Below are positions 1 through 64,000 of a stretch of DNA of 64,000 nucleotides, in pieces. The notes below the pieces were generated by a model. That model saw only the letters and a list, made by a program, of their open reading frames with translations. It was not told the DNA's origin and ran no database searches. Position numbers and translations under genes: made by a program. Every line of letters starts with the position of its first letter. Position 1 is the stretch's first letter. The stretch spans positions 1-64,000 of the forward strand of contig NZ_CP045492.1 in the NCBI RefSeq assembly GCF_015500055.1, in the 5' to 3' direction. This DNA comes from Mesorhizobium sp. NBSH29. GTDB taxonomy: Bacteria > Pseudomonadota > Alphaproteobacteria > Rhizobiales > Rhizobiaceae.

Positions 1-600
1 ATGGACACGTCGCAATTGGAGAAAACTAATCCGGTGACACCAGACAAGACCCGCGAAGACTGGATTTTATGCGCATTGGCAGCCTTGGCTGAGGGCGGCG
101 TCGATGCCATAAAAATTGAGCGTCTCGCTCGAAAATTAAAAGTCAGCAAAGGCTCCTTTTACTGGCACTTCAAAGATCGGGCGGCGCTGTTGTCAGCCGT
201 GCTCGACCTTTGGGACGGAGATTTCACCCAACAGTTAATTGACAACGCGGCTCATTTGCCCAGCCCGGCAGAGCGGCTGCGCTTTCTGATGGTGGAAGCA
301 TTGGTCGCGACCGTTTCAGGCGTTGACTCGGCCCGCGCCGAAGCTGCTGTACAGGCTTGGGCATCGCGCGATGAAATGGCCGCACGGCGGCTGCGTGCAG
401 TGGAGGCGCAGCGCGTGAAATATCTGGTAAGCGAGCTGACAGCCTTGGGCCTTGCGCCAGCTGAAGCCGATAGCATGGCCAAGGTCCTTTATCTAGCATT
501 GCTCGGCCTTTACGCCACGCGCAGCTATAATCCGGCCATTGCAGATAACAGCGCGTATTTGGCACTGGTGGAACTGGTCTTGGACATGGCCCCACGATAA
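1..600 (+). CDS. TetR/AcrR family transcriptional regulator
   Basis: This is a one-component DNA-binding repressor of the TetR/AcrR type, 199 aa. Residues about 17-63 form the helix-turn-helix domain, with the typical pattern ARKLKVSKGSFYWHFKDR. The rest is the variable all-helical ligand and dimer domain, so the ligand cannot be guessed. The ATG is the first base of the window, so an upstream start cannot be excluded and no ribosome binding site or promoter can be checked. The next gene, a CorA-like channel, lies 167 bases downstream on the same strand; nothing in the sequence links the two in function. Confidence 0.88.
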   Translation: MDTSQLEKTNPVTPDKTREDWILCALAALAEGGVDAIKIERLARKLKVSKGSFYWHFKDRAALLSAVLDLWDGDFTQQLIDNAAHLPSPAERLRFLMVEALVATVSGVDSARAEAAVQAWASRDEMAARRLRAVEAQRVKYLVSELTALGLAPAEADSMAKVLYLALLGLYATRSYNPAIADNSAYLALVELVLDMAPR

Positions 601-767
601 CGAGCTGTAACGAAGCAGCTTCCTCAACGTGACGAACCTGCCTGTCTTGACCCTGTCGTTCATGAGAGGTAAGCGCAGTTTAACGAGCGGATTGGCTGTT
701 CTGGCCTATTCCGAAATCCCAAACGCAAGATGGCACGCTATCTGGCAGAACCAAGGGAGACCCGACG

Positions 768-1742
768 ATGATCAAAGCATTCGTCGTGGAACAAGAACGT
801 CTGCGCCAGATTGATGACTTCCACCAGCGACCCGAAGAGGTCGTTTGGCTGGACTTGTTGTCACCTACCAAAGATGAAGAAATCGCCGTCGAGAACTTGC
901 TGGCAGTGGGTGTTCCCACGCGCGAAGAGATGGAAGAGATTGAAATTTCTTCACGTCTCTACGTGGAGGATGGCAACTACTTTATGACCGCCACACTTCC
1001 TGCGCACGCTGAAGGCGATGAACGCGTCATGGCCCCGGTCACATTTGTTTTGGCCAATAACCGGCTCATCACAATTCGCTACCATGAGCCACGGGCCTTC
1101 CAGACGTTCCCTATGCGGGCGGAGAAGGTTTCCACGGGATGCATCGATGGCGAAACCATTCTGGTAGGGCTTCTCGAAGCAGTCGTTGATCGGTTGGCCG
1201 ACATTATTGAAGGCGCAGGCAGAGGCATCGACGAGATCTCCGTAAACATTTTTCAGTCGCGGGAAAAACATGCTGCCAGCCGTGACCGGGACTTCAAAAA
1301 GATGTTGCAACAGATCGGTCGGAAAGAGGAGCTGACCTCCAATCTGCGCGATAGTCTTGCTTCGTTGCAGCGGCTTTCCGGCTTTTTGGGCCATGCCGCG
1401 AGCACTGACAAATCTTCCAAGGACGTGCGGGCTCGCATCAAGACTTTGTCACGCGACGTCCAGTCGCTCGCAGACCATCTCTCTTTCTTGCAGCAGAAGA
1501 TTACCTTCCTGTTGGATGCAACCCTCGGCATGATCAGTATCGAGCAGGCGGGTATCATCAAGATTTTCTCTGTCGCAGCTGTCGTGTTCCTGCCGCCAAC
1601 CCTGGTGGCATCGAACTATGGGATGAACTTTGACGTCATGCCTGAACTGCATTGGCTGCTGGGCTATCCGTTCGCGATCGGGATGATGTTCTTGTCGGGT
1701 CTCGTTCCATACCTCTATTTCAAGCGTCGCGGCTGGTTGTAA
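768..1742 (+). CDS. CorA family magnesium/divalent cation transporter
   Basis: This is an inner-membrane divalent cation channel of the CorA family, 324 aa, close to the usual length. The N-terminal two thirds is the soluble cytoplasmic funnel. The C-terminus has two membrane segments (about 262-284 and 297-317), and the signature YGMNF lies at about residues 284-288 at the end of the first, where it forms the selectivity filter in known CorA proteins. The protein ends in a short basic tail. A GGGAG ribosome binding site about 9 bases upstream supports this ATG. Substrate (Mg2+, Co2+, Ni2+ or Zn2+ efflux) cannot be decided from sequence, so no symbol is given. Confidence 0.9.
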   Translation: MIKAFVVEQERLRQIDDFHQRPEEVVWLDLLSPTKDEEIAVENLLAVGVPTREEMEEIEISSRLYVEDGNYFMTATLPAHAEGDERVMAPVTFVLANNRLITIRYHEPRAFQTFPMRAEKVSTGCIDGETILVGLLEAVVDRLADIIEGAGRGIDEISVNIFQSREKHAASRDRDFKKMLQQIGRKEELTSNLRDSLASLQRLSGFLGHAASTDKSSKDVRARIKTLSRDVQSLADHLSFLQQKITFLLDATLGMISIEQAGIIKIFSVAAVVFLPPTLVASNYGMNFDVMPELHWLLGYPFAIGMMFLSGLVPYLYFKRRGWL

Positions 1743-1839
1743 TCCCTTGTGCTGGCTGATCGCATCTGTTGCGATTGGCCAGTTGCGAAATGGCTCTGGA
1801 CCAGCGAAACTCGTTCAAAGTTGAACAGGGTACCTCGAT

Positions 1840-2301
1840 ATGGCTGCCAAAACCTGGACATTTGAGGACTTCGTTCCGGGGGTAACCCTATCGCTGGGCA
1901 GCAAACTTGTGATGGCAGACGAGGTCATCGCGTTCGCCCAGGAATTTGATCCTCAGCCCATGCATCTGGACGAAGAAGCCGGCAAGGCCAGCATTTTGGG
2001 TGGACTGGCTGCATCTGGCTGGCATACATGTGCCATGTTCATGCGCATGCTGTGCGACGCATATCTGCTGGATTCCAGTTCGCAGGGCTCGCCCGGCATC
2101 GATCAGGTCCGCTGGAAACAGCCTGTTCTGGTGGGCGACCTGCTTACAGGAACAAGCTTGGTGCAGTCAAAGCGGCTGTCGAAATCGCGTACCGACATCG
2201 GCCTAATCTCGTTTCGCCATCAACTCCAGAACCAGCGTGGTCAAACCGTTCTGGAACTCGAAAACACTGGCATGTTCCGGACCCGGGAAACCGCCCAATG
2301 A
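1840..2301 (+). CDS. MaoC family dehydratase (first of a pair)
   Basis: This is a single hot-dog-fold protein of the MaoC/(R)-hydratase family, 153 aa. Such enzymes add or remove water on enoyl-CoA thioesters. The segment FDPQPMHLDEEAGKAS at about residues 36-51 contains the Asp and His of the hydratase 2 motif, in the form common to rhizobial stand-alone MaoC proteins. Its stop codon overlaps the start of a second MaoC gene in an ATGA arrangement, so the two are probably translated together and may form a heterodimer. Substrate unknown. Confidence 0.88.
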   Translation: MAAKTWTFEDFVPGVTLSLGSKLVMADEVIAFAQEFDPQPMHLDEEAGKASILGGLAASGWHTCAMFMRMLCDAYLLDSSSQGSPGIDQVRWKQPVLVGDLLTGTSLVQSKRLSKSRTDIGLISFRHQLQNQRGQTVLELENTGMFRTRETAQ

Positions 2302-2774
2302 GCCTCGACGACTTCTACGGCATCGGCATCACCACGGTTCTTGGCTCCCATCTTTTCGAAACAGAGGCTATCAAGGCATTCGCGCGCAAATTCGATCCGC
2401 AACCGTTCCACCTGGATGAAGAAGCGGCGAAGCACAGTGTGTTTGGTGGCCTCTGTGCATCCGGGTGGCACACGGCATCGATATGGATGAAATACAATCT
2501 GGCAGACCAGCAGGCCTATGCCGTGGAACGCTGGCGCGGTGATGGTCCGCGCCCGACTTTTGGCCCTTCGCCCGGGTTCAAAAACCTGAAATGGCTGAAA
2601 CCCGTGTATGCCGGCGAAACTGTGACCTATACCCGCCACGGTGTCAGCCATCGGCCACTCGCCTCGCGTCCAGGCTGGGAACTGCTGACCATCCGCGCCG
2701 AGGCCTTCGATTCCGGTGAACAAAAGGTCCTGGAGTTCGACACAGCGGTCCTGGTCGATATAGGTGGTCAGTGA
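2298..2774 (+). CDS. MaoC family dehydratase (second of a pair)
   Basis: This is a second hot-dog-fold MaoC protein, 158 aa, with its own [13 protein letters not shown] motif at about residues 32-44, so both copies keep the catalytic Asp/His. I chose the ATG at 2298 because it overlaps the previous stop (ATGA) and because the family homology begins right there; the open frame itself extends far upstream but is out of frame with sense there. The two MaoC proteins are clear paralogues in the N-terminal half and diverge afterwards. The 3' end overlaps the convergent apt gene by 7 bases. Confidence 0.88.
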
Positions 2775-3313
2775 CCCTCAAAGCTGATCAGTGTGCGTAC
2801 ATCGACATCTAACGCTTCGAGCTTGGCACGCCCGCCAAGCTCCGGCAGATCGATGACGAAACAGGCCGCGACTATGTCGGCTCCCATCTGCCGCAACAGC
2901 TTGGTAGCGCCCTCTGCGGTGCCGCCAGTGGCAATAAGATCATCGACCAGAATAACCTTCTCGCCTGGCTTCACCGCGTCCTTGTGCATCTCCATCTCGT
3001 CCAGCCCGTATTCGAGGCTGTAGGCCACACGCACCGTCTCATGCGGCAGTTTGCCCTTCTTGCGGATGGGGATGAAGCCCGCTGACAACTGGTGGGCAAT
3101 GGCACCGCCAAGAATAAACCCGCGAGCCTCTATGCCAGCAATCTTATCGATTTTTTCTCCAGCATAAGGGTGCACCAGTTCGTCGATTGTGCGCCGAAAG
3201 GCCCGCGCGTTTCCGAGCAATGTGGTGATGTCGCGAAATTGAATGCCGGGTTTCGGATAATCCGGGATTGTCCGAATCGCCGCAAGCAAAGTTTGTTCAA
3301 GGGAAGTTTTCAT
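2768..3313 (-). CDS. apt: adenine phosphoribosyltransferase
   Basis: This purine salvage enzyme condenses adenine with PRPP to give AMP in the cytoplasm. At 181 aa it has the family length. The PRPP-binding loop is seen as [17 protein letters not shown] (about residues 120-136). The N-terminal [16 protein letters not shown] stretch is also typical of Apt. It is transcribed toward the MaoC pair, with a 7-base overlap, and lies between them and the petABC operon. The petABC terminator at 3354-3382 lies just upstream of its start, so apt should have its own promoter. Confidence 0.95.
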
Positions 3314-3353
3314 CGAGCTGTCCGGTTGCTTCCTAGTTCTGAACGGCGGGGCT

Positions 3354-3382
3354 GAAAAAAGAAAGGGCGCTCAAAGCGCCCT
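3354..3382 (-). terminator. Rho-independent terminator of petABC
   Basis: On the minus strand a 7-bp perfect GC-rich stem (arms 3364-3370 and 3376-3382, loop TTTGA) is followed by a T-rich run at 3354-3363. It lies 23 bases past the petC stop codon. Confidence 0.9.
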
Positions 3383-3404
3383 CTCAAGAATTATCCAGCT
3401 ATCG

Positions 3405-4268
3405 TCAGTGCGGCACACCAGACCAAACTTTGCGCTTGACCATATAGACCATGCCCGCGAACAGCAGCAGGAACATCATCACGCCAAAGCCCATCTGCTT
3501 GCGCGCTTCAAGGTGCGGCTCTGCGGCCCACATAAGAAACGCTGAAACGTCACGCGCATACTGATCGACCGTTTGTGGCGAACCATCGTCATAGGTCACC
3601 TGATCATCGGAAATCGGCTTAGCCATTGCCAGCGATTTGCCCGCGATGAAATACGGATTGTAGTGCGTGCCTTCCGCGATTTCCATGCCGGCTGGCGGCT
3701 CCTCGTCATAGCCGGTCAACAGCGAATGGATATAGTCAGGTCCATTCTCCGCATACTGCGTGAAAATATCGAAGACAAAAGTTGGGAACCCGCGTTCGAC
3801 ACCCCGTGCCTTGGCGATAAGCGAGAAATCCGGCGGTGGCGCACCATTGTTGGAAGCGGCAGCAGCTTCGTGGTTTGGATATGGCGACGGGAAATAGTCC
3901 GTCGGCAGGCCCGGACGCTCAAACATCTCGCCGTCGGCATTGGGGCCATCTTCAACCGTATATTCAGCCGCGAACGCCTTCACCTGGGCGTCAGAATATC
4001 CAAGGTCAGTGAGCGAGCGGAAGGCCACCAGATCCATGGAATGGCATGCCGAGCAGACTTCCTTGTAGACCTTCAGGCCACGCTGAAGCTGACCCTTGTC
4101 ATAGGTGCCAAATGGTCCGGCGAACGACCAGCTCTCTTCGGTAGGCTTGTGGATCGGGAAGTGTGCTGGCTCAGCTACATTATGAGCGGCTTCTTCTGCC
4201 TGGCCAATGCTGCCCCCCGCAACTGCAAGCAATCCGGCAGCGGCGATGGCGACGAGAATCTTTTTCAT
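3405..4268 (-). CDS. petC: cytochrome c1 subunit of the bc1 complex
   Basis: This is the cytochrome c1 subunit of ubiquinol-cytochrome c reductase, carrying electrons from the Rieske protein to cytochrome c. It has 287 aa, with a signal peptide at about residues 1-24, the heme c attachment motif CSACH at about 72-76 and one C-terminal membrane anchor (about 258-277). It is the last gene of petA-petB-petC, with 29 bases to petB. An AAAGGA ribosome binding site about 9 bases upstream supports this start. Unlike Bradyrhizobium, where cytochromes b and c1 come from one fused gene, they are separate here. Confidence 0.96.
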   Translation of the reverse strand: MKKILVAIAAAGLLAVAGGSIGQAEEAAHNVAEPAHFPIHKPTEESWSFAGPFGTYDKGQLQRGLKVYKEVCSACHSMDLVAFRSLTDLGYSDAQVKAFAAEYTVEDGPNADGEMFERPGLPTDYFPSPYPNHEAAAASNNGAPPPDFSLIAKARGVERGFPTFVFDIFTQYAENGPDYIHSLLTGYDEEPPAGMEIAEGTHYNPYFIAGKSLAMAKPISDDQVTYDDGSPQTVDQYARDVSAFLMWAAEPHLEARKQMGFGVMMFLLLFAGMVYMVKRKVWSGVPH

Positions 4269-4297
4269 ACGAAAATTCCTTTCAAAGATTCTCGGGC

Positions 4298-5593
4298 TCA
4301 GTTTCTGGAAACCGGCGTGCCGGCACTCGAGTGCCCCAGCGCTGCATGGTTTTCGCCCAGCACGGCTTCAGTGATCGAGTTCGGCGTCTTGCGCGGCGTC
4401 TCGATCCAGCCCAATACCGGCATGATGATGAGGAAGAACGCGAAGTAGTAGAGCGTCGCCATCTGCGCCATCAGCACATAGGAACCTTCCGCAGGGCGCG
4501 AACCGAGCCAGCCAAGGAAGATCGCGTTGACCGCGAATATCCAGAAGAAGATCTGGTAGGACGGACGGTAGCGCGCCGAACGCACCTTCGACGTATCCAG
4601 CCAGGGCACCACGAACAGCACCGCGATCGCGCCGAACATCGCAAGCACGCCACCCAGCTTTGAATCGATGGGCCCAATGTTGAAGGTGATGGCGCGCAGG
4701 ATCGCGTAGAAGGGCAGGAAGTACCATTCAGGCACAATATGCGCCGGCGTCTTCAGCGAATCGAACTGGATGTAATTGTCCGGATGGCCGAGGAAGTTCG
4801 GGATGTAGAAGACGAAATAGGCGAAGAATGCCAGGAACAGGATCATCGCGAACGCGTCCTTGATCGTGGCATAGGGCGTGAAGGCAACCGTATCCGTCTT
4901 TGATTTTACCTCAATGCCGGTCGGGTTGGTCTGGCCTGTGACGTGGAGCGCCCAGACGTGCAGAACGACTACGCCAGCAATCATGAACGGCAGCAGGTAG
5001 TGCAGTGCGAAGAAACGGTTGAGCGTCGGGTTGTCGACCGCAAAGCCGCCAAGCAGCAATTGCTGTATCCACTCACCAACCAGAGGCACGGCAGTGAAGA
5101 AACCGGTGATCACCGTTGCACCCCAGCCGCTCATCTGACCCCAGGGCAACACATAGCCCATGAAGCCTGTCGCCATCATCAGCAGATAGATGATGCAGCC
5201 GAGAATCCAAAGCAGCTCGCGCGGCTCTTTGTATGAGCCGTAGTAAAGACCGCGGAAAATGTGGATGTAGACAGCCACGAAGAACATCGAGGCGCCATTG
5301 GAATGCAGGTAGCGCAGCAGCCAGCCCGAATTGACATCACGCATAATCTTCTCGACCGAGCCGAAGGCAATCGTCGTATCGGCCGCGTAGTGCATGGCAA
5401 GGACGATACCGGTGAGAATTTGCGCGACCAGCATGATCGAGAGGATACCGCCAAAAGTGTAGGCGTAGTTCAGGTTGCGCGGCACCGGATACGAAACGAA
5501 GGAATCATGGATAAGCCGCGGCAAAGGCAGCCGCGCGTCAAACCATTTTCCGAAACCGGATGTGGGTGTGTAGGTCGAGTGTCCACCGCTCAT
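4298..5593 (-). CDS. petB: cytochrome b subunit of the bc1 complex
   Basis: This is the diheme cytochrome b of the bc1 complex, a polytopic inner-membrane protein that holds the quinol oxidation and quinone reduction sites. It has 431 aa, with the eight-helix cytochrome b core; the Qo-site motif PEWYF occurs in the second half ([13 protein letters not shown]). The paired His ligands are in the second and fourth helices. It lies 10 bases after petA and 29 before petC. The C-terminal tail after the last helix is longer than in mitochondria, as is usual for alphaproteobacteria. Confidence 0.97.
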
Positions 5594-5603
5594 AACTTAG
5601 CCC

Positions 5604-6167
5604 TCAGCCGATCCGGATCTTGGTGTCGGAAATGAATTGGAACGTGGGAACCGGCAGGTTCTCCGGTGCCGGGCCTTTGCGGATGCGCCCGGCGGTATCG
5701 TAATGCGAGCCATGGCATGGGCAGAACCAACCACCGAAATCACCTTGCTGACCGAGTGGAACGCAGCCCAGATGGGTGCAGACCCCGACCATCACTAGCC
5801 AGTTTTCCTTGCCCTCGCCTGCCGAACGATCAATGTCGGTCGCTGGCGCATCGCCCTTGATGTTCGAATTGCGCGCAACCGGATCTTTCAGATCCTCAAG
5901 CTTCACGTCCTGCGCAGCCTTGACTTCAGCAGGAGTGCGATTGCGGATGAAGACCGGCTTGCCGCGCCATTTGACGGTCAGCGACATGCCCTCGGTCACG
6001 GAGGCAACATCGACCTCGATCGATGATGCGGCAAGCGTCGATGCATCGGGCCTCATCTGGTCGATGAAAGGCCAAGCGGCGGCGGCAGCACCGACTGCCC
6101 CGGCAACGCCAGTTGCGACATAAAGAAAATCGCGGCGGTTGTGATCGATCGTTTCGTTAGCGCTCAC
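5604..6167 (-). CDS. petA: Rieske iron-sulfur subunit of the bc1 complex
   Basis: This is the Rieske [2Fe-2S] protein of the bc1 complex. The two cluster motifs, CTHLGC and CPCHGS, are both present and correctly spaced. The N-terminus has a twin-arginine-like [11 protein letters not shown] signal anchor, as expected for a Tat-exported Rieske protein. I chose the GTG at 6167 (187 aa) because it has an AAAGGA ribosome binding site 10 bases upstream and gives the usual short N-terminus. An ATG at 6191 is the alternative. It is the first gene of petABC. Confidence 0.93.
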
Positions 6168-6191
6168 GGGACCTTGATCCTTTCGCCTCAT

Positions 6192-6671
6192 CTCAACCGA
6201 CGGGAAATCCGCTGTTCTGCAATCCCCGCCAACCCGTTTTTGCATGACAAAAAGGGCCGGCGGATTCCCCCGGCATTTGGCGTTGGTTTATGCGCGAAGC
6301 CGGGCCTTGTCCAGACTGCAAAACCGATGACGGCAGATTGTCGCGGCTCTCGCCAAACCTGTCTGCAAGCGAATGCGCCGGTGAGCGCGCAGCTACGCGG
6401 GGCCGCGCCAAAACTCCACGTGGAATTACCCGATCGCCGTTGACGTCGTCATGTCGGGTGAAGACTGCACAGTTAGCGCTGAGTGGACCACGCATAAACA
6501 GGAGCGGCCGCCCGGGCGACCGGCCGATGGCACGTTTCGCGATCTCCATTGGACGACCTTCCTGCCCTCATGCACAAGAGCTGCAGCCTTTTGGGCACTA
6601 TCTCGCGCCCAAACGCATCGTAGGCAGCTTCCCCCGCAGCGACACAGGAAAATGGTATGGCGACAGAACCG
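6192..6671. other. intergenic region upstream of petABC
   Basis: These 480 bases lie between the end of an ABC transporter gene and petA, both on the minus strand. The petABC promoter must lie here. Open frames on both strands show no recognisable protein pattern and no good ribosome binding site. I see no terminator with a T-run for the transporter gene. Confidence 0.6.
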
Positions 6672-8540
6672 TCACTCCGCCGCCAGCTTTTCTCCGAGGA
6701 ACCCGCCAGATTGGCGCTTCCATAGCTGCGCATAAAGTCCGTCGCGGGAGATCAAAACCTCATGCGTGCCTTCCTCAACAACGCGGCCGTCATCAATGAC
6801 GATCAGTCGGTCAAGCGCGGCAATAGTGGACAGCCGATGCGCAATGGCGATGACCGTCTTTCCCTCCATGAGATGATCGAGATTCTCCTGGATCGCCGCT
6901 TCGATTTCCGAATCGAGCGCCGACGTTGCCTCGTCAAGGATCAGCACAGGCGCGTCCTTCAACATCATCCGCGCAATGGCCACGCGCTGCCGCTGGCCGC
7001 CTGAAAGCTTCACGCCACGTTCGCCCACCTGCGCTTCATAGCCCTTGCGCCCTCGGAGATCTTCAACGTTGACGATGAAATCATGTGCGCTTGCACGCTT
7101 GGCTACATTGATGATCTCTTCCTCCGCCGCGTCGTCCCGACCATATGCAATGTTGTCCCGAATCGAGCGATGCATGAGCATTGCTTCCTGGCTGACAACG
7201 CCAAACTGTGCGCGCAGCGAGGCTTGCGTGATATCTCGAATGTCATGCCCATCCAGCAAGATACGTCCAGCCTCGACGTCAAACAGCCGTAGCATCAGAT
7301 TTATGATCGTGGTCTTGCCCGCACCGGACGGCCCCACAAGCGCAACCCTCTCACCCGGCTTGATGTGTAGGTTCAGTCGATCGATGACGCCATCGGTCTT
7401 GCCATAGTGGAACGACACCTCTTCGAACCGTATATCGCCTTTGGCGGCGGGCAGCGCTATCGCGCCATCGGCATCGCGGATGGCAGGCAGAACGGAAATT
7501 GTCCGCGTCGCGTCCTGGACTGTAGCGTAGTTGCGCACCAGGCCGTTGATGTTGAACATCATCCACCCCGACATCTGGTTCAGCCTGAACACGAGCCCAA
7601 TTGCCGCAGCAATGGCGCCAGTTGAAATACTGCCCGTAGTCCAGTTGTAAATCGCGATCGCGCCAATCGCGCTCATCATGATGCCATTGAGGATGGCGAC
7701 CGACGAACGCACGGTCGTAACCGCACGCGTCAATTGCACCACCGCTGCAAAAAATCCTTCGAGTCCTTCGCGGATATATACGTGTTCGCGACTGCCGCTG
7801 TCGAACAGCTTGATCGCCACGATATTGGTAAAGGCGTCCACCAGACGGCCATTGAATATTGAACGTTGATCGGCAGTCTCGCGTCCCGCCTGCCGCATGC
7901 GCGGCAACAGAAACCAGACGATGGCGGCATAGCCCGCAAACCATACCGCCACGACCACGCCAAGCAACGGATCGAACGAAACCAGGATCGAGATCGCAAG
8001 AACCACGAAGGTAAGAAACGTCCACATCGTTGCCATGACATTGACGATAAAGTCGCCAACGGCCTCGCCGCCCTGCATGATCTTCGTGGCAATGCGGCCC
8101 GCGAAATCGTTCTGGTAAAAGCCGTAGGGCTGCTGGATAACGCGGCGAAACGCCTGCCAGCGCACCATTGAATAAAACCCCGGAACAATGATCTGCTGTT
8201 CCACAATGGCCGACGCGATCACCGCAACGGCGCGGACAACCAAGATGAGAAACAGCAGTGCCGCCAGCGCCGGCCAATGGTCGACAAACAGCCGTTGTGG
8301 CGAGGAATTGTCAAGAACATCAATCAGCCAGCCGACTGACCAGTACATGGCCGCTTCCACTGCGCCGACGCAAAAGCTGGTGACCAAAAGCAGGATGAAA
8401 GGCCATTTGGCCTGCCGCGCAAAATAAAGAATGAAGCGCCACGCATCCTGAGGCAACACCTCGCGTTTAGTGTCCTGGAACGGGTCGACTGTGCCTTCCA
8501 GCGCCCGCCATGCCCGTTCGCGAAACCCTTCATCCGTCAC
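6672..8540 (-). CDS. ABC exporter, fused permease and ATPase (second of tandem pair)
   Basis: This is a half-size ABC exporter, 622 aa: an N-terminal membrane domain of about six helices (about 45-340) fused to an ATPase. The ATPase has Walker A GPSGAGKTT near residue 400, signature LSGGQRQR near 508 and Walker B with catalytic Glu LILDEATSALD. The start is GTG at 8540, backed by AGGAG 8 bases upstream. The next gene upstream encodes a clear paralogue with nearly identical ATPase motifs, so the two may form a heterodimer or be a tandem duplication. Families of this type export lipids, peptides or drugs; the substrate is not visible. Confidence 0.93.
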   Translation of the reverse strand: MTDEGFRERAWRALEGTVDPFQDTKREVLPQDAWRFILYFARQAKWPFILLLVTSFCVGAVEAAMYWSVGWLIDVLDNSSPQRLFVDHWPALAALLFLILVVRAVAVIASAIVEQQIIVPGFYSMVRWQAFRRVIQQPYGFYQNDFAGRIATKIMQGGEAVGDFIVNVMATMWTFLTFVVLAISILVSFDPLLGVVVAVWFAGYAAIVWFLLPRMRQAGRETADQRSIFNGRLVDAFTNIVAIKLFDSGSREHVYIREGLEGFFAAVVQLTRAVTTVRSSVAILNGIMMSAIGAIAIYNWTTGSISTGAIAAAIGLVFRLNQMSGWMMFNINGLVRNYATVQDATRTISVLPAIRDADGAIALPAAKGDIRFEEVSFHYGKTDGVIDRLNLHIKPGERVALVGPSGAGKTTIINLMLRLFDVEAGRILLDGHDIRDITQASLRAQFGVVSQEAMLMHRSIRDNIAYGRDDAAEEEIINVAKRASAHDFIVNVEDLRGRKGYEAQVGERGVKLSGGQRQRVAIARMMLKDAPVLILDEATSALDSEIEAAIQENLDHLMEGKTVIAIAHRLSTIAALDRLIVIDDGRVVEEGTHEVLISRDGLYAQLWKRQSGGFLGEKLAAE

Positions 8541-8699
8541 GCGAACATCTCCTGAATCAGTATTTCAAGCCCTGCGCGCAACATGCTGTTCCGATTCTGC
8601 TTTTCTTCCGTTGGGGAATGCCCGCCAACCGTGAACCAGACATATAGGCATGCCGGCGTGGAAATCCCGCCGGCGAACCTCTCTTCTTGCAACTCCGCC

Positions 8700-10541
8700 C
8701 TACTCGGCAGCTTCGTCCTGGAGAAGAAACCCACCGGACTGGCGCTGCCACAACTGCGCATAGAGCCCGCCCTTGGCCACTAGAACATCATGCGTGCCCT
8801 CCTCGATCACGCTTCCCTGATCCATCACGACCAGTCGGTCCATCGCCGCGATTGTGGAAAGCCGGTGCGCGATGGCAATGACCGTCTTGCCCTCCATCAG
8901 CCGGTACAGGTTTTCCTGGATCGCCGCTTCTGCTTCTGAATCGAGTGCCGAAGTTGCCTCATCCAGGATCAGTATCGGCGCGTCCTTGAGCATCACCCGG
9001 GCAATTGCAATGCGCTGCCGCTGTCCGCCCGAAAGCTTGACGCCGCGTTCACCGACATGAGCATCAAACCCGCCGCGCCCTTTCGCGTCGCCGAGCCCGG
9101 CAATGAAGTCGACAGCTTCCGCACGACGCGCCGCTTCCAGCATCATCTCATCGGTCGCGTTCGGGCGACCGTAAAGAATATTGTCACGCACGGAGCGATG
9201 CAGTAGCGAAGTGTCCTGCGTGACCATGCCGATCTGCGCGCGCAGGCTGTCCTGCGTGACCTTGGAAATGTCCTGGCCATCGATCAGGATGCGCCCGCCT
9301 TCAAGGTCGTAAAAGCGCAACAGCAGATTGACCAGCGTAGACTTGCCAGCTCCAGAGCGCCCGACCAGCCCAAGCTTTTCGCCCTGCCGTACGGACAAGG
9401 ACAGCTCGTCGATAACACCCATCTGCTTGCCGTAATGGAAGCGGATTTTCTCGAACGTAATCTCGCCTCTATCCACCACAATGTCGGCTGCATTTGGCTC
9501 ATCGTCAACCACCCGCGGCATGGAGATGGAACCAATGCCATCCTGTACCGTGCCAATGTTTTCAAAGAGCGCCGACATCTCCCACATGATCCATTGCGAC
9601 ATACCCCACATGCGAAGCACCAGGCCAAGCACCACGGCAACCGCTCCAATTGAGACGGCGTTTTCCAGCCACAGCCAGATTGAAAGCGCAGCAGACGAAA
9701 CCAGCAGCGATGAGTTGATGAGGTAGAGACATCCGTAAAGCTTGGTCACCAGACGCATGGATCGATAAACCGTCTGCAGGAAGTTATTCATCCCTTCCTT
9801 GGCATGCGTGGCCTCCCTGCGTGCATGCGAAAACAGTTTTACTGTTTGGATGTTGGTGTAGCTGTCAACAATCCGCCCTGTCATGGTGGAGCGCGCATCC
9901 GCCTGTTGCTCGGCTACGGCCCCAAGGCGCGGGATGAAATACCGCAACAGCCCGACATAGACCGCAACCCACACAAGCAGCGGCATTGCCAGTCGCCAAT
10001 CAGCCGATCCCACAATGAGAAGCGCGCCTATAAAATAGACGATCACATAGTTCAAAACGTCAATAAGCTTCATCACGCATTCGCGCACCGCCAGTGCGGT
10101 CTGCATCAGCTTGGTGGCAATGCGGCCGGCGAATTCGTCCTGATAAAAACTCATCGACTGCTTCAGCAGATAGCGGTGTACCTGCCAGCGAATGCGCATC
10201 GGATAGTTGCCCATCAGAGTCTGCTGGTGGATCATCGAGCTGAAAAACACAGCTGTAGGCAGCGCAACCAGCACGATGAATGCCATCCCGATAAGCTTCC
10301 AGGATTCGGTCTGAAGGAATGTTTCCCGGTTCTGGCCGGACAGCCAGTCGACAATACTGCCAACGAAGCCGAACATCCCAACCTCGACCAACGCGATCGC
10401 GGAGTTGAAGAGGGCGGCAATGGCGATATACGGCCACGAGCCCTTGGAATAGTGCAGACAGAACGCGACGAGCGTTTTGGGGGGCTCGACCGGCTCTTCG
10501 GCAGGAAAGGGATCGAGTCGTTTTTCGAACCAGCGAAACAT
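8700..10541 (-). CDS. ABC exporter, fused permease and ATPase (first of tandem pair)
   Basis: This is a half-size ABC exporter, 613 aa, with about six membrane helices (about 35-320) followed by an ATPase domain: Walker A GRSGAGKST, signature LSGGQRQRIAIAR, Walker B LILDEATSALDSE. Both ATPases of the pair keep the catalytic Glu, so neither site looks degenerate, unlike many heterodimeric exporters. It is separated from the downstream paralogue by 159 bases, which is long for a tight operon. The C-terminal 200 residues of the two proteins are strikingly alike, including the shared tail AQLW-RQSGGFL. Confidence 0.93.
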   Translation of the reverse strand: MFRWFEKRLDPFPAEEPVEPPKTLVAFCLHYSKGSWPYIAIAALFNSAIALVEVGMFGFVGSIVDWLSGQNRETFLQTESWKLIGMAFIVLVALPTAVFFSSMIHQQTLMGNYPMRIRWQVHRYLLKQSMSFYQDEFAGRIATKLMQTALAVRECVMKLIDVLNYVIVYFIGALLIVGSADWRLAMPLLVWVAVYVGLLRYFIPRLGAVAEQQADARSTMTGRIVDSYTNIQTVKLFSHARREATHAKEGMNNFLQTVYRSMRLVTKLYGCLYLINSSLLVSSAALSIWLWLENAVSIGAVAVVLGLVLRMWGMSQWIMWEMSALFENIGTVQDGIGSISMPRVVDDEPNAADIVVDRGEITFEKIRFHYGKQMGVIDELSLSVRQGEKLGLVGRSGAGKSTLVNLLLRFYDLEGGRILIDGQDISKVTQDSLRAQIGMVTQDTSLLHRSVRDNILYGRPNATDEMMLEAARRAEAVDFIAGLGDAKGRGGFDAHVGERGVKLSGGQRQRIAIARVMLKDAPILILDEATSALDSEAEAAIQENLYRLMEGKTVIAIAHRLSTIAAMDRLVVMDQGSVIEEGTHDVLVAKGGLYAQLWQRQSGGFLLQDEAAE

Positions 10542-10583
10542 GTTTCAGTCTTTCAAATCAGTGCGGAAATGAATGTGCCCGGA

Positions 10584-10979
10584 TCAGGCAGCAGCGCGTT
10601 GTGACGCGGACGGCTCCGCCTCCAGCTTGTCCACCGGAAGCGCTTCCACGTCGTCAGTATAAGATGCCGGCGCAGGTTTGCCGATGGGCTCGAGCACCGC
10701 TGGTGACAACAGTGCCGCAGGTGCAATTTCGAGCGATTCCACGGACCCCGCCAGCCGTTGCGCATAGACGATGAGCCGGCGCAGCCAAGGGCGGTAATGG
10801 GGATCTGGCACCACCATCGACGGGTCGAAATCGGGCAGCCCTCCGCGATGCGACCGTACAGCCTTATCAGCCTTCGAAGTGTGGTAGAAACGCTCCCCCA
10901 TCAGCAGCATCCAGGCATGCAGTTTTCGCTCGTGCAGGCCGGCTTTGTCGGGAATCCTTGGTTGAAAAAAATTGAACAT
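10584..10979 (-). CDS. conserved hypothetical protein
   Basis: I do not recognise this 131-aa protein. It starts MFNFFQPRIPDKAGLHERKL and looks soluble, with a Pro-rich C-terminal half and no signal peptide or membrane helix. The start at 10979 is well supported by a near-perfect Shine-Dalgarno (GGGAGGTGATC just before the ATG); a longer frame exists but lacks one. It lies 42 bases upstream of the ABC exporter pair on the same strand, so it may be the first gene of that operon. Confidence 0.75.
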   Translation of the reverse strand: MFNFFQPRIPDKAGLHERKLHAWMLLMGERFYHTSKADKAVRSHRGGLPDFDPSMVVPDPHYRPWLRRLIVYAQRLAGSVESLEIAPAALLSPAVLEPIGKPAPASYTDDVEALPVDKLEAEPSASQRAAA

Positions 10980-11408
10980 GATCACCTCCCAGATAGGGCA
11001 AAGGCGTTGGCGATAGGGGTGCAAAGCTGTCGGTGACCCAGTGAGAGCCACGAAGCGGTCAGCAAATGAGAAGGCAATCTAGGCGGAGCAGTCAGCCCGC
11101 GCGGCGGTTCGGAAAACATCGAACGAATCCTTCAATAACCGGGATAAAAATCCGGCGGGATTCGCGATCTTGCTTTGGATGTACGTTAAAGCGTCGGAAC
11201 CGAAACCGCCGTTAGGCTGAAAGCCCACCAGTTCGGCAGGCGCTTGGTGCGATAAAAAACATATATTCCATGCCTGCCTCCGTCGGTTCGTGTTGACAAT
11301 GAAGGCTCTATAGCTCCATCGGTCGCCGTTGACTACCGTAGCGGGAGCTCCGGCTGCAATGAAACCAAACACTGTTGCGAAATCGCCACATTTTAGCGAG
11401 GCACGAAA
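10980..11408. other. intergenic region between divergent genes
   Basis: These 429 bases separate the divergent hypothetical gene and trmL, so both promoters should lie here. A long minus-strand frame crosses it, but its sequence is only the antisense of trmL plus non-coding DNA. No further gene is supported. Confidence 0.55.
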
Positions 11409-11867
11409 GTGGCTGAAGGAATTAGAATTGCGCTCTATCAACCTGACATCGCGGGCAACACCGGCACTATGTTGCGTATGGCTGCCTGCCTCGGCATCGC
11501 GGTAGATCTGATCGAGCCCGCTGGCTTCGACATCTCGGACCGGGCGCTCAAGCGGGCCGGCATGGATTATCTCGAAATGGCCTTCCTCACCCGCCATGTC
11601 GATTTTGATCGATTCGAGGAGTGGAGAAAGCAGGAGGGTCGAAGGCTGGTGCTTCTCTCCACCAAGGCCGACCGAGCCTACACCACCTTCAACTTCCAGG
11701 CTGGCGACTGTCTTCTGGTCGGCCGCGAATCCGCTGGCGTGCCTGATGCGGTTCACGCCCGCGCCGACGCCTCGATCATTATTCCGATGAAGGGTGGCGG
11801 CCGCAGCCTCAATGTTGCGCTTGCCGCTTCCATGGTGGTTGGCGAAGCACTGCGTCAGCTGGGTTAG
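11409..11867 (+). CDS. trmL: tRNA (cytidine(34)-2'-O)-methyltransferase, SPOUT family
   Basis: This is a small SpoU/TrmH-type methyltransferase, 152 aa, the length of TrmL, which methylates the 2'-O of the wobble nucleotide of some leucine tRNAs using SAM. The three SPOUT motifs are present: NTGTMLR near the N-terminus, LVGRESAGVP in the middle and IPMKGGGRSLNVALAASM at the end, which forms the trefoil knot. The start is GTG at 11409 with GAGG 7 bases upstream. Confidence 0.9.
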   Translation: MAEGIRIALYQPDIAGNTGTMLRMAACLGIAVDLIEPAGFDISDRALKRAGMDYLEMAFLTRHVDFDRFEEWRKQEGRRLVLLSTKADRAYTTFNFQAGDCLLVGRESAGVPDAVHARADASIIIPMKGGGRSLNVALAASMVVGEALRQLG

Positions 11868-11965
11868 ATTTCTAAACGACATCACGGATCTCCGGGGAAC
11901 AGTGATGCCGTTCTCGAACTTCAACCATGCTTTAAATCAAGCGAAAACTTCGGATCGAAGAAGCC

Positions 11966-11999
11966 GTGCTGACACCGGCATGTCAGCACAAAATGCCGG
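11966..11999. terminator. interlocking inverted repeats after trmL (possible two-way terminator)
   Basis: Two overlapping stems share bases and cannot form together. One is a perfect 9-bp stem with a 6-base loop (11966-11974 with 11981-11989). The other is a 7-bp stem (11975-11981 with 11993-11999). They sit between the convergent trmL and the small gene at 12006. There is no clear T-run, so the terminator reading is an inference. Confidence 0.5.
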
Positions 12000-12005
12000 C
12001 CCGAT

Positions 12006-12263
12006 TCAGTCAGCGGTCGGCAGCCGGCGAATCGTAAACTCGATGAAATCGTCCGGACGCTCGAACCAGCTTTCGATCTCGGTCCAGTAGGCCTGCTTGG
12101 GCCAACGATCAAAGCACTCGCGCGCTTTGACGCGGGCGGCAGGTCTTGGCAACAGAAAGGTCTCGCGCAAAAACCCGTCGCGCGGGCTGCGAGCCCGTTC
12201 TGCACGTGCTTCCTCGAGCTTCTTTTTCAGCCCGGTGAGCGGTGGTCTTGCCGGGGTGCGCAC
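12006..12263 (-). CDS. small conserved hypothetical protein
   Basis: This is an 85-aa basic soluble protein with no signal peptide or membrane segment and no family I can name. The N-terminal half is rich in Lys, Arg and Glu; the C-terminal half has aromatic residues (YWTEIESWFERPDDFIEF). The start is GTG at 12263, supported by AAGGAG 6 bases upstream. It is convergent to trmL and divergent from hemF. The codon pattern and ribosome binding site favour a real gene. Confidence 0.7.
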   Translation of the reverse strand: MRTPARPPLTGLKKKLEEARAERARSPRDGFLRETFLLPRPAARVKARECFDRWPKQAYWTEIESWFERPDDFIEFTIRRLPTAD

Positions 12264-12379
12264 AAAGAACTCCTTGACCCTCGTGATTTAAAGACTAGGG
12301 ATCGCGTGCTCAAAAGACGAGTCAAAATTTGCGTGCGGGTTCTCCGCCCGCTTTCACCAAGAACCGGAGACGGCGCACC

Positions 12380-13294
12380 ATGGATCGCCCCGAAATCCCG
12401 GCGGGTTTGCCTGCGGACATAGAAACGAAAAAGGAACTGGCAAAAGCCTGGTTCGAAACGCTTCGCGACCGCATCTGCGCTACGCTTGAGAGCATCGAGG
12501 ATTCAGTCAGCGGGCCGCAATCAAGCTGGGCTCCGGGACGCTTTGAGCGCACACCCTGGACGCGCGATGAGGGCAACGGCGGTGGCGGCGTCATGTCGAT
12601 GATGCATGGCCGCGTGTTTGAGAAAGTCGGCGTCCATGTCTCGACAGTCCACGGTGAATTTTCGCCCGAATTTCGCAAGCAGATGCCGGGCGCCGAGGAA
12701 GACCCGCGCTTTTGGGCAAGCGGCATTTCGCTGATTGCCCATCCGTGGAACCCGCATGTGCCGGCTGTTCACATGAACACCCGCATGGTGGTGACGTCGC
12801 GCCACTGGTTCGGTGGCGGCGCCGACCTGACACCGGTTCTCGAGCGCAAGCGTAGCCAAGATGATCCTGACACGCTGGCATTCCACAAGGCGATGCAATT
12901 TGCTTGCGAAAAACATAAGGCCGTCGCCGACTACGACCGCCTGAAGGCCTGGTGCGAAGAGTATTTCTTCCTGCCGCACCGCAATGAGGCCCGTGGCGTC
13001 GGCGGCATCTTTTTCGATTGGCAGCATTCGAATGAAGAAGTTGGGGGCTGGGCCGCCGATTTCCGCTTCACGCAGGATATCGGCCGAACCTTCCTCGTCG
13101 TCTACAGGCATCTCGTCGAGGCGAACTACAACAACAACTGGACCGATGCCGAACGTGAAGAGCAACTGATCCGCCGCGGCCGATATGTCGAGTTCAACCT
13201 TCTGTACGACCGCGGCACGATTTTCGGTCTGAAAACCGGCGGCAATGTGAATTCGATCCTGTCCAGCCTGCCGCCAGAGGTGAAGTGGGTGTGA
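12380..13294 (+). CDS. hemF: oxygen-dependent coproporphyrinogen III oxidase
   Basis: This heme biosynthesis enzyme decarboxylates coproporphyrinogen III to protoporphyrinogen IX using O2. It has 304 aa. Typical HemF stretches are [20 protein letters not shown] near the N-terminus, [10 protein letters not shown] in the middle, and GVGGIFFDW and [15 protein letters not shown] toward the C-terminus, the last being nearly invariant in the family. I chose ATG 12380 over the longer frame because family homology starts there and GGAGA lies upstream. It fits an aerobic lifestyle together with the bc1 complex. Confidence 0.96.
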
Positions 13295-13297
13295 CGC

Positions 13298-13489
13298 CTA
13301 TTCCCGACAGGCGCGCAGCGACCGCGCTGGCAGGTCCGCGAGTTCCACCAAGCTCATTTCCGCTATAACCGGATGTGCGAGGGGGTCGCGTCGCCAGCCC
13401 GTACATGTTTGATCAGGGTTCGCCGTTAAACCCGGTGAGCGCTTTTGCAAAACAGCAGTGAGTATGCGTTCGAAAATTGCCTGGAACAT
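13298..13489 (-). CDS. small protein divergent from LysR regulator
   Basis: This is a 63-aa protein without a firm family. The C-terminal segment DPLAHPVIAEMSLVELADLP resembles the tail of small proteins (DUF1127-like) that often lie divergently beside GcvA-type LysR genes in rhizobia; this comparison is from memory. I chose ATG 13489, not the longer frame, because GGAGG lies 8 bases upstream. It ends 3 bases after hemF, convergently. Its position back-to-back with the LysR gene suggests it is a target of that regulator. Confidence 0.6.
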   Translation of the reverse strand: MFQAIFERILTAVLQKRSPGLTANPDQTCTGWRRDPLAHPVIAEMSLVELADLPARSLRACRE

Positions 13490-13561
13490 CGTTGCGGCCT
13501 CCATCTGCCGATAATCAAGAAAATCGTTCTTCAACGTGTTGGATTCAATGGAGTTCTACAC

Positions 13562-13578
13562 TTTTCTGGTATAGAAAA
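13562..13578. promoter_or_regulatory. inverted repeat at LysR start, candidate operator
   Basis: A perfect 6-bp inverted repeat with a 5-base spacer, TTTTCT-N5-AGAAAA, ends 5 bases before the ATG of the LysR gene. A second overlapping repeat has arms TTCTA and TAGAA. LysR proteins bind such dyads in the intergenic space shared with their target; that role is inferred here. Confidence 0.45.
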
Positions 13579-13583
13579 CCTAT

Positions 13584-14492
13584 ATGAGGAACCTGAACCG
13601 CGTTCAGTTGAACGGTCTTCGCGCCCTCGAGGCGGCAGGGCGTCTCGGCTCATTGCAGCGAGCCGCAGACGAACTCGGTGTATCGCCCGGCGCCGTAAGC
13701 CAGCAGATCATCAAGACCGAGCGGCAACTAGCGACCGCCGTCTTTGATCGGACGCCCTCTGGTCTGCGCGCAACCAGGGCAGGCGCTACCCTGCTCACCC
13801 GGCTGACAGGTGCTTTCCGCGAACTCGATCACGCCGTTGCATCTGTCGCCGAGCAGGAAGACACCACGCTGACGATTTCAGTCGCGCCGGTGTTTGCTTC
13901 CAAATGGCTGGTGCCGCGGCTGGCCTCATTTCGGAAACACCATCCGGAATTTCGCGTCCGCATTGATGCTACTACCGAACTGGTTGATCCTGACCGCTCC
14001 GACATTGACCTGTGCATTCGTGTCGGTCTCGACAACTGGCCAAAGGTCAAAGCCGGCTTTTTGCTCCCGCAGGAGGTTTTTCCAGTCTGCGCGCCTGACC
14101 TTGCTGAAAAGCTGGAAAACCCCTCAGACCTTGCAAACCTGCCGATCATTCGCGATGCCAATTCCAACTTGAGCTGGAACATCTGGCTAAAACCTTTTGG
14201 CCTTTCGGATACAATTCTTGGCTTGGGCGACACCTTCACCGACGCCTCGCTCTGCCTCGATGCCGCGATTTCCGGCCAGGGCGTCATGCTCGCATGGCAG
14301 ACGCTCGCCTTCGATGCCCTACGCTCCGGTTTGCTCGTCGCGCCGTTCCGCGAGCGTGTAGCATCAGGCTATGGCTACTACATAATCACCTCTGCAACCC
14401 GACGCGAGCCGCCGAAGGTGGCCCGGTTCCGCGCTTGGTTGAAGGAAGAGATTGCGGCGAGCGTGGTTGATGGTGACGCGATCCGGCAATGA
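13584..14492 (+). CDS. LysR family transcriptional regulator (GcvA type)
   Basis: This is a LysR regulator, 302 aa: winged helix-turn-helix at about residues 8-66 (LGSLQRAADELGVSPGAVSQ) and a periplasmic-binding-like effector domain from about 92. The closest pattern is the GcvA-like group, which in rhizobia often pairs with a divergent tiny gene, as here. No Shine-Dalgarno is visible before the ATG, and a dyad overlaps that spot, so the transcript may be leaderless or start further down; homology begins at this ATG. The effector is unknown. Confidence 0.88.
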   Translation: MRNLNRVQLNGLRALEAAGRLGSLQRAADELGVSPGAVSQQIIKTERQLATAVFDRTPSGLRATRAGATLLTRLTGAFRELDHAVASVAEQEDTTLTISVAPVFASKWLVPRLASFRKHHPEFRVRIDATTELVDPDRSDIDLCIRVGLDNWPKVKAGFLLPQEVFPVCAPDLAEKLENPSDLANLPIIRDANSNLSWNIWLKPFGLSDTILGLGDTFTDASLCLDAAISGQGVMLAWQTLAFDALRSGLLVAPFRERVASGYGYYIITSATRREPPKVARFRAWLKEEIAASVVDGDAIRQ

Positions 14493-14622
14493 GCGGGCTG
14501 ATCCACAGCGAAAGCTCCCGGCGCTTGGTTCGCCTCGAGGTAGAGCCCAATCTGGCTGTCGCGCCGCACGCGCCCGTGCTATAATCTGAACTCACGCGAA
14601 ATCAGCAGAAGGGAGAAGCTCG

Positions 14623-14808
14623 ATGAAGGAATTCCACTGCGGAACGTTGGTCCCCGGCTGCGACTGGCACACCCGTCATCAGGAAGAGGCCGAGATCATG
14701 CGCCGCGCTGCAGAACATATGCGTAACACCCATGGCGAGACGACGATCCGTGAAACCATGATCGAAGCGATCCGCTCACGCATTGAAAAGGTACGCGACG
14801 CCGCCTAA
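14623..14808 (+). CDS. DUF1059 domain small protein
   Basis: This 61-aa protein matches the DUF1059 family, known for an N-terminal Cys/His pattern: here CGTLVPGCDWHTRHQEEAEI, with Cys6, Cys13, His16 and His19 suggestive of metal binding. A GGGAG ribosome binding site precedes the ATG. The biochemical function of the family is not established to my knowledge. It ends 2 bases from the convergent cca gene. Confidence 0.82.
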   Translation: MKEFHCGTLVPGCDWHTRHQEEAEIMRRAAEHMRNTHGETTIRETMIEAIRSRIEKVRDAA

Positions 14809-14810
14809 CC

Positions 14811-16076
14811 TTAAACTTGTGAAATTTCAGCGGCGCGTGCCATCAGCGCGTCGCGTTCCAGCACGAAACCGCTGTCGATCCACAATGTCTCCAGCCGTTT
14901 TAGCGTGTGTCCAAGCGCCGCGCCCTGCTTCATGCCAAGGTCCGTCAGGTCGCTGCCCCTGATGGGGAATTCTGGACGTTGCCATTCCTGCACAAAGCGA
15001 AGTTGCCGTATATAGGAACCGGCTTCCATCAAGCTTTTGTCGCCTGCTTCGGCACGCTCTCGTGCCGCGATGAGATGAAGACGCAACCGGTCAGCAACAC
15101 CCAGCGGATCACCTCTGTAAAGCGCCTGAGATAGCGCCACGTCGCTTGTCTCCTTCGCAAGCGGTGCCGTGATACTCCATCCACGCAATCGCTGCGCATC
15201 CGATTTCGACAGCTTCAACCGCTCGGCCAGCGTCTTCATCCGCGCTGCGTCAGGCGGCACAATCGCCTCAAGCCTCAGCAGCGGATCAACATGCCAACTC
15301 AGATCCCGCTCGGCTTTCACCAGCGCATGGATCGAATCAATGCCCCATTTCTCGCTCTCGGGCAGAACCTTGGAAAGCACGCCTGCCTGGCGCATCCACA
15401 ACAGCGCACGTGACGGATCAGGCGCTGCCAACAACCTCTTCAGCTCATTCCAGACCCGCTCAGCCGACAATTGGTCGAGCCCATCTTTCAGCCGCGCGCA
15501 GGCTTTCAGCCCAGCCGCATCGGGCCGACCGGAGCCGTACCATGCGAAAAAGCGGAAGAACCGCAAGATCCGCAAATTGTCTTCGCGGATACGCGTTTCG
15601 GCATCGCCGATAAAACGCAGGGTGCGGCTTTCAAGATCAGCGAGCCCGCCAACCAGATCAACCACCGTTCCATCCGCATTGGCGTAAAGCGCGTTGATGG
15701 TGAAGTCGCGCCGCTCGGCATCACGCAACCAATCGCGCCCGAACACCACTTTGGCATGCCGGCCATCGGTGTCGATGTCAGAGCGCAAGGTTGTCACCTC
15801 GAACGCCTGGCCCTTGGCAACCACCGTGATGGTGCCATGCTCTGCACCCGTCGGCACTGCCTTGAACCCCGCTGCCTCGGCGCGGCGCACCGTCTCCTCG
15901 GGGCGATTGGTGGTCGCAATGTCAATATCAGTGACCGGCTCGTTCAGAAGCGTATTGCGCACTGCGCCGCCGGCAATTCTTGATTCTTCACCGGAAGCCG
16001 AGAGAACCGCCAGAAGCGATTGAAGTGATTCGCCTTTCAGCCATGACGCTGCGGCAACCGACCTGACCCCGTTCAT
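14811..16076 (-). CDS. cca: CCA tRNA nucleotidyltransferase
   Basis: This enzyme adds or repairs the 3' CCA of tRNAs (class II). It has 421 aa. The nucleotidyltransferase head is at about residues 15-170, with the G-G-A-V-R motif (IAGGAVRNTLL) and the metal-binding DID in EPVTDIDIAT. The conserved GRDWLRDAERRDFTINALY segment follows. Its start overlaps the stop of the CoA pyrophosphatase gene (ATGA), so it is translationally coupled in the order DUF1285, NUDIX, cca. Confidence 0.94.
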   Translation of the reverse strand: MNGVRSVAAASWLKGESLQSLLAVLSASGEESRIAGGAVRNTLLNEPVTDIDIATTNRPEETVRRAEAAGFKAVPTGAEHGTITVVAKGQAFEVTTLRSDIDTDGRHAKVVFGRDWLRDAERRDFTINALYANADGTVVDLVGGLADLESRTLRFIGDAETRIREDNLRILRFFRFFAWYGSGRPDAAGLKACARLKDGLDQLSAERVWNELKRLLAAPDPSRALLWMRQAGVLSKVLPESEKWGIDSIHALVKAERDLSWHVDPLLRLEAIVPPDAARMKTLAERLKLSKSDAQRLRGWSITAPLAKETSDVALSQALYRGDPLGVADRLRLHLIAARERAEAGDKSLMEAGSYIRQLRFVQEWQRPEFPIRGSDLTDLGMKQGAALGHTLKRLETLWIDSGFVLERDALMARAAEISQV

Positions 16077-16705
16077 GTGTAAAGCCTTTCATAGAGCGTG
16101 CGCACAATCCCGGCAGTCACGCCCCATATGCGCCTTTCGCCAAACTGGATGGCGTAGAAGTAGCGCTCATGCCCCTGCCACATCCGGCTGTCCATTATGT
16201 GGTTTTGAGGGTCCATAACAAAGCGAAGTGGCACCTCGAATGCATCCGCAACCTCGTCCTGATTGAGCGTCATGAGATAGTCTGCGCGCACGATGCCCAG
16301 CACCGGCGCAATTCGAAAACCGCTCCCCGACAGATAATCCGGCATGCGGCCTACGATCTCAATATCGTCCGGTCCAAGCCCGATTTCTTCTGTTGTCTCA
16401 CGCACTGCAGCCGCTTCGGGAGAGGCATCTTCCGCATCAATTGCGCCGCCGGGAAAAGCCACTTGGCCGGCATGGTTACGCAGATGCTCGGTGCGCAGTG
16501 TCAGCAGCAAAGACGAGTCTGCGCCGCGGTCAACAACCGGGATTAGCACAGCGGCATCGCGCATTCCCGCCTTCAGCAGCAAGTCACGGCTTCCCGGATT
16601 GAGGCAATGGTCGCCATAGTCAATGTCCGCCGGTGCCCCGCCCTGGCGCGCGGCGCGCAGGCGAAAATCCTCGGCTGAAAACCGTATCTCCGAACGCACA
16701 TCCAT
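16073..16705 (-). CDS. CoA pyrophosphatase, NUDIX family
   Basis: This NUDIX hydrolase, 210 aa, likely cleaves CoA or its derivatives to 3',5'-ADP and acyl-phosphopantetheine. Both the CoA-specific motif (LLTLRTEHLRNHAGQVAFPGG begins near residue 62) and the Nudix box (GGAIDAEDASPEAAAVRETT followed by EEIGLG) are seen. It lies between DUF1285 (1 base away) and cca (overlap), an order I associate with many Hyphomicrobiales genomes. Confidence 0.92.
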   Translation of the reverse strand: MDVRSEIRFSAEDFRLRAARQGGAPADIDYGDHCLNPGSRDLLLKAGMRDAAVLIPVVDRGADSSLLLTLRTEHLRNHAGQVAFPGGAIDAEDASPEAAAVRETTEEIGLGPDDIEIVGRMPDYLSGSGFRIAPVLGIVRADYLMTLNQDEVADAFEVPLRFVMDPQNHIMDSRMWQGHERYFYAIQFGERRIWGVTAGIVRTLYERLYT

Positions 16706-16706
16706 G

Positions 16707-17375
16707 TCAGAGGCTCAGCCGCTGGAGTGTTTCGGATGGCATGATGGGATATATCTCACCACCCGAACGCACCGCAAACATGCGTTGATTTCCGATGTCG
16801 ATCTCCTCGCCATGCTGAACAAGTTCGTACATCACCGACCGGGCCACCAGTGCCTCCAGCCGACCACGTACCAGCACATAAGGTTTCAATCCGCCGGTCT
16901 CGGCCTCATCGACGAAACGCAGCGGATGAGACGGCCCCGCCTCGACCACGTCGCCGACATTGGTGCGGAATGTGATAAGCTGCGCATCGCCATGTCCGGC
17001 GACATTCATCTCAACCGCCACGAAAGGTGCATCGACAACCCTGATGCCGACCTTTTCGACCGGAGTTATCAGATAGGTTTTGCCGTCCTCATCCTTGCGC
17101 AGAACCGTCGAAAAAAGCTGAACCAGAGCCAACCGTCCGATAGGTGTTCCCAGGTAGAACCAGGTACCGTCGGGGCGGATCTCCATGTCCAGGTCACCGC
17201 AGAAGTCAGGGTTCCAGCGGTCCACAGGTGGCAGCCCCTTTCCAGCCCGCGCTGCACGTGAGATCAGCGCTGCTAGTCCGGCACTGTCACCGGCATCGTT
17301 CAAACTGGGGTTGTTCGGTTCTGTTTCGTTGGCCATCGTCACGAAATAGTCACTGTTGTTACGCTTGTCAGCCAT
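16707..17375 (-). CDS. DUF1285 domain protein
   Basis: This 222-aa soluble protein belongs to the DUF1285 family, whose function is unknown. The conserved core starts around the GLPPVDRWNPDFCGDLDMEI segment (about residues 48-67). The open frame runs much further upstream, but that part is antisense to moxR, so I placed the start at ATG 17375; an ATG at 17336 is an alternative. It is divergent from the moxR cluster, with about 100 bases for both promoters. Confidence 0.85.
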   Translation of the reverse strand: MADKRNNSDYFVTMANETEPNNPSLNDAGDSAGLAALISRAARAGKGLPPVDRWNPDFCGDLDMEIRPDGTWFYLGTPIGRLALVQLFSTVLRKDEDGKTYLITPVEKVGIRVVDAPFVAVEMNVAGHGDAQLITFRTNVGDVVEAGPSHPLRFVDEAETGGLKPYVLVRGRLEALVARSVMYELVQHGEEIDIGNQRMFAVRSGGEIYPIMPSETLQRLSL

Positions 17376-17475
17376 GACCGGTGATTTAAGTTCGCTGGCA
17401 GGGGTGAGGTGCACCCCTGAGTCGCACCTGGAGCGCACATATTGGCCGCTCCGATTGATCGAAGGATAATGCCCC

Positions 17476-18483
17476 ATGAGCATCGCGATCAAGGAAAAGC
17501 CTTTGAATGAAAAGGAGATGATCGCCGCGGCTGAACACGCGCTCGCTGATATTTCTGCTGTGCGGAATGCGGTTGGCGAGGTGATCTTCGGGCAGCAGAG
17601 CGTGGTCGAGCGTACTCTGGTGGCCCTTCTGGCCGGTGGCCATGCGCTGCTAGTCGGCGTTCCTGGCCTCGCAAAGACGAAACTTGTGGAAACTCTGGGC
17701 GTAACGCTCGGCCTGGATGCCCGCCGCATTCAGTTCACGCCCGACCTCATGCCATCGGATATTCTTGGCTCCGAGGTGATGGACGCCGATGAGTCCGGCA
17801 GACGCTCGTTCCGCTTTATCCCCGGCCCGGTATTTGCACAATTGCTGATGGCCGACGAAATCAACCGAGCCAGCCCTCGCACACAGTCCGCGCTGTTGCA
17901 GTCAATGCAGGAATATCACGTCACCGTCGCCGGCGCCCGCCACGACTTGCCCGCGCCCTTCCACGTTTTGGCCACACAGAACCCACTCGAGCAGGAAGGA
18001 ACCTATCCGCTGCCGGAAGCCCAGCTTGACCGCTTCCTGATGCAGGTCGATATCCCTTATCCCGACATCGAAGCCGAGCGTCGCATCCTGCTTGACACCA
18101 CCGGTGTTGATGAGGCGCGTCCGCGCAATGTGATGAGCGCCGAGCGGCTAAAGGAGATACAGCATTTGATCCGGCGTATGCCGGTGCCCGAAAGCGTCGT
18201 AGAAGCGATCCTGAAGTTGGTCCGGTCTGCCCGTCCGGGTCAGGGCGATACGGATACCGACAAGCATGTTTCCTGGGGGCCGGGCCCCCGCGCTAGCCAG
18301 GCACTGATGCTTTGCGCCCGCGCCCGCGCCCTCTATGATGGACGCTTGGCACCCTCTATTGACGATGTTCACGCACTGGCCGAGCCAGTGCTACAGCACC
18401 GGATGGCCCTGACATTTGCCGCCCGCGCCGAAGGCATGTCGGTGCGTGACGTTGTGGCCCGGCTGGTCAAGGCTGGAGCCTAG
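17476..18483 (+). CDS. MoxR family AAA+ ATPase
   Basis: This is a MoxR-type AAA+ ATPase, 335 aa, of the group thought to act as a chaperone with VWA-domain partners. Walker A is GVPGLAKTK near residue 58, Walker B is LLMADEINRASP near 121, and the sensor/arginine region follows (TQNPLEQEGTYPLPEAQLDR). AAGGA lies upstream of the ATG. It leads a four-gene cluster with DUF58, BatA/DUF4159 and a VWA/GATase-like protein, the usual MoxR context. Confidence 0.94.
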   Translation: MSIAIKEKPLNEKEMIAAAEHALADISAVRNAVGEVIFGQQSVVERTLVALLAGGHALLVGVPGLAKTKLVETLGVTLGLDARRIQFTPDLMPSDILGSEVMDADESGRRSFRFIPGPVFAQLLMADEINRASPRTQSALLQSMQEYHVTVAGARHDLPAPFHVLATQNPLEQEGTYPLPEAQLDRFLMQVDIPYPDIEAERRILLDTTGVDEARPRNVMSAERLKEIQHLIRRMPVPESVVEAILKLVRSARPGQGDTDTDKHVSWGPGPRASQALMLCARARALYDGRLAPSIDDVHALAEPVLQHRMALTFAARAEGMSVRDVVARLVKAGA

Positions 18484-18515
18484 TCCATGCCTTTGACCAC
18501 CTGGACCAGGCTCTG

Positions 18516-19433
18516 ATGGCCAAGATCGGAGAGGCAGAAGGATCGGTCGGGGCACATGACGCCCTTGCCCGCGCACGACAGCGTGCTGCATTGGTGCCTG
18601 ATCTGATGGTTGAGGCACGCCGGGTTGTAGCAAGCGTGATCTCTGGATGGCACGGCAGGCGCAAACGCGGCATCGGCGAAAATTTCTGGCAGTTTCGACC
18701 CTATGTCGAGGGCGAAACCATGTCGCGCATCGACTGGAGGCGCTCCGCCCGCGACGATCATGTTTATGTCCGAGACCGCGAATGGGAGGCAGCCCACACT
18801 GTCTGGCTTTGGGCCGATCCCTCGGCTTCCATGCTGTACCGATCAGCCGGCGCGCAGGCTTCAAAACAATCGCGCGCACTGGTTTTGATACTGGCTATGG
18901 CCGAACTTCTTTCGCGAAGCGGCGAACGTATTGCATGGCCGGGGCTTGTCGATCCATTCACTGCGCGCAATGGCGCCGAGCGGCTGGCAGTACACCTCGC
19001 ACATGCCGATTCCAAGCCATCACGACCCGATCTGACGGGCATCCGCCGCTTCTCCGACATCGTCATCGCCAGTGATTTTCTTGATCCGGTGGAAGACATT
19101 GTGGAATGGCTTGATGTGCTCGCCCGTCATGGCGTACGCGCCCACCTGATCGAAATTGCCGATCCGGCGGAAGAAAGTTTTCCGTATGCAGGGCGCACCG
19201 AATTTTCTGATCCTGAGACCGGGCAAAAACTGACCGCTGGCCGCGCCGAACTGTTGGCCGACGAATACCGCAAGCTTTACAGCGCGAGGCGACAGGAACT
19301 CGCCAGTTGGGCAGCGCGGCTAGGCTGGAGTTACACGGTCAGCCATACGGACCGCCTCGCCTCGCAGGCATTGGTCAAGGTTCATATGGCGATGACAGCT
19401 GATGGTGGCTCTACCTTAAAGGCGTCGGCATGA
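18516..19433 (+). CDS. DUF58 domain protein
   Basis: This 305-aa protein carries DUF58, a VWA-like fold found beside MoxR ATPases. The diagnostic segment, about residues 56-95, includes the GIGENFWQFRPYVEG stretch and then DWRRSARDDHVYVRDREWE. No membrane helix is evident, unlike some longer DUF58 proteins. It follows moxR by 32 bases and overlaps the next gene by an ATGA, so it is coupled to it. The ribosome binding site is weak. Its proposed role is as a MoxR partner; this is inference from family context. Confidence 0.9.
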   Translation: MAKIGEAEGSVGAHDALARARQRAALVPDLMVEARRVVASVISGWHGRRKRGIGENFWQFRPYVEGETMSRIDWRRSARDDHVYVRDREWEAAHTVWLWADPSASMLYRSAGAQASKQSRALVLILAMAELLSRSGERIAWPGLVDPFTARNGAERLAVHLAHADSKPSRPDLTGIRRFSDIVIASDFLDPVEDIVEWLDVLARHGVRAHLIEIADPAEESFPYAGRTEFSDPETGQKLTAGRAELLADEYRKLYSARRQELASWAARLGWSYTVSHTDRLASQALVKVHMAMTADGGSTLKASA

Positions 19434-22246
19434 GCTGGCTTCCGCTTTCTTTTGGCGCCCCGATGCTGCTTTGGGGCCTTCTGGCACTACCGGTCATCTG
19501 GTGGCTTCTCAGAGTGACGCCACCACGTCCGCAGACCGAGATTTTTCCGCCACTGAAAATCCTGGCACGCGTGCTGAGGCAAGACGAGACGTCACATCAG
19601 AGTCCGTGGTGGATAACCCTTTTGCGGTTAGTGATGGCAGGGCTGATAGTGGCGGCGCTGGCCAAACCTGTGCTTAACCCAAAGGAGGACATGCCGGAGA
19701 CGGGCGAGGCGCTGGCACTCGTCGTCGACAACAACTGGACAACATCAGCCGAGTGGAACAGTCATGTGGCAACTGCCACCAGACTGATCGACGAGGCTGA
19801 GCGAAACTCGGTTCCGATCCTTCTCGCCTTCACCTCCGAAAGAGCCAACCAGCAGATCGGCCCTTTCGGTGCGGCGGAAGCCCTCAATCGCCTCAACGCC
19901 GTGAAGCCTCGCCCGGTGCCCGCAGACCGGAAGGCGATCTTTGATCGGGTAGCCGATGCCATGCGCTCAATGCCGCCAGCCACATTGGCCATCCTTTCTG
20001 ATGGCCTGGCCGGGCCTGACGACGAGGTGGCATTTAATACTTTGATAGCGACAACGCGGCCTGCCAACATCATCTGGGCAACGCCCGAACGGCTCGACAC
20101 AATCGGGCTGACCAGCGCAATCAATGGCACCGACCGTTTCACGGTGACAGCGGTGCGTGCCACAACCAACGCGGCTCCATCCATTCTGACCGCCGGCGCG
20201 TTTGACAACAGAGGTCGACGCCTGGGCGATGCGACTTTGACTTTTCAGCCCGGCGCTACCGAGGCAACCGGCGACATTGTGGTGCCGTTCGAATTGCGAA
20301 ACGATTTCGCCTCCATCGCACTCGACGGTGAATTAAATGCTGGCGCAGTACGAGTACTCGACGGATCATCGACTCGCCGGCGTGTCGGACTGTTATCGGA
20401 AACTCCGGTGGATGAAGCGCGGCTGCTTTTGTCGCCGCTGCATTACATACGCCGCGCCATGACCCCCTTCGCCGACCTTGTCGAGCCACGCAGCCCTACC
20501 CTTTCCGCCGGTATTTCCGAACTTCTCGAGCAAAAGCCTGCAGTAATCGTGCTCGCCGACACCGGGACCATCCCCGATGAGGCGCGAACCGAACTGGTAC
20601 AATGGATGGAAGAAGGCGGCACGTTGGTGCGCTTCGCCAGTTCGCGTTTGTTAACTGTGGCGGCCGACAACGACCTTCTGCCGGTGCCACTGCGCCGTGT
20701 CGAGCGCCAACTCGGCGGCGCCCTGTCTTGGGCCGGGCCTCAACCGGTTGGCGAGTTTCCCAAAAACAGCCCCTTTTCATCGCTACCGTCTCCGAGCGAT
20801 GTTACCGTCAACCGCCAGTTGTTGGCCGAGCCGACGCCTGATCTAGTCGACCATAGCTGGGCAACGCTGGCAGATGGCACTCCGCTTGTGACAGGCGATA
20901 AACGCGGCAAGGGCATGCTAGTGCTGTTTCACGTAACCCCTGAAGCAAGCTGGTCGACTTTGCCGATCTCCGGCACCTTCGTTGAAATGCTACGTCGCAT
21001 CGTCCAGCTCTCGCGCAATCAGGGCATCGGCGCTGTACAGGGTCAGGCGGCGACAACGCTGCCACCCTACCGTATGATCGCAGCCAATGGCGCCATCGTA
21101 CCACCCGAGAATGACACACGCCCATTGGCGGTCGGCACAGAAGCCCAGCCCGTCAGCATCGACAATCCGCCCGGGCTTTATGGCGGAGAAGAGGGTGTGG
21201 TAGCCCACAATCTCCTCGCCTCCGACGCCACGTTGACGCCCCTTGTCCAGCCGAAATTCACTGTTCCTGTTTCCGTTCTGCGCTATGCTCAAAATGAGGC
21301 GCGGGACCTGAAAGCGCCTTTGATGACCGCGGCTGTTCTGTTGTTCATCGTCGACACCGTGATCATGTTCTGGATGGCTGGCGTTACGACCCGGCTGCGG
21401 CGCACACGCATGGCTGGCGGTACGGCAGCGCTCGTCATCGCAACCCTGCTTGCAATATCGGTCGACCATGCGCACGCGGATGATACTCGCCCCGACGATC
21501 AGATCGCAATCGAGGCCATCAGCAAAACCCATCTCGCCTACGTCATCACTGGTGTCCCTGGGGTAGATTCGGTCAGTCGGGCCGGACTTGAGGGTCTGAC
21601 CCGATTTCTTGTCGAAAAGACAGCTCTTGAGCCCGGAGCGCCGGCAGGCGTACGCATCGATCGCGATGAGCTGGCGTTTTATCCGCTGATCTACTGGCCG
21701 ATAGACCCGGCAGCCCCGATGCCCGATCCTGCCTCCATCGCCCGCGTGGAAACCTACATGCAGCAGGGCGGCAGCGTCCTCTTCGACACCCGCGACCAAT
21801 ATTCAACAGGCTTTGGCGGCGGTGCTGCCAGCCCGGCGACTGAGCGGCTTCGCGAAATACTGGCGGGGCTCAACGTGCCGCCACTCGAGCCCGTGCCAGC
21901 AGACCATGTGCTAACAAAATCGTTCTTCATTCTCGAGCAGTTTCCGGGCCGTTTCAATGGCGGACCTCTCTGGGTCGAAGCCTCACTGGAAGCCACGAAC
22001 AGTGCTAACCGGCCTGTGCGCACGGGCGACGGTGTTTCACCGATCCTCATCACAGCCAACGATCTCGCCGGCGCTTGGGCCATTGACGCGACCGGCGCGC
22101 CTTTGCTGCCGACGGTATCTTCCGACCCGATGCAACGCATCTACGCCCTGCGAACTGGCGTGAACATCGTCATGTACATGCTGACCGGCAACTATAAATC
22201 CGATCAGGTTCATGTTCCCGCGCTGCTTGAACGGTTGGGACAATAA
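19430..22246 (+). CDS. BatA-like N-terminus and DUF4159 membrane protein
   Basis: This is a large 938-aa inner-membrane protein. The N-terminus is a BatA-type (PF07584) two-helix domain, residues about 1-85. The middle has a VWA/GATase-like region (EGGTLVRFASSRL near 410). Two more membrane helices lie at about 625-645 and 655-672, the second ending in a signal-like AHA. The C-terminal 250 residues are DUF4159 (TYMQQGGSVLFDTRDQYSTG). It is the third gene of the moxR cluster. Function unknown; a cell-envelope role is plausible. Confidence 0.9.
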   Translation: MSWLPLSFGAPMLLWGLLALPVIWWLLRVTPPRPQTEIFPPLKILARVLRQDETSHQSPWWITLLRLVMAGLIVAALAKPVLNPKEDMPETGEALALVVDNNWTTSAEWNSHVATATRLIDEAERNSVPILLAFTSERANQQIGPFGAAEALNRLNAVKPRPVPADRKAIFDRVADAMRSMPPATLAILSDGLAGPDDEVAFNTLIATTRPANIIWATPERLDTIGLTSAINGTDRFTVTAVRATTNAAPSILTAGAFDNRGRRLGDATLTFQPGATEATGDIVVPFELRNDFASIALDGELNAGAVRVLDGSSTRRRVGLLSETPVDEARLLLSPLHYIRRAMTPFADLVEPRSPTLSAGISELLEQKPAVIVLADTGTIPDEARTELVQWMEEGGTLVRFASSRLLTVAADNDLLPVPLRRVERQLGGALSWAGPQPVGEFPKNSPFSSLPSPSDVTVNRQLLAEPTPDLVDHSWATLADGTPLVTGDKRGKGMLVLFHVTPEASWSTLPISGTFVEMLRRIVQLSRNQGIGAVQGQAATTLPPYRMIAANGAIVPPENDTRPLAVGTEAQPVSIDNPPGLYGGEEGVVAHNLLASDATLTPLVQPKFTVPVSVLRYAQNEARDLKAPLMTAAVLLFIVDTVIMFWMAGVTTRLRRTRMAGGTAALVIATLLAISVDHAHADDTRPDDQIAIEAISKTHLAYVITGVPGVDSVSRAGLEGLTRFLVEKTALEPGAPAGVRIDRDELAFYPLIYWPIDPAAPMPDPASIARVETYMQQGGSVLFDTRDQYSTGFGGGAASPATERLREILAGLNVPPLEPVPADHVLTKSFFILEQFPGRFNGGPLWVEASLEATNSANRPVRTGDGVSPILITANDLAGAWAIDATGAPLLPTVSSDPMQRIYALRTGVNIVMYMLTGNYKSDQVHVPALLERLGQ

Positions 22247-22247
22247 T

Positions 22248-24314
22248 ATGAACTGGTCGATCGCGCTCGAACCGCTTCTGTCCTGGCCATGGTTTGCAGC
22301 AATGATGGTGCCGTTGGCGCTGCTTGTGCTTGGTGGCCTCTTGCTCGGGCTGCGCGGTTCGGCGTTCCGGCTTGCCGCGGTGACGGCATTGGCCGCAGCG
22401 CTTCTCAACCCGGTTATCCTTGATGAACAGCGTGAATCGTTGAAAAGCGTAGTCGCAATCGTTGTCGACCGCAGCCAAAGCCAGGATATCGGCAACCGCC
22501 GCGAACAAACGGATGCGGCCCTTGCAGGCCTTAAAGAGCGGCTTGCGCAGTTTGAGCAATTCGAACTGCGCGTAGTTGAAGCAGGCAACATCGGTCCGGT
22601 GGCTGAACACACTGAAACTCGCCTGTTCGGCGCCCTCGACGGCGTGCTGCACGACGTCCCGCCCTCACGCGTTGCCGGCGCGATCATGATTACCGACGGC
22701 CAGGTGCACGATGTCCCCGATGGCAAACCGGATTTTTCGGCCCCGCTGCACGCCTTGATCACTGGCGACAACCAGGAAAAAGACCGCCGCATCCGCTTCG
22801 AAAAAGCCCCGCGCTTCGGCATTGTCGGCAAACCGCTGGAATTGACATTTCGGGTGCTCGCGACAGACGGAGATACCGGCAGTGTCGATGTACGGATCTC
22901 GGTCAATGGCGAGCAGAGATCCATCCAACGCGCTGTAATAGGCAGCGAAACTCCGCTTGAGATTGTTGTTCCTGGCGCTGGCAGCAACATTGTGGAACTG
23001 GCAATCGACAAAGCGCCGGACGAAATCACCGACACCAACAACCGCGCTATCGCTCAGATCGACGGTATCCGCGAAAACCTGCGCGTCCTTCTGGTTTCCG
23101 GTGAGCCGCATGCCGGTGAGCGCACATGGCGCAACCTGCTGAAGTCCGATGCCTCTGTCGACCTCGTTCATTTCACCATCCTGCGCCCGCCAGAGAAGCA
23201 GGATGGCACGCCAATCAACGAATTGTCGCTGATTGCCTTTCCAACGCGCGAGCTGTTCGTCGAGAAGATCAACGAGTTCGATCTGATCATCTTCGACCGC
23301 TATCAGCACCGCGACGTGCTGCCGATCCTGTACTATGATTACATTGCAGAATACGTCGAAAAAGGCGGAGCACTTCTGATCGCGGCCGGCCCCGAATATG
23401 CCGGAGAACAATCGATTGCGCGCACGCCTCTGATTTCGGCTCTTCCCGGAATGCCGTCCGGCGAGGTGCTTGAAAAAGGATTTTTTCCGCGCCTGACCGA
23501 GACCGGAAAACGACACCCGGTTACCCGTGGTCTTGAAGGCTCCGCGACCGAGCCGCCCAACTGGAGTCGCTGGTTCCGTCTCATCGGCATCGACCGCCCG
23601 CAAGGTGAAGTGGTGATGAGCGGCGTCGACGATAAACCGCTTCTGGTGCTGAACAGAAAAGGCGAAGGCCGCGTCGGCATGTTCCTCTCCGACCAGGGCT
23701 GGCTGTGGGCGCGCGGGTTTGAAGGCGGTGGCCCACATGTGGCACTCTACCGGCGCATTGCCCACTGGTTAATGAAAGAACCGGAACTAGAAGAAGAAAG
23801 GTTGACCGCAGGCAGCCGCGGCATGACGCTCGACGTCAGGCGCCAGACCATGCGCGAAGATCCGGGTCCGGCTCAGGTGATCACACCGTCAGGCAAGACG
23901 TTCGATGTGCCGCTGCAATCCCAGTCGGCGGGCGTCTTTTCCGGCAGCTCTCAAGTCGAGGAGATCGGCCTTTACCAGATCGGCAATGGCGACCTGAAAG
24001 CGTTGGCCCATGTCGGTCCCATCAACGCGCCTGAATTTTCCGACACCGTCTCGACGACCAACATCCTACGGCCGATCACTGACGCCAATGACGGAAGCGT
24101 GCGCCGCATCGGCGGGACCTCACAGATTGCACTTCCCGGCATCGTGCCTGTGCGCGCTGCGGGAGATGCATCAGGCCGCGACTGGATCGGACTCCGGACA
24201 ACGGGTGACAGCGTGTTGAGGTCTGTGTCTCGAGTGCCGCTCTTCACCGGGCTTCTGGGGCTCGCCGTCCTGCTGATGGCTCTAGGGTCGATGTGGTACC
24301 GAGAAGGCCGCTGA
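22248..24314 (+). CDS. membrane protein with VWA-like and glutamine amidotransferase-like regions
   Basis: This 688-aa protein starts with two membrane helices (about 12-55), then a VWA-like stretch (VVAIVVDRSQSQDI, and AGAIMITDGQVHD), then a class I glutamine amidotransferase-like region around residues 290-480 (YVEKGGALLIAAGPEYAG), and one C-terminal helix (about 663-682). I took ATG 22248, 1 base after the previous stop. It is the last gene of the moxR cluster. The combination is typical of rhizobial MoxR operons, but no activity is known to me. Confidence 0.88.
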   Translation: MNWSIALEPLLSWPWFAAMMVPLALLVLGGLLLGLRGSAFRLAAVTALAAALLNPVILDEQRESLKSVVAIVVDRSQSQDIGNRREQTDAALAGLKERLAQFEQFELRVVEAGNIGPVAEHTETRLFGALDGVLHDVPPSRVAGAIMITDGQVHDVPDGKPDFSAPLHALITGDNQEKDRRIRFEKAPRFGIVGKPLELTFRVLATDGDTGSVDVRISVNGEQRSIQRAVIGSETPLEIVVPGAGSNIVELAIDKAPDEITDTNNRAIAQIDGIRENLRVLLVSGEPHAGERTWRNLLKSDASVDLVHFTILRPPEKQDGTPINELSLIAFPTRELFVEKINEFDLIIFDRYQHRDVLPILYYDYIAEYVEKGGALLIAAGPEYAGEQSIARTPLISALPGMPSGEVLEKGFFPRLTETGKRHPVTRGLEGSATEPPNWSRWFRLIGIDRPQGEVVMSGVDDKPLLVLNRKGEGRVGMFLSDQGWLWARGFEGGGPHVALYRRIAHWLMKEPELEEERLTAGSRGMTLDVRRQTMREDPGPAQVITPSGKTFDVPLQSQSAGVFSGSSQVEEIGLYQIGNGDLKALAHVGPINAPEFSDTVSTTNILRPITDANDGSVRRIGGTSQIALPGIVPVRAAGDASGRDWIGLRTTGDSVLRSVSRVPLFTGLLGLAVLLMALGSMWYREGR

Positions 24315-24323
24315 CCCTTTGGG

Positions 24324-24839
24324 TTAAGGTTTAGTGCCCACATCCTCGTGATCGATGATGCCGGCTAGCTTCGCTACCGCGCCAGAAGAAAACTCGACCG
24401 CAAGCAGGCGCCCCAGATCAACAGGCCGTGGCATCGAGACTTGGCCACGCGGAATGCGCCGGAAGCCGAGCGGCCCGTAATAAGGTTCGTCGCCCACCAG
24501 AAAAACCAACGGAAAACCTGCCTCCTCAGCGCCTTCCAGCGCAATCTTCACAAGCTTGCGACCAATGCCAACGCTCTTAAAGTCATGCCTCACCGCAAGT
24601 GGTCCAAGCATCAGCCCACGGCCGGGCCCGGCCGAAACGCGCGTCATCCGCACCGACGCAATAACCGCGCCTTGGTAGGTGGCCACGAAAGAAAGGGGCC
24701 GCTCGTGGGGACCATTCTCACGGATGCGGTAGGCCGCACGGGTAAAGCGCCCGGGGCCAAACGCTTCTTCGTTGATCTGGTCTATGTCGGCGTCGTGGGC
24801 CACAGTCTCGGGCAGATACACAATGTCGGCAGCGTTCAT
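24324..24839 (-). CDS. GNAT family N-acetyltransferase
   Basis: This 171-aa protein is a GNAT acetyltransferase that uses acetyl-CoA. The acetyl-CoA loop is seen as VRHDFKSVGIGRKLVKIALE (about residues 86-105), and the VFLVGDEPYYGPLGFRRI motif that follows is typical of the YhbS-like subgroup. It ends 9 bases from the convergent moxR cluster. The acceptor substrate is unknown. Confidence 0.9.
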   Translation of the reverse strand: MNAADIVYLPETVAHDADIDQINEEAFGPGRFTRAAYRIRENGPHERPLSFVATYQGAVIASVRMTRVSAGPGRGLMLGPLAVRHDFKSVGIGRKLVKIALEGAEEAGFPLVFLVGDEPYYGPLGFRRIPRGQVSMPRPVDLGRLLAVEFSSGAVAKLAGIIDHEDVGTKP

Positions 24840-25023
24840 GGTCTTGGCATCCGGTGCGAAGAGGAAGGATCGCCGCGATTGAATATGCGCGGTCGAAATG
24901 CGGTCAGCGCTTTACGCGCGGGCGCCCATTCGTCGTCGGCTGGAAAAGGATGCATATGACATTTTCATCGGATAAATTCGCTACCACCAAATTTTGCGCC
25001 CGTAAACGAACAATATCCGGACG

Positions 25024-25524
25024 CTACCAATCCTGCCCGACTGGAATATTTTCAAACATCTCGGCCAACCGCCTCCGTGTCGCCGGCGTCGTGGTATCGG
25101 GCAGATCGCCAACAGGAAAAAACCGCGCTTCCGCGATCTCGTGGTCACGCAAACGTTCAGAAGTCTGGAGAAAGCAAGTAACCAGATAGACGGCCACATG
25201 ATCCCTGCGGCTGGCCTGGCGATTAAAATGGATTGATCGCAGCTCCGGCGGCGCGAGCAATTCGATATTGCACTCTTCCTCCAGTTCCCGCTCAAGAGAT
25301 GTCACCATGCTTTCGCCCGGCTCTACACCCCCGCCAGGTAGATGCCACCCGGATACATAGGTATGTCGGACCAGAAACACCGTGCCTGCATTGGCATCAT
25401 GCACGACAGCGCGAACCCCGAGCGTCATCGGGCGCTGAAAAAGAAAAAACAGGTGAAACATCCGACTTCTAAGTTTTTGCCAGTTGCTCTGTCTGGACGA
25501 GAAAGTGTCGGTTCCGCCGCTCAT
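25024..25524 (-). CDS. NUDIX hydrolase
   Basis: This NUDIX family pyrophosphohydrolase has 166 aa. The Nudix box GGGVEPGESMVTSLERELEE is at about residues 65-84, with the catalytic REL-EE in place. The N-terminal FHLFFLFQRPMTLGVRAVV is characteristic of a rhizobial subgroup. I chose ATG 25524; the frame opens 30 bases earlier. It is divergent from the metallophosphoesterase gene, with only 50 bases between them. Substrate unknown. Confidence 0.87.
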   Translation of the reverse strand: MSGGTDTFSSRQSNWQKLRSRMFHLFFLFQRPMTLGVRAVVHDANAGTVFLVRHTYVSGWHLPGGGVEPGESMVTSLERELEEECNIELLAPPELRSIHFNRQASRRDHVAVYLVTCFLQTSERLRDHEIAEARFFPVGDLPDTTTPATRRRLAEMFENIPVGQDW

Positions 25525-25574
25525 ATAGCGCTGCGCCACTGGCCTGCATGGCAAGTGTGCCCTAGAAAGAAAAA

Positions 25575-26507
25575 ATGTTCAGGCTTGCGCATCTTTCCGA
25601 CATCCACCTTGGGCCGCTCCCCGATGTATCGTACCGTGATCTCGCTTCCAAGCGTATCACCGGCTATGTGAATTGGCATCGCAACAGGAGAAAATTCCTG
25701 CATGACAGCGTCATCGACGCTATCCTGGCGGACATGAAAGCGCACGCGCCCGATCATATCGCGGTTACCGGAGACCTCGTCAATCTAGCCCTCGATATTG
25801 AAATCGATGTTGCCAAGCAGTGGTTGGAAATGGTGGGCAATCCGGACGACATTTCAGTTGTTCCGGGCAATCATGATGCCTATGTGCCGGGAGCCTTTGA
25901 CAAGGTCTGTCGCGCCTGGGGGAGGTACATGGCGTCCGATGGTGCCGCTCCACCGCGAGATCGCAAAGCATTCCCCTATATGCGGGTACGCGACAATGTG
26001 GCTCTGATCGGCGTCACCTCTGCGCGGGCGACAGCGCCCTTCATGGCATCGGGCTTTTTCCGTGCGGCCCAGGCGCGTCGGTTGGGAAAATTGCTGGATG
26101 AAGCAGGCGCGAAGAACCTGTTCCGTGTGGTGATGATCCATCACCCGCCGGTGCGCAACGCGGTGCCGCAGCACAAGCGCCTGTTTGGTATTGGAAGATT
26201 CCAGAAAACCTTACTGAAGCATGGCGCCGAGTTAGTGCTTCACGGCCACTCGCACCTGCCCAGTCTCTATACGATCGCCGGAAAGGATGGACCAGTGCCG
26301 GTCGTCGGCGTGGCTGCAGCAGGCCAGTCACCGGGAGGCTCTAAGCCTGCGGCGCAGTACAATCTTCTAGAAATCTCGGGTGAGAAAGGCGGCTGGAACC
26401 TGCGTCTCACCCGTCGTGGGCTCACCGGCAGTTCGGTCCCGCCGCGCGAGATTGCGTCAATAGAACTGCTCGCACGTCCGGCTGCGCCGGAGCCGGTCAG
26501 AACGTAA
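25575..26507 (+). CDS. calcineurin-like metallophosphoesterase
   Basis: This 310-aa enzyme has all the metallophosphoesterase motifs: HLSDIHLGPL at the N-terminus, VTGDLVNLA near residue 61, VVPGNHDAYV near 95 and VLHGHSHLPSL near 222. Two metal ions would bind these Asp/His/Asn residues. There is no signal peptide, so it is cytoplasmic. The family includes cyclic nucleotide and UDP-diacylglucosamine hydrolases; the sequence does not decide which. Its 3' end overlaps the next convergent gene by 11 bases. Confidence 0.9.
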   Translation: MFRLAHLSDIHLGPLPDVSYRDLASKRITGYVNWHRNRRKFLHDSVIDAILADMKAHAPDHIAVTGDLVNLALDIEIDVAKQWLEMVGNPDDISVVPGNHDAYVPGAFDKVCRAWGRYMASDGAAPPRDRKAFPYMRVRDNVALIGVTSARATAPFMASGFFRAAQARRLGKLLDEAGAKNLFRVVMIHHPPVRNAVPQHKRLFGIGRFQKTLLKHGAELVLHGHSHLPSLYTIAGKDGPVPVVGVAAAGQSPGGSKPAAQYNLLEISGEKGGWNLRLTRRGLTGSSVPPREIASIELLARPAAPEPVRT

Positions 26508-27159
26508 GGCCAAATTCTGCCAGTTTGGTCCACAAGGTTCCGCCGCCGATCATCACACCAAGCCCCACAGCGGCACCAACCAGAACGAGCGCCAGACCGA
26601 ACCAGAAGGCACTCCAGCCTCCAGACTTCTCTTCCAGATGAGGAGGTATTTCCTGAAGCGGTTCGGCTTCGTCATGCAATCCAGCTGCTTCAACGTGAGA
26701 CTTTTGGGGAACCGCTTCAACCGGGGCAGACAGCGCCGCGACATCGCCTTCGAGCACGCGCTGACGTTCCACAATACGTTCAGCGACATAGCGGGTCACC
26801 TGATCGGCGACTGGCTTCATGTCCGTGGATTCTGCCAGCACGACACGACCGAGCCTTGTATCGCGCAAGAAGCGGTAGGTACGGCGGTCGCGTCCCATCG
26901 AGACATGACAGACAGCATCAATCCACAGCCGCGGCTGCAGACCCGACGAGATTACAAAGTCGAACCAGTCATTGTCGTCGGGCACATCGGCAAAGACCGG
27001 AGCCAGTTCTGAAGCTAGAAGCTCAAGCCGCATACGTTGCGCCTCTCGCATGTCAACAACAACGTCGTCTCGATCAGCCGCAACACTCTTGACCTCCCGA
27101 ATGACATCAGAAAGGCGTCGCCCAGTCTCAACCTTTGCGTTTTCGCTTACGTCACTCAT
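26497..27159 (-). CDS. conserved protein with C-terminal membrane anchor
   Basis: I cannot assign a family to this 220-aa protein. The first 130 residues are soluble and well ordered (DWFDFVISSGLQPRLWIDAV). An acidic, Pro-rich linker follows, then one membrane helix near the C-terminus (about 185-208, WFGLALVLVGAAVGLGVMIG). It looks like a tail-anchored inner-membrane protein. I chose ATG 27159, with GGGAG 11 bases upstream, over an upstream TTG. Confidence 0.78.
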   Translation of the reverse strand: MSDVSENAKVETGRRLSDVIREVKSVAADRDDVVVDMREAQRMRLELLASELAPVFADVPDDNDWFDFVISSGLQPRLWIDAVCHVSMGRDRRTYRFLRDTRLGRVVLAESTDMKPVADQVTRYVAERIVERQRVLEGDVAALSAPVEAVPQKSHVEAAGLHDEAEPLQEIPPHLEEKSGGWSAFWFGLALVLVGAAVGLGVMIGGGTLWTKLAEFGLTF

Positions 27160-27271
27160 CGGTTGCCAACTCCCTCGAATCCGGGATTCGTTCAAACTTA
27201 TGTGTTCACATTAAGGAAAATTTAACACGAAAGGCGAGCAGAATCACCCAAATGATAGGGTGTGAATAGAT

Positions 27272-28039
27272 TCAGGCGTTACGCAGCTGTTCCAGCAATA
27301 TGTCTGCGACGAAGGCGGGCTCCTCCTCGGGCAGCATATGCCCAGCCCCAGCAATGACATGCCGTGCAAATGCGGGTGGCAAATCATCCGAATGGTGGAC
27401 CGGAAGAACCGCATCTAGACGACCCCATAGAACTGCCACAGGCATATTAAGCCGGGCAAGCCGGTCTCGAGGGATTACGCCTTGCCGTTCGTCGCGCGTA
27501 ATGGCTGCAGCCATGGCAACCAGCGTTGCGCTTTGTCCGGCAATGGCGCGCATGGCCACCAACTCTGTCACGGTCTTGTCTTGGACTGGATGTCGCCAGC
27601 CTGTCATCATCTCCAGGCAGGCTCGAATTTCTTCGGGTGCGTGTGCCGCAGCATAGCGTCGCAGCAGCCGGCCGTTGATCTCGTCGCCGAATCCGCCAGG
27701 CGCAAGCAACGTCAATGAGGCAATAAGTTCCGATGCAGAGAGTGCCATCAGCGCAGCAACTGCGCCACCCATCGAATGACCGGCAAGATGAATGCGTTCA
27801 ACCCCGCGCGCGTTGAGATCAGCCAGAATCGCTTTTGCCGCCAGCGTCGCCGGCCCCGCTTCCGGAAAATCTAGCGAGTCGCCATGGCCTGGAAGATCAT
27901 AAGTCAGCATCTGCGCGTGGCTTGCGAGCGCCGATGAAACAGCTTTCCATGCCAGACGGGTACTACCGAGACCATGCAGCAATACCAGTCTCTCAATGCC
28001 GTTTCCGGTCTCGCTGCAGCTTAATTGTCCGGATGCCAT
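27272..28039 (-). CDS. alpha/beta hydrolase
   Basis: This 255-aa alpha/beta hydrolase has the nucleophile elbow GHSMGG at about residues 92-97, an HGLGSTR oxyanion segment near 23, an acid in GRLDAVLP and the catalytic His in AGAGHMLPEEE. The layout resembles the acetoin dehydrogenase E2-like/3-oxoadipate lactonase-like hydrolases, but no specific substrate can be proposed. It follows the winged-helix/TPR gene by 29 bases on the same strand and may be co-transcribed. Confidence 0.9.
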   Translation of the reverse strand: MASGQLSCSETGNGIERLVLLHGLGSTRLAWKAVSSALASHAQMLTYDLPGHGDSLDFPEAGPATLAAKAILADLNARGVERIHLAGHSMGGAVAALMALSASELIASLTLLAPGGFGDEINGRLLRRYAAAHAPEEIRACLEMMTGWRHPVQDKTVTELVAMRAIAGQSATLVAMAAAITRDERQGVIPRDRLARLNMPVAVLWGRLDAVLPVHHSDDLPPAFARHVIAGAGHMLPEEEPAFVADILLEQLRNA

Positions 28040-28068
28040 GCGCGCCCTGTATCGTACGATGTCATGCT

Positions 28069-29823
28069 TCAGCTGTTTCCGCCAAGTCCAGCAATTCGCA
28101 GCGATCGAGTGAACCTGTCAGCCAGTGCCGGTGGGTAGTTCGCTTTCAAAAAGTAGCCCTGCGGGTCGGCAGAGAAACCAGGGTCCAAAGCTTCTAATTG
28201 CCTGGCAAGATAGCGGCATGTCACGAAGTCTGAAGCATTGTACGCAACCACCAGCCTTGCAGCGAGATACGGAGAGCGTTTGATAGTCATGAGACCGTCC
28301 GCTGCCTGAGCCGCTCCTCTTAGATCGTCCAGCATGTATTGGCCTAGAAACAATCCATAATCCCACCACGGCGCATGCGCACTCGTCAGGTCCACGGCTC
28401 GCTTCATAAGTGCTACACCCTCTGCATAAGCACCTGAAAAAACAAGTGAATTGGCGTAGGCCGCCGCCATGCTGAGATCAAATGTGTTGAGCTCGTAGGC
28501 TTTCTTCATCCATCGCATCGATTCTTCCGCGGTACCTGCACGTGAGTTGATAAAGCCATATGCGCGATGGGAGTACGGACTGGTCGGGCCCATCAGAACG
28601 CTGTTTCGAGCCAACTCCATGGCTTGCTCGGCAGTAGCATCGCGCGGATAAAAGTACCCATCGGTCACTGTCTTGAGATGTAAGGCCGCCATTTCGGAAT
28701 AGACGAGCGGCGATTTGGTCCCAGCAGCAATTAGCCTCTCAAAACATTTGTACGCTTTCAGATGGCCTTCCGCCGTCTGGTTGAGATAAAAGTCGTCATT
28801 CAACAGCAAACAGTTTGTAAGGCCAAGCTGCAGATTGTTCTGTTCGATATGAGAGTAGAGAATTCCCGAAGCGGGGATGGTCGCGCTGAGCATTGCGGCT
28901 ACCTGGTCATCGAGTGTGAGTGCAATCTCCGCAGCTGAGAAAGTTCGCGAAAGCAGGACTTTACTGCTTGCCTCATGCTGAAGTTCGGCAACCACGCTGC
29001 CTGACTCTGCACCGTCACTTAGTTCAAACACGAAATTAAGCTTACTGGAAAACTCGTCCACCGGGGGAGAAGCAATAAACGCTACGGTATCGAATCCGGA
29101 TAAACCACGCCTCAATACTAATTCCACGCGTCTGGTTTCCTGATCCGGATGCGTTACCCGGACGAAAACCGTCGGCAAGGTTTCGATAGCGATTCTGTCG
29201 ATGGCTGCCAGAGCCCGCGCTGGCTTGCCGGTCGCCGCTGTGACGATCTCGCTCGTCGCCGGAGGGGCGGCTTGATAGAGGATGAATCCCAACGCCACCA
29301 CAACCATAGATACCGCGAACCATATCATCCGCAATTGAGTGAGAATTTGAATTTCCGGTAGCCGCGCTCCCCTCGTAGCTTGGAGCGCCACGGGGTGCCC
29401 GCCAACGATGCCGACCAGCCCTATGCCACCTCTCTCCTCGCTAAATTTGATAGGTTCGAGATTACTTTCAGTTTGGGGCAGCGTCCTAATCTCGTATTCC
29501 GGAACATAGCTGCCTCTAGGAACTGAGATCCTGATTTTTTCGGCAGCTCCCTCAGATGCATAATAGTGCGACAGCAAATCGCGAAGCCGACCTGCCTGCA
29601 CCCTGACTACGGAATCTGTTGCGGGATCAAACTCTTCATCTTTACCGAACACGTCGACAGCGATGGAGTACCCTTTAAGACGATCAGCCTCGCCAGCCTG
29701 CTCTCGATCAACGAGATACTGAATAAACATGCGCGCTCGTTCAGAGCGTGAAAATGTTTCACTGGCGAGAAGTCTGTCGAGAGTCTCGCGCACTGCGGGG
29801 GCGGCAGGCGTATTCTGTTGCAA
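28069..29823 (-). CDS. winged-helix/transmembrane/TPR protein, putative membrane-bound regulator
   Basis: This 584-aa protein has three parts. Residues about 1-112 look like the OmpR-like winged-helix domain found at the N-terminus of some adenylate cyclase-like and TPR proteins (FDPATDSVVRVQAGRLRDLL and VPRGSYVPEYEI). One membrane helix is at about 165-186. The C-terminal 270 residues are helical repeats of TPR type (YGFINSRAGTAEESMRWMKK). The order resembles CadC-type one-component regulators, with DNA binding inside and sensing outside. This is inference. No direct target is visible. Confidence 0.82.
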   Translation of the reverse strand: MQQNTPAAPAVRETLDRLLASETFSRSERARMFIQYLVDREQAGEADRLKGYSIAVDVFGKDEEFDPATDSVVRVQAGRLRDLLSHYYASEGAAEKIRISVPRGSYVPEYEIRTLPQTESNLEPIKFSEERGGIGLVGIVGGHPVALQATRGARLPEIQILTQLRMIWFAVSMVVVALGFILYQAAPPATSEIVTAATGKPARALAAIDRIAIETLPTVFVRVTHPDQETRRVELVLRRGLSGFDTVAFIASPPVDEFSSKLNFVFELSDGAESGSVVAELQHEASSKVLLSRTFSAAEIALTLDDQVAAMLSATIPASGILYSHIEQNNLQLGLTNCLLLNDDFYLNQTAEGHLKAYKCFERLIAAGTKSPLVYSEMAALHLKTVTDGYFYPRDATAEQAMELARNSVLMGPTSPYSHRAYGFINSRAGTAEESMRWMKKAYELNTFDLSMAAAYANSLVFSGAYAEGVALMKRAVDLTSAHAPWWDYGLFLGQYMLDDLRGAAQAADGLMTIKRSPYLAARLVVAYNASDFVTCRYLARQLEALDPGFSADPQGYFLKANYPPALADRFTRSLRIAGLGGNS

Positions 29824-29970
29824 GCGTCGAACCTTTCGATACGAGCATAGTGATCATACCGCGTAAGTCGACCTGCACAAGCAGATGCACGGGCTGATAC
29901 ATAGAAACCAGCCCAACCGAATACCGGGCCGGTGTATTTTCCCAAATTTTTTCTTAATTCAGCGTCAGCA

Positions 29971-31668
29971 CTACCTTAACACGCGATTCGCAGAAGATAC
30001 AACCGCCTCCAAGGAGGCCGCTACAATGTTGGTGTTGATGCCCGCACCAAAAATGCGGCCTCCAGGATGAACCATTTCCATGTAGCTGATGGCCGCCGCA
30101 TTCGATCCGCGATGCAACGAATGTTCGGAATAGTCCTGGACGGATAGCTCGATCCCGATATGCCGCGACAACGCATCGACAAAGCCGTCAATCGGCCCCG
30201 TGCCCGATCCCGTGATGGTTACCAACGTACCATTGTCGAGAATGGTGGCTTCTAATATCCGCTGCCCCTTGCGCTCCGTATCGGGATAGGTGTGGTGGTC
30301 GAGAAAACGGAAACGCCCATCAGGCTGCTCGACATAGATCTCGATGAAGCGTTCATAGATACGCTGTGCAGTGACTTCTTTGCCCTCAGAATCCGTGATC
30401 GATTGGATTTCCTGACTGAATTCCACCTGTAGGCTTCGCGGCAGGTTGAGGCCGTAGTCAGTCTGCAGAATGTAGGCGATGCCGCCTTTTCCCGACTGCG
30501 AGTTGATGCGGATGATCGCCTCATAGCTGCGCCCGACATCGGCCGGATCGATCGGCAGATAGGGCACCTCCCAGTGGGGGGTGTTGGCCACCTTCAGGGC
30601 CTTCATGCCCTTGTTGATGGCATCCTGATGCGAACCCGAAAAGGCCGTGTAGACCAGCTCTCCAACATAGGGATGTCGTTCTGGTATCTTCAGCTGGTTT
30701 GAATATTCGTAGACATCTTTCATCCGGTTGATGTCTGAACAATCAAGCTCGGGGTCGATACCCTGAGTGTACAAGTTAAGGGCCAGCGTGACGATATCGA
30801 CATTGCCGGTACGTTCGCCATTGCCAAACAGCGTGCCCTCCACCCGATCCGCCCCTGCCATAAGACCGAGTTCTGTTGCGGCAATTCCGGTACCCCGGTC
30901 ATTGTGCGGGTGCAACGAGATAATCAGGTTTTCGCGGTTATCCAGATTTCGGATCATCCACTCGATCCGGTCCGCGTAGATGTTGGGTGTTGACGCTTCC
31001 ACCGTCGAGGGCAGGTTGAGGATCAGTTTGTTGTCAGCGCTCGGCTTCACCACTTCGGCCACGGCATTGCTGATCTCTAGCGCCACTTCCAGTTCGGTCC
31101 CGGTAAAACTCTCTGGCGAATACTGGAAGCGGTAGTCGCCCCCTGCCTTGGCGGCCTTGTCCATAATCATCTTGGCAGCATCTGTTGCGATGCGGATAAT
31201 GCCGGGTACATCTTTCCCAAACACCACGCGGCGCTGCAATTCGCTGGTGGAATTGTAGAAGTGGATGATCGGGCTTTTGGCCCCCTCCACCGCTTCGAAC
31301 GTCCTCTCGATCAGTTCGGAGCGACACTGGACCAGCACCTGAAGATCGACAGAATCGGGGATGTTGGCGGTCTCAATGCACCAACGAGCAAAATCGAAAT
31401 CGGTTTGCGATGCAGACGGAAAGCCAACCTCAATTTCTTTGAACCCCATTTGGAGGAGCAATTGGAACATCCGCGCCTTGCGATCATGCCCCATCGGATC
31501 GACTAATGCCTGGTTTCCGTCACGCAGGTCGACGGAACACCAGACTGGTGCCTTGGTGATGCTGTTTTCCGGCCATGTGCGGTCTTTGAGCCCTACTGCT
31601 GGATAAGGCAGGTACTTGGTTGCAGCGTTGGGCATCCCAGCTGAGCGAATTTCGGCTCGATCGTTCAT
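29971..31668 (-). CDS. leuA: 2-isopropylmalate synthase
   Basis: This enzyme condenses acetyl-CoA with 2-ketoisovalerate, the first step of leucine synthesis. It has 565 aa, the long form with a C-terminal LeuA regulatory domain (from about 430) that binds leucine. The active-site VDLRDGNQALVDPM near residue 46 and the metal-binding SLHPHNDRGTG near 253 are present. GGAG lies 8 bases before the ATG. The leader region upstream (31757-31920) may hold a leucine attenuator. Confidence 0.96.
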   Translation of the reverse strand: MNDRAEIRSAGMPNAATKYLPYPAVGLKDRTWPENSITKAPVWCSVDLRDGNQALVDPMGHDRKARMFQLLLQMGFKEIEVGFPSASQTDFDFARWCIETANIPDSVDLQVLVQCRSELIERTFEAVEGAKSPIIHFYNSTSELQRRVVFGKDVPGIIRIATDAAKMIMDKAAKAGGDYRFQYSPESFTGTELEVALEISNAVAEVVKPSADNKLILNLPSTVEASTPNIYADRIEWMIRNLDNRENLIISLHPHNDRGTGIAATELGLMAGADRVEGTLFGNGERTGNVDIVTLALNLYTQGIDPELDCSDINRMKDVYEYSNQLKIPERHPYVGELVYTAFSGSHQDAINKGMKALKVANTPHWEVPYLPIDPADVGRSYEAIIRINSQSGKGGIAYILQTDYGLNLPRSLQVEFSQEIQSITDSEGKEVTAQRIYERFIEIYVEQPDGRFRFLDHHTYPDTERKGQRILEATILDNGTLVTITGSGTGPIDGFVDALSRHIGIELSVQDYSEHSLHRGSNAAAISYMEMVHPGGRIFGAGINTNIVAASLEAVVSSANRVLR

Positions 31669-31756
31669 CGTTTGGTCTCCAGGCGGCTAACCAAGGGTAT
31701 GTTTCCCATAGCGAAGCAGCGCCATTATTGAAGGTCTTGGGGTAAATTTGGTTGGC

Positions 31757-31801
31757 AAGGAGCATCGGCCCGTGCGGCTCATCGACCGCCGGGTGCCCCT
31801 T
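31757..31801 (-). promoter_or_regulatory. long stem-loop in the leuA leader, candidate attenuator
   Basis: Downstream of a short frame with five Leu codons out of six, the RNA can form a long imperfect hairpin: outer 8-bp arms 31794-31801 and 31757-31764 (one G-U), then CCCG/CGGG (31790-31793 with 31769-31772) and GCGG/CCGC (31786-31789 with 31774-31777). A shorter competing pair, GGCTC with GAGCC, could exclude it. No U-run follows, so this may control translation or Rho-dependent termination. Confidence 0.4.
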
Positions 31802-31920
31802 CAGCGAGCCCGACGATCGCCGGTAAGGACGAGCAGAAGCAGGCCGGCAGACAGCGCACGCAGCGTCTCGCCCGCAAAAGCGGATGGACGGCTGATCATG
31901 AGCTGGCGGCGCATATACAT
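31801..31920 (-). CDS. candidate leucine leader peptide upstream of leuA
   Basis: This 39-codon frame is too short for usual gene calls. Codons 27-32 are CTG CTT CTG CTC GTC CTT, giving LLLLVL (31825-31842), 133 bases after the presumed leader start area and 24 bases before the outer arm of a long hairpin. That is the layout expected of a leucine-responsive leader. The Leu run is itself flanked by a GCCGG/CCGGC pair. There is no strong ribosome binding site, and the length exceeds classic leaders, so I keep the call tentative. Confidence 0.42.
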   Translation of the reverse strand: MYMRRQLMISRPSAFAGETLRALSAGLLLLVLTGDRRAR

Positions 31921-31969
31921 TGGTCAATCTCTACAGAAGCAGCGTTGCCGGCGCAAGCCCACCATTACC

Positions 31970-32291
31970 TCAATCCTTGATCAGGCGGGCCACCAGCCTT
32001 GAAATCGGCGGTCCGCCGATAAGTACAAACAGGAAGCGTGCGAATTGCAGTGCCATGATGAATGACACATCGACCGTCTTGGATGCGGCGGAGATGATCG
32101 CTATCGAATCCATACCTCATGCACAAGTAGCCATGCGAGGCCCCCGCAAGCACTACTGTACCAAAAAGCATCCAGTCGGAGCCTAATAACACGATGATCT
32201 GCGGCGATAGAGATGATCCGATGAGAACCCCCACAATCGCCTGAGCCGCGCTGAAGGCGAACGATGGCAATCTGATTGTTCCACCTTGCGT
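31970..32291 (-). pseudogene. remnant of an AbrB-family membrane transporter
   Basis: Two pieces of an AbrB-family (TIGR03082-type) membrane protein are joined. The first, in one frame from about 32291, reads LPSFAFSAAQAIVGVLIGSS and on to WMLFGTVVLAG, matching the early part of E. coli AbrB. The second, in the next frame from about 32113, reads MDSIAIISAASKTVDVSFIM and on to a TGA at 31970, matching the last 45 residues. The central 200 or so residues and the N-terminus are missing and the frame changes at the join. The gene cannot be functional. Confidence 0.75.
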
Positions 32292-32383
32292 TTCAACACA
32301 AGGATGGCAGTTCGAAACCTTGTTAACGACTCCCACGGCGCGTTTGAAGCAGGATATCTTGCGCTACGACGAAATCGTTACCT

Positions 32384-33295
32384 TCAGGCGAATGGCACCG
32401 CTGTGGTACCGAGCGGAAGCTTTGCCTCATCGTCGGGTTCGACATGGATGGTAATTCGAGAGCCCGGAATGTCGGCTTTCAGCGCGTCCTCAATCCGGTC
32501 GCAGATGGCGTGGCTTTCGCCGACTGTCATGCCGGCGTCGACCACCAGATGAAATTCGATAAAAGTCGCACGCCCGGCAAGCCGCGTCTTCAGGTCGTGC
32601 ACCTCGAGCGCGCCGCTTGAACTGACTGAAATAATATCCCGAATACGAAAATGCGCTTCCTTGTCGACCGCCACATCCATCAGCCCGCTGACGGACGAAC
32701 CAATGACTTTCCACCCCTGCCAGAGAATATTGAGTGCAACGATAATCGCCAATAATGGATCGAGCACTGCCCAGCCGGTCACCACAGCGCCTACCAGACC
32801 GACTATGACGCCAACCGACGTGACAACATCGGTCATGATATGCTGTCCATCGGCAATCAACGCCGGAGACCGTTCCTTGCGGCCATTGTTCAGTAGCACC
32901 AGCGCCCAAGCGAGGTTGATCGCAGTCGCCAGACCATTGATCAGGAGCCCGGCCCACGGCCTGTCGAGTATCTGCGGAGCGTCCCAGGCCTGCCAGGCAG
33001 CGGCCAGAATGAGAAGCGCGGCCACGACGATGAGAACGCCCTCGAGCACAGCTGAAAAATATTCAGCCTTGTGATGGCCGAACGGATGTTCATCATCCGC
33101 CGGCTTATGGCTTAGGTGGATGGCGTAGAGCGCTGCGCCGGATGCGATCACGTTGACGATTGATTCAAGTGCATCCGAAAATAGCGCCACCGAACCGGTG
33201 ATCCACCAAGCCGCTGACTTGATGGAGAACACCACCAAGGCGATGCCAATGGACCACGCTGCAAGACGGGCCACTCTGTGGTTGGAAACTGACAT
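32384..33295 (-). CDS. cation diffusion facilitator family transporter
   Basis: This is a CDF-type metal/proton antiporter of the inner membrane, 303 aa. It has about six helices, with the metal-site motifs SDALESIVNV (helix II) and ADGQHIMTDVVTSVGV (helix V), and a cytoplasmic C-terminal domain (HVEPDDEA near the end). The start at ATG 33295 fits family homology; the longer frame is antisense/overlapping trpE(G). It lies 52 bases downstream of trpE(G) on the same strand and could be read through from it. The metal is unknown. Confidence 0.92.
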   Translation of the reverse strand: MSVSNHRVARLAAWSIGIALVVFSIKSAAWWITGSVALFSDALESIVNVIASGAALYAIHLSHKPADDEHPFGHHKAEYFSAVLEGVLIVVAALLILAAAWQAWDAPQILDRPWAGLLINGLATAINLAWALVLLNNGRKERSPALIADGQHIMTDVVTSVGVIVGLVGAVVTGWAVLDPLLAIIVALNILWQGWKVIGSSVSGLMDVAVDKEAHFRIRDIISVSSSGALEVHDLKTRLAGRATFIEFHLVVDAGMTVGESHAICDRIEDALKADIPGSRITIHVEPDDEAKLPLGTTAVPFA

Positions 33296-33347
33296 GGTAA
33301 GGTACCCAGCAGTCAGGAACGCTTGGCCGCGCTGTGGACGAAGCGGC

Positions 33348-35537
33348 TCATGCCGCCTTTTCCTTGGCTTTCCGTGGCAGGTGCGCCACCACATTTTCAA
33401 TGATGCGCATCCCAGCATTGTGGCCAAGCGTCATGATCGATTCCGGATGGAACTGAACTGCTACCACCGGTTCATTGCGATGTTCAATTGCCATGATAAC
33501 TCCGTCGTCGGTGTCGGCGGTCACGACAAAATCATCAGGCAAACGAGCCGGGTCGGCAAAGATCGAATGGTAGCGGCCAACTGTAATTTCGGTGGGCAAT
33601 CCCGAAAACAGCACACCCTGCTTCTGCACGCGAATCCGCGAAGGCTTGCCATGCATCGGAATGTGCAACTGCCTCAACTCACCGCCATAAGCTTCTGCCA
33701 GCGCCTGTAACCCGAGGCACACACCGAATATTGGAAGCTTACGCACCCGCGCCTGCTTGATGGTTGCCGCACAATTAAAGTCCTTTGGCGTGCCGGGACC
33801 AGGCGAAAGAACCACGAGATCCGGATTCAGCCGGTCAAAAACCTCATCGGGTACAGGAGTACGAACGGTGGAGACCTTGGCGCCCGTCTGACGAAAATAA
33901 TTCGCCAACGTATGAACAAAACTGTCTTCATGGTCGACCAGCAGAATATTGACACCGACGCCCACCTGCGCGGAGCCCTGCTCTTGGCCCGCGGTGTTAC
34001 CTGCGCGTGCATCGCGAATGGCAGAGATCATTGCGGACGCTTTCAGTTCGGTTTCCGCTTCTTCTTCTTCAGGAATGGAATCATACAACAGAGTGGCACC
34101 GGCGCGAACCTCTGCGATGCCGTCCTTGATGCGAATTGTACGCAGCGTCAGACCGGTATTCAGATCGCCGTTAAAATGCACCATGCCGATGGCTCCGCCA
34201 TACCATGCGCGTGGGCTCTTTTCGTTCTCTTCAATAAACCGCATAGCCCAGAGTTTTGGCGCACCGGTCACCGTGACCGCCCAAGCATGCGAGAGAAACG
34301 CGTCGAACGCATCCATGTCTTCGCGTAGTCGCCCTTCGATGTGGTCCACGGTATGGATGAGCCGCGAATACATCTCGATCTGCCGACGCCCGATAACCCG
34401 AACAGAACCCGGCTCGCAGACCCGGCTCTTGTCGTTTCGGTCGACATCCGAGCACATGGTCAGCTCGGATTCGTCCTTCTTCGAGTTGAGCAGCTTGAGA
34501 ATCTGCTCACTGTCGGAGATGGCATCGTCGCCGCGTTTGATCGTTCCCGAAATTGGGCAGGTTTCCACACGCCTTCCATTGACCCGTACAAACATTTCTG
34601 GCGAGGCGCCGATAAGATATTCGCCTTCCCCGAGATTGATAAAGAAAGAATACGGTGATGGGTTAATCGTCTTCAGCCGGCGGCAGATATCTGACGGCAG
34701 GCTATCACAACGCTCTTGGAACATCTGGCCGGGGACGACTTCGAACAGATCACCGCGCTGGAAGCTGAGCTTCGCCTTGTCCACCAGCTTTGCATATTCA
34801 CTGGGCTGGTGGTCGCTGCGCGGCGGGATCTGGTCGGCAAGCTTGAACGGTTCTTCTGTTGCGTCGCGAAGCAGTCCCTCGGTGGAAAACCCGTCGCCCG
34901 CAAATTCATAGCGGTCGTGCCATGCCATCGCTGAATAATGGTCGACGACAAGGATTTCGTCCGGCAGGAAAAGCACCAGGTCGCGTTGACTCTCCTTGCG
35001 CTCAAGTTTGAAGTTTAACGGATCGAACTGAAAGGCAAGGTCGTAACCAAAAGCGCCGTAGAGGCCGAGATTAGCATCATTGGCTGTCTTGAAAAGTGCG
35101 GTAATCGCTCGAAGAACCGTAAACACCGAAGGCACGCGGCTACGCTCCTCCTCAGTGAACACGCGTCCCGGCTCGGCAATAGTGAGCCCAATCAAACACG
35201 GCTGCTCATGGGTGATTGTAAGTTCCTGCATCGGCCGCAGCGCATTGCCTATGAAAGGCAGCATCGCTGCGCCGCGCAGGTTGAGCGCTTCGATCTTCAT
35301 CACTCGTCCGCGCGCACTGATAACCAGAGGCGGATCAATGATGGCTGTATCCCAACGCGTGTATCGGCCCGGATACTCGTAATTTGAAGAGAAAACCGCC
35401 CCGCGCCGGCTGTTCAGTCCATCTATGTAGGTCTCGATCGCCTTATCGTACGGCGTCTCATGGCGCTGTCGGGTTATCGCCACACCCCCGGCGGTGACGA
35501 ACCGTTCTGCACCATTCTCAAGAAGTTCGACTGTCAT
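33348..35537 (-). CDS. trpE(G): anthranilate synthase, fused components I and II
   Basis: This enzyme turns chorismate and glutamine into anthranilate, the first step of tryptophan synthesis. It is a 729-aa fusion, as in rhizobia. The TrpE part runs to about residue 505 ([23 protein letters not shown]). The TrpG glutamine amidotransferase part follows, with the catalytic Cys in GVCLGLQ and His/Glu in QFHPES. I chose ATG 35537 with GGAG 6 bases upstream; ATG 35549 is in frame. It is preceded by the trpL attenuator. Confidence 0.96.
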
Positions 35538-35582
35538 GTCCGTCTCCATCTGTTTCCATTACGGACCCGGAAAGCCAGCTTA

Positions 35583-35615
35583 AAGAAAAAGGCCGCCCGG
35601 AAATCCGTTGCGGCC
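35583..35615 (-). terminator. trp attenuator terminator (regions 3:4)
   Basis: On the minus strand GGCCGC (35610-35615) pairs with GCGGCC (35591-35596), followed by TTTTTCTTT. It is a classical Rho-independent terminator between trpL and trpE(G). Region 3 can instead pair with GCGGCC of region 2 (35648-35653), giving the antiterminator. Confidence 0.88.
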
Positions 35616-35655
35616 ATTCTGAAATTCCACGCGCATGCGCTTTCGAAGGCCGCTG

Positions 35656-35700
35656 TTAGCTGGCCCACCACCACTTATTGCTGGTTGAAATCGAGATCAT
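35656..35700 (-). CDS. trpL: trp operon leader peptide with three tandem Trp codons
   Basis: This 14-codon frame reads MISISTSNKWWWAS and then TAA; the three TGG codons are at 35665-35673. Ribosome stalling there would free region 2 to pair with region 3 and prevent termination. In Sinorhizobium meliloti the corresponding leader also has 14 residues and three Trp, its mRNA is leaderless, and the attenuated RNA and peptide act in trans; whether this happens here is unknown. There is no clear Shine-Dalgarno, in line with a leaderless start. Confidence 0.88.
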   Translation of the reverse strand: MISISTSNKWWWAS

Positions 35701-35707
35701 TCCGAAT

Positions 35708-35736
35708 TCAATAGCGACGAACGGGACTGCGCGCAA
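35708..35736 (-). promoter_or_regulatory. putative trpL promoter
   Basis: A TTGCGC box (35731-35736) and a TATTGA box (35708-35713) are separated by 17 bases. The -10 box ends 7 bases before the A of the trpL ATG, so transcription would start at or near the start codon. Each box matches the consensus only at three of six bases. Confidence 0.4.
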
Positions 35737-35793
35737 CCGGATTTCAAACACTCGCCCGACAGGTTGTCATCTGCCCATCCGCACCGCCGCGCC

Positions 35794-37053
35794 CTACACC
35801 GTCACCCCCACCAGCGACGACGCGTCCCGAACCCGCGCAATATCAGGACCAAACGCCATCGCCGCCTCTGCGCGCGCCAGTGCGTCGGCCGAATGGCGCA
35901 TCGCCTCGCCAACATAAGTGGGGTCAGCAGAACGGGCCAGCGCCGCAAATGCCTTCTGAAGCCGCACCTGCACCTCCACCATATGCTGGCCGTCGCGCGC
36001 AATCGGCACAAAGATGTCGTTGAAAAGTTCAGCGGGCGTAATCTGCGGGACCCAGATGTTCGGATATTGCGCCTTGCTCTCCTCTGTCTCCTCGCTCCAT
36101 ACGGAAAGCACCCGTACCGCGCGCCCGATTACGTCAATGGCCGTACCAGGATCGTTGATCGCCGGCGACAGTGCGCGAGAGGCGATCTCAGCCAGCACCG
36201 ACATGCCAAAGCGTGGATCCTGGTCGAAGGTACGCTCGGTCGCGATGGTGAAGGCATCGCGGATATCGGTCAAATCCTCCGCCGGATCAAGACTTGAACA
36301 CCAGGCAAGCGGCCGTTTCAGGTCGACAAATGTTCCCGGCAGCACCGACAGGTACACCCGCCCACCATTAGACCGGGCCGCATGCGCGATAGCAGCTGTA
36401 TCGATATGCTGCACATAGCCTATCCGTTGCGCAAAAACCGGATGGCATCCTTCCGGAATTCCGATTACGGGGTCGGCCAGCAACTGACCTCCCAGATACG
36501 GCTTCTTGCGCCGCGCCCGCATGGCCCGCACCGTGGCATCTTCCACCACATCGGTGGTTTCGCCGACACGGCCCAGCCGTTGCAAATAATCGATCCATCG
36601 CAGCAGCGTTGCCACGATTAGGAAAATGACAAGGACGGTGACCACGAACAGAACCACCCGACCGCGTTCGCCATAGGCGCCCATGGAAAGCGTGATGATC
36701 GCCACAAGGCTGTAGAGAAAAGACCCGACAAAAGTCGCCAGCACGTTCTGCGTGGTGGAATCCTCGATCAAAAGCTTGGTCGCGCGCGGCGTCACGTTTG
36801 ACGTGGCAGCCGAATAGGCGGCAACCATCGTCGACAGCGAAAACGTGGTCACAGCCAGCATGCTTGTGGCGATGATATCGAGTATTCGGTCCACCGCATC
36901 AGCGCCAATTTTGGCGGAAAGGCCAAATGGAAGGTAGGGCGAGATGAGCAGCGACAAAAGTGCCGCCCCCACAGCTAAAAGCGAGATCAAGGTAGCCCTG
37001 AACCACAGCCGCCGCGTAACGAGCGACAGCAGCCATTGCCATTTCGAGATCAT
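35794..37053 (-). CDS. DUF2254 membrane protein
   Basis: This 419-aa protein belongs to the DUF2254 family of predicted inner-membrane proteins. Four membrane helices occupy the N-terminal third (about 15-165), with the conserved TTFSLSTMVAAYSAATSNVTPRA region between helices two and three. The remainder is a cytoplasmic domain containing SRALSPAINDPGTAIDVIGR. I chose ATG 37053, with GGAG nearby, over GTG/ATG at 37080. The function of the family is unknown to me. Confidence 0.88.
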   Translation of the reverse strand: MISKWQWLLSLVTRRLWFRATLISLLAVGAALLSLLISPYLPFGLSAKIGADAVDRILDIIATSMLAVTTFSLSTMVAAYSAATSNVTPRATKLLIEDSTTQNVLATFVGSFLYSLVAIITLSMGAYGERGRVVLFVVTVLVIFLIVATLLRWIDYLQRLGRVGETTDVVEDATVRAMRARRKKPYLGGQLLADPVIGIPEGCHPVFAQRIGYVQHIDTAAIAHAARSNGGRVYLSVLPGTFVDLKRPLAWCSSLDPAEDLTDIRDAFTIATERTFDQDPRFGMSVLAEIASRALSPAINDPGTAIDVIGRAVRVLSVWSEETEESKAQYPNIWVPQITPAELFNDIFVPIARDGQHMVEVQVRLQKAFAALARSADPTYVGEAMRHSADALARAEAAMAFGPDIARVRDASSLVGVTV

Positions 37054-37099
37054 GTCCGCTCCGCCTGCTGCTGCCATCACCCTATTTTAGGGCGGTGTC

Positions 37100-37125
37100 C
37101 CGCCCGCGTCCAATCACGCGGGCGG
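37100..37125 (-). terminator. perfect stem-loop after fhs
   Basis: A perfect 10-bp GC-rich stem (37100-37109 with 37116-37125) with a 6-base loop lies 10 bases past the fhs stop. There is no T-run on either side, so it may be a transcript-protecting or Rho-linked 3' end instead of an intrinsic terminator. Confidence 0.55.
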
Positions 37126-37135
37126 TCGTCAGCCG

Positions 37136-38815
37136 TTAGAACAACCCCTCGATATAGCCCTGATCGTTCAGGAATATCTTCTCCGACGAAGGCACCCTGG
37201 GCAGGCCAGGCATGGTCATCACCTCGCCGCAGATCACCACCACGAAGCCAGCACCTGCTGAAAGGCGCACTTCACGCACCGGTACGGTGTGCCCGGTTGG
37301 CGCGCCACGCAGGTTAGGGTCGGTGGAGAAGGAATACTGCGTCTTCGCCATGCATACAGGCAGATGCCCGTAGCCCGCCGCTTCCCATTGGTGCAGCTGA
37401 TCGCGCACGCTCTTGTCGGCAATGGCCTCGGAACCGCGATAGATGCGTTGAACCACGGTGTTTATCTTGTCGAACAGCTTCATCTCGTCCGGATAAAGCG
37501 GCGCAAACTGCGAGGCATCCGACTCGGCAACTTCTACAACCTTGCGCGCCAGTTCCTCAATACCTTCCGAGCCCTTTGCCCAGTGCTTGCACAAGATAGC
37601 GTCGGCGCCGAGTGACGCGACAAAATCCTTCATCGCCTGAATTTCGGCATCCGTGTCAGTGGTGAAATGATTAATCGCCACGATGGCTGGAACGCCGAAC
37701 TGTTTGACGTTTTCGATATGGCGGCCAAGGTTTAGGCAGCCCTTCTTCACCGCTTCGACATTCTCGGCGCCAAGGTCCTCTTTTTTCACGCCGCCATTCA
37801 TTTTCATGGCCCGCACCGTCGCCACAATGACGGCAGCAGCAGGTTTCAGTCCTGCCTTGCGGCATTTGATGTCGAAGAATTTTTCGGCGCCAAGATCCGC
37901 GCCAAAGCCGGCCTCCGTCACCACATAATCAGCCAGTTTCAGCGCCGTGGTGGTCGCAACCACCGAGTTGCAGCCATGCGCGATGTTGGCAAAGGGCCCG
38001 CCGTGCACAAAGGCCGGGTTGTTTTCCAGCGTCTGTACCAGATTTGGCTGCATGGCGTCCTTAAGCAGTACTGCCATCGCCCCATCGGCTTTCAGATCGC
38101 GGGCATAAACCGGGCTTTTGTCGCGCCGATAGGCAACAATGATATCTCCAAGCCGCTTCTCAAGATCTTTGAGGTCGGTTGAAAGGCAAAGGATTGCCAT
38201 CACCTCTGAGGCGACAGTGATGTCAAAACCCGCCTCGCGCGGAAACCCGTTTGGCACTCCACCGAGAGAACAGATGATCTCCCGCAGCGCCCGGTCGTTC
38301 ATGTCCATGACACGGCGCCAGACAACGCGACGGGTGTCGATGCCCAACTCGTTACCCCAGTAGATGTGATTATCGATCAAGGCTGAAAGCAGGTTATGCG
38401 CGGTCGTGATAGCGTGGAAGTCGCCGGTGAAATGGAGATTCATATCCTCCATAGGCACCACCTGAGCATAGCCACCACCGGCAGCGCCACCCTTGACGCC
38501 GAAGTTCGGGCCGAGAGACGCCTCGCGGATACAGATCATCGCCTTCTTGCCGATCCGGTTCAGCCCGTCGCCAAGGCCCACTGTCGTTGTGGTCTTACCC
38601 TCACCAGCCGGCGTCGGGTTGATCGCGGTTACAAGGATCAGCTTGCCGTCCTTCTTGCCTTTCATCGACTTGATGAACTCAGCAGAAACCTTAGCCTTGT
38701 CATGGCCGTAGGGCAGAAGATGCTCGACCGGGATGCCAAGCTTGGCGCCGATCTCCTGAATTGGTTTTTTCTTGGCGGCTCGCGCGATCTCGATGTCGCT
38801 TTTTACGTCGGCCAT
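37136..38815 (-). CDS. fhs: formate--tetrahydrofolate ligase
   Basis: This enzyme makes 10-formyl-THF from formate, THF and ATP in one-carbon metabolism. It has 559 aa, the usual length. The ATP-binding loop is [20 protein letters not shown] near residue 67. The start is ATG 38815 with GGGGAG upstream. It is immediately downstream of, and co-oriented with, the DUF2333 gene, but 155 bases separate them. Confidence 0.96.
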
Positions 38816-38970
38816 AACGGCTACTCCCCTTGGTGTTAGGCTAAAGCAAACGCCGCGCCCGGTTGCTGGCATACAAGCCAGTCTCCATCCCGCTCCGCCG
38901 TCTCAAAACAGCCGCGGAATGCACCGAATGCGACAGGTCCCGCAATAGCGCCTGCCAACTCGAATTCGTT

Positions 38971-40116
38971 CTAACGATCAAGCACCGAGCGAATTTCAAT
39001 TGCCTGCGAGCGGGCGCGTAGCAAGTGGAAGCCCATATTGGCCAGATGCGACGGAAACAGTGCGCTGGATTCATTCCCGTTGGAAATAAGCCCCGGCTGC
39101 ATGTTGAGTGCGGTTCTCAGCTGTTCTTCCATACGCGTCCACAAGGTGGTTAGGTTGCGTTCCTGAATAATCGCTGAGAAATCCGCCCGCGTTCCTCTTA
39201 GAATACCGTAATAGGCATACAGCTGACCGTAGGCGAACCAGAACCGGTCGTCAGCCCTCAAATCAAACCATCCGGCGTTAGAAGCTTCCATGCGTGCCCG
39301 TAGGATGTCGGAAGTTGAACCCATGTCGCCGGAAATACGGTCGAGGAACTGCATGAGATTGTCGGCGCGTGCGTCGAAGGTCGACTGGCACTTTTCCAGG
39401 CTGGTATTGAAAGCGCGAAGCTTACGTTCAGCCTCACGATAAACACTCGGGGTGGGGCGCGTAGGACCGCGCCAGCCGATATACCAGGCGTTCTCGTCCC
39501 AGGCTAGGCCGGTGCGCGCCTCCTGCAGATTCTGGTCAATCTGCGAGGTTCCGCGTGCGCGCCCTAGCGTATCAACCAGCTCGGTGGTCGTCCGGCGCAG
39601 AACCTGATTGATGCCAAGCTGGAACGCGGCCTTGTTGTCCAGAAACGGCGTATGGTTCCACGCGATGCCAAAGAAGCCGAGCTTCGACGCCAGCATGGAG
39701 GGTATCCAGGCGTTCTGATTGACATTGAAGTCGATGAGATCCGCCGTCACATCCACGATTTCCGAACGGTTACAGACATTCGTGGCGGGCGACGTCGCCC
39801 CACCGGTGGCGCTAGCCGAAGCATCGCCCGTGCCGGCAGGAACAGGTTCACCCGCTAGCACTTTTTCCTTAGCGCGCTCCACCGAATAATCGGGGTTGAA
39901 ATTGGCCCAATGCTGCGTCTGCCAGATGAAATAGGCATAGAATGCCACGAACGCGAAGATGAGTGCGCCGACAATTGCCCGCAAAATCCAGCCTTTGCCG
40001 GCATACCAGCGTCCGACCCAAAGGAACGGCCATAAGATCACGCCGACCAACAGACCGATACCACGCCCGATCCACTGGAAGACGCGCACGAAGAAATTCA
40101 CGATCGGGTCAAGCAT
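38971..40116 (-). CDS. DUF2333 membrane protein
   Basis: This 381-aa protein matches the DUF2333 family. The N-terminus has two hydrophobic segments (about 15-35 and 43-66), then a low-complexity Ala/Thr/Gly stretch (about 95-112), then a soluble helical domain, most likely periplasmic or cytoplasmic depending on topology. The family has no known function. It is the last gene of the uncharacterised run that starts near 46.3 kb; 108 bases separate it from the DUF6638-like gene. Confidence 0.85.
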   Translation of the reverse strand: MLDPIVNFFVRVFQWIGRGIGLLVGVILWPFLWVGRWYAGKGWILRAIVGALIFAFVAFYAYFIWQTQHWANFNPDYSVERAKEKVLAGEPVPAGTGDASASATGGATSPATNVCNRSEIVDVTADLIDFNVNQNAWIPSMLASKLGFFGIAWNHTPFLDNKAAFQLGINQVLRRTTTELVDTLGRARGTSQIDQNLQEARTGLAWDENAWYIGWRGPTRPTPSVYREAERKLRAFNTSLEKCQSTFDARADNLMQFLDRISGDMGSTSDILRARMEASNAGWFDLRADDRFWFAYGQLYAYYGILRGTRADFSAIIQERNLTTLWTRMEEQLRTALNMQPGLISNGNESSALFPSHLANMGFHLLRARSQAIEIRSVLDR

Positions 40117-40224
40117 GGTGCATCATCCTGAAGAGCGATCCCAAAAAGGTGCGGACTTTTTGGAAAAGATTGTGAAAACAAGGACCTCGAGCAGGCTGCA
40201 GACTCAAATCAACTAAACCCTGCA

Positions 40225-41511
40225 CTAGTCGGACAAACCGTAGAGACGCATTCGAAACGCCTCCTTTTCCTTCAAATATGTTGTTTTTAGAAGCTCCACA
40301 ACCGCAGCCCTCTGGGACTCATTGTAGCTTTCATAGTTCTTGTAGAAACCTTGCTTGTTAAAAACGTATGTCGAGACGAAGTCGGTCGGCACAAATTCCG
40401 AGATCAGGCGGTTTGTCAGCCATGCGTCGGGATGCGCCGGCGCGGCGCGCACGACAAGAAACCGCTTTCCGGGCTCCACGTCATCCAGCTTGATCTGTCC
40501 GAGCTGCGCTATCTCGCGCTTGGCTGCGTTGAGGAACGGAAACGCTCCGTCACTGTTGATGATGTCAGCATGCGCGTGGATCCATGTTTGCAGCCAAACC
40601 TTGTCGGCGCGCGCAATGTTGCGCTGCGGTTCGCTCTGATGGATGAGCGACCTGATGACCATTTCCGCTCGGTGTTCAAGATAGCCAGAACTCTCCACCC
40701 ACGAAGCGCGCGGCAGTTCAATGCGCCCTGTCTCAGCCAGGAACCGGAAAACAAGCTCCGTGTCATTGATCGACAGATAACTCACCTGCCATGGCCGTGA
40801 ACGGCGGAATCCCGGCGCCGATGGATCACTGATCACCGTCGTCATGCCCGGATCAATGAATACGTAAAGCCCGCCAAAATGGCTGGTCCAGAAAGCATTA
40901 TGCCGGAAGATCACATGATCCGGCACCAGAGCATTCTCGCGAATATCGCCGGTCACCTTGGCCAGTTCGACCATGCGTTCAAGCATCCCATTGTCGCGCC
41001 AGGCGTCAGGCTCTTGCTTCAGCCGGTCAATAAGGGTGGCAAGCTCGGATGCTTTGCCCAGCACATCCTCGGCAGACAAAACCTTGAACTCAACCTGGTT
41101 GATCGACAGCAAATCCTCAATGTCTTCAACCTTTGAGACCGAATCCTCGATCTCGCCATAGATGACATCCTTGATCGTCAGCGCGTCGATTGCGCGGCTG
41201 TTCTTCGTCATGAACTCGTAGAGAAGCTGCGACGTGTTTGAGAACGCCGTATGCACCACAGGCAATCCAGCCTGAGAGGGTGTCAGAATGATGAAGCGCC
41301 GGTTGATTTCATTGGGGTCGAGATAAAGCAAATCCCCCAACTCCTCCGCCACCTGTGGCGAGAAACCCGTTCGGTCGATCTCGAAACTCTCAAGCTCGGT
41401 TGGCTTCAACCCAAAAGCCACGAGCGCCTTGTTGTAGCGCGCAATCAGATGCGGCTCATCCACCTGCTGCAAGCGGCCATAAATGAGGTCATTGTCGCGC
41501 AAGAGGTTCAT
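40225..41511 (-). CDS. DUF6638-like protein of an uncharacterised cluster
   Basis: This 428-aa soluble protein has no signal peptide or membrane helix. I believe it belongs to DUF6638, from memory of such proteins beside AAA+ ATPases in alphaproteobacteria. It begins MNLLRDNDLIYGRLQQVDEP. I chose ATG 41511 because GGAGGGGG lies just upstream; the GTG at 41526 would place that site inside the coding sequence. It follows the AAA+ gene by 39 bases. No catalytic motif is apparent. Confidence 0.82.
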   Translation of the reverse strand: MNLLRDNDLIYGRLQQVDEPHLIARYNKALVAFGLKPTELESFEIDRTGFSPQVAEELGDLLYLDPNEINRRFIILTPSQAGLPVVHTAFSNTSQLLYEFMTKNSRAIDALTIKDVIYGEIEDSVSKVEDIEDLLSINQVEFKVLSAEDVLGKASELATLIDRLKQEPDAWRDNGMLERMVELAKVTGDIRENALVPDHVIFRHNAFWTSHFGGLYVFIDPGMTTVISDPSAPGFRRSRPWQVSYLSINDTELVFRFLAETGRIELPRASWVESSGYLEHRAEMVIRSLIHQSEPQRNIARADKVWLQTWIHAHADIINSDGAFPFLNAAKREIAQLGQIKLDDVEPGKRFLVVRAAPAHPDAWLTNRLISEFVPTDFVSTYVFNKQGFYKNYESYNESQRAAVVELLKTTYLKEKEAFRMRLYGLSD

Positions 41512-41550
41512 TATCCCCCTCCCCACTGGTCGGTATCATGGCGCACAACC

Positions 41551-43461
41551 TCAAGCATTCCATAGACCTTTTTTCTGCAACTCCGCCATTTCGCGCGCCG
41601 CACGTTCGCGCAGCCGCGTATCGCGCAAAAGCTTTTCCACGGCGGCATCGTCAGACTTGTCGGCATAGCGGAATTCAGAATCGGCGTAGCGGTTCACCTC
41701 CTGCATCACCATGTCCATGTTGAAGGGCCCGCGCAGTTCCTCGATCATCGCCTTCTTGGTATCGTAGTCCTTATGCAGAAAATGCTCTGGCGCTTCGAAC
41801 CAATCGTCTGGCAGCTCGATATCCATCGCCCGCATCTTGATTGCATCCGTAACATTCTTGATAGCACGGCCCGTAAAGCGCGGTTCGGCTTCCTTGATCA
41901 TGTGCAGATAGGTGCCAATATCCGCCATCGTCTTTGGTTGGCCCTGCTCCTTCAGGAAGCGCTCATGAACGCGCACGAGCCCCTCTTCCTGCGGCTTCGC
42001 ATGGGTATCATAGGCCTCGTTCACCGCCCGCTGGATTTCCTGCGCGGCATAGAGATCATGCTTGCCCAGATCAATTTTATGGTTCTTGCCGGCTAGCAGA
42101 ACGAAAATATCAATATAATCATCTCGCGTCTGTGGCCCGTCCACCAACCAACGCGCACTGGCTCGCTGGCGCAGCGCATCATCCACATTCTCCGGATAGT
42201 TGGAAAACATGCCGAATGAGCAATTGCCGCGCACCACCGTCGAAGCGCCTGCAAACGCATCCATCAAAACACCGGTAATTTCCTGCTGCCCAGCCGAAGC
42301 GCGGTCATCCGAGCGTTTGGCCGCAACTTGGTCGATATCATCAATCGTGCCAAAGCCAATGACGCGCGGGTTCAACACATTGGTGATGAACTGACGGCAG
42401 TTCTGGCCGGACTTGCCCTGATAGGACGAGATCTGGTCAACGCCGAAATTCTCATAGAAAAACGGATAGCCGCCCACCTGCGCATAATTATTGACAAGGC
42501 CAGCTATCATCTGGATCAGCGTCGTCTTGCCTGTGCCCGGCGCGCCATCACCGATAAATGTGAACAGGAATCCGCCAAGCTCAACAAACGGGTTCAGCTC
42601 CCGGTCGAAATCATAAGCGACAAGCATTTTGGCAAGTTTGACCGACTGGTATTTGGCAATGTGGTTGCCAACCACTTCCTCCGGTTTCTTGAACGTCATC
42701 ACCAACGGTTTTGAGCGCTTGCCCGGCGCAATGTCGAAACCATCCAGCGTGAAATCGTCGGCATCAATGCGGATATGCGCATTATCGAATGCGCCAAGCC
42801 CGTCAAAGCGACCCCTGCGCGCTAGAAGTCCATCAATCGCGGTTCGCGCAAACGCGCGCGCACGCCTTGCCAGATCAGCCTCATCCTTGACCCCTGCAAT
42901 GGCGCGGTCGAGACCCGCAATCAGGCTCTTTAAGGCATCCTGTGGGCTGTCGAACAGGAACTCCGGGGCGCCAATATCATTCGGCGCGTCACCATCGCTG
43001 TCGATCAGCTGAAGCAGATAGCTGGCGAGGCTGAAGGCTGCAACATAGGCTGAGGCTGAGAGAAGCTTCTTGAAATGGCTCGCATCCTCCCCCTCAAGCG
43101 GCGCCCGCGAGTTCCTTGCCTGCAACGCTTCCAGATCCGTGCTTTCAGCAAACACACCAGCCACCGCCAGCGCCACCGCAATGCCTCGGCGAGCACGGTA
43201 GAGCACACTATGCTGGCCAATCGACATCAACTGGTCGTCAGGCCTGATGCCTGCAACCGTTTTCACCAGTTCCACTTCACGCGTATTACGCAACGCGCTC
43301 GTTGAAACGGTCGAGACAAACCGCCGTCCTGTGCCGGCAAGCGCCGTGCCGGATTTCGCCGAGGCATCCTCCATCACCACGAAGCGTGTGATCATCAATT
43401 GCGCAGTAGCGCGGTGCTTCTCAATATCGGCTTCGGCAATCGTGGTCAGACCTGCGTCCAT
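41551..43461 (-). CDS. AAA+ ATPase of an uncharacterised cluster
   Basis: This 636-aa protein has an unassigned N-terminal region (about 1-300) and an AAA+ module. Walker A is GDGAPGTGKTTLI near residue 310. Walker B is IGFGTIDDIDQ near 373, with IDDID in place of the usual hhhhDE. Sensor 1 and the arginine-finger region follow (MFSNYPENVDDALRQRASAR). The N-terminal part includes a helical segment (YVAAFSLASYLLQL) that is only weakly hydrophobic. It is the only enzyme recognisable in the cluster and is likely the motor. The substrate is unknown. Confidence 0.88.
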   Translation of the reverse strand: MDAGLTTIAEADIEKHRATAQLMITRFVVMEDASAKSGTALAGTGRRFVSTVSTSALRNTREVELVKTVAGIRPDDQLMSIGQHSVLYRARRGIAVALAVAGVFAESTDLEALQARNSRAPLEGEDASHFKKLLSASAYVAAFSLASYLLQLIDSDGDAPNDIGAPEFLFDSPQDALKSLIAGLDRAIAGVKDEADLARRARAFARTAIDGLLARRGRFDGLGAFDNAHIRIDADDFTLDGFDIAPGKRSKPLVMTFKKPEEVVGNHIAKYQSVKLAKMLVAYDFDRELNPFVELGGFLFTFIGDGAPGTGKTTLIQMIAGLVNNYAQVGGYPFFYENFGVDQISSYQGKSGQNCRQFITNVLNPRVIGFGTIDDIDQVAAKRSDDRASAGQQEITGVLMDAFAGASTVVRGNCSFGMFSNYPENVDDALRQRASARWLVDGPQTRDDYIDIFVLLAGKNHKIDLGKHDLYAAQEIQRAVNEAYDTHAKPQEEGLVRVHERFLKEQGQPKTMADIGTYLHMIKEAEPRFTGRAIKNVTDAIKMRAMDIELPDDWFEAPEHFLHKDYDTKKAMIEELRGPFNMDMVMQEVNRYADSEFRYADKSDDAAVEKLLRDTRLRERAAREMAELQKKGLWNA

Positions 43462-43517
43462 GTCATGTGCCCCGCAAAATGATTGGCAAACCTGAGAGGT
43501 CCTTTGCCGAACCTGCC

Positions 43518-44663
43518 TCAGACATCTGAAATCACCTGCCCATTGGACAGAATGTGAACCTCGTAATCCTTGAATATCTTCTGCGCTTCACCGGCAGCAT
43601 AAAGGACCTGATAGGCTTCATGCGGGATAAGTGCATGCTTCTCGAAAGCAGAAACGCCCTGCCTGGCGGCTTCCAGATCGTCCGTATTGATAAAGAATTC
43701 CTCGGATGCAGGCTCGCTGGACCATAGCCCCTTACGGCCAGGCTTTTCGGATTTGGAATAAACCTCCTGTACGGTCCAGGTAAGAAGCCATGCATTTTCA
43801 GGCTTGCGAACCTTGGCCAGCACTTCCGAAACCGTCGAATTATGCTCTGTTATACCCGCTGAATAAAACGGGCCAAGAACAACGCGCCGCAATTGCTTGG
43901 GGTGCAGCTCCGCAAAGTCCTTGTCGAGATTTCCGGCAATCGTCGCTGGTGACAGCGTATAGGCAGAGCTCTTCTCGGTAAAATCATCGAACCGATGCGC
44001 AAGCTCGGGATTGAGCAACCCCTCCACCGGCAGCGGAATATTCACCTTCTCATTCAGCCGACCATTCGCCCCAACCAATTGGCGGATCATGCCTTCGGAA
44101 GAATCTTCCACCGTCGCCATATAAATCAGCGGCAGGTTCGCGCTGCCATCATAGCTTGCCCAATGCACCAGATAATATGGCCGCATGGTCTTGGGATTGA
44201 CTGAAACCTTCACCGTCTGTGCCAGCGAAAAGGAGCCGAAGGTTTCCCCATCCTTGATGTCTTCCAGATAGAGCCGCTCAGCCATGGATTGCTGGAGGCT
44301 TGCTGGAAATTCCTTATGCCGCAAAATGAAATCGGCCATTTCTGCACGCAATGTGTCTGGCTCGGGTAGGCTGGCCAGCCGCTGCTTGGCCTGTCGCCGG
44401 TCGTTTTCCAGTTCCAGAACATTCTGGAAAACCGGAAATCCGCTCTCCGCCCGTGAGATCTTGAACGTCGCCATGAACGCCAGACGGTTGCGCCAGGAGG
44501 AGAACGATTTCTCCAATTGCGCTATATATTCAGCCACCACCTTCGCCACGAGATCATGGCGATAGAGCGTTGAACGCTCGTCGCGCATATAGATGTCCAG
44601 CCCCTTCAACGCAGCTGAGATAGCGTCGAAATAGCGTGTGGCAGCGTCAGATTCGGGTGTCAT
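43518..44663 (-). CDS. hypothetical protein of an uncharacterised cluster
   Basis: I do not recognise this 381-aa soluble protein. The N-terminal 120 residues are helical and charged (YFDAISAALKGLDIYMRDER; LFMATF-like core). The middle and C-terminus look like mixed alpha/beta (VHWASYDGSANLPLIYMATV). No signal peptide, membrane helix or catalytic motif is evident. It sits 56 bases upstream of the AAA+ gene and 11 bases downstream of the coiled-coil gene, so it is very likely in one operon with them. Confidence 0.8.
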   Translation of the reverse strand: MTPESDAATRYFDAISAALKGLDIYMRDERSTLYRHDLVAKVVAEYIAQLEKSFSSWRNRLAFMATFKISRAESGFPVFQNVLELENDRRQAKQRLASLPEPDTLRAEMADFILRHKEFPASLQQSMAERLYLEDIKDGETFGSFSLAQTVKVSVNPKTMRPYYLVHWASYDGSANLPLIYMATVEDSSEGMIRQLVGANGRLNEKVNIPLPVEGLLNPELAHRFDDFTEKSSAYTLSPATIAGNLDKDFAELHPKQLRRVVLGPFYSAGITEHNSTVSEVLAKVRKPENAWLLTWTVQEVYSKSEKPGRKGLWSSEPASEEFFINTDDLEAARQGVSAFEKHALIPHEAYQVLYAAGEAQKIFKDYEVHILSNGQVISDV

Positions 44664-44674
44664 GCTGGGCGAAA

Positions 44675-45763
44675 TTACTGCTTCACATAGGCGGCGGCGT
44701 TGTGCTTCTTCATCACATCGTCAAATCGCCGGGCAAAGGCATCATCAGCAAGCTTCTTGCGCCGTTGAATATCCGCCGTCGTCACCATGTTCTTCTCATG
44801 CTGTTCCAGAAGATCTCCAATATGACGCTGCGCGGCAGCACCAATACCGGCCATCGTTTCCTCGGCCGTGTTGTCCACCTGGCTGCCCAGCGTGTTGATC
44901 TTATGGGCAACATCCTGCTGCGCTGCCGTCTTCAGTGAATCTTCAAGCGCCTTGTAGAGAACGATGCGCTGCTCCGTGTCGATGGTCAGCTTGTTGATGA
45001 GGGTATTCTGCGCTGCGATCTGGTTGTTGAGGGAATCCACGAATGTCTGGAACATCGACGTATAGCGCTCCAGCGTCTGGCTCTCGGCCAACAGTTCCTG
45101 CTCCTTGGCCTGCGCCTCATTGTAATCTGTCGCCAGCTTGGAGCGCTCGCCTTCCAGCTGTGCGCGATCCTTCTGATTGGTTGAAGCTGAAATGCGGTTC
45201 TCTATGTCGAGAAGCGCCGGGTTAAGCTCTTCAATGCGCTTTTGCGTCGTTTCGAGCTTTTCCATCGCGGCCTTGCGCCGTTCAATCACCTTCGTCAGGC
45301 TAGCTTCCGATGTTTGATAACGAGCTTCCAAAACTTGCTTCTGGTTGGTCAAAATTCCGGTAATCTTATCCGATTTGGACAAAAGCTCCTGCAAATTGCC
45401 CGCAAGCGACATGTTGCGCACCCGCTCGCTGCGCATGCGTTGCTTGCGCTGCTGGGAGAATATGCCGACAAACTTTTCCCAGCCCGAATAGCTCTTCATG
45501 CTCTCAAATTCGGACCCGAACACATTTGTCGCGTCCTCGAGCCCGATGATAAGATCAGCAATGTTGGTTTCCATCACCTTCTGCTGTGTGAGAACGTCCT
45601 GGATGCGGGCGTTCTCCACATCAAAATCCGCCTGACCAATCGTCTGGTCCGTCCTGGCGAGCTTGTCCAGCACGCTGCTCGATTGCTCCATCTTCGTCCG
45701 CATGTCTTTTACAACAGCTTCTGTCTGGGCAATCTCAGTGTCGAAATTCTGCAGCGTGGCCAT
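44675..45763 (-). CDS. coiled-coil protein, possibly TelA-like
   Basis: This 362-aa protein is almost wholly helical and heptad-rich. The segment WEKFVGIFSQQRKQRMRSER (about 95-114) and the later QIAAQNTLINKLTIDTEQRI recall toxic-anion-resistance (TelA) proteins, but the match is only by eye. No membrane helix is seen. AGGAGA lies 6 bases before the ATG. PspA- or TelA-like proteins often work with AAA+ partners at the membrane, and this one is two genes from an AAA+ ATPase. Confidence 0.8.
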   Translation of the reverse strand: MATLQNFDTEIAQTEAVVKDMRTKMEQSSSVLDKLARTDQTIGQADFDVENARIQDVLTQQKVMETNIADLIIGLEDATNVFGSEFESMKSYSGWEKFVGIFSQQRKQRMRSERVRNMSLAGNLQELLSKSDKITGILTNQKQVLEARYQTSEASLTKVIERRKAAMEKLETTQKRIEELNPALLDIENRISASTNQKDRAQLEGERSKLATDYNEAQAKEQELLAESQTLERYTSMFQTFVDSLNNQIAAQNTLINKLTIDTEQRIVLYKALEDSLKTAAQQDVAHKINTLGSQVDNTAEETMAGIGAAAQRHIGDLLEQHEKNMVTTADIQRRKKLADDAFARRFDDVMKKHNAAAYVKQ

Positions 45764-45832
45764 GCGTCTCTCCTAGAGGGTGGCGTCAAGTCAGGCGAAT
45801 ATAGGGGGAGCCTGTGACGAAGGGAAGTTCGC

Positions 45833-46303
45833 TCAGTTCAGCTTGTCTTCTCCGCCATCGTCAATTTCGTCTTCGTCCAAACCATCTTCGCCGTCACCGC
45901 TATAAATCGTAACAGCAAGTGTTAGGCCAAGGGCTGCGCAGCGTGCAACGAGTGCAGGCGCAAACGTAAATGTGCGCCCTTCATCGCCACTGATAACTTC
46001 AAACCCATTGTCGATTGTTGCCAACTCCAGCCCCTTCCACTGAGCCAGTGCATCCCCTGAAAGCTTTTCGATCCGTGTCACAATGGCATCCACCACTGCG
46101 GCAGGATCGTCAAAATCCACGCTGTCATCGTCAAGTTCAAAGCGTGCTTCGAACAATTCGCTTTCGGCGCTCGCATCGTCAGAATCATCATCATCGAGCG
46201 TATAAAAGCCCAGCGATGTAAGTGCCTCGACAAGTCCGTCAAGCTTCTGCTTTCCCGCGAGATCAAGATCTGCATTGAGAAATCGCGTTCTGAAATCGCT
46301 CAT
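45833..46303 (-). CDS. highly acidic hypothetical protein
   Basis: This 156-aa protein is extremely rich in Asp and Glu, with an acidic stretch near residues 38-62 and an acidic C-terminal tail of about 20 residues. Between them is a mixed alpha/beta core (ATIDNGFEVISGDEGRTFTF). No family is recognised. AGGGA precedes the ATG. It overlaps the tdk stop codon (ATGA) and leads the uncharacterised run; 69 bases separate it from the coiled-coil gene. Confidence 0.8.
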   Translation of the reverse strand: MSDFRTRFLNADLDLAGKQKLDGLVEALTSLGFYTLDDDDSDDASAESELFEARFELDDDSVDFDDPAAVVDAIVTRIEKLSGDALAQWKGLELATIDNGFEVISGDEGRTFTFAPALVARCAALGLTLAVTIYSGDGEDGLDEDEIDDGGEDKLN

Positions 46304-46929
46304 GGTGTTTCCCTGTTCTGGCCACCAAACCCGATCATGTCGTCAGATTTCTGGCGGCCCATTTCTTCTTCCCAATGCCGGCGGCAGAGCGAAACATATA
46401 CATCCTTGCCGATGGCAACTTGCGCGCCATGGCGCGCGACCTTGCCATCGGGGCCAAGCCTCACCACCATAGTGGCCTTGCGACCACACCTGCAAATAGT
46501 GCGTACCTCGCGCAACTCGTCGGCAACAGCAAGCAGAGCCTGCGATCCGGGAAACAGTTTGCCACGAAAGTCGGTTCGCAGCCCATAGCACATGACAGGA
46601 ATTCCCAGTCGGTCGGCCACGCGTGCCAGCTGCCACACCTGCTCTTCTTCCAAAAACTGCGCCTCGTCTACGAACACGCAATGCAGATGGGTATGGCAAT
46701 GATGCTCGCCAATGCGTGCGAAGAGGTCATCGCCCTCGCGAAACAGCTCCGCATCCGCTTCCAGCCCGATACGCGACGTGATCGCGCCGGTATCGTTCGT
46801 TTTGCGATAATGGCCAGCCACTAACAGCATGGTCGCCATGCCGCGCTCGCGGTAATTGTAGGAAGCTTGCAAAAGCATGGTGGTTTTGCCGGCATTCATT
46901 GTCGCATAGTGGAAATAGAGCTTCGCCAT
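46300..46929 (-). CDS. tdk: thymidine kinase
   Basis: This salvage enzyme phosphorylates thymidine to dTMP. It has 209 aa and is of the type II (TK1-like) family: P-loop MNAGKTTMLL near residue 11, VFVDEAQFL near 85 and a Zn-binding Cys/His set (ICRCGRK and SLCRRH). The start ATG 46929 gives the usual N-terminus AKLYFHYATMNAGKT. The frame opens upstream but without homology. Its stop overlaps the acidic-protein gene, so it is coupled to the uncharacterised cluster. Confidence 0.95.
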   Translation of the reverse strand: MAKLYFHYATMNAGKTTMLLQASYNYRERGMATMLLVAGHYRKTNDTGAITSRIGLEADAELFREGDDLFARIGEHHCHTHLHCVFVDEAQFLEEEQVWQLARVADRLGIPVMCYGLRTDFRGKLFPGSQALLAVADELREVRTICRCGRKATMVVRLGPDGKVARHGAQVAIGKDVYVSLCRRHWEEEMGRQKSDDMIGFGGQNRETP

Positions 46930-47145
46930 GGCGCCTGTCTTACTCAAACCCTTGTCAGCCGGGGAGTCCCATTGCGCATCACATCCACCGAAAAGAGCGG
47001 CTTGTCGTTCCGAAACCACGTTTCGACGCGTCCAGAAAGGTCATGGCGCTTGAATACGCAACAGAATGATGTTTGGCTTGAACAAATCCGGCGCCGTAAA
47101 CAGCAGTGCTGAGCCAAACAAGAATTCCAAATGGGAGCAGATACA

Positions 47146-48081
47146 ATGTCACCACTAAAAACAATCGCGGGAGCACTTGGACTCACCGTCGTTCTTTCTT
47201 CCGGTGTGGCCTTTGCGGGCGATGCCGACAGTTGCAGGAAAGTCCGGCTCTCCGACGTAGGCTGGACGGACATCCAGGCTACCACCGGAGTAGCGTCTGT
47301 TCTGTTGACTGCACTCGGCTATCAGCCAGACGTGATCCAACTGTCCGTCCCGGTCACCTATGCATCGCTGAAGAACAAGGACCTGGACGTATTCTTGGGC
47401 AACTGGATGCCGTCGATGACCAATGATATCAAGGAATACACCGCTGATGGCTCTGTTGAGACAGTCAGCCAGAACCTTGAAGGCGCTGGCTATGGCCTGG
47501 TCGTCCCGACCTACGTTGCTGAGGGCGGCGTCAAATCGCTGAGCGACCTTGGGAAGTTCAAAGACAAGTTCAACGGGAAGATCTATGGCATCGAGGCTGG
47601 CAACGACGGCAACCGCATCATCCTCGACATGATTTCGAAACCTGAAAACAAGCTAGAAGGCTTTCAGCTAGTAGAATCGTCCGAGGCCGGCATGCTGACG
47701 CAAGCCGAGCAGATGATGAAATCCAACGAATGGGTTGCCTTTCTCGGATGGACGCCGCACCCGGTGATGGGTGAGATGAAGATCGTGTATCTCGATGGAA
47801 TGGGCGATTCCGGTTTTGGGGCTGCGACCGTACACACCAATGTCCGCAAGGGTTATGTGGCTGAATGCCCTAATGCAGGAAAATTCATCTCAAACCTCAA
47901 ATTCACGCTGTCGATGGAAAATGAGATGATGGACGCCATCCTCAAAGGCGGCAACGCAGATACAGTGGCTTCGGACTGGCTCAAGAAGAACCCGGATGCG
48001 GTCACGCCCTGGCTGGACGGCGTTACCACTTTCGACGGTGGCGATGCTGCCGCCGCAGTAAAGGCAGCGCTCGCCGGTTGA
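47146..48081 (+). CDS. choX: choline/betaine ABC transporter substrate-binding protein
   Basis: This is the periplasmic solute-binding protein of a choline-type ABC importer, 311 aa. A signal peptide spans about residues 1-24. The mature part begins with a Cys-containing DADSCRKVRLSDVGWTDIQA and includes the FLGNWMPSM segment, both typical of ChoX/ProX. I chose ATG 47146 with GGGAG 8 bases upstream. It is followed by permease and ATPase genes, as in Sinorhizobium choXWV. Exact substrate (choline, acetylcholine or betaine) is by homology. Confidence 0.9.
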   Translation: MSPLKTIAGALGLTVVLSSGVAFAGDADSCRKVRLSDVGWTDIQATTGVASVLLTALGYQPDVIQLSVPVTYASLKNKDLDVFLGNWMPSMTNDIKEYTADGSVETVSQNLEGAGYGLVVPTYVAEGGVKSLSDLGKFKDKFNGKIYGIEAGNDGNRIILDMISKPENKLEGFQLVESSEAGMLTQAEQMMKSNEWVAFLGWTPHPVMGEMKIVYLDGMGDSGFGAATVHTNVRKGYVAECPNAGKFISNLKFTLSMENEMMDAILKGGNADTVASDWLKKNPDAVTPWLDGVTTFDGGDAAAAVKAALAG

Positions 48082-48112
48082 GGTTTGGCTTTTCCCGGAT
48101 AGTTGAGCAAAC

Positions 48113-48133
48113 GGGGCGGCAGCCAGCCGCCCC
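48113..48133 (+). promoter_or_regulatory. stem-loop between choX and choW
   Basis: A perfect 8-bp GC-rich stem (48113-48120 with 48126-48133) with a 5-base loop lies 31 bases after the choX stop and is followed only by TTAAG. Such hairpins after binding-protein genes often protect the upstream mRNA, giving more binding protein than permease. That role is inferred. Confidence 0.7.
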
Positions 48134-48149
48134 TTAAGATTGAGGGAAC

Positions 48150-49004
48150 ATGGATCCTTTTTCGGCTTTTTTTGCCTCCTGGAAGATTCCTGTCGGCGCC
48201 TGGGGCAAGGCGTTCTTTGAATTCCTTACCGATAATTTCAACGCGTTTTTCCGCGGTATTTCCGGTGGACTCAATGTCTTTTTAGATGGGACTGTCGATG
48301 GCCTTCTGGTGCTTCCACCTGTGGTGCTGATCTTGCTGCTGGCACTGTTCGCTTGGTATCTGCAGAAGTCGAAAGGGTTGGCCATTGGTGTGGCGCTAGG
48401 CCTGCTGTTCATTCTCAATCAGGGCCTATGGAAACAGACGGTGGAGACGCTTGTGCTGGTCGTAGCTGCTGCCAGCGCATCCATGGCGATTGGGGTGCCG
48501 CTCGGTATTTGGGCGGCTCACAATGAACGAATCTACAAAGTGATGCTGCCGGTACTCGATTTGATGCAGACACTACCTACCTTCGTCTACCTCATCCCGG
48601 TCCTGACGCTGTTTGGCCTCGGCAATGCGCCTGGCCTCATCGTCACCATCATTTTCGTTATCCCGACTGCCGTGCGCCTTACCCATCTGGGTGTAACGTC
48701 CGTACCCACATCCATCATCGAAGCGGGTGAAGCGTTCGGTGCCACCAAAAGACAGCTTTTGTGGAAGATCGAATTGCCCGCGGCCCTACCCACCATCATG
48801 GCGGGCCTCACGCAGTCCATAATGCTGTCCCTCTCCATGGTCGTGTTTGCCGCGCTGATCGGCGCTGGCGGCCTCGGCACGGAAATCAATCGGGCACTTG
48901 GCTCACGCCGCATCGATCTCGGTCTTGAAGCTGGCCTCGCCATCGTCATCCTGGCAATCGTGCTCGACCGCATGACGCGCATCGGCGTCGGAGAAAAGAA
49001 ATGA
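48150..49004 (+). CDS. choW: choline/betaine ABC transporter permease
   Basis: This is the membrane subunit of the choline-type importer, 284 aa, with about six to seven helices. The EAA-type cytoplasmic loop is visible as EAGEAFGATKRQLLWKIELP near residue 191. The N-terminus has an extra amphipathic region before the first helix, as in ProW-like permeases. It overlaps choV by 4 bases (ATGA), so these two are coupled. Confidence 0.92.
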   Translation: MDPFSAFFASWKIPVGAWGKAFFEFLTDNFNAFFRGISGGLNVFLDGTVDGLLVLPPVVLILLLALFAWYLQKSKGLAIGVALGLLFILNQGLWKQTVETLVLVVAAASASMAIGVPLGIWAAHNERIYKVMLPVLDLMQTLPTFVYLIPVLTLFGLGNAPGLIVTIIFVIPTAVRLTHLGVTSVPTSIIEAGEAFGATKRQLLWKIELPAALPTIMAGLTQSIMLSLSMVVFAALIGAGGLGTEINRALGSRRIDLGLEAGLAIVILAIVLDRMTRIGVGEKK

Positions 49005-50182
49005 GCATCGCCGTCGATTTCAAGAATGTCGACATCATCTTCGGTGATGACCCGACAGAAGCACTGGCCATGGTCGACGCTGGTGCGGACCGTTCAGAAA
49101 TTCTTTCCAAGACCGGCAACGTGCTCGGCTGTGCCGGCGCCAGTCTGGCGGTAAATCACGGCGAGATCTCTGTCTTGATGGGCCTCTCCGGTTCGGGAAA
49201 ATCCACGCTGCTTCGTGCCGTGAACGGCCTCAACAAGGTGACGCGTGGTGAGGTGATTGTAAACGACGGCGAATGGTCCGCCGATGTTGTCTCGTGCAGC
49301 GAGCAGGAGCTGCGAAAAATCCGCCGCGAATGCGTCGCCATGGTGTTCCAGCAGTTCGGCCTTTTACCCTGGCGAACGGTCGAGGAAAATGTCGGCCTTG
49401 GTCTTGAACTCTCCGGGGTCCCTGAACGGGAGCGTCGCGAGCGCGTCGCCCGGCAACTCGAACTCGTGAACCTGGGACAGTGGGCGAAAAAATACGCCCA
49501 TGAGCTCTCCGGCGGCATGCAGCAGCGTGTCGGCCTTGCCCGCGCTTTCGCCACGGAAGCGCCGATCCTTTTGATGGACGAGCCGTTTTCCGCCCTCGAT
49601 CCGCTGATCCGAACAAAACTTCAGGACGAGTTGCTGCAACTGCAGGAGCAGTTGAAGAAAACCATTGTCTTTGTCAGCCACGACCTCGAAGAAGCCCTGA
49701 AGATAGGCAGCCATATTACCATCATGGAAGGCGGCCACATCGTCCAGACAGGCGCGCCAGAAGACATCGTTCTGCGTCCGGCCAACGATTACGTGCGTGA
49801 TTTCATCGCCAACGTGAACCCGCTCTCGGTTCTCACCGCGTGGAACGTCATGCGCGATCGCCGCGATCTGGAGGGCGCTGGACGGGGTGGCTGGCTATGG
49901 CTGGACCGGCGCAACACTACGCGCTTCAAGATAGACAAGAATAATCTTGTGATTGCTGCTGAGCGCAACGAAAGACCAGCAGTCTGGACCTCCTGTGACG
50001 ACGTCGACACCCCGCGAGACGAGCCCATCGTGTTCTGGGCTAAACCCGGAACACCACTCAAGACGGTGATGCTAGCCATGCACCGATCCCAGACGGCCCC
50101 CGTTGCGATCTTTGATGAACAATCCCGCTTCATGGGCTCGATAGGTGTGCGCGACGTCCTGAGCGCGGTGCTCCGTCGCTGA
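49001..50182 (+). CDS. choV: choline/betaine ABC transporter ATP-binding protein
   Basis: This is the ATPase of the importer, 393 aa, longer than a plain ABC ATPase because it has a C-terminal regulatory part like ProV/OpuAA (CBS-like, from about 280). Walker A is GLSGSGKST near residue 62, the signature LSGGMQQRVGLAR and Walker B ILLMDEPFSALD follow. It ends the choXWV operon; a separate SDR gene starts 138 bases later. Confidence 0.93.
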   Translation: MSIAVDFKNVDIIFGDDPTEALAMVDAGADRSEILSKTGNVLGCAGASLAVNHGEISVLMGLSGSGKSTLLRAVNGLNKVTRGEVIVNDGEWSADVVSCSEQELRKIRRECVAMVFQQFGLLPWRTVEENVGLGLELSGVPERERRERVARQLELVNLGQWAKKYAHELSGGMQQRVGLARAFATEAPILLMDEPFSALDPLIRTKLQDELLQLQEQLKKTIVFVSHDLEEALKIGSHITIMEGGHIVQTGAPEDIVLRPANDYVRDFIANVNPLSVLTAWNVMRDRRDLEGAGRGGWLWLDRRNTTRFKIDKNNLVIAAERNERPAVWTSCDDVDTPRDEPIVFWAKPGTPLKTVMLAMHRSQTAPVAIFDEQSRFMGSIGVRDVLSAVLRR

Positions 50183-50320
50183 GGTGGCGTGCGCAGGACG
50201 CCAAGCGATCGAATAGACCTCGGCTGCCTGCCTTTGCCATCTTCCATCTCCGGCATCCATGCGCTAACGCGATTCACGTCAACGAACAGATACCACCACG
50301 GCAATACGGAGAACGACCTT

Positions 50321-51082
50321 ATGAACCCGTCTGGACACATCGCAATTGTAACCGGCGGCGGCTCAGGCCTGGGCGAAGCAACAGCGCGGGCACTTGCTGC
50401 GAAAGGCGCCAGGGTTGCTATTCTCGACATCGGCATGGATCGCGCAGAAGCGGTCGCTGCTGACATCGGCGGTATCGCTGTAAAATGCGACGTTTCATCC
50501 GCGCAGAGCGGAGAGGCTGCAGTTGCCGATGTTGCAAAGCGCCTCGGCGAACCACGCATCCTGGTCAACTGTGCCGGCATTGCGATCGGCATCAAGACAT
50601 TGAGCAAGGACGGGCCGCACCCCCTCGACGCATACCGCAAGGTAGTCGAGGTCAATCTGATCGGCACATTCAACATGATAAGGCTGGTCGCCGACCGTAC
50701 CCAGAACCTCGATCCGATGGAAAGTGGAGAGCGCGGCGTCATCATCAACACCGCGAGCGTCGCCGCTTATGACGGCCAGATCGGTCAGGCTGCCTACGCT
50801 TCGTCTAAAGGCGGGATTGTCGGAATGACGCTGCCAGTTGCGCGCGACCTCGCTCGCTCAGGCATCCGTGTTGTCACCATCGCGCCCGGAATCTTCAAAA
50901 CTCCCATGCTGATGGGCATGCCGCAGGAGGTGCAGGATTCCCTCGGCGCATCGGTGCCCTTCCCTTCGCGGTTGGGTGAACCATCCGAATATGGCGCCCT
51001 CGCCGTCCATGTCATCGAGAACCAGATGCTGAACGGCGAGACCATCCGGCTAGATGGCGCGATCAGAATGGCTCCGAGATAG
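50321..51082 (+). CDS. SDR family oxidoreductase
   Basis: This short-chain dehydrogenase, 253 aa, has the NAD(P)-binding [13 protein letters not shown] at about residues 10-22, the NCAG motif near 86 and the catalytic Ser-Tyr-Lys in [20 protein letters not shown]. The overall pattern is close to type 2 3-hydroxyacyl-CoA dehydrogenases (HSD17B10-like), so a fatty or branched-chain acyl-CoA substrate is plausible. I used ATG 50321; the upstream extension is not conserved-looking. Confidence 0.9.
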
Positions 51083-51576
51083 GGCAAGCGTCCATCACTT
51101 CTGACTCGGTGGATTTGATCTATACTCGCGCTCCACGGACATGAGAAGCTTGCAGGCTAACGCCGATCACGATTAGTCGTCGTAGCCAGTTAACAGATCC
51201 GCAGAACGATATTTTTTTACAACCAATTGCAACTGAGAGAATATGCTGATTCGCGAGCGCAACGCAGGATCCGCCACCTTATTTGAAAACCTCCGGGCAA
51301 CTTTCTGTGGACGTCGACGAGTCCCTTTGCAGTCATTTGGCATATCGATATTCAAACCAAGAAACTGTTTTTAAACGGATTCTTCAATGTCAGGTTTCGT
51401 GATCACTCGCCTCTCTCGTACACAAATTCGAAAGCATAATGCTCCCCCTCCCTTGCCCTTTACGCAAAGTCAGGTAGGTTGCGGTGTATTCACGCTAGTG
51501 AATATATGTCGCCAATTTCTCTCCCTGCGCTATTGCCCCCTAGCGCCAGGATAAACCCTAAAACTCGGGGGATTCA
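51083..51576. other. AT-richer intergenic region before the NolR-like gene
   Basis: No convincing gene lies in these 494 bases. A perfect 7-bp dyad at 51487-51504 is described separately. The region is richer in A and T than its neighbours and likely holds the promoter of the ArsR-type gene at 51577. Confidence 0.55.
51487..51504. promoter_or_regulatory. inverted repeat upstream of NolR-like gene
   Basis: The sequence TATTCAC-GCTA-GTGAATA is a perfect 7-bp dyad. It contains ATTC-N8-GAAT, a pattern I recall for the ArsR-type sulfide sensor SqrR. It lies 72 bases before the regulator gene and could be its own operator. Confidence 0.45.
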
Positions 51577-51927
51577 ATGATTTCCACCAAGCTAGTTCGA
51601 AATGTCGACAGGGCTGCTGAGTTCTTGACGTTGCTTGGCAACAGCAAACGTTTGTTGATCGTGAGCTACTTATTGGACGGTGAACTTTCGGTAGGCGCCA
51701 TCGCCGATCGAGTGTCGCTCAGCCAATCCGCTCTCTCCCAGCATCTCGCGAAACTGCGCAGTTGCAATTTGGTCGAAACAAGACGCGACCGGCAAATGAT
51801 TTACTACAGCTGCAAATCCGTCGCCGTACGCCGTCTGTTTCTTACACTCGACGACATCTACGGAGAGTCAGGTGAATCAGAGTCCACAGAGCTACCATTA
51901 CCTTCGCTTGCCGCTGCGGGCACTTGA
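51577..51927 (+). CDS. ArsR-type regulator, NolR-like
   Basis: This 116-aa winged-helix protein is close in pattern to rhizobial NolR: AAEFLTLLGNSKRLLIVSYL, then LSQSALSQHLAKLRSCNLVE as recognition helix region, then TRRDRQMIYYSC and a LDDIYGE tail. Cys residues occur only at about 63 and 79, so it lacks the usual ArsR metal-binding CVC and the Cys set of SqrR. NolR regulates nodulation and symbiotic genes in Sinorhizobium; free-living relatives also carry such genes. No target is visible here. Confidence 0.88.
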   Translation: MISTKLVRNVDRAAEFLTLLGNSKRLLIVSYLLDGELSVGAIADRVSLSQSALSQHLAKLRSCNLVETRRDRQMIYYSCKSVAVRRLFLTLDDIYGESGESESTELPLPSLAAAGT

Positions 51928-51976
51928 CTGCATTTAGTTGAAACTTCATTGGTTCCATTTGAGAGTCGTTGGTCCA

Positions 51977-52843
51977 ATGCAGATTTGTCACATTGACGAT
52001 CCGAACGATCCGCGGATTGCAGCATACCATAAAATTCGGGAACGCGATCTGACTGGAAGGGATGGACTATTTGTTGCCGAGGGAAAAGTCGTTCTCAACG
52101 TTTTGTTTTCTGCCAAACGGTTCGATGTAGAATCAGTTCTGATACTTGAAAATCGTCTCGACGGCGTCCGCGCGGCACTGTATCAGTCCACCAGCAACCT
52201 TCCTGTCTACACAGCTTCTGCTAACGTGATGGACCAGATTACTGGTTTCCACGTACATCGCGGAGTTCTCGCCGTCGGTCGAAAACGCGTGGCCGATGGA
52301 GTTTCAGAGGTTTTGGAGGCTCTTGCAACCGAAGCATTGATTGTTGTCCTCGTTGGCATCTCTAACCATGACAACATGGGCGCAATCTTCCGCAACGCGG
52401 CAGCGTTCGGTGCAGACGCGGTCTTGCTCGACGAAACGTCATGCGACCCGCTCTACCGGAAATCTATTCGGGTATCGGTTGGCGCAGTTCTGAGAGTGCC
52501 GTTCGCCGTCGGTGGGACTGCTTCTGAAATTATGAATACGCTCACACATCTCGGGTTCGAGCAGTTTGCTCTTTCGCCTGCGGGCACAACAGACATTCGT
52601 GACATCCGCCGCAGCAATCGAACAGCCCTATATCTCGGCACCGAAGGTGAGGGCCTGCCACCGACGTTGATGGCTCAATTGAAAACCGCACGCATTGAGA
52701 TGGCGCCGGGCTTCGATAGCCTCAACGTGGCAGCTGCTTCAGCAATAGCGCTACACCACTTTCAGCAGAGCGACACGCAGATTGCTGACCTTAAGTACTC
52801 GAGGCAGCTTTCTGGAGCGCGCGCACCCGCTCGGCAAGACTGA
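51977..52843 (+). CDS. TrmH/SpoU family RNA 2'-O-methyltransferase
   Basis: This 288-aa enzyme has an N-terminal RNA-binding substrate domain (FVAEGKVVLNVL near residue 33) and a SPOUT methyltransferase domain with NMGAIFRNAAAFGADAVLLD, LGTEGEGLPP and DSLNVAAASAIALHHF. The target, rRNA or tRNA, is unclear. I chose ATG 51977; homology begins with ICHIDDPNDPRIAAY. The last 53 bases overlap the convergent coiled-coil gene. Confidence 0.9.
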   Translation: MQICHIDDPNDPRIAAYHKIRERDLTGRDGLFVAEGKVVLNVLFSAKRFDVESVLILENRLDGVRAALYQSTSNLPVYTASANVMDQITGFHVHRGVLAVGRKRVADGVSEVLEALATEALIVVLVGISNHDNMGAIFRNAAAFGADAVLLDETSCDPLYRKSIRVSVGAVLRVPFAVGGTASEIMNTLTHLGFEQFALSPAGTTDIRDIRRSNRTALYLGTEGEGLPPTLMAQLKTARIEMAPGFDSLNVAAASAIALHHFQQSDTQIADLKYSRQLSGARAPARQD

Positions 52844-53942
52844 GAGTCGAGCCAGGGGCATTTCCGGGAAGAGCTGGCCGCGTCGCCAGCGTTTTTTTAA
52901 TTGGCGAATTGGGGTCGTCAAGGTTCGCAGCCAGTTTCACGACTTGAGCAGCCAATTGATGGATCTCTTCGCGCAGCGCAGCACCACCAAAAGCGATCGG
53001 GGGGGGGCTTGCGTCCGCAGCATTTTGAGCCCTCAATTTTTTATTCTCGCGGGTCAACGCCGTAAGTCGAACCTCCAAGCGGTCGCGCTCTGCCGCTTGT
53101 CTGTTGACATCGAGTTCGCCCGGCGACCCAGCGAGTGCGACACGCGAACGGCCAGGTGCTTCTGCGAAGGGTACGGCGTTTGCACGTTCCTGCCTAAGTT
53201 GAGCCAGTTCCCGCTCGCGCCGCTCCAGCTTCTCTTCCCTATCCGTCAGCTTTGACAGCATCTTCTCAATCTTTTTCTCTAGGTCGGCCACCCGCTTGGT
53301 CTGCGTTTTCAGTGCATATAAATGGTGCTCAGTCGTATCGTCAGAGATGCGCAGTTTGTCTTCAATCTCGCGTACGGCAGCGCGCAGGCGTGAGTTATCC
53401 GTCGACATTCTTTCGATTTCTGACTCTCGGCCCGCAATCTCAATCTGTCGCCCACTCGAAATAAGACTGACCTCTTCATGCGCCTTGGCGAGATGGTGCA
53501 GTTCCTCATTTTTTTGCTCGATCAGATCTTCGGCCGCGCCAAGTTGACTAGATAGATGGCTTACCTGGCCGCTACGCTCGTCAAGATCAGCCTTCAACTC
53601 GGCAGTTTGTGCCTCCAGTTTCCCGATCGATTGAACCTTGGTGGCCATCTCTACGCCCAGCCGCTTGATTTCCTCACGGCTCCGGCTGACCTCTACCATC
53701 TGAGCGTTGGATTTTTCCTTCAGCGATTTTGCCGTGATTTCAAGCCGCCGCACTGACAATGCCGCTTCTGCTCGCGCTTTATCCGTTAGCGCCTGGATCT
53801 CGTCCAACGACAATGGCATTGACGCTATGATTTTCTTGCGCGTCAGAGCGCCGGAGCGATCGAGCACTACCGGCACGATGACAAGCGCCACAAAGCCCGC
53901 ACACAAAGCGCCGAGTACGAAAAAAAGCAACGACTGGATCAC
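52791..53942 (-). CDS. membrane-anchored coiled-coil protein with poly-C tract
   Basis: This 383-aa protein begins with one membrane helix (about 4-27), then a long coiled coil from about 60 to 330 (repeated Glu, Lys, Arg and Leu heptads). No enzyme motif or family is recognised. A run of nine C residues in the coding strand (52999-53007) encodes SPPP near residue 313; slippage there would change the last 70 or so residues. The 3' end overlaps the convergent methyltransferase by 53 bases. Confidence 0.78.
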   Translation of the reverse strand: MIQSLLFFVLGALCAGFVALVIVPVVLDRSGALTRKKIIASMPLSLDEIQALTDKARAEAALSVRRLEITAKSLKEKSNAQMVEVSRSREEIKRLGVEMATKVQSIGKLEAQTAELKADLDERSGQVSHLSSQLGAAEDLIEQKNEELHHLAKAHEEVSLISSGRQIEIAGRESEIERMSTDNSRLRAAVREIEDKLRISDDTTEHHLYALKTQTKRVADLEKKIEKMLSKLTDREEKLERRERELAQLRQERANAVPFAEAPGRSRVALAGSPGELDVNRQAAERDRLEVRLTALTRENKKLRAQNAADASPPPIAFGGAALREEIHQLAAQVVKLAANLDDPNSPIKKTLATRPALPGNAPGSTLSLAERVRALQKAASST

Positions 53943-54046
53943 CTGCGATCACCTGCTCCGAGGACTTATCCCGATCAACAACAAGTTGCTTCGCCCGCTA
54001 CACCCTTTCGAGTCAAGTCGATGCAGTTCAGTAGCGAGATGACCGT

Positions 54047-54628
54047 TCAGAACGGGTTCCAGGTCGGCCCCTGTGTCAGTTTCAGATAGCCGATATTCAC
54101 ACCAAGCCGCGCGCCGACACCAGTTCGGATTGGAACCAGAAGCATATTCCCGTTCTTAAGCACGTTAAATCCGAGCCCTGCCACGACATACGCAGATCCG
54201 GAAACGCCGACGAAGCGCCGATACAAATTGCTGGTATCGTCGAGATTATAAACCAGGATCATGGTTCGCGACCCCTGACCACCAAAATCCCACCCAAGCG
54301 ATGGACCTTGCCAAAACACGTTATGGTCACCCGCATTCTTGGTGTAGAGCTTGCCCTCGCCATAGGTGAGCCCACCCACCAGCGCGCCCGAACCCTCTTC
54401 TCCCAAGACATATCCGTTTGGCAGCCCATAAGAGGAAAAAGCTTTTTCCACCACAGTCGCCAAGCCACCCGAGGTAGCGCCAAAGAAAGAATGACCGGTA
54501 TTGACTATTTCCTGTGCCGTGTAGCCGTCGGCCCTGCTCGCAGATGACAAACAAACCATAGCCATGAGCGCCGCAGCCAGCGCCGCGAATATCCGGATCA
54601 AGCTCCGGGTGTAGAATCTGGGATACAT
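54047..54628 (-). CDS. DUF1134 (SYLF-like) exported protein
   Basis: This 193-aa protein matches DUF1134. A signal peptide spans about residues 1-33. The conserved parts include FFGATSGGLATVVEKAF, NGYVLGEEGSGALVGGLTYG and the C-terminal GARLGVNIGYLKLTQGPTWN. The family is related to lipid-binding SYLF proteins, but function is not established. ATG 54628 has GGAG 8 bases upstream. It is divergent from chpT, with 330 bases between. Confidence 0.88.
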   Translation of the reverse strand: MYPRFYTRSLIRIFAALAAALMAMVCLSSASRADGYTAQEIVNTGHSFFGATSGGLATVVEKAFSSYGLPNGYVLGEEGSGALVGGLTYGEGKLYTKNAGDHNVFWQGPSLGWDFGGQGSRTMILVYNLDDTSNLYRRFVGVSGSAYVVAGLGFNVLKNGNMLLVPIRTGVGARLGVNIGYLKLTQGPTWNPF

Positions 54629-54958
54629 GTTCCAATCTCCGTATGGGAGCACGTTCTGCTGATGCCTCTGCCGATCTAAACTCTTGCGGTTTCTTGATTC
54701 GGTACAATTCGAGGCTATGCCGCAATCCTTTTTCAACCATTAAATTCCGCCACTATGATGGCAGACCAAAGGGAATGACAGCGGGCACAATTGGCTCGAA
54801 ATGCTCTGGGGGGGTCATTTCTGCATTATATATAACGCTTTTCTTGAAGCTGGCGCACACGCTGTGTATCCAGTTTGCAGGTGCGAACAGATATGATTCG
54901 CTAGGCGGCAGGGCGGTTGCCAACGCGGCAATGCTGCAATTTTTGCGAGGACAAATTT
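54629..54958. other. divergent intergenic region before chpT
   Basis: These 330 bases hold the promoters of the DUF1134 gene and chpT. A GANTC methylation site occurs at 54895-54899, 60 bases before chpT. No further gene is supported. Confidence 0.5.
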
Positions 54959-55588
54959 ATGGCTGAGCTCTTTACCCTGTCTGCACCCGACCTCGCTGCG
55001 CTTTTGTGCAGCCGTGTGTGCCACGATATCATTTCACCCGTTGGCGCAATCAACAACGGGCTGGAACTGCTGGATGAGGGAGGTGCTGATGAAGACGCCA
55101 TGAACCTTATTCGCATCAGCGCTCGAAACGCATCTGCAAGATTGCAGTTCGCCCGCATTGCATTCGGTGCGGCAGGCTCTGCAGGGATGCTGATCGATAC
55201 CGGCGACGCTGAGGCAGTTGCCATCGGGTTTCTGAAAAACGAAAAACCTGAACTGGTTTGGGCAGGTGGCCGCGCGCTGCTTCCCAAGAACAAGGTCAAG
55301 TTGCTGCTGAACCTGATCCTCATCGCAAACGGTGCAATTCCCCGCGGCGGGAAGATCACGGTGACGCTCGATGATGTCGAGACGAGCCCAAAATTCACAC
55401 TCGTGGCGAGTGGTCCAATGGTCCGCGTGCCGCCGAAATTTCTGGAGATGCACTCAGGCAATAGGCCCGAAGAAGCCATCGACGCCCATGCGGTTCAACC
55501 CTACTACACGCTTTTAATGGCACGCGAAGCAGCCATGACGATTTCGATCCACGCGACTGCGGATGAAATCGTACTTACCGCAGCTTAA
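54959..55588 (+). CDS. chpT: histidine phosphotransferase ChpT
   Basis: ChpT passes phosphate from the CckA kinase to CtrA and CpdR in the alphaproteobacterial cell cycle. This one has 209 aa. The phospho-accepting His22 lies in SRVCHDIISPVGAINNGLEL, and the C-terminus is a degenerate, non-ATP-binding kinase-like domain. ATG 54959 has GAGG 8 bases upstream. It is separated from ctrA by a single receiver gene, so the phosphorelay components are adjacent. Confidence 0.93.
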   Translation: MAELFTLSAPDLAALLCSRVCHDIISPVGAINNGLELLDEGGADEDAMNLIRISARNASARLQFARIAFGAAGSAGMLIDTGDAEAVAIGFLKNEKPELVWAGGRALLPKNKVKLLLNLILIANGAIPRGGKITVTLDDVETSPKFTLVASGPMVRVPPKFLEMHSGNRPEEAIDAHAVQPYYTLLMAREAAMTISIHATADEIVLTAA

Positions 55589-55725
55589 TCCTTTTTGCCG
55601 CAAAAAAGCGATGACGTAGCTTCACTGACAACACTATATTTCCATTTTCCTGCTCTGATGTGACTAACAGGAGCATCATCGGCCATCGGCTGCGCTCCCG
55701 CATGAGTGTCAGAGGGGGTCTTATA

Positions 55726-56091
55726 ATGAAACGGTGCCTGTTCGTCGATAATTCGAGCGTCATCCGCAAGGTAGCCAAGAGAATTCTGGGCGTTGATATG
55801 TTGGTGGTTGAAGCCGCGACAGGCACAGACGCACTGAACCTCTGCGCTCACGAAATGCCTGACATTGTCATCGTTGACGGCGCCCTCGCAGATGTCAACG
55901 CAGCCGAATTCATTCGGCGGGTGCGGGCGATCGAAGGGGGATCTGTCCCTCGTATCGCAATTTGCCTCACAACTGTGGACATCGGCGCTATTATGCGCGC
56001 CAAGCGCGCCGGAGCGCAGGGTTACTTACTTAAACCCTTTGACCGGTCGCAATTGCTTGAAAGTTTTCGAAATCTTAGCTCTGGCCACTAA
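55726..56091 (+). CDS. single-domain response regulator
   Basis: This is a stand-alone receiver protein, 121 aa. The phospho-acceptor is Asp51 (IVIVDGALAD). At the usual acid pair only Asp8 is present, followed by Asn9 (FVDNSSVIRK), so Mg2+ binding may be altered. The conserved Thr (CLTTVD) and Lys (LLKPFD) are present. It is neither CpdR nor DivK by sequence. GAGGGGG precedes ATG 55726. Its position between chpT and ctrA suggests that it is phosphorylated by ChpT or interferes with that relay; this is inference. Confidence 0.88.
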   Translation: MKRCLFVDNSSVIRKVAKRILGVDMLVVEAATGTDALNLCAHEMPDIVIVDGALADVNAAEFIRRVRAIEGGSVPRIAICLTTVDIGAIMRAKRAGAQGYLLKPFDRSQLLESFRNLSSGH

Positions 56092-56166
56092 CGGCGTGAC
56101 CGCGAGGCGACGAGAGCTTAGCCAGCGGCAAGTCAGCCGTCCCGCATATGCCGAACAGCACCGGGA

Positions 56167-56862
56167 CTAAGCGCTTTCGCGAATTTCTTCGGGCTCGCGC
56201 AATACGTAACCGCGGCCCCAGACTGTCTCGATGTAATTCTGCCCGCCTGATGCAGCGTCAAGCTTCTTACGCAGCTTGCAGATGAAGACGTCGATGATCT
56301 TCAGTTCCGGCTCATCCATGCCACCGTAGAGATGGTTGAGGAACATTTCCTTGGTGAGGGTTGTGCCTTTGCGCAAGGAAAGCAACTCCAGCATCTGATA
56401 CTCTTTGCCGGTCAGATGCACGCGCTGACCACCGACTTCTACAGTCTTGGCATCCAGATTCACGATGAGGTCACCAGTTGTGATAACAGACTGTGCATGG
56501 CCTTTCGAGCGGCGAACGATCGCGTGAATGCGGGCAACGAGTTCGTCCTTATGGAACGGCTTCGTCATGTAATCGTCCGCGCCAAAACCGAGGCCTCGTA
56601 CTTTGTCCTCGATCCCGGCCATGCCGGAGAGGATCAGAATCGGCGTCTTGACCTTGGACAGCCTGAGCGTACGCAACACTTCATAGCCGGACATATCGGG
56701 AAGATTCAGGTCGAGCAGAATAATGTCATAATCGTAGAGCTTGCCGAGATCGACGCCCTCTTCTCCAAGGTCCGTCGTATAGACGTTGAAGCTTTCCGAT
56801 TTCAGCATCAGCTCGATGCTTTGTGCGGTCGCACTGTCGTCTTCAATCAGCAAAACACGCAT
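56167..56862 (-). CDS. ctrA: cell cycle master regulator CtrA
   Basis: CtrA is an OmpR-type response regulator that controls DNA replication, division, motility and surface genes. It has 231 aa: receiver with Asp51 and the acid pair Asp8/Asp9, and a winged helix ending with [13 protein letters not shown] 56862 has GGGGA 6 bases upstream. It faces chpT and the receiver gene convergently. The C-terminus ends ESA, close to the hydrophobic tails used for ClpXP proteolysis. CtrA-like and GANTC sites lie upstream. Confidence 0.97.
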
Positions 56863-57297
56863 TTCATTCCCCTTTTCTGCACCCAGCCCGCCCATCGCAT
56901 CTAGGGACTGGTGCAGTGATTGCCTGAACCGGAGGCTGCCACCGAATGGTTAACAAAATCTAATTCCGCGACACAAGCGATATCAGATTTTTTAGCTTTT
57001 CGCGACACCTTATTGAATCTAGTAGCGAATTTCGCTTACCCGACGTTAACACGGCACTCTGATAAATTAGGCGTTGGTACTTCTTTCCCCACCGGTTGTA
57101 TCCGAAAAATGGGTCAGGAATTTTTACCGAGCCTTAAGTCCTGACGCGTATGATTAACAATGCCCGTAAACGAATGGTTACCGGCGGACCAGAATCTTAG
57201 CATTTTGTTTTCGATAAGGTTCGAAATCCGGTAGCTGGGCAGCGTTTGATGTGAGTACGGCCACGAGGCCTGAGTAACTGTGTTGGAGTACCGAGAC
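56863..57297. promoter_or_regulatory. divergent ctrA / fliJ-like promoter region with CtrA and GANTC sites
   Basis: Within these 435 bases a CtrA half-site TTAACCAT (reverse strand, 56946-56953 area) lies about 85 bases before ctrA, and a fuller site close to TTAA-N7-TTAA occurs at 57166-57181 (reverse strand, GTAACCATTCGTTTAC). GANTC sites for CcrM methylation are at 57015-57019 and 57192-57196. Autoregulation of ctrA would fit. Assignments are by eye. Confidence 0.55.
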
Positions 57298-57675
57298 ATG
57301 AAGTCACGCGAAAACCTTGTTCGGCTGAAACAGTTCCAGGTCACGGAGAAGCGGCGCCAGCTTCTTCAACTCGACATGATGATCGCCGAATTCGACAGGA
57401 TGGCGACCGAACTTGAAGTGCAGATCGTCGCCGAGGAAAAGAAGGCCGGCATCACCGACATCAATCATTTCGCGTACCCGACCTTCGCCAAGGCAGCGCG
57501 ATTGCGACGCGACAATCTTAAAAATTCGCAATTTGACCTCGCACAACAGAAAAGCGCTGCCGAAGCCATACTTGGCGAAGCTGAAGCGGAGCTGGCGAAG
57601 GCGGAATTGCTCGAGTCGCGTGATACGAAAATGCGCGAGACCGGCACCGACAATCGTAGTGCCATGATCGGCTGA
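57298..57675 (+). CDS. fliJ: FliJ-like flagellar export chaperone
   Basis: This 125-aa protein is almost entirely coiled coil (SRENLVRLKQFQVTEKRRQL, then long Glu/Lys/Ala heptads), with the FliJ pattern of a cytoplasmic general chaperone for flagellar export. The sequence of FliJ varies a lot, so the call leans on length, helical pattern and on its known position next to ctrA in related genomes. GGAG lies 9 bases before ATG 57298. CtrA-like sites are upstream. Confidence 0.75.
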   Translation: MKSRENLVRLKQFQVTEKRRQLLQLDMMIAEFDRMATELEVQIVAEEKKAGITDINHFAYPTFAKAARLRRDNLKNSQFDLAQQKSAAEAILGEAEAELAKAELLESRDTKMRETGTDNRSAMIG

Positions 57676-58121
57676 AACGAACTTTAACCTACGCCGTCTG
57701 CCAGTCGGCCCACTGCATTCCTGGCCGCAAAGTTGTCACGCTTCCCTTGGTGTTCATAGAATTATGCTTCGGTTATAGCGTGGAATGCTGGCAATTATCC
57801 ACTCTGCTTTGCACTCGGCATCGCGTTGACATTGCTCCACGTTGAGTTGCTCTATTAATTGCAGACGAATCGTCATTGCTGGGCACAAGGCTGGATATCG
57901 GCCATCATTCTCCCGCAGTTGAAGATAGCGCTCCTACATAATGAGCGCTTATGCGCGCGAAGATCAAAATGGAAGACACCGCTGGTGGCTTAAGTTATAT
58001 CCATTAAGACGGGCGGCCGTTTGCTATCACTCTCACGAAGCCCGGACTGTAGTTCGTCGCACCCTCAGTCGCGCTGCACTTACATAAACGTCAATGAAGC
58101 ACGACCCCGCACCTTGAACAC
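57676..58121. other. intergenic region between fliJ-like and sciP
   Basis: I see no gene in these 446 bases. Short frames on either strand lack both ribosome binding sites and recognisable patterns. The terminator of sciP begins right after. Confidence 0.55.
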
Positions 58122-58147
58122 AAAAAAACCGGCGCGAGAGCCGGTTT
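58122..58147 (-). terminator. Rho-independent terminator of sciP
   Basis: On the minus strand a perfect 8-bp stem (58126-58133 with 58140-58147, loop 6 bases) is followed by a T-run ending at 58122. It lies 22 bases past the sciP stop. Confidence 0.88.
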
Positions 58148-58169
58148 GTCTGTATTTTCGACAGCTATA

Positions 58170-58445
58170 TCAGTGCCGGTACTGTTGAATCCGCGTTGTT
58201 CGCAAGCCGGCCAGGCCGTACTCATCGATCGATGCTTGCCACGACAGAAACTCCTCTGTTGTGAGTTTATAGCGTTGACAGGCTTCTTCCAGGCTGAGCA
58301 ACCCCCCTCTCACCGCTGCAACAACCTCCGCTTTACGCCGGATAACCCAGCGCCGCGTATTCGTAGGCGGAAGATCAGCAATCGTAAGTGGACTGCCGTC
58401 AGGCCCGATAACATATTTAACTCGTGGTCTAACCAGATCGGTCAT
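58170..58445 (-). CDS. sciP: CtrA inhibitor SciP
   Basis: SciP (DUF1153) is a small helix-turn-helix protein that binds CtrA and blocks activation of its targets. This one has 91 aa: MTDLVRPRVKYVIGPDGSPL at the N-terminus, then the recognition part RKAEVVAAVRGGLLSLEEAC and YKLTTEEFLSWQ. ATG 58445 gives the standard length. It lies only 1.7 kb from ctrA, and the fliJ-like gene lies between them. A clear terminator follows. Confidence 0.92.
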   Translation of the reverse strand: MTDLVRPRVKYVIGPDGSPLTIADLPPTNTRRWVIRRKAEVVAAVRGGLLSLEEACQRYKLTTEEFLSWQASIDEYGLAGLRTTRIQQYRH

Positions 58446-58751
58446 TCTACTCTCTACACAAAACACACAAAGACCCAATCGATGTTCACCATACCGGCAT
58501 GCCTTTAAAAATTGCCTAAGCGCTTGGTAAGTGAAACGTAACGATAGTTAAGGACGGTCAACACTTGGTTAGGCGGCTCGAGGCAATTCAATTCAACTTG
58601 AATCTCCCCGGAAAACGGCCAGAACCAGAGACCAAAAACTCCAGTGGGTTTCTGTCGTTGACCGCTGCAGGTGGCGCTCTGGTACGGCTTGACCTATATT
58701 CTCGCTATTGGCATTGGACGCCTCCAAAAATCGCTACGGAATCCGATTGAT
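58446..58751. other. divergent intergenic region sciP / mnmA
   Basis: These 306 bases carry the promoters of sciP (minus) and mnmA (plus). A TTAAGGACGGTCAAC stretch at about 58548 only loosely resembles a CtrA box. No gene is supported here. Confidence 0.5.
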
Positions 58752-59945
58752 ATGAAGAACAGCCTGGACCTCCCCGGAAAGCCCGGAGACAATCGCATTG
58801 TTGTCGCGATGTCGGGAGGCGTTGATTCGTCCGTGGTCGCGGGCCTCTTGAAGAGCGAAGGCTATGATGTCGTCGGCATTACGCTGCAACTCTATGATCA
58901 TGGCAAGGCCGCCCACCGCACGGGTTCATGTTGCGCCGGCCAGGATATAGAAGACGCCCGGCGCGTGGCCGAAACATTGGGCATTCCGCATTACGTGCTG
59001 AATTACGAAGAGCGCTTCCGCAAGTCTGTTATCGATCCGTTTGCCGAAAGTTATATAGCCGGCGAAACGCCGATTCCATGCGTGTCTTGCAATCAAACGG
59101 TGAAATTTGCCGACCTGCTGGCGACCGCGCAGGAACTTGGCGCCGACGCACTGGCCACCGGCCATTATATCCGCAGCCGCCCCAACGGTGCCAACCGAGC
59201 TCTTTATCGCCCGGTAGATGCTGAACGAGACCAGAGCTATTTTCTGTTTGCAACAACGCAGGCGCAGATCGACTACCTACGTTTCCCACTCGGAGAAATG
59301 CCAAAGCCCGCTGTGCGCGCCATGGCCGAAAAAATGGGACTGACCGTCGCAAACAAGGCCGACAGCCAGGACATCTGTTTCGTGCCACAGGGAAAATATT
59401 CCGATATCATCGCCAAACTGAAGCCACTGGCTGCCTCACCGGGTGAAATTGTTCACCTCGATGGACGGGTTTTAGGGCATCATGAGGGTATTTTACGATA
59501 CACAATCGGCCAGCGCAGGGGCATCGGCATCGCATCAAGCGAGCCTCTTTATGTCGTCCATCTCGATGCCGAGCGTGCCCGCGTGGTTGTCGGCCCACGG
59601 GAGGCGCTTGAAACGCACAAGATCTACCTCAGAAACATGAACTGGCTAGGTGACATCGCTCTTGATGACATTCCTTCAGATGGTTTGGAGCTATTCGCCA
59701 AGGTACGCTCGACCCGTCCACCAAGACCGGCCATGCTTCACAATAGCGTAGGAAATGTCTGGGTTGAGCTCGCCGATGGCGAATCCGGCATCGCCCCGGG
59801 ACAGGCTTGCGTGCTCTACAGCGATGATAGCGATGAAGCTCGGGTCTTTGGAGGCGGTTTCATCCAGCGCTCGGAGCGCGGTGCGGACGCCGAGGCGATG
59901 TTGAACCGATTGGCCGAGATGCCAGCGCATATCCCCGCCGAATAA
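58752..59945 (+). CDS. mnmA: tRNA 2-thiouridine(34) synthase
   Basis: MnmA puts sulfur on U34 of tRNAs for Lys, Glu and Gln, using ATP. It has 397 aa. The PP-loop is [11 protein letters not shown] near residue 16, and [19 protein letters not shown] follows. The two catalytic Cys are in [14 protein letters not shown] and [11 protein letters not shown]. The C-terminus ends in the usual beta-barrel with [13 protein letters not shown] 58752 was chosen on homology; the longer frame has no support. It faces a Gfo/Idh/MocA gene. Confidence 0.96.
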
Positions 59946-59965
59946 CTTTCTAACCCACGGGTACG

Positions 59966-60919
59966 TCAGTCGTGCAGGACAGTGCCTGCTGTCAGAATCT
60001 TCAGCACGCGCACCGCTTCTTCGCCGTCGGTTCGTGGCTTGGCACGTGTTTGGATGCAGGAAATAAAGTGCTCCAGTTCACGCGTTAAAGGCATACCCTC
60101 TTCGACAGGCACATAGGACGGTTCGTTCTGAGTAAACGCCCAGTGGCCGCTATCCTGCCACACCGCATGGCGGTAGACCGCCAGCTTGCGCTCCCATGGT
60201 TCGACATCGTCGAACACAGCCATCGCCTTGGTCCCGACGACGGTCAAGCGCCGCTCGCGATAGGGATTGAGCCGCGATGTGAATAGATGGCTGCGCAAGC
60301 CGCCCGGAAAACGCATGTGCAAATGCGCGAAATCGCTCAGATGATCCAGCAGCGCTGCCCCCTCGCCGCGAATTTCCGTCGGCTCTGTCCCCGTGATCGC
60401 CAGGATCATCGAAAGGTCATGCGGCGCCAAATCCCACAGAGCATCATTTTCTGTGTGGAATTTACCCAACCCTAGTCGATGCGAGTGGATATATTTTACC
60501 TCACCTAATTCTCCATCGTCGATCAGTGTTTTGAGCATCTCAAAAGCCGGATGAAAGCGCAGCACATGGCCAACCATGAAAACGCGTCCCGCAGCCCTGG
60601 CAGCCTCAACAGCGCGCTCGGCATCGGGCACAGTAAGCGCTATCGGTTTCTCCACCAGAAGATCCTTGCCGTTTTCGACAGCCTTGATGGAAAGCGCTGC
60701 ATGAAACTGTGGCGGCAGCGCCATCACGATGGCGTCTACATCACTGTGCGTGAATAGATCATCCGGCGAAACAGCGAGGCAGTTCTGCTCACTCGCAAAA
60801 CCCTCGGCGCGTGCAAGGTTGGCGTCGGAGACCGCGTGGAGGACGCCCAGTGATTTCAGTGTTCGAATATGGTTGCTGCCCCAATAGCCGCAACCAAGAA
60901 CTGCGATGCGCGGTTTCAT
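59966..60919 (-). CDS. Gfo/Idh/MocA family oxidoreductase
   Basis: This 317-aa NAD(P)-dependent dehydrogenase has a Rossmann fold with AVLGCGYWGSNHIRTLKSLG near the N-terminus and the EKPIAL motif near residue 94, which carries the catalytic Lys. The C-terminal domain has the HDLSMILAITG segment. Relatives act on sugar derivatives such as UDP-N-acetylglucosaminuronate; the substrate is not decided here. ATG 60919 was chosen over TTG 60922. It stands alone, convergent with mnmA. Confidence 0.88.
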   Translation of the reverse strand: MKPRIAVLGCGYWGSNHIRTLKSLGVLHAVSDANLARAEGFASEQNCLAVSPDDLFTHSDVDAIVMALPPQFHAALSIKAVENGKDLLVEKPIALTVPDAERAVEAARAAGRVFMVGHVLRFHPAFEMLKTLIDDGELGEVKYIHSHRLGLGKFHTENDALWDLAPHDLSMILAITGTEPTEIRGEGAALLDHLSDFAHLHMRFPGGLRSHLFTSRLNPYRERRLTVVGTKAMAVFDDVEPWERKLAVYRHAVWQDSGHWAFTQNEPSYVPVEEGMPLTRELEHFISCIQTRAKPRTDGEEAVRVLKILTAGTVLHD

Positions 60920-61160
60920 CAATACCGTAGCCAGAAAAGTGTGGCGGAGACATACCGGTCGCCCGCCGGGAACTCAACCCCGAACCCGATCAGCTGTCGG
61001 CAATCGTTTGATTGTGTGGTCACCCGCCTTGAAACCTTTTTACTGACCGGCCCCACAACGCTTGACAGCTTTGCACCCGCCACCTTATATCCGCGCGACT
61101 TCGGCAGTGGCCGGGCCTCCCGCTCCTCTGCGGCACCGGCCCTCACGCATCTGCCAAAGT

Positions 61161-61237
61161 GGCGGAGTAGCTCAGTTGGTTAGAGCAGAGGAATCATAAT
61201 CCTTGTGTCGGGGGTTCGAATCCCTCCTCCGCTACCA
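61161..61237 (+). tRNA. tRNA-Met (CAT anticodon)
   Basis: This is a full cloverleaf of 77 bases with encoded CCA. Acceptor GGCGGAG pairs with CTCCGCT (first pair G-U); the D stem is GCTC/GAGC; the anticodon stem is GAGGA/TCCTT (one G-U) with loop ATCATAA, anticodon CAT at 61195-61197; the T arm is GGGGG-TTCGAAT-CCCTC. The first pair and overall sequence point to elongator Met instead of initiator or lysidine-modified Ile tRNA. Confidence 0.95.
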
Positions 61238-61506
61238 TTGAATCGAGACTGAATTACCAAGCTGTAGGAAGAAAACAGGTGTTCAAATGCGGTCTCATTT
61301 AGTGGGATGCACGCGGGAAGAAACTGATGGAGTGTGCCACTGCCTACTTCCTATCCCATTGTGCGGCTTGGCAGGTTGAGCTTTCGCGCTCAAAACTGAT
61401 GGAGAACATCGCTCGCCTCGAGACGACCCTTCATCCTGAGAGGTAGCTGATAGGTGACCTTCCTCGCATTCTTTGCGTTTGTCAGTGTCTCGCTCAAATA
61501 AGCGCA
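61238..61506. other. intergenic region after tRNA-Met
   Basis: These 269 bases separate the tRNA from the dehalogenase stop codon. They include a 12-base direct repeat (61321-61332 and 61393-61404, AAACTGATGGAG) 72 bases apart and a CCTTCATCCTGAGAGG stretch that recalls a repeat common in rhizobial intergenic DNA (61428-61443). I see no gene or integrase here. Confidence 0.45.
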
Positions 61507-64000
61507 CTAGAGGTCTACCACAAGCTCGCCATCCTTTAGCGCCGCCCTCGAACAGCACAAAAGAACCCTTTCCTCCCGCTCTTTCTTGGACAAGACAAAA
61601 TCCCGGTGTTCGGCATCACCGCTGATCAGGGGGACGGCACAGACACCACAAATACCCTCCGAGCACTTCGTATCCAATTGGATCCCTATTTCGGCCAGCA
61701 TGTCCGTTGCGGATCGATCAGCGGGCACCGAAACTGTCTTACCTGTGCGGGCAAGTGTCAGACGGAACTCGTGGTTTATCCAGTCGGGAGCCTCCGGTAA
61801 GGTGAAGTACTCCCTGTGCATGGCGTCGTCGGGCCAACCTTGCGCCAGAGCGGCATCGAATACGGCATCCATGAACACCGGCGATCCGCAGGTATAAATG
61901 TGATCGCCTTCTTGATAGAGGCCGAACACGGCGGAAAGGTCTGCCCGTTTTCCCTCAGCCGAAACATGCAGATGTACCTGCTCGCGCCATGCAACACTTT
62001 CAAGCGTGTCGACAAACCCAGCCGAAGCGCGGCTGCGAATGCTGTAGTGCAGTTCGAAGGGCTTCCCGATCCGATGCAGCCGATGCGCCATCGCGATCAT
62101 CGGCGTAATGCCGATGCCGCCGCCTATGAGTAGGCTGCGCCGGGCGTCCTCATGGAGGGGAAAGTGATTGATAGGCCGCGAGACAAAAACCTTTCGCCCG
62201 GCATCGAAGATCCGGTGCATCAGTTTCGAACCGCCACGCCCTTCATCCTCGCGAAGCACGCCAATCACATAGCGGCTGCGGTCGGCGGGATCGCCGGCAA
62301 GGCTGTACTGGCGGAAATATTCCGGTGCCACCACCACGTCGATATGAGCACCCGCCTCGAAAGGCGGCAGAGGTGAGCCATCCGTGGAGACAAACTCATA
62401 GCGGGCAACGGCGTTTGACATCATGTCTACCTTGTCGAGTCGAACCTGAATCACGGGGGCCGGTCCTTCTGGCAGGGTTGGCAAAGACACAAGCTCATCG
62501 GTACGCCCGGCGGAAAGCCGCGCCTTGTATTCGGCCGGGTCAAGCAAACTGCGGTAGGCTGCTATGCCTTTCTCACGATCCAGAGGGAGCGGAAAGGGAT
62601 AGGGCGGCGGCGTCAGATCAGCGGTATAGGCGGCAAGGGTCTGGTCCTCGGGCTTCAGCACAAGTCGCGTATTGAGCTCGCGTACATTGACCTGGCTGGC
62701 CGGCAGATAGGAGCCGTCTGCGCCCAACTCTACATCCCACCACCATTTTTTGACCGGATTAATGCTGCCGTTGCCCAATCTGTCATCAAGCCAGGCCAGG
62801 AAGCGGGCGGCGCGCGGCATGTTCATCGCGGCCCAGCGGAACGGAGCTTCAACAAACAGGCCTTCCAGGTTCCACGGGCAGGTTTTCATGCATCGGCCGC
62901 ACATCGCCCCGGCCGCATTGGTAACGCGGTAGCGCGTGCATTTCTCCGCATCGGATTTCCAGATCTCGTAGCCGTTGAACATTTTCTTCGGGCCTGCGGG
63001 AATAGATCCGGACGGACATTCGCGAGCGCACTTGTTGCAGGCGCTGCAAAATGCCTGGAGGCCGAAATCGATAGGCTTGTCGTGTACCAGCGGCATGTCG
63101 GTGGTCACGACTCCCGACTTGAGGCGCGGACCGAGCAGAGGGTTCAGGATCACATCGCCAATACGGCTCACCTCGCCAAGGCCAGAGAGCAGCAGCAGCG
63201 GCGGCTGCAACACCTCACCGTCAACGACCGAGTGCACGCGGGCGGAATATCCGAGGCGCCGGATCTGTTCTGCAACAACGCCGCCCAGAATCTGCGAGCG
63301 AAGATAGGCGCGCATCGATTGCGCCACGGCGATCCAGTCGTCGCCGCTGGATCCCTCCATCGTCTCATGACCCTGGTCGATGATCGTCGAAATGGCGTTG
63401 TTGTGGTAGGGTGTGATCGGCTCCCCCATCGCATCATGCGAATAGTAGGCGTAATCCGGACACCGTGAGATGCCCACCGCATCGCACCCAAGAAAATAGA
63501 GCGCGGCCTTCACATCGTGCGCATTTTTCTGGGGGTCCACCGCGCTTGCAGCAATCTGCGGCGCTTTTTCACCGTTCTGCAGCAGGATGAACGCTCCAAG
63601 GGCCCGCCGCGCACAATATCCAATAGGGCTTTTGAGGACATAATTCCCGCCTTTGGCAGCGGCCTGCATTGCCTTGCCCATATCTCCGAAGAGAGCACGG
63701 GCAAACATGTCGGCGCGCTTGGGCACCCTGGGCACACGGGGCTCATCGATGAAAGTGGTTGGCTGCTCCACAGTCTTGAGCTTTTCAAAAGGTAACGCAC
63801 CTTTGGCGAAGTCACGTCGGGCGTAGGGCGTCTTGTTGAGAGCGCTCTTGTAAAAACCCTTACCCACCCACCATGCGGGCCCGTGGGAACGCCATTTATC
63901 AGCAAGGCCACCTTTCGCGAGCGGCCTGTCGACCTCCATCTCGCAGGTGGTCGTCACCGCGGCGAGACTGTATCGTGTGCCGACATAAGGATTGACCAAT
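61507..64000 (-). CDS. self-sufficient reductive dehalogenase, 5' end beyond window
   Basis: This partial gene (at least 830 aa; the start lies beyond base 64000) is a fusion. The first part is a cobalamin-dependent reductive dehalogenase core with two ferredoxin motifs: CSACNKCARECP near 318 and C-x12-CGRCMKTCP near 353-374. The second part is a phthalate-dioxygenase-reductase type module: FMN segment RQYSLAGD near 563, NAD(P) segment GGGIGITPM near 626 and a plant-type [2Fe-2S] ferredoxin, CSEGICGVC near 779 plus a Cys near 815. It resembles BhbA and Nitratireductor pacificus RdhA, which remove halogens from phenols in the presence of oxygen. No Tat signal can be checked. It lies beyond a tRNA. 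Confidence 0.9.
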   Translation of the reverse strand, partial: LVNPYVGTRYSLAAVTTTCEMEVDRPLAKGGLADKWRSHGPAWWVGKGFYKSALNKTPYARRDFAKGALPFEKLKTVEQPTTFIDEPRVPRVPKRADMFARALFGDMGKAMQAAAKGGNYVLKSPIGYCARRALGAFILLQNGEKAPQIAASAVDPQKNAHDVKAALYFLGCDAVGISRCPDYAYYSHDAMGEPITPYHNNAISTIIDQGHETMEGSSGDDWIAVAQSMRAYLRSQILGGVVAEQIRRLGYSARVHSVVDGEVLQPPLLLLSGLGEVSRIGDVILNPLLGPRLKSGVVTTDMPLVHDKPIDFGLQAFCSACNKCARECPSGSIPAGPKKMFNGYEIWKSDAEKCTRYRVTNAAGAMCGRCMKTCPWNLEGLFVEAPFRWAAMNMPRAARFLAWLDDRLGNGSINPVKKWWWDVELGADGSYLPASQVNVRELNTRLVLKPEDQTLAAYTADLTPPPYPFPLPLDREKGIAAYRSLLDPAEYKARLSAGRTDELVSLPTLPEGPAPVIQVRLDKVDMMSNAVARYEFVSTDGSPLPPFEAGAHIDVVVAPEYFRQYSLAGDPADRSRYVIGVLREDEGRGGSKLMHRIFDAGRKVFVSRPINHFPLHEDARRSLLIGGGIGITPMIAMAHRLHRIGKPFELHYSIRSRASAGFVDTLESVAWREQVHLHVSAEGKRADLSAVFGLYQEGDHIYTCGSPVFMDAVFDAALAQGWPDDAMHREYFTLPEAPDWINHEFRLTLARTGKTVSVPADRSATDMLAEIGIQLDTKCSEGICGVCAVPLISGDAEHRDFVLSKKEREERVLLCCSRAALKDGELVVDL

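Follow-up and report, generated by a model that had tools for sequence, protein, structure and literature searches.

A run of seven genes on the minus strand of Mesorhizobium sp. NBSH29 raises the question of whether all of them work together or whether a smaller unit lies within the run. The window, i.e. the whole stretch of DNA analysed, is 64,000 nucleotides long. An open reading frame check found the seven genes on one strand at the positions given in an earlier note, which had read them as a single machine. The run starts with tdk, encoding thymidine kinase (46300–46929 with an ATG start, though the frame could open at 47019; Pfam TK, 6.6e-44), which overlaps by 4 bases, as the note had also reported, the gene for an acidic protein of 156 amino acids (45833–46303). 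These are followed by the genes for the coiled-coil protein CC362 (44675–45763), the 381-amino acid protein U381 (43518–44663), an AAA+ ATPase (41551–43461), a DUF6638 protein (40225–41511 from the preferred ATG, or to 41526 from a possible GTG) and a DUF2333 membrane protein (38971–40116; Pfam, 1.3e-19). After the overlap, the gaps from the tdk side towards DUF2333 are 69, 11, 56, 24 (or 39) and 108 bp. Scans for promoters and terminators were at the level of chance (3 versus 4.4 expected and 12 versus 9.9 expected, respectively). The Pfam search gave no match for the acidic protein or U381 and only chance-level coiled-coil matches for CC362, while the DUF6638 gene is a member of its family (PF20343; 1e-69, 236 bits versus a cut-off of 27). 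Comparison of the window with locus L043 indicated purifying selection on CC362, the ATPase, DUF6638 and DUF2333 (dN/dS 0.07–0.14) and on U381 (pN/pS 0.14, dS being saturated).

The functional unit is the four genes CC362-U381-AAA-DUF6638, lying between tdk and DUF2333 and referred to here as the cassette. Order and strand were identical in 98 of the 98 loci having all four genes, and the remaining 4 of 102 loci (L057, L085, L104 and L116) stop at a contig end. When Pseudomonadota genomes were drawn (396 and 398), the ATPase and DUF6638 matched the identical 26 genomes. The four genes were also found together in two further families, in Vibrio megaplasmids, where the identity of the ATPase is 39%, and in a plasmid stretch of R. 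leguminosarum. The earlier note had staked its grouping on the AAA+, DUF6638-like, 381-amino acid and coiled-coil genes being found together in other genomes, and they do co-occur far beyond this one. The cassette is rare class-wide (7 of 337 genomes), no relative of its core was found in viral contigs, and the presence of the ATPase on a tree of DUF2333 requires 9 changes, at least 5 of them forced by supported branches. The genomes of one group, f17, are perhaps Rhodobacter-like. It is now possible to view these four uncharacterised proteins, strongly constrained and widespread, as a single system whose core is defined.

The flanking genes behave differently. The cassette occupies a fixed site in Rhizobiaceae-like genomes, in the order choX, tdk, cassette, DUF2333, fhs. 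At least 526 stretches in one genome collection encode a relative of the ATPase, and among the best 80 of these, in which Mesorhizobium is heavily over-represented, tdk was matched in 69 contig loci and DUF2333 came after DUF6638 in 77. The acidic gene found no match in these best 80 loci nor in a relative of the same genus. Loci lacking the ATPase are informative: tdk adjoins DUF2333 with no cassette between them in 6 of the 24 examined, and in 6 of the 24 U381-AAA-DUF6638 is absent as a block with CC362 retained. Nature has therefore provided a deletion experiment at one site, which can be found with the cassette, without it or with the coiled-coil protein alone. No match to tdk was found in 15 loci outside the family, and both tdk and DUF2333 are absent from the Vibrio megaplasmid and R. 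leguminosarum plasmid stretches that have the four genes. The grouping is beyond chance for the four central genes, and the site has tdk and DUF2333 as its conserved neighbours. The idea of a seven-gene machine had to be given up, given an acidic gene unmatched in the relatives examined, flanking genes that stay when the cassette is absent and plasmid loci without either of them. A nucleotide-metabolism operon tied to tdk would explain the 69 matches in the best 80 loci and the overlap of tdk with the acidic gene in the window, but it is extremely improbable given that tdk remains beside DUF2333 when the cassette is missing and goes unmatched in the more distant loci.

All 71 AAA-bearing genomes among 121 genomes of the same family also have DUF2333, and DUF1523, which has predicted membrane segments, was matched in each of the 17 loci that do not belong to the Rhizobiaceae-like set (other alphaproteobacterial-type loci and f51). 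Together with the position of DUF2333 after DUF6638, these observations would fit an envelope machine in which DUF2333, or elsewhere DUF1523 and a small membrane protein, anchors the cassette at the inner membrane for stress response or remodelling. However, the ATPase is missing from 23 of the 94 DUF2333-bearing genomes of the family and DUF2333 shows no rise in dN/dS in ATPase-less genomes (0.09). In addition, the plasmid stretches of Vibrio and R. leguminosarum contain neither of these membrane genes, and hydropathy prediction gave no membrane segment in any of the four core proteins. We therefore consider such a machine unlikely. The inner-membrane or envelope-stress role put forward in the earlier note draws only on the neighbouring DUF2333 or DUF1523, both lacking in the Vibrio stretch. 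A membrane role of some kind is possible since different membrane proteins adjoin the cassette in different groups. One paper places DUF2333 in a type VI neighbourhood.

Returning to the four-gene unit, its AAA+ protein is probably, as judged from sequence, a classic AAA-family ATPase that forms rings and serves in remodelling. Pfam AAA (PF00004) matched it at 8.1e-12 (46.2 bits versus a cut-off of 21.2), and NCBIfam scores were far below all subfamily cut-offs. The motifs comprise Walker A K312/T313, the pore loop Y347-Q348-G349, Walker B D374-D375, N421, which we take from the alignment and the known motifs to be sensor 1, and R431/R433/R437, the first two of which we likewise take to be arginine fingers. 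Ten residues (K312, T313, Y347, G349, D374, D375, N421, R431, R433 and R437) are invariant in 101 of 101 ATPases, of which 99 are distinct as two genomes appear twice (L043/L084 and L045/L063 are identical), and all ten are also kept in a plasmid copy from Vibrio and one from R. leguminosarum. The only PDB profile match was an i-AAA protease, whose YVG pore loop aligned with the YQG of the ATPase. The Walker B of the window ATPase is GTIDDID. The unusual IDDID had been read correctly in the earlier note, and the DD pair is conserved in all 101 sequences, the second acid being D375 and never the catalytic glutamate of the usual DE. A DD Walker B occurs in active DnaA, so D375 alone does not exclude hydrolysis. 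Compared with the classic AAA ATPases (FtsH/Yme1, Cdc48 and the proteasome-activating nucleotidases), the cassette ATPase has in common the Walker A, the aromatic pore loop, sensor 1 and the arginine-finger positions but differs in its Walker B DD and in an N-terminal part of ∼270 amino acids without a Pfam domain.

An indication of what this ATPase may act upon comes from CC362, whose sequence differs with the presence or absence of U381, AAA and DUF6638. In the clade without these three genes, the block at residues 271–310 is half deleted (gap fraction 0.49) and rewritten. Of the positions invariant in 30 intact CC362 sequences, the six altered copies retain 8% within 271–310 versus 37% elsewhere, the lowest retention of 88 contiguous windows, though the limits of the block were picked after inspecting the alignment. 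Other poorly retained stretches are 1–60 (19%) and 181–225 (17%). The dN/dS of altered CC362 was 0.19 and 0.31 versus 0.06 and 0.07 for intact CC362, about 3–5 times higher. This is still purifying selection in the absence of the ATPase, indicating that CC362 has some function of its own. The plasmid-borne CC362 of Vibrio and R. leguminosarum also has the block. The six altered copies form one clade (97/93 support) with 2–3 changes on the DUF2333 tree, and may represent a single loss event, though the deletions differ in extent.

That the most conserved stretch of CC362 is lost in the single group found to retain this protein without the other three genes suggests that the motor acts on CC362, and it is for this reason that CC362 is taken as the target. 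Alternatively, it may be contact with U381 or DUF6638, and not with the ATPase, that altered CC362 has given up. The mechanism we propose from these sequence comparisons is the remodelling of CC362 by an ATP-driven motor, with U381 and DUF6638 as adaptors, a proposal that we regard as evenly balanced between right and wrong. AAA+ subunits would form a ring, which would engage CC362 at residues 271–310 and perhaps also at its C-terminal tail. The aromatic pore loop would then thread or pull CC362 so that CC362 assemblies are taken apart or reshaped, and the ring would depend on two adaptors, U381 and DUF6638, for its link to this client. The specific prediction is that the ATPase or its adaptors contact CC362 residues 271–310.

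Attempts to place CC362 in a known family of filament proteins did not lead to an assignment. The earlier note had suggested a TelA-like coiled coil, and CC362 does resemble TelA (PF05816, with XpaC) in length and helical look, with a WE-x-x-G motif co-located in the alignment. However, the suggestion does not hold at the family level, as the TelA profile gave no Pfam match to CC362 at E up to 1. A profile-profile comparison gave a probability of 2.5%, with 5 of 100 block shuffles scoring as high. Profiles for PspA and ESCRT-III (PF04012 and Snf7) also gave no Pfam match at E up to 1. Comparison with a profile of six PspA sequences gave a weak match (a probability of 7% over 81 columns, within the coiled coil only), though none of 60 block shuffles scored equally well. 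Homology to TelA or PspA was thus not established by profile comparisons with shuffled controls, nor was a relation to any filament protein established when a PDB sequence search was included. A PDB sequence search with a TelA protein gave nothing useful. In other genomes, true TelA is encoded by a gene of its own away from the cassette, and a search of the window genome did not find one. A gene link between TelA and the cassette was considered and dropped, TelA being present in 0 of 20 relatives, 7 of which have the ATPase. In a draw of 120 genomes, 8 cassette genomes besides the window genome were among the 21 TelA-bearing genomes, and among the matches listed no cassette genome lacking TelA was seen.

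The two proposed adaptors were examined for a function of their own. The N-terminal part of U381 is helical and its C-terminal part is beta-rich with a T-fold-like arrangement, although the match is weak. Residues 156–355 aligned best with T-fold proteins (Z 5.5, rmsd 3.8, 126 aligned residues), where a Z below 8 may mean no more than a common arrangement. These weak alignments were with urate oxidases (Z up to 5.5), dihydroneopterin aldolases (4.8–4.9) and GTP cyclohydrolase and a QueF-like enzyme (4.0). They raise the alternative that the ATPase is a chaperone or activase assembling U381 or DUF6638, one of them being an enzyme or cofactor protein, with CC362 as a scaffold. We consider this very unlikely, as unrelated chains reach Z 4.5–5.1 in the same list, Foldseek returned nothing for U381 at E <0.001 and no catalytic residue was identified. 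BFVD likewise returned nothing for U381 at this cut-off. For DUF6638, Foldseek and VIA-align searches with the model (pLDDT 87.7) yielded matches that were scattered, with a best Z of 5.1. A PDB sequence search found nothing useful for U381, CC362 or DUF6638, a hit to TRIM25 at E 0.06 being judged chance, and a literature search found no paper naming DUF6638 and no described partner or function.

Genes for nucleases and toxin-antitoxin systems concentrate at the junction between the ATPase and DUF6638 genes, which across 86 Rhizobiaceae-type loci (1757 kb) holds 31 of 33 DUF559, 6 of 6 PIN and 6 of 6 Phd matches. The 31 DUF559 matches do not amount to 31 insertions, since cargo has been inherited in common by related genomes and no fewer than two of the loci are duplicates. 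The same junction houses ParE with HTH, AbiJ_NTD4, DUF3825 and DUF4145-like (below cut-off) genes. Strain Ak57 of S. meliloti, a plant symbiont that is easy to handle, carries the cassette, with a DUF559 gene and an insertion sequence at this junction. With a median of 291 bp, the gap is wide in many loci, and the genes need not all be on one transcript. The concentration of cargo, together with the patchy distribution and the plasmid copies, could point to a genome-defence or stress platform whose core controls or senses for exchangeable nucleases and toxins. Against this, the junction is below 150 bp in 37 of 101 other loci and only 24–39 bp in the window, the core is under strong purifying selection at a site fixed in Rhizobiaceae-like genomes, and no relative of it turned up among viral contigs. 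Searches of PADLOC-DB 2.0.0 with the core gave at best generic AAA similarities (TRIP13, 1.8e-4; IetA, 7e-4) that are not specific to a system; there was no match for U381, DUF6638, DUF2333 or the acidic protein, and CC362 matched only at E 0.19 or worse. A defence platform is thus quite unlikely.

The proposed remodelling of CC362 by the ATPase resembles, in its logic only, ESCRT-III/Vps4 and the bacterial PspA/Snf7 proteins with AAA+ neighbours (PMC11237479). The common features are a helical or coiled-coil protein beside a classic AAA+ motor and a tie between the C-terminal portion of this protein and the presence of the motor. The cassette differs in that CC362 has no PspA/Snf7 Pfam match, in that no MIT domain was found in the N-terminal part of the ATPase by Pfam at E up to 1 (only weak NTPase-type and unrelated matches were seen) and in having two extra obligatory genes. 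By analogy, the cassette might conceivably be an independently arisen bacterial counterpart of the ESCRT-III/Vps4 principle, in which a dedicated DD-Walker-B ring and two indispensable adaptors act on a coiled-coil polymer and which has spread both vertically and by plasmids, though we give this speculation little credence. If true, the ATPase-adaptor junction would, in addition, be the place where exchangeable nucleases and toxins dock.

All seven open reading frames of the run lie on the minus strand, as the earlier note described, and the 4-base overlap between tdk (46300-46929) and the acidic gene (45833-46303, encoding 156 aa) was confirmed. A Pfam profile search assigned families to the products of tdk, the AAA+ ATPase gene (41551-43461), the DUF6638 gene (40225-41511) and the DUF2333 gene (38971-40116). 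The same search found no family for the 381-aa protein (U381, 43518-44663) or the acidic protein, and for the coiled-coil protein (CC362, 44675-45763) gave nothing better than coiled-coil matches at chance level; membership of TelA, which had been suggested for CC362, or of PspA was not found at family level. NCBIfam, PHROGs and PADLOC searches added nothing specific.

Four of the genes form one unit, CC362-U381-AAA-DUF6638. In draws of Pseudomonadota genomes, 26 of 398 matched DUF6638 and 26 of 396 matched the ATPase profile, and these were the same 26 genomes. All four genes were present in 20/20 fetched 20-kb loci spanning four family codes (f1, that of the window, f17, f8 and f51). A single-sequence search of the best 80 of at least 526 confirmed species-genome stretches found CC362 and U381 in 78 each, AAA in 79, DUF6638 in 77, DUF2333 in 77, tdk in 69 and the acidic gene in none. 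Taking the 20 fetched loci, these 80 stretches and two more distant genomes together, 98/102 loci held all four genes, the four incomplete ones all stopping at contig ends. Strand and order were identical in 98/98 complete loci. The four genes were also together in two loci of further families, on Vibrio megaplasmids (ATPase identity 39%) and on a Rhizobium leguminosarum plasmid. The Vibrio cassettes (L274/L275) adjoin an mfd gene and that of R. leguminosarum TP16 pRlX5 (L276) an rpoD-like sigma-70 gene; both neighbours are transcription-linked, possibly by chance. Distribution of the cassette is patchy, the ATPase occurring in 7/337 genomes of a class-wide draw and in 7/20 nearest relatives.

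The seven genes had been proposed as one machine. This was not supported, as tdk and DUF2333 remain without the cassette and the acidic gene had no match in the 80 stretches. The acidic gene, also without a match in the same-genus relative L263, is an apparent orphan. Of 121 genomes in the same family as the window, 94 had DUF2333 and 71 had the ATPase. Every one of the 71 also had DUF2333, so that 23 carried DUF2333 without the ATPase. Twenty-four ATPase-less loci were examined, namely 22 of these 23 (the remaining genome, G808, is a fragment) and two from the phylum draw. Six had the order tdk-CC362-DUF2333 with an altered CC362, six had tdk-DUF2333 with no cassette gene found between, nine had choX-DUF2333 without tdk and three were short or rearranged. 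The full order in the window is choW-choX (opposite strand; choX encodes a glycine-betaine-type binding protein), tdk, cassette, DUF2333, fhs, and is the same in S. meliloti Ak57. The cassette is therefore present or absent at one fixed site, to which tdk and DUF2333 belong. In one cassette-less locus (L250, genome G740) the DUF2333 frame is seemingly split into two overlapping pieces beside tdk.

Outside the DUF2333-site group, matches to DUF1523 were found in 17/17 loci (family membership confirmed by Pfam for two) and to an 88-aa membrane protein in 15/17; in one Vibrio stretch and in that of R. leguminosarum no match to either was found. Since different membrane genes adjoin the cassette in different groups, an envelope role is possible. 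TelA loci of family f17 were also seen, L178 having an XpaC-type gene, TelA, DUF2927, Band_7_1/SPFH with GYF and a zinc-ribbon gene in a row, L181 likewise DUF2927 and L183 Band_7_1-GYF; we take these loci to resemble PspA-linked gene sets. Going by tag order, the S. meliloti tag SMc02733 might lie in the cassette, which is only a guess. An intragenic fragment bearing this tag is listed in a ChvI DNA-binding screen (PMC3687685).

The presence of the ATPase goes with the shape of CC362. The CC362 profile found 30/396 genomes, the 26 with the ATPase and four genomes of the window's family without it; in these four and two more, U381, AAA and DUF6638 are absent between CC362 and DUF2333. The six altered copies were compared with 30 intact ones, of which at least 95% share the same residue at 106 positions; 19 of these positions lie within residues 271-310. 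Retention averaged 8% in 271-310 versus 37% elsewhere, the lowest of 88 contiguous same-size windows, the limits having been chosen after the alignment was seen. About half of this block is deleted and the remainder rewritten; residues 1-60 (19%) and 181-225 (17%) are also poorly retained. This block, around LKTAxQQxxAHxIN, survives in the plasmid-borne CC362 of Vibrio and of R. leguminosarum, both accompanied by the ATPase. The dN/dS of CC362 was 0.06 and 0.07 in two intact pairs against 0.19 and 0.31 in two altered pairs, where DUF2333 gave 0.09; in a third altered pair, too divergent for dN/dS, pN/pS was 0.69 for CC362 versus 0.15 for DUF2333. These contrasts suggest that much of the constraint on CC362 comes from the other three genes. 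In the DUF2333 tree a single clade (97/93) holds all six altered copies along with two genomes where no CC362 was found. The six may follow a single loss, though their deletions differ in extent.

The AAA-DUF6638 junction (L030, L032, L034-L036, L042-L126 and L273) is a hot spot at which genes for nucleases and toxin-antitoxin systems of several unrelated families recur. The gap is 24-39 bp in the window (41511-41551), without cargo. In 101 other loci its median length is 291 bp, with 37 of them under 150 bp. Across 86 Rhizobiaceae-type loci (1757 kb, at least two being duplicates), 31 of 33 matches to the restriction-endonuclease-like DUF559 fell in the junction, as did 6/6 for PIN and 6/6 for Phd. 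Many DUF559 copies were inherited within Mesorhizobium, so the 31 matches are not 31 insertions. Further occupants were ParE with an HTH gene, AbiJ_NTD4, DUF3825, an insertion sequence and, below cut-off, DUF4145-like genes.

The ATPase retains the residues that an active enzyme of the classic AAA type should have. Walker A K312 and T313, pore-loop Y347 and G349, Walker B D374 and D375, sensor-1 N421, and R431, R433 and R437 were invariant in 101/101 copies (99 distinct), and were also kept in one Vibrio copy and the R. leguminosarum plasmid copy. The aspartate noted earlier in place of the usual Walker B glutamate was present in every copy, which indicates a family trait and not a defect; DnaA is an active ATPase with the same DD. 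A profile search of the PDB gave a single match at E up to 0.001, to an i-AAA protease domain (E 3.8e-5), whose pore loop YVG aligns with YQG of the ATPase, and this favours a machine that threads or pulls. Identity of the window proteins to those of loci from other families was 49-54% for the ATPase, 37-42% for CC362, 28-32% for DUF6638 and 25-32% for U381, making the ATPase the best-conserved member.

The predicted U381 structure (pLDDT 89.7) gave no Foldseek match at E below 0.001. With a second structure aligner, the best rows for residues 156-355 were T-fold proteins, with scores too low to show kinship: urate oxidase (Z 5.5, rmsd 3.8, 126 aligned), dihydroneopterin aldolase (Z 4.9) and GTP cyclohydrolase (Z 4.0), with unrelated chains at Z 4.5-5.1 in the same list. 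No coherent structural match was found for the DUF6638 model (pLDDT 87.7). We propose that the motor would grip CC362 through the 271-310 block and then remodel it, with U381 and DUF6638 perhaps acting as adaptors. Such a mechanism would resemble, in logic only, ESCRT-III/Vps4 and also the PspA-AAA+ associations that PMC11237479 reports.
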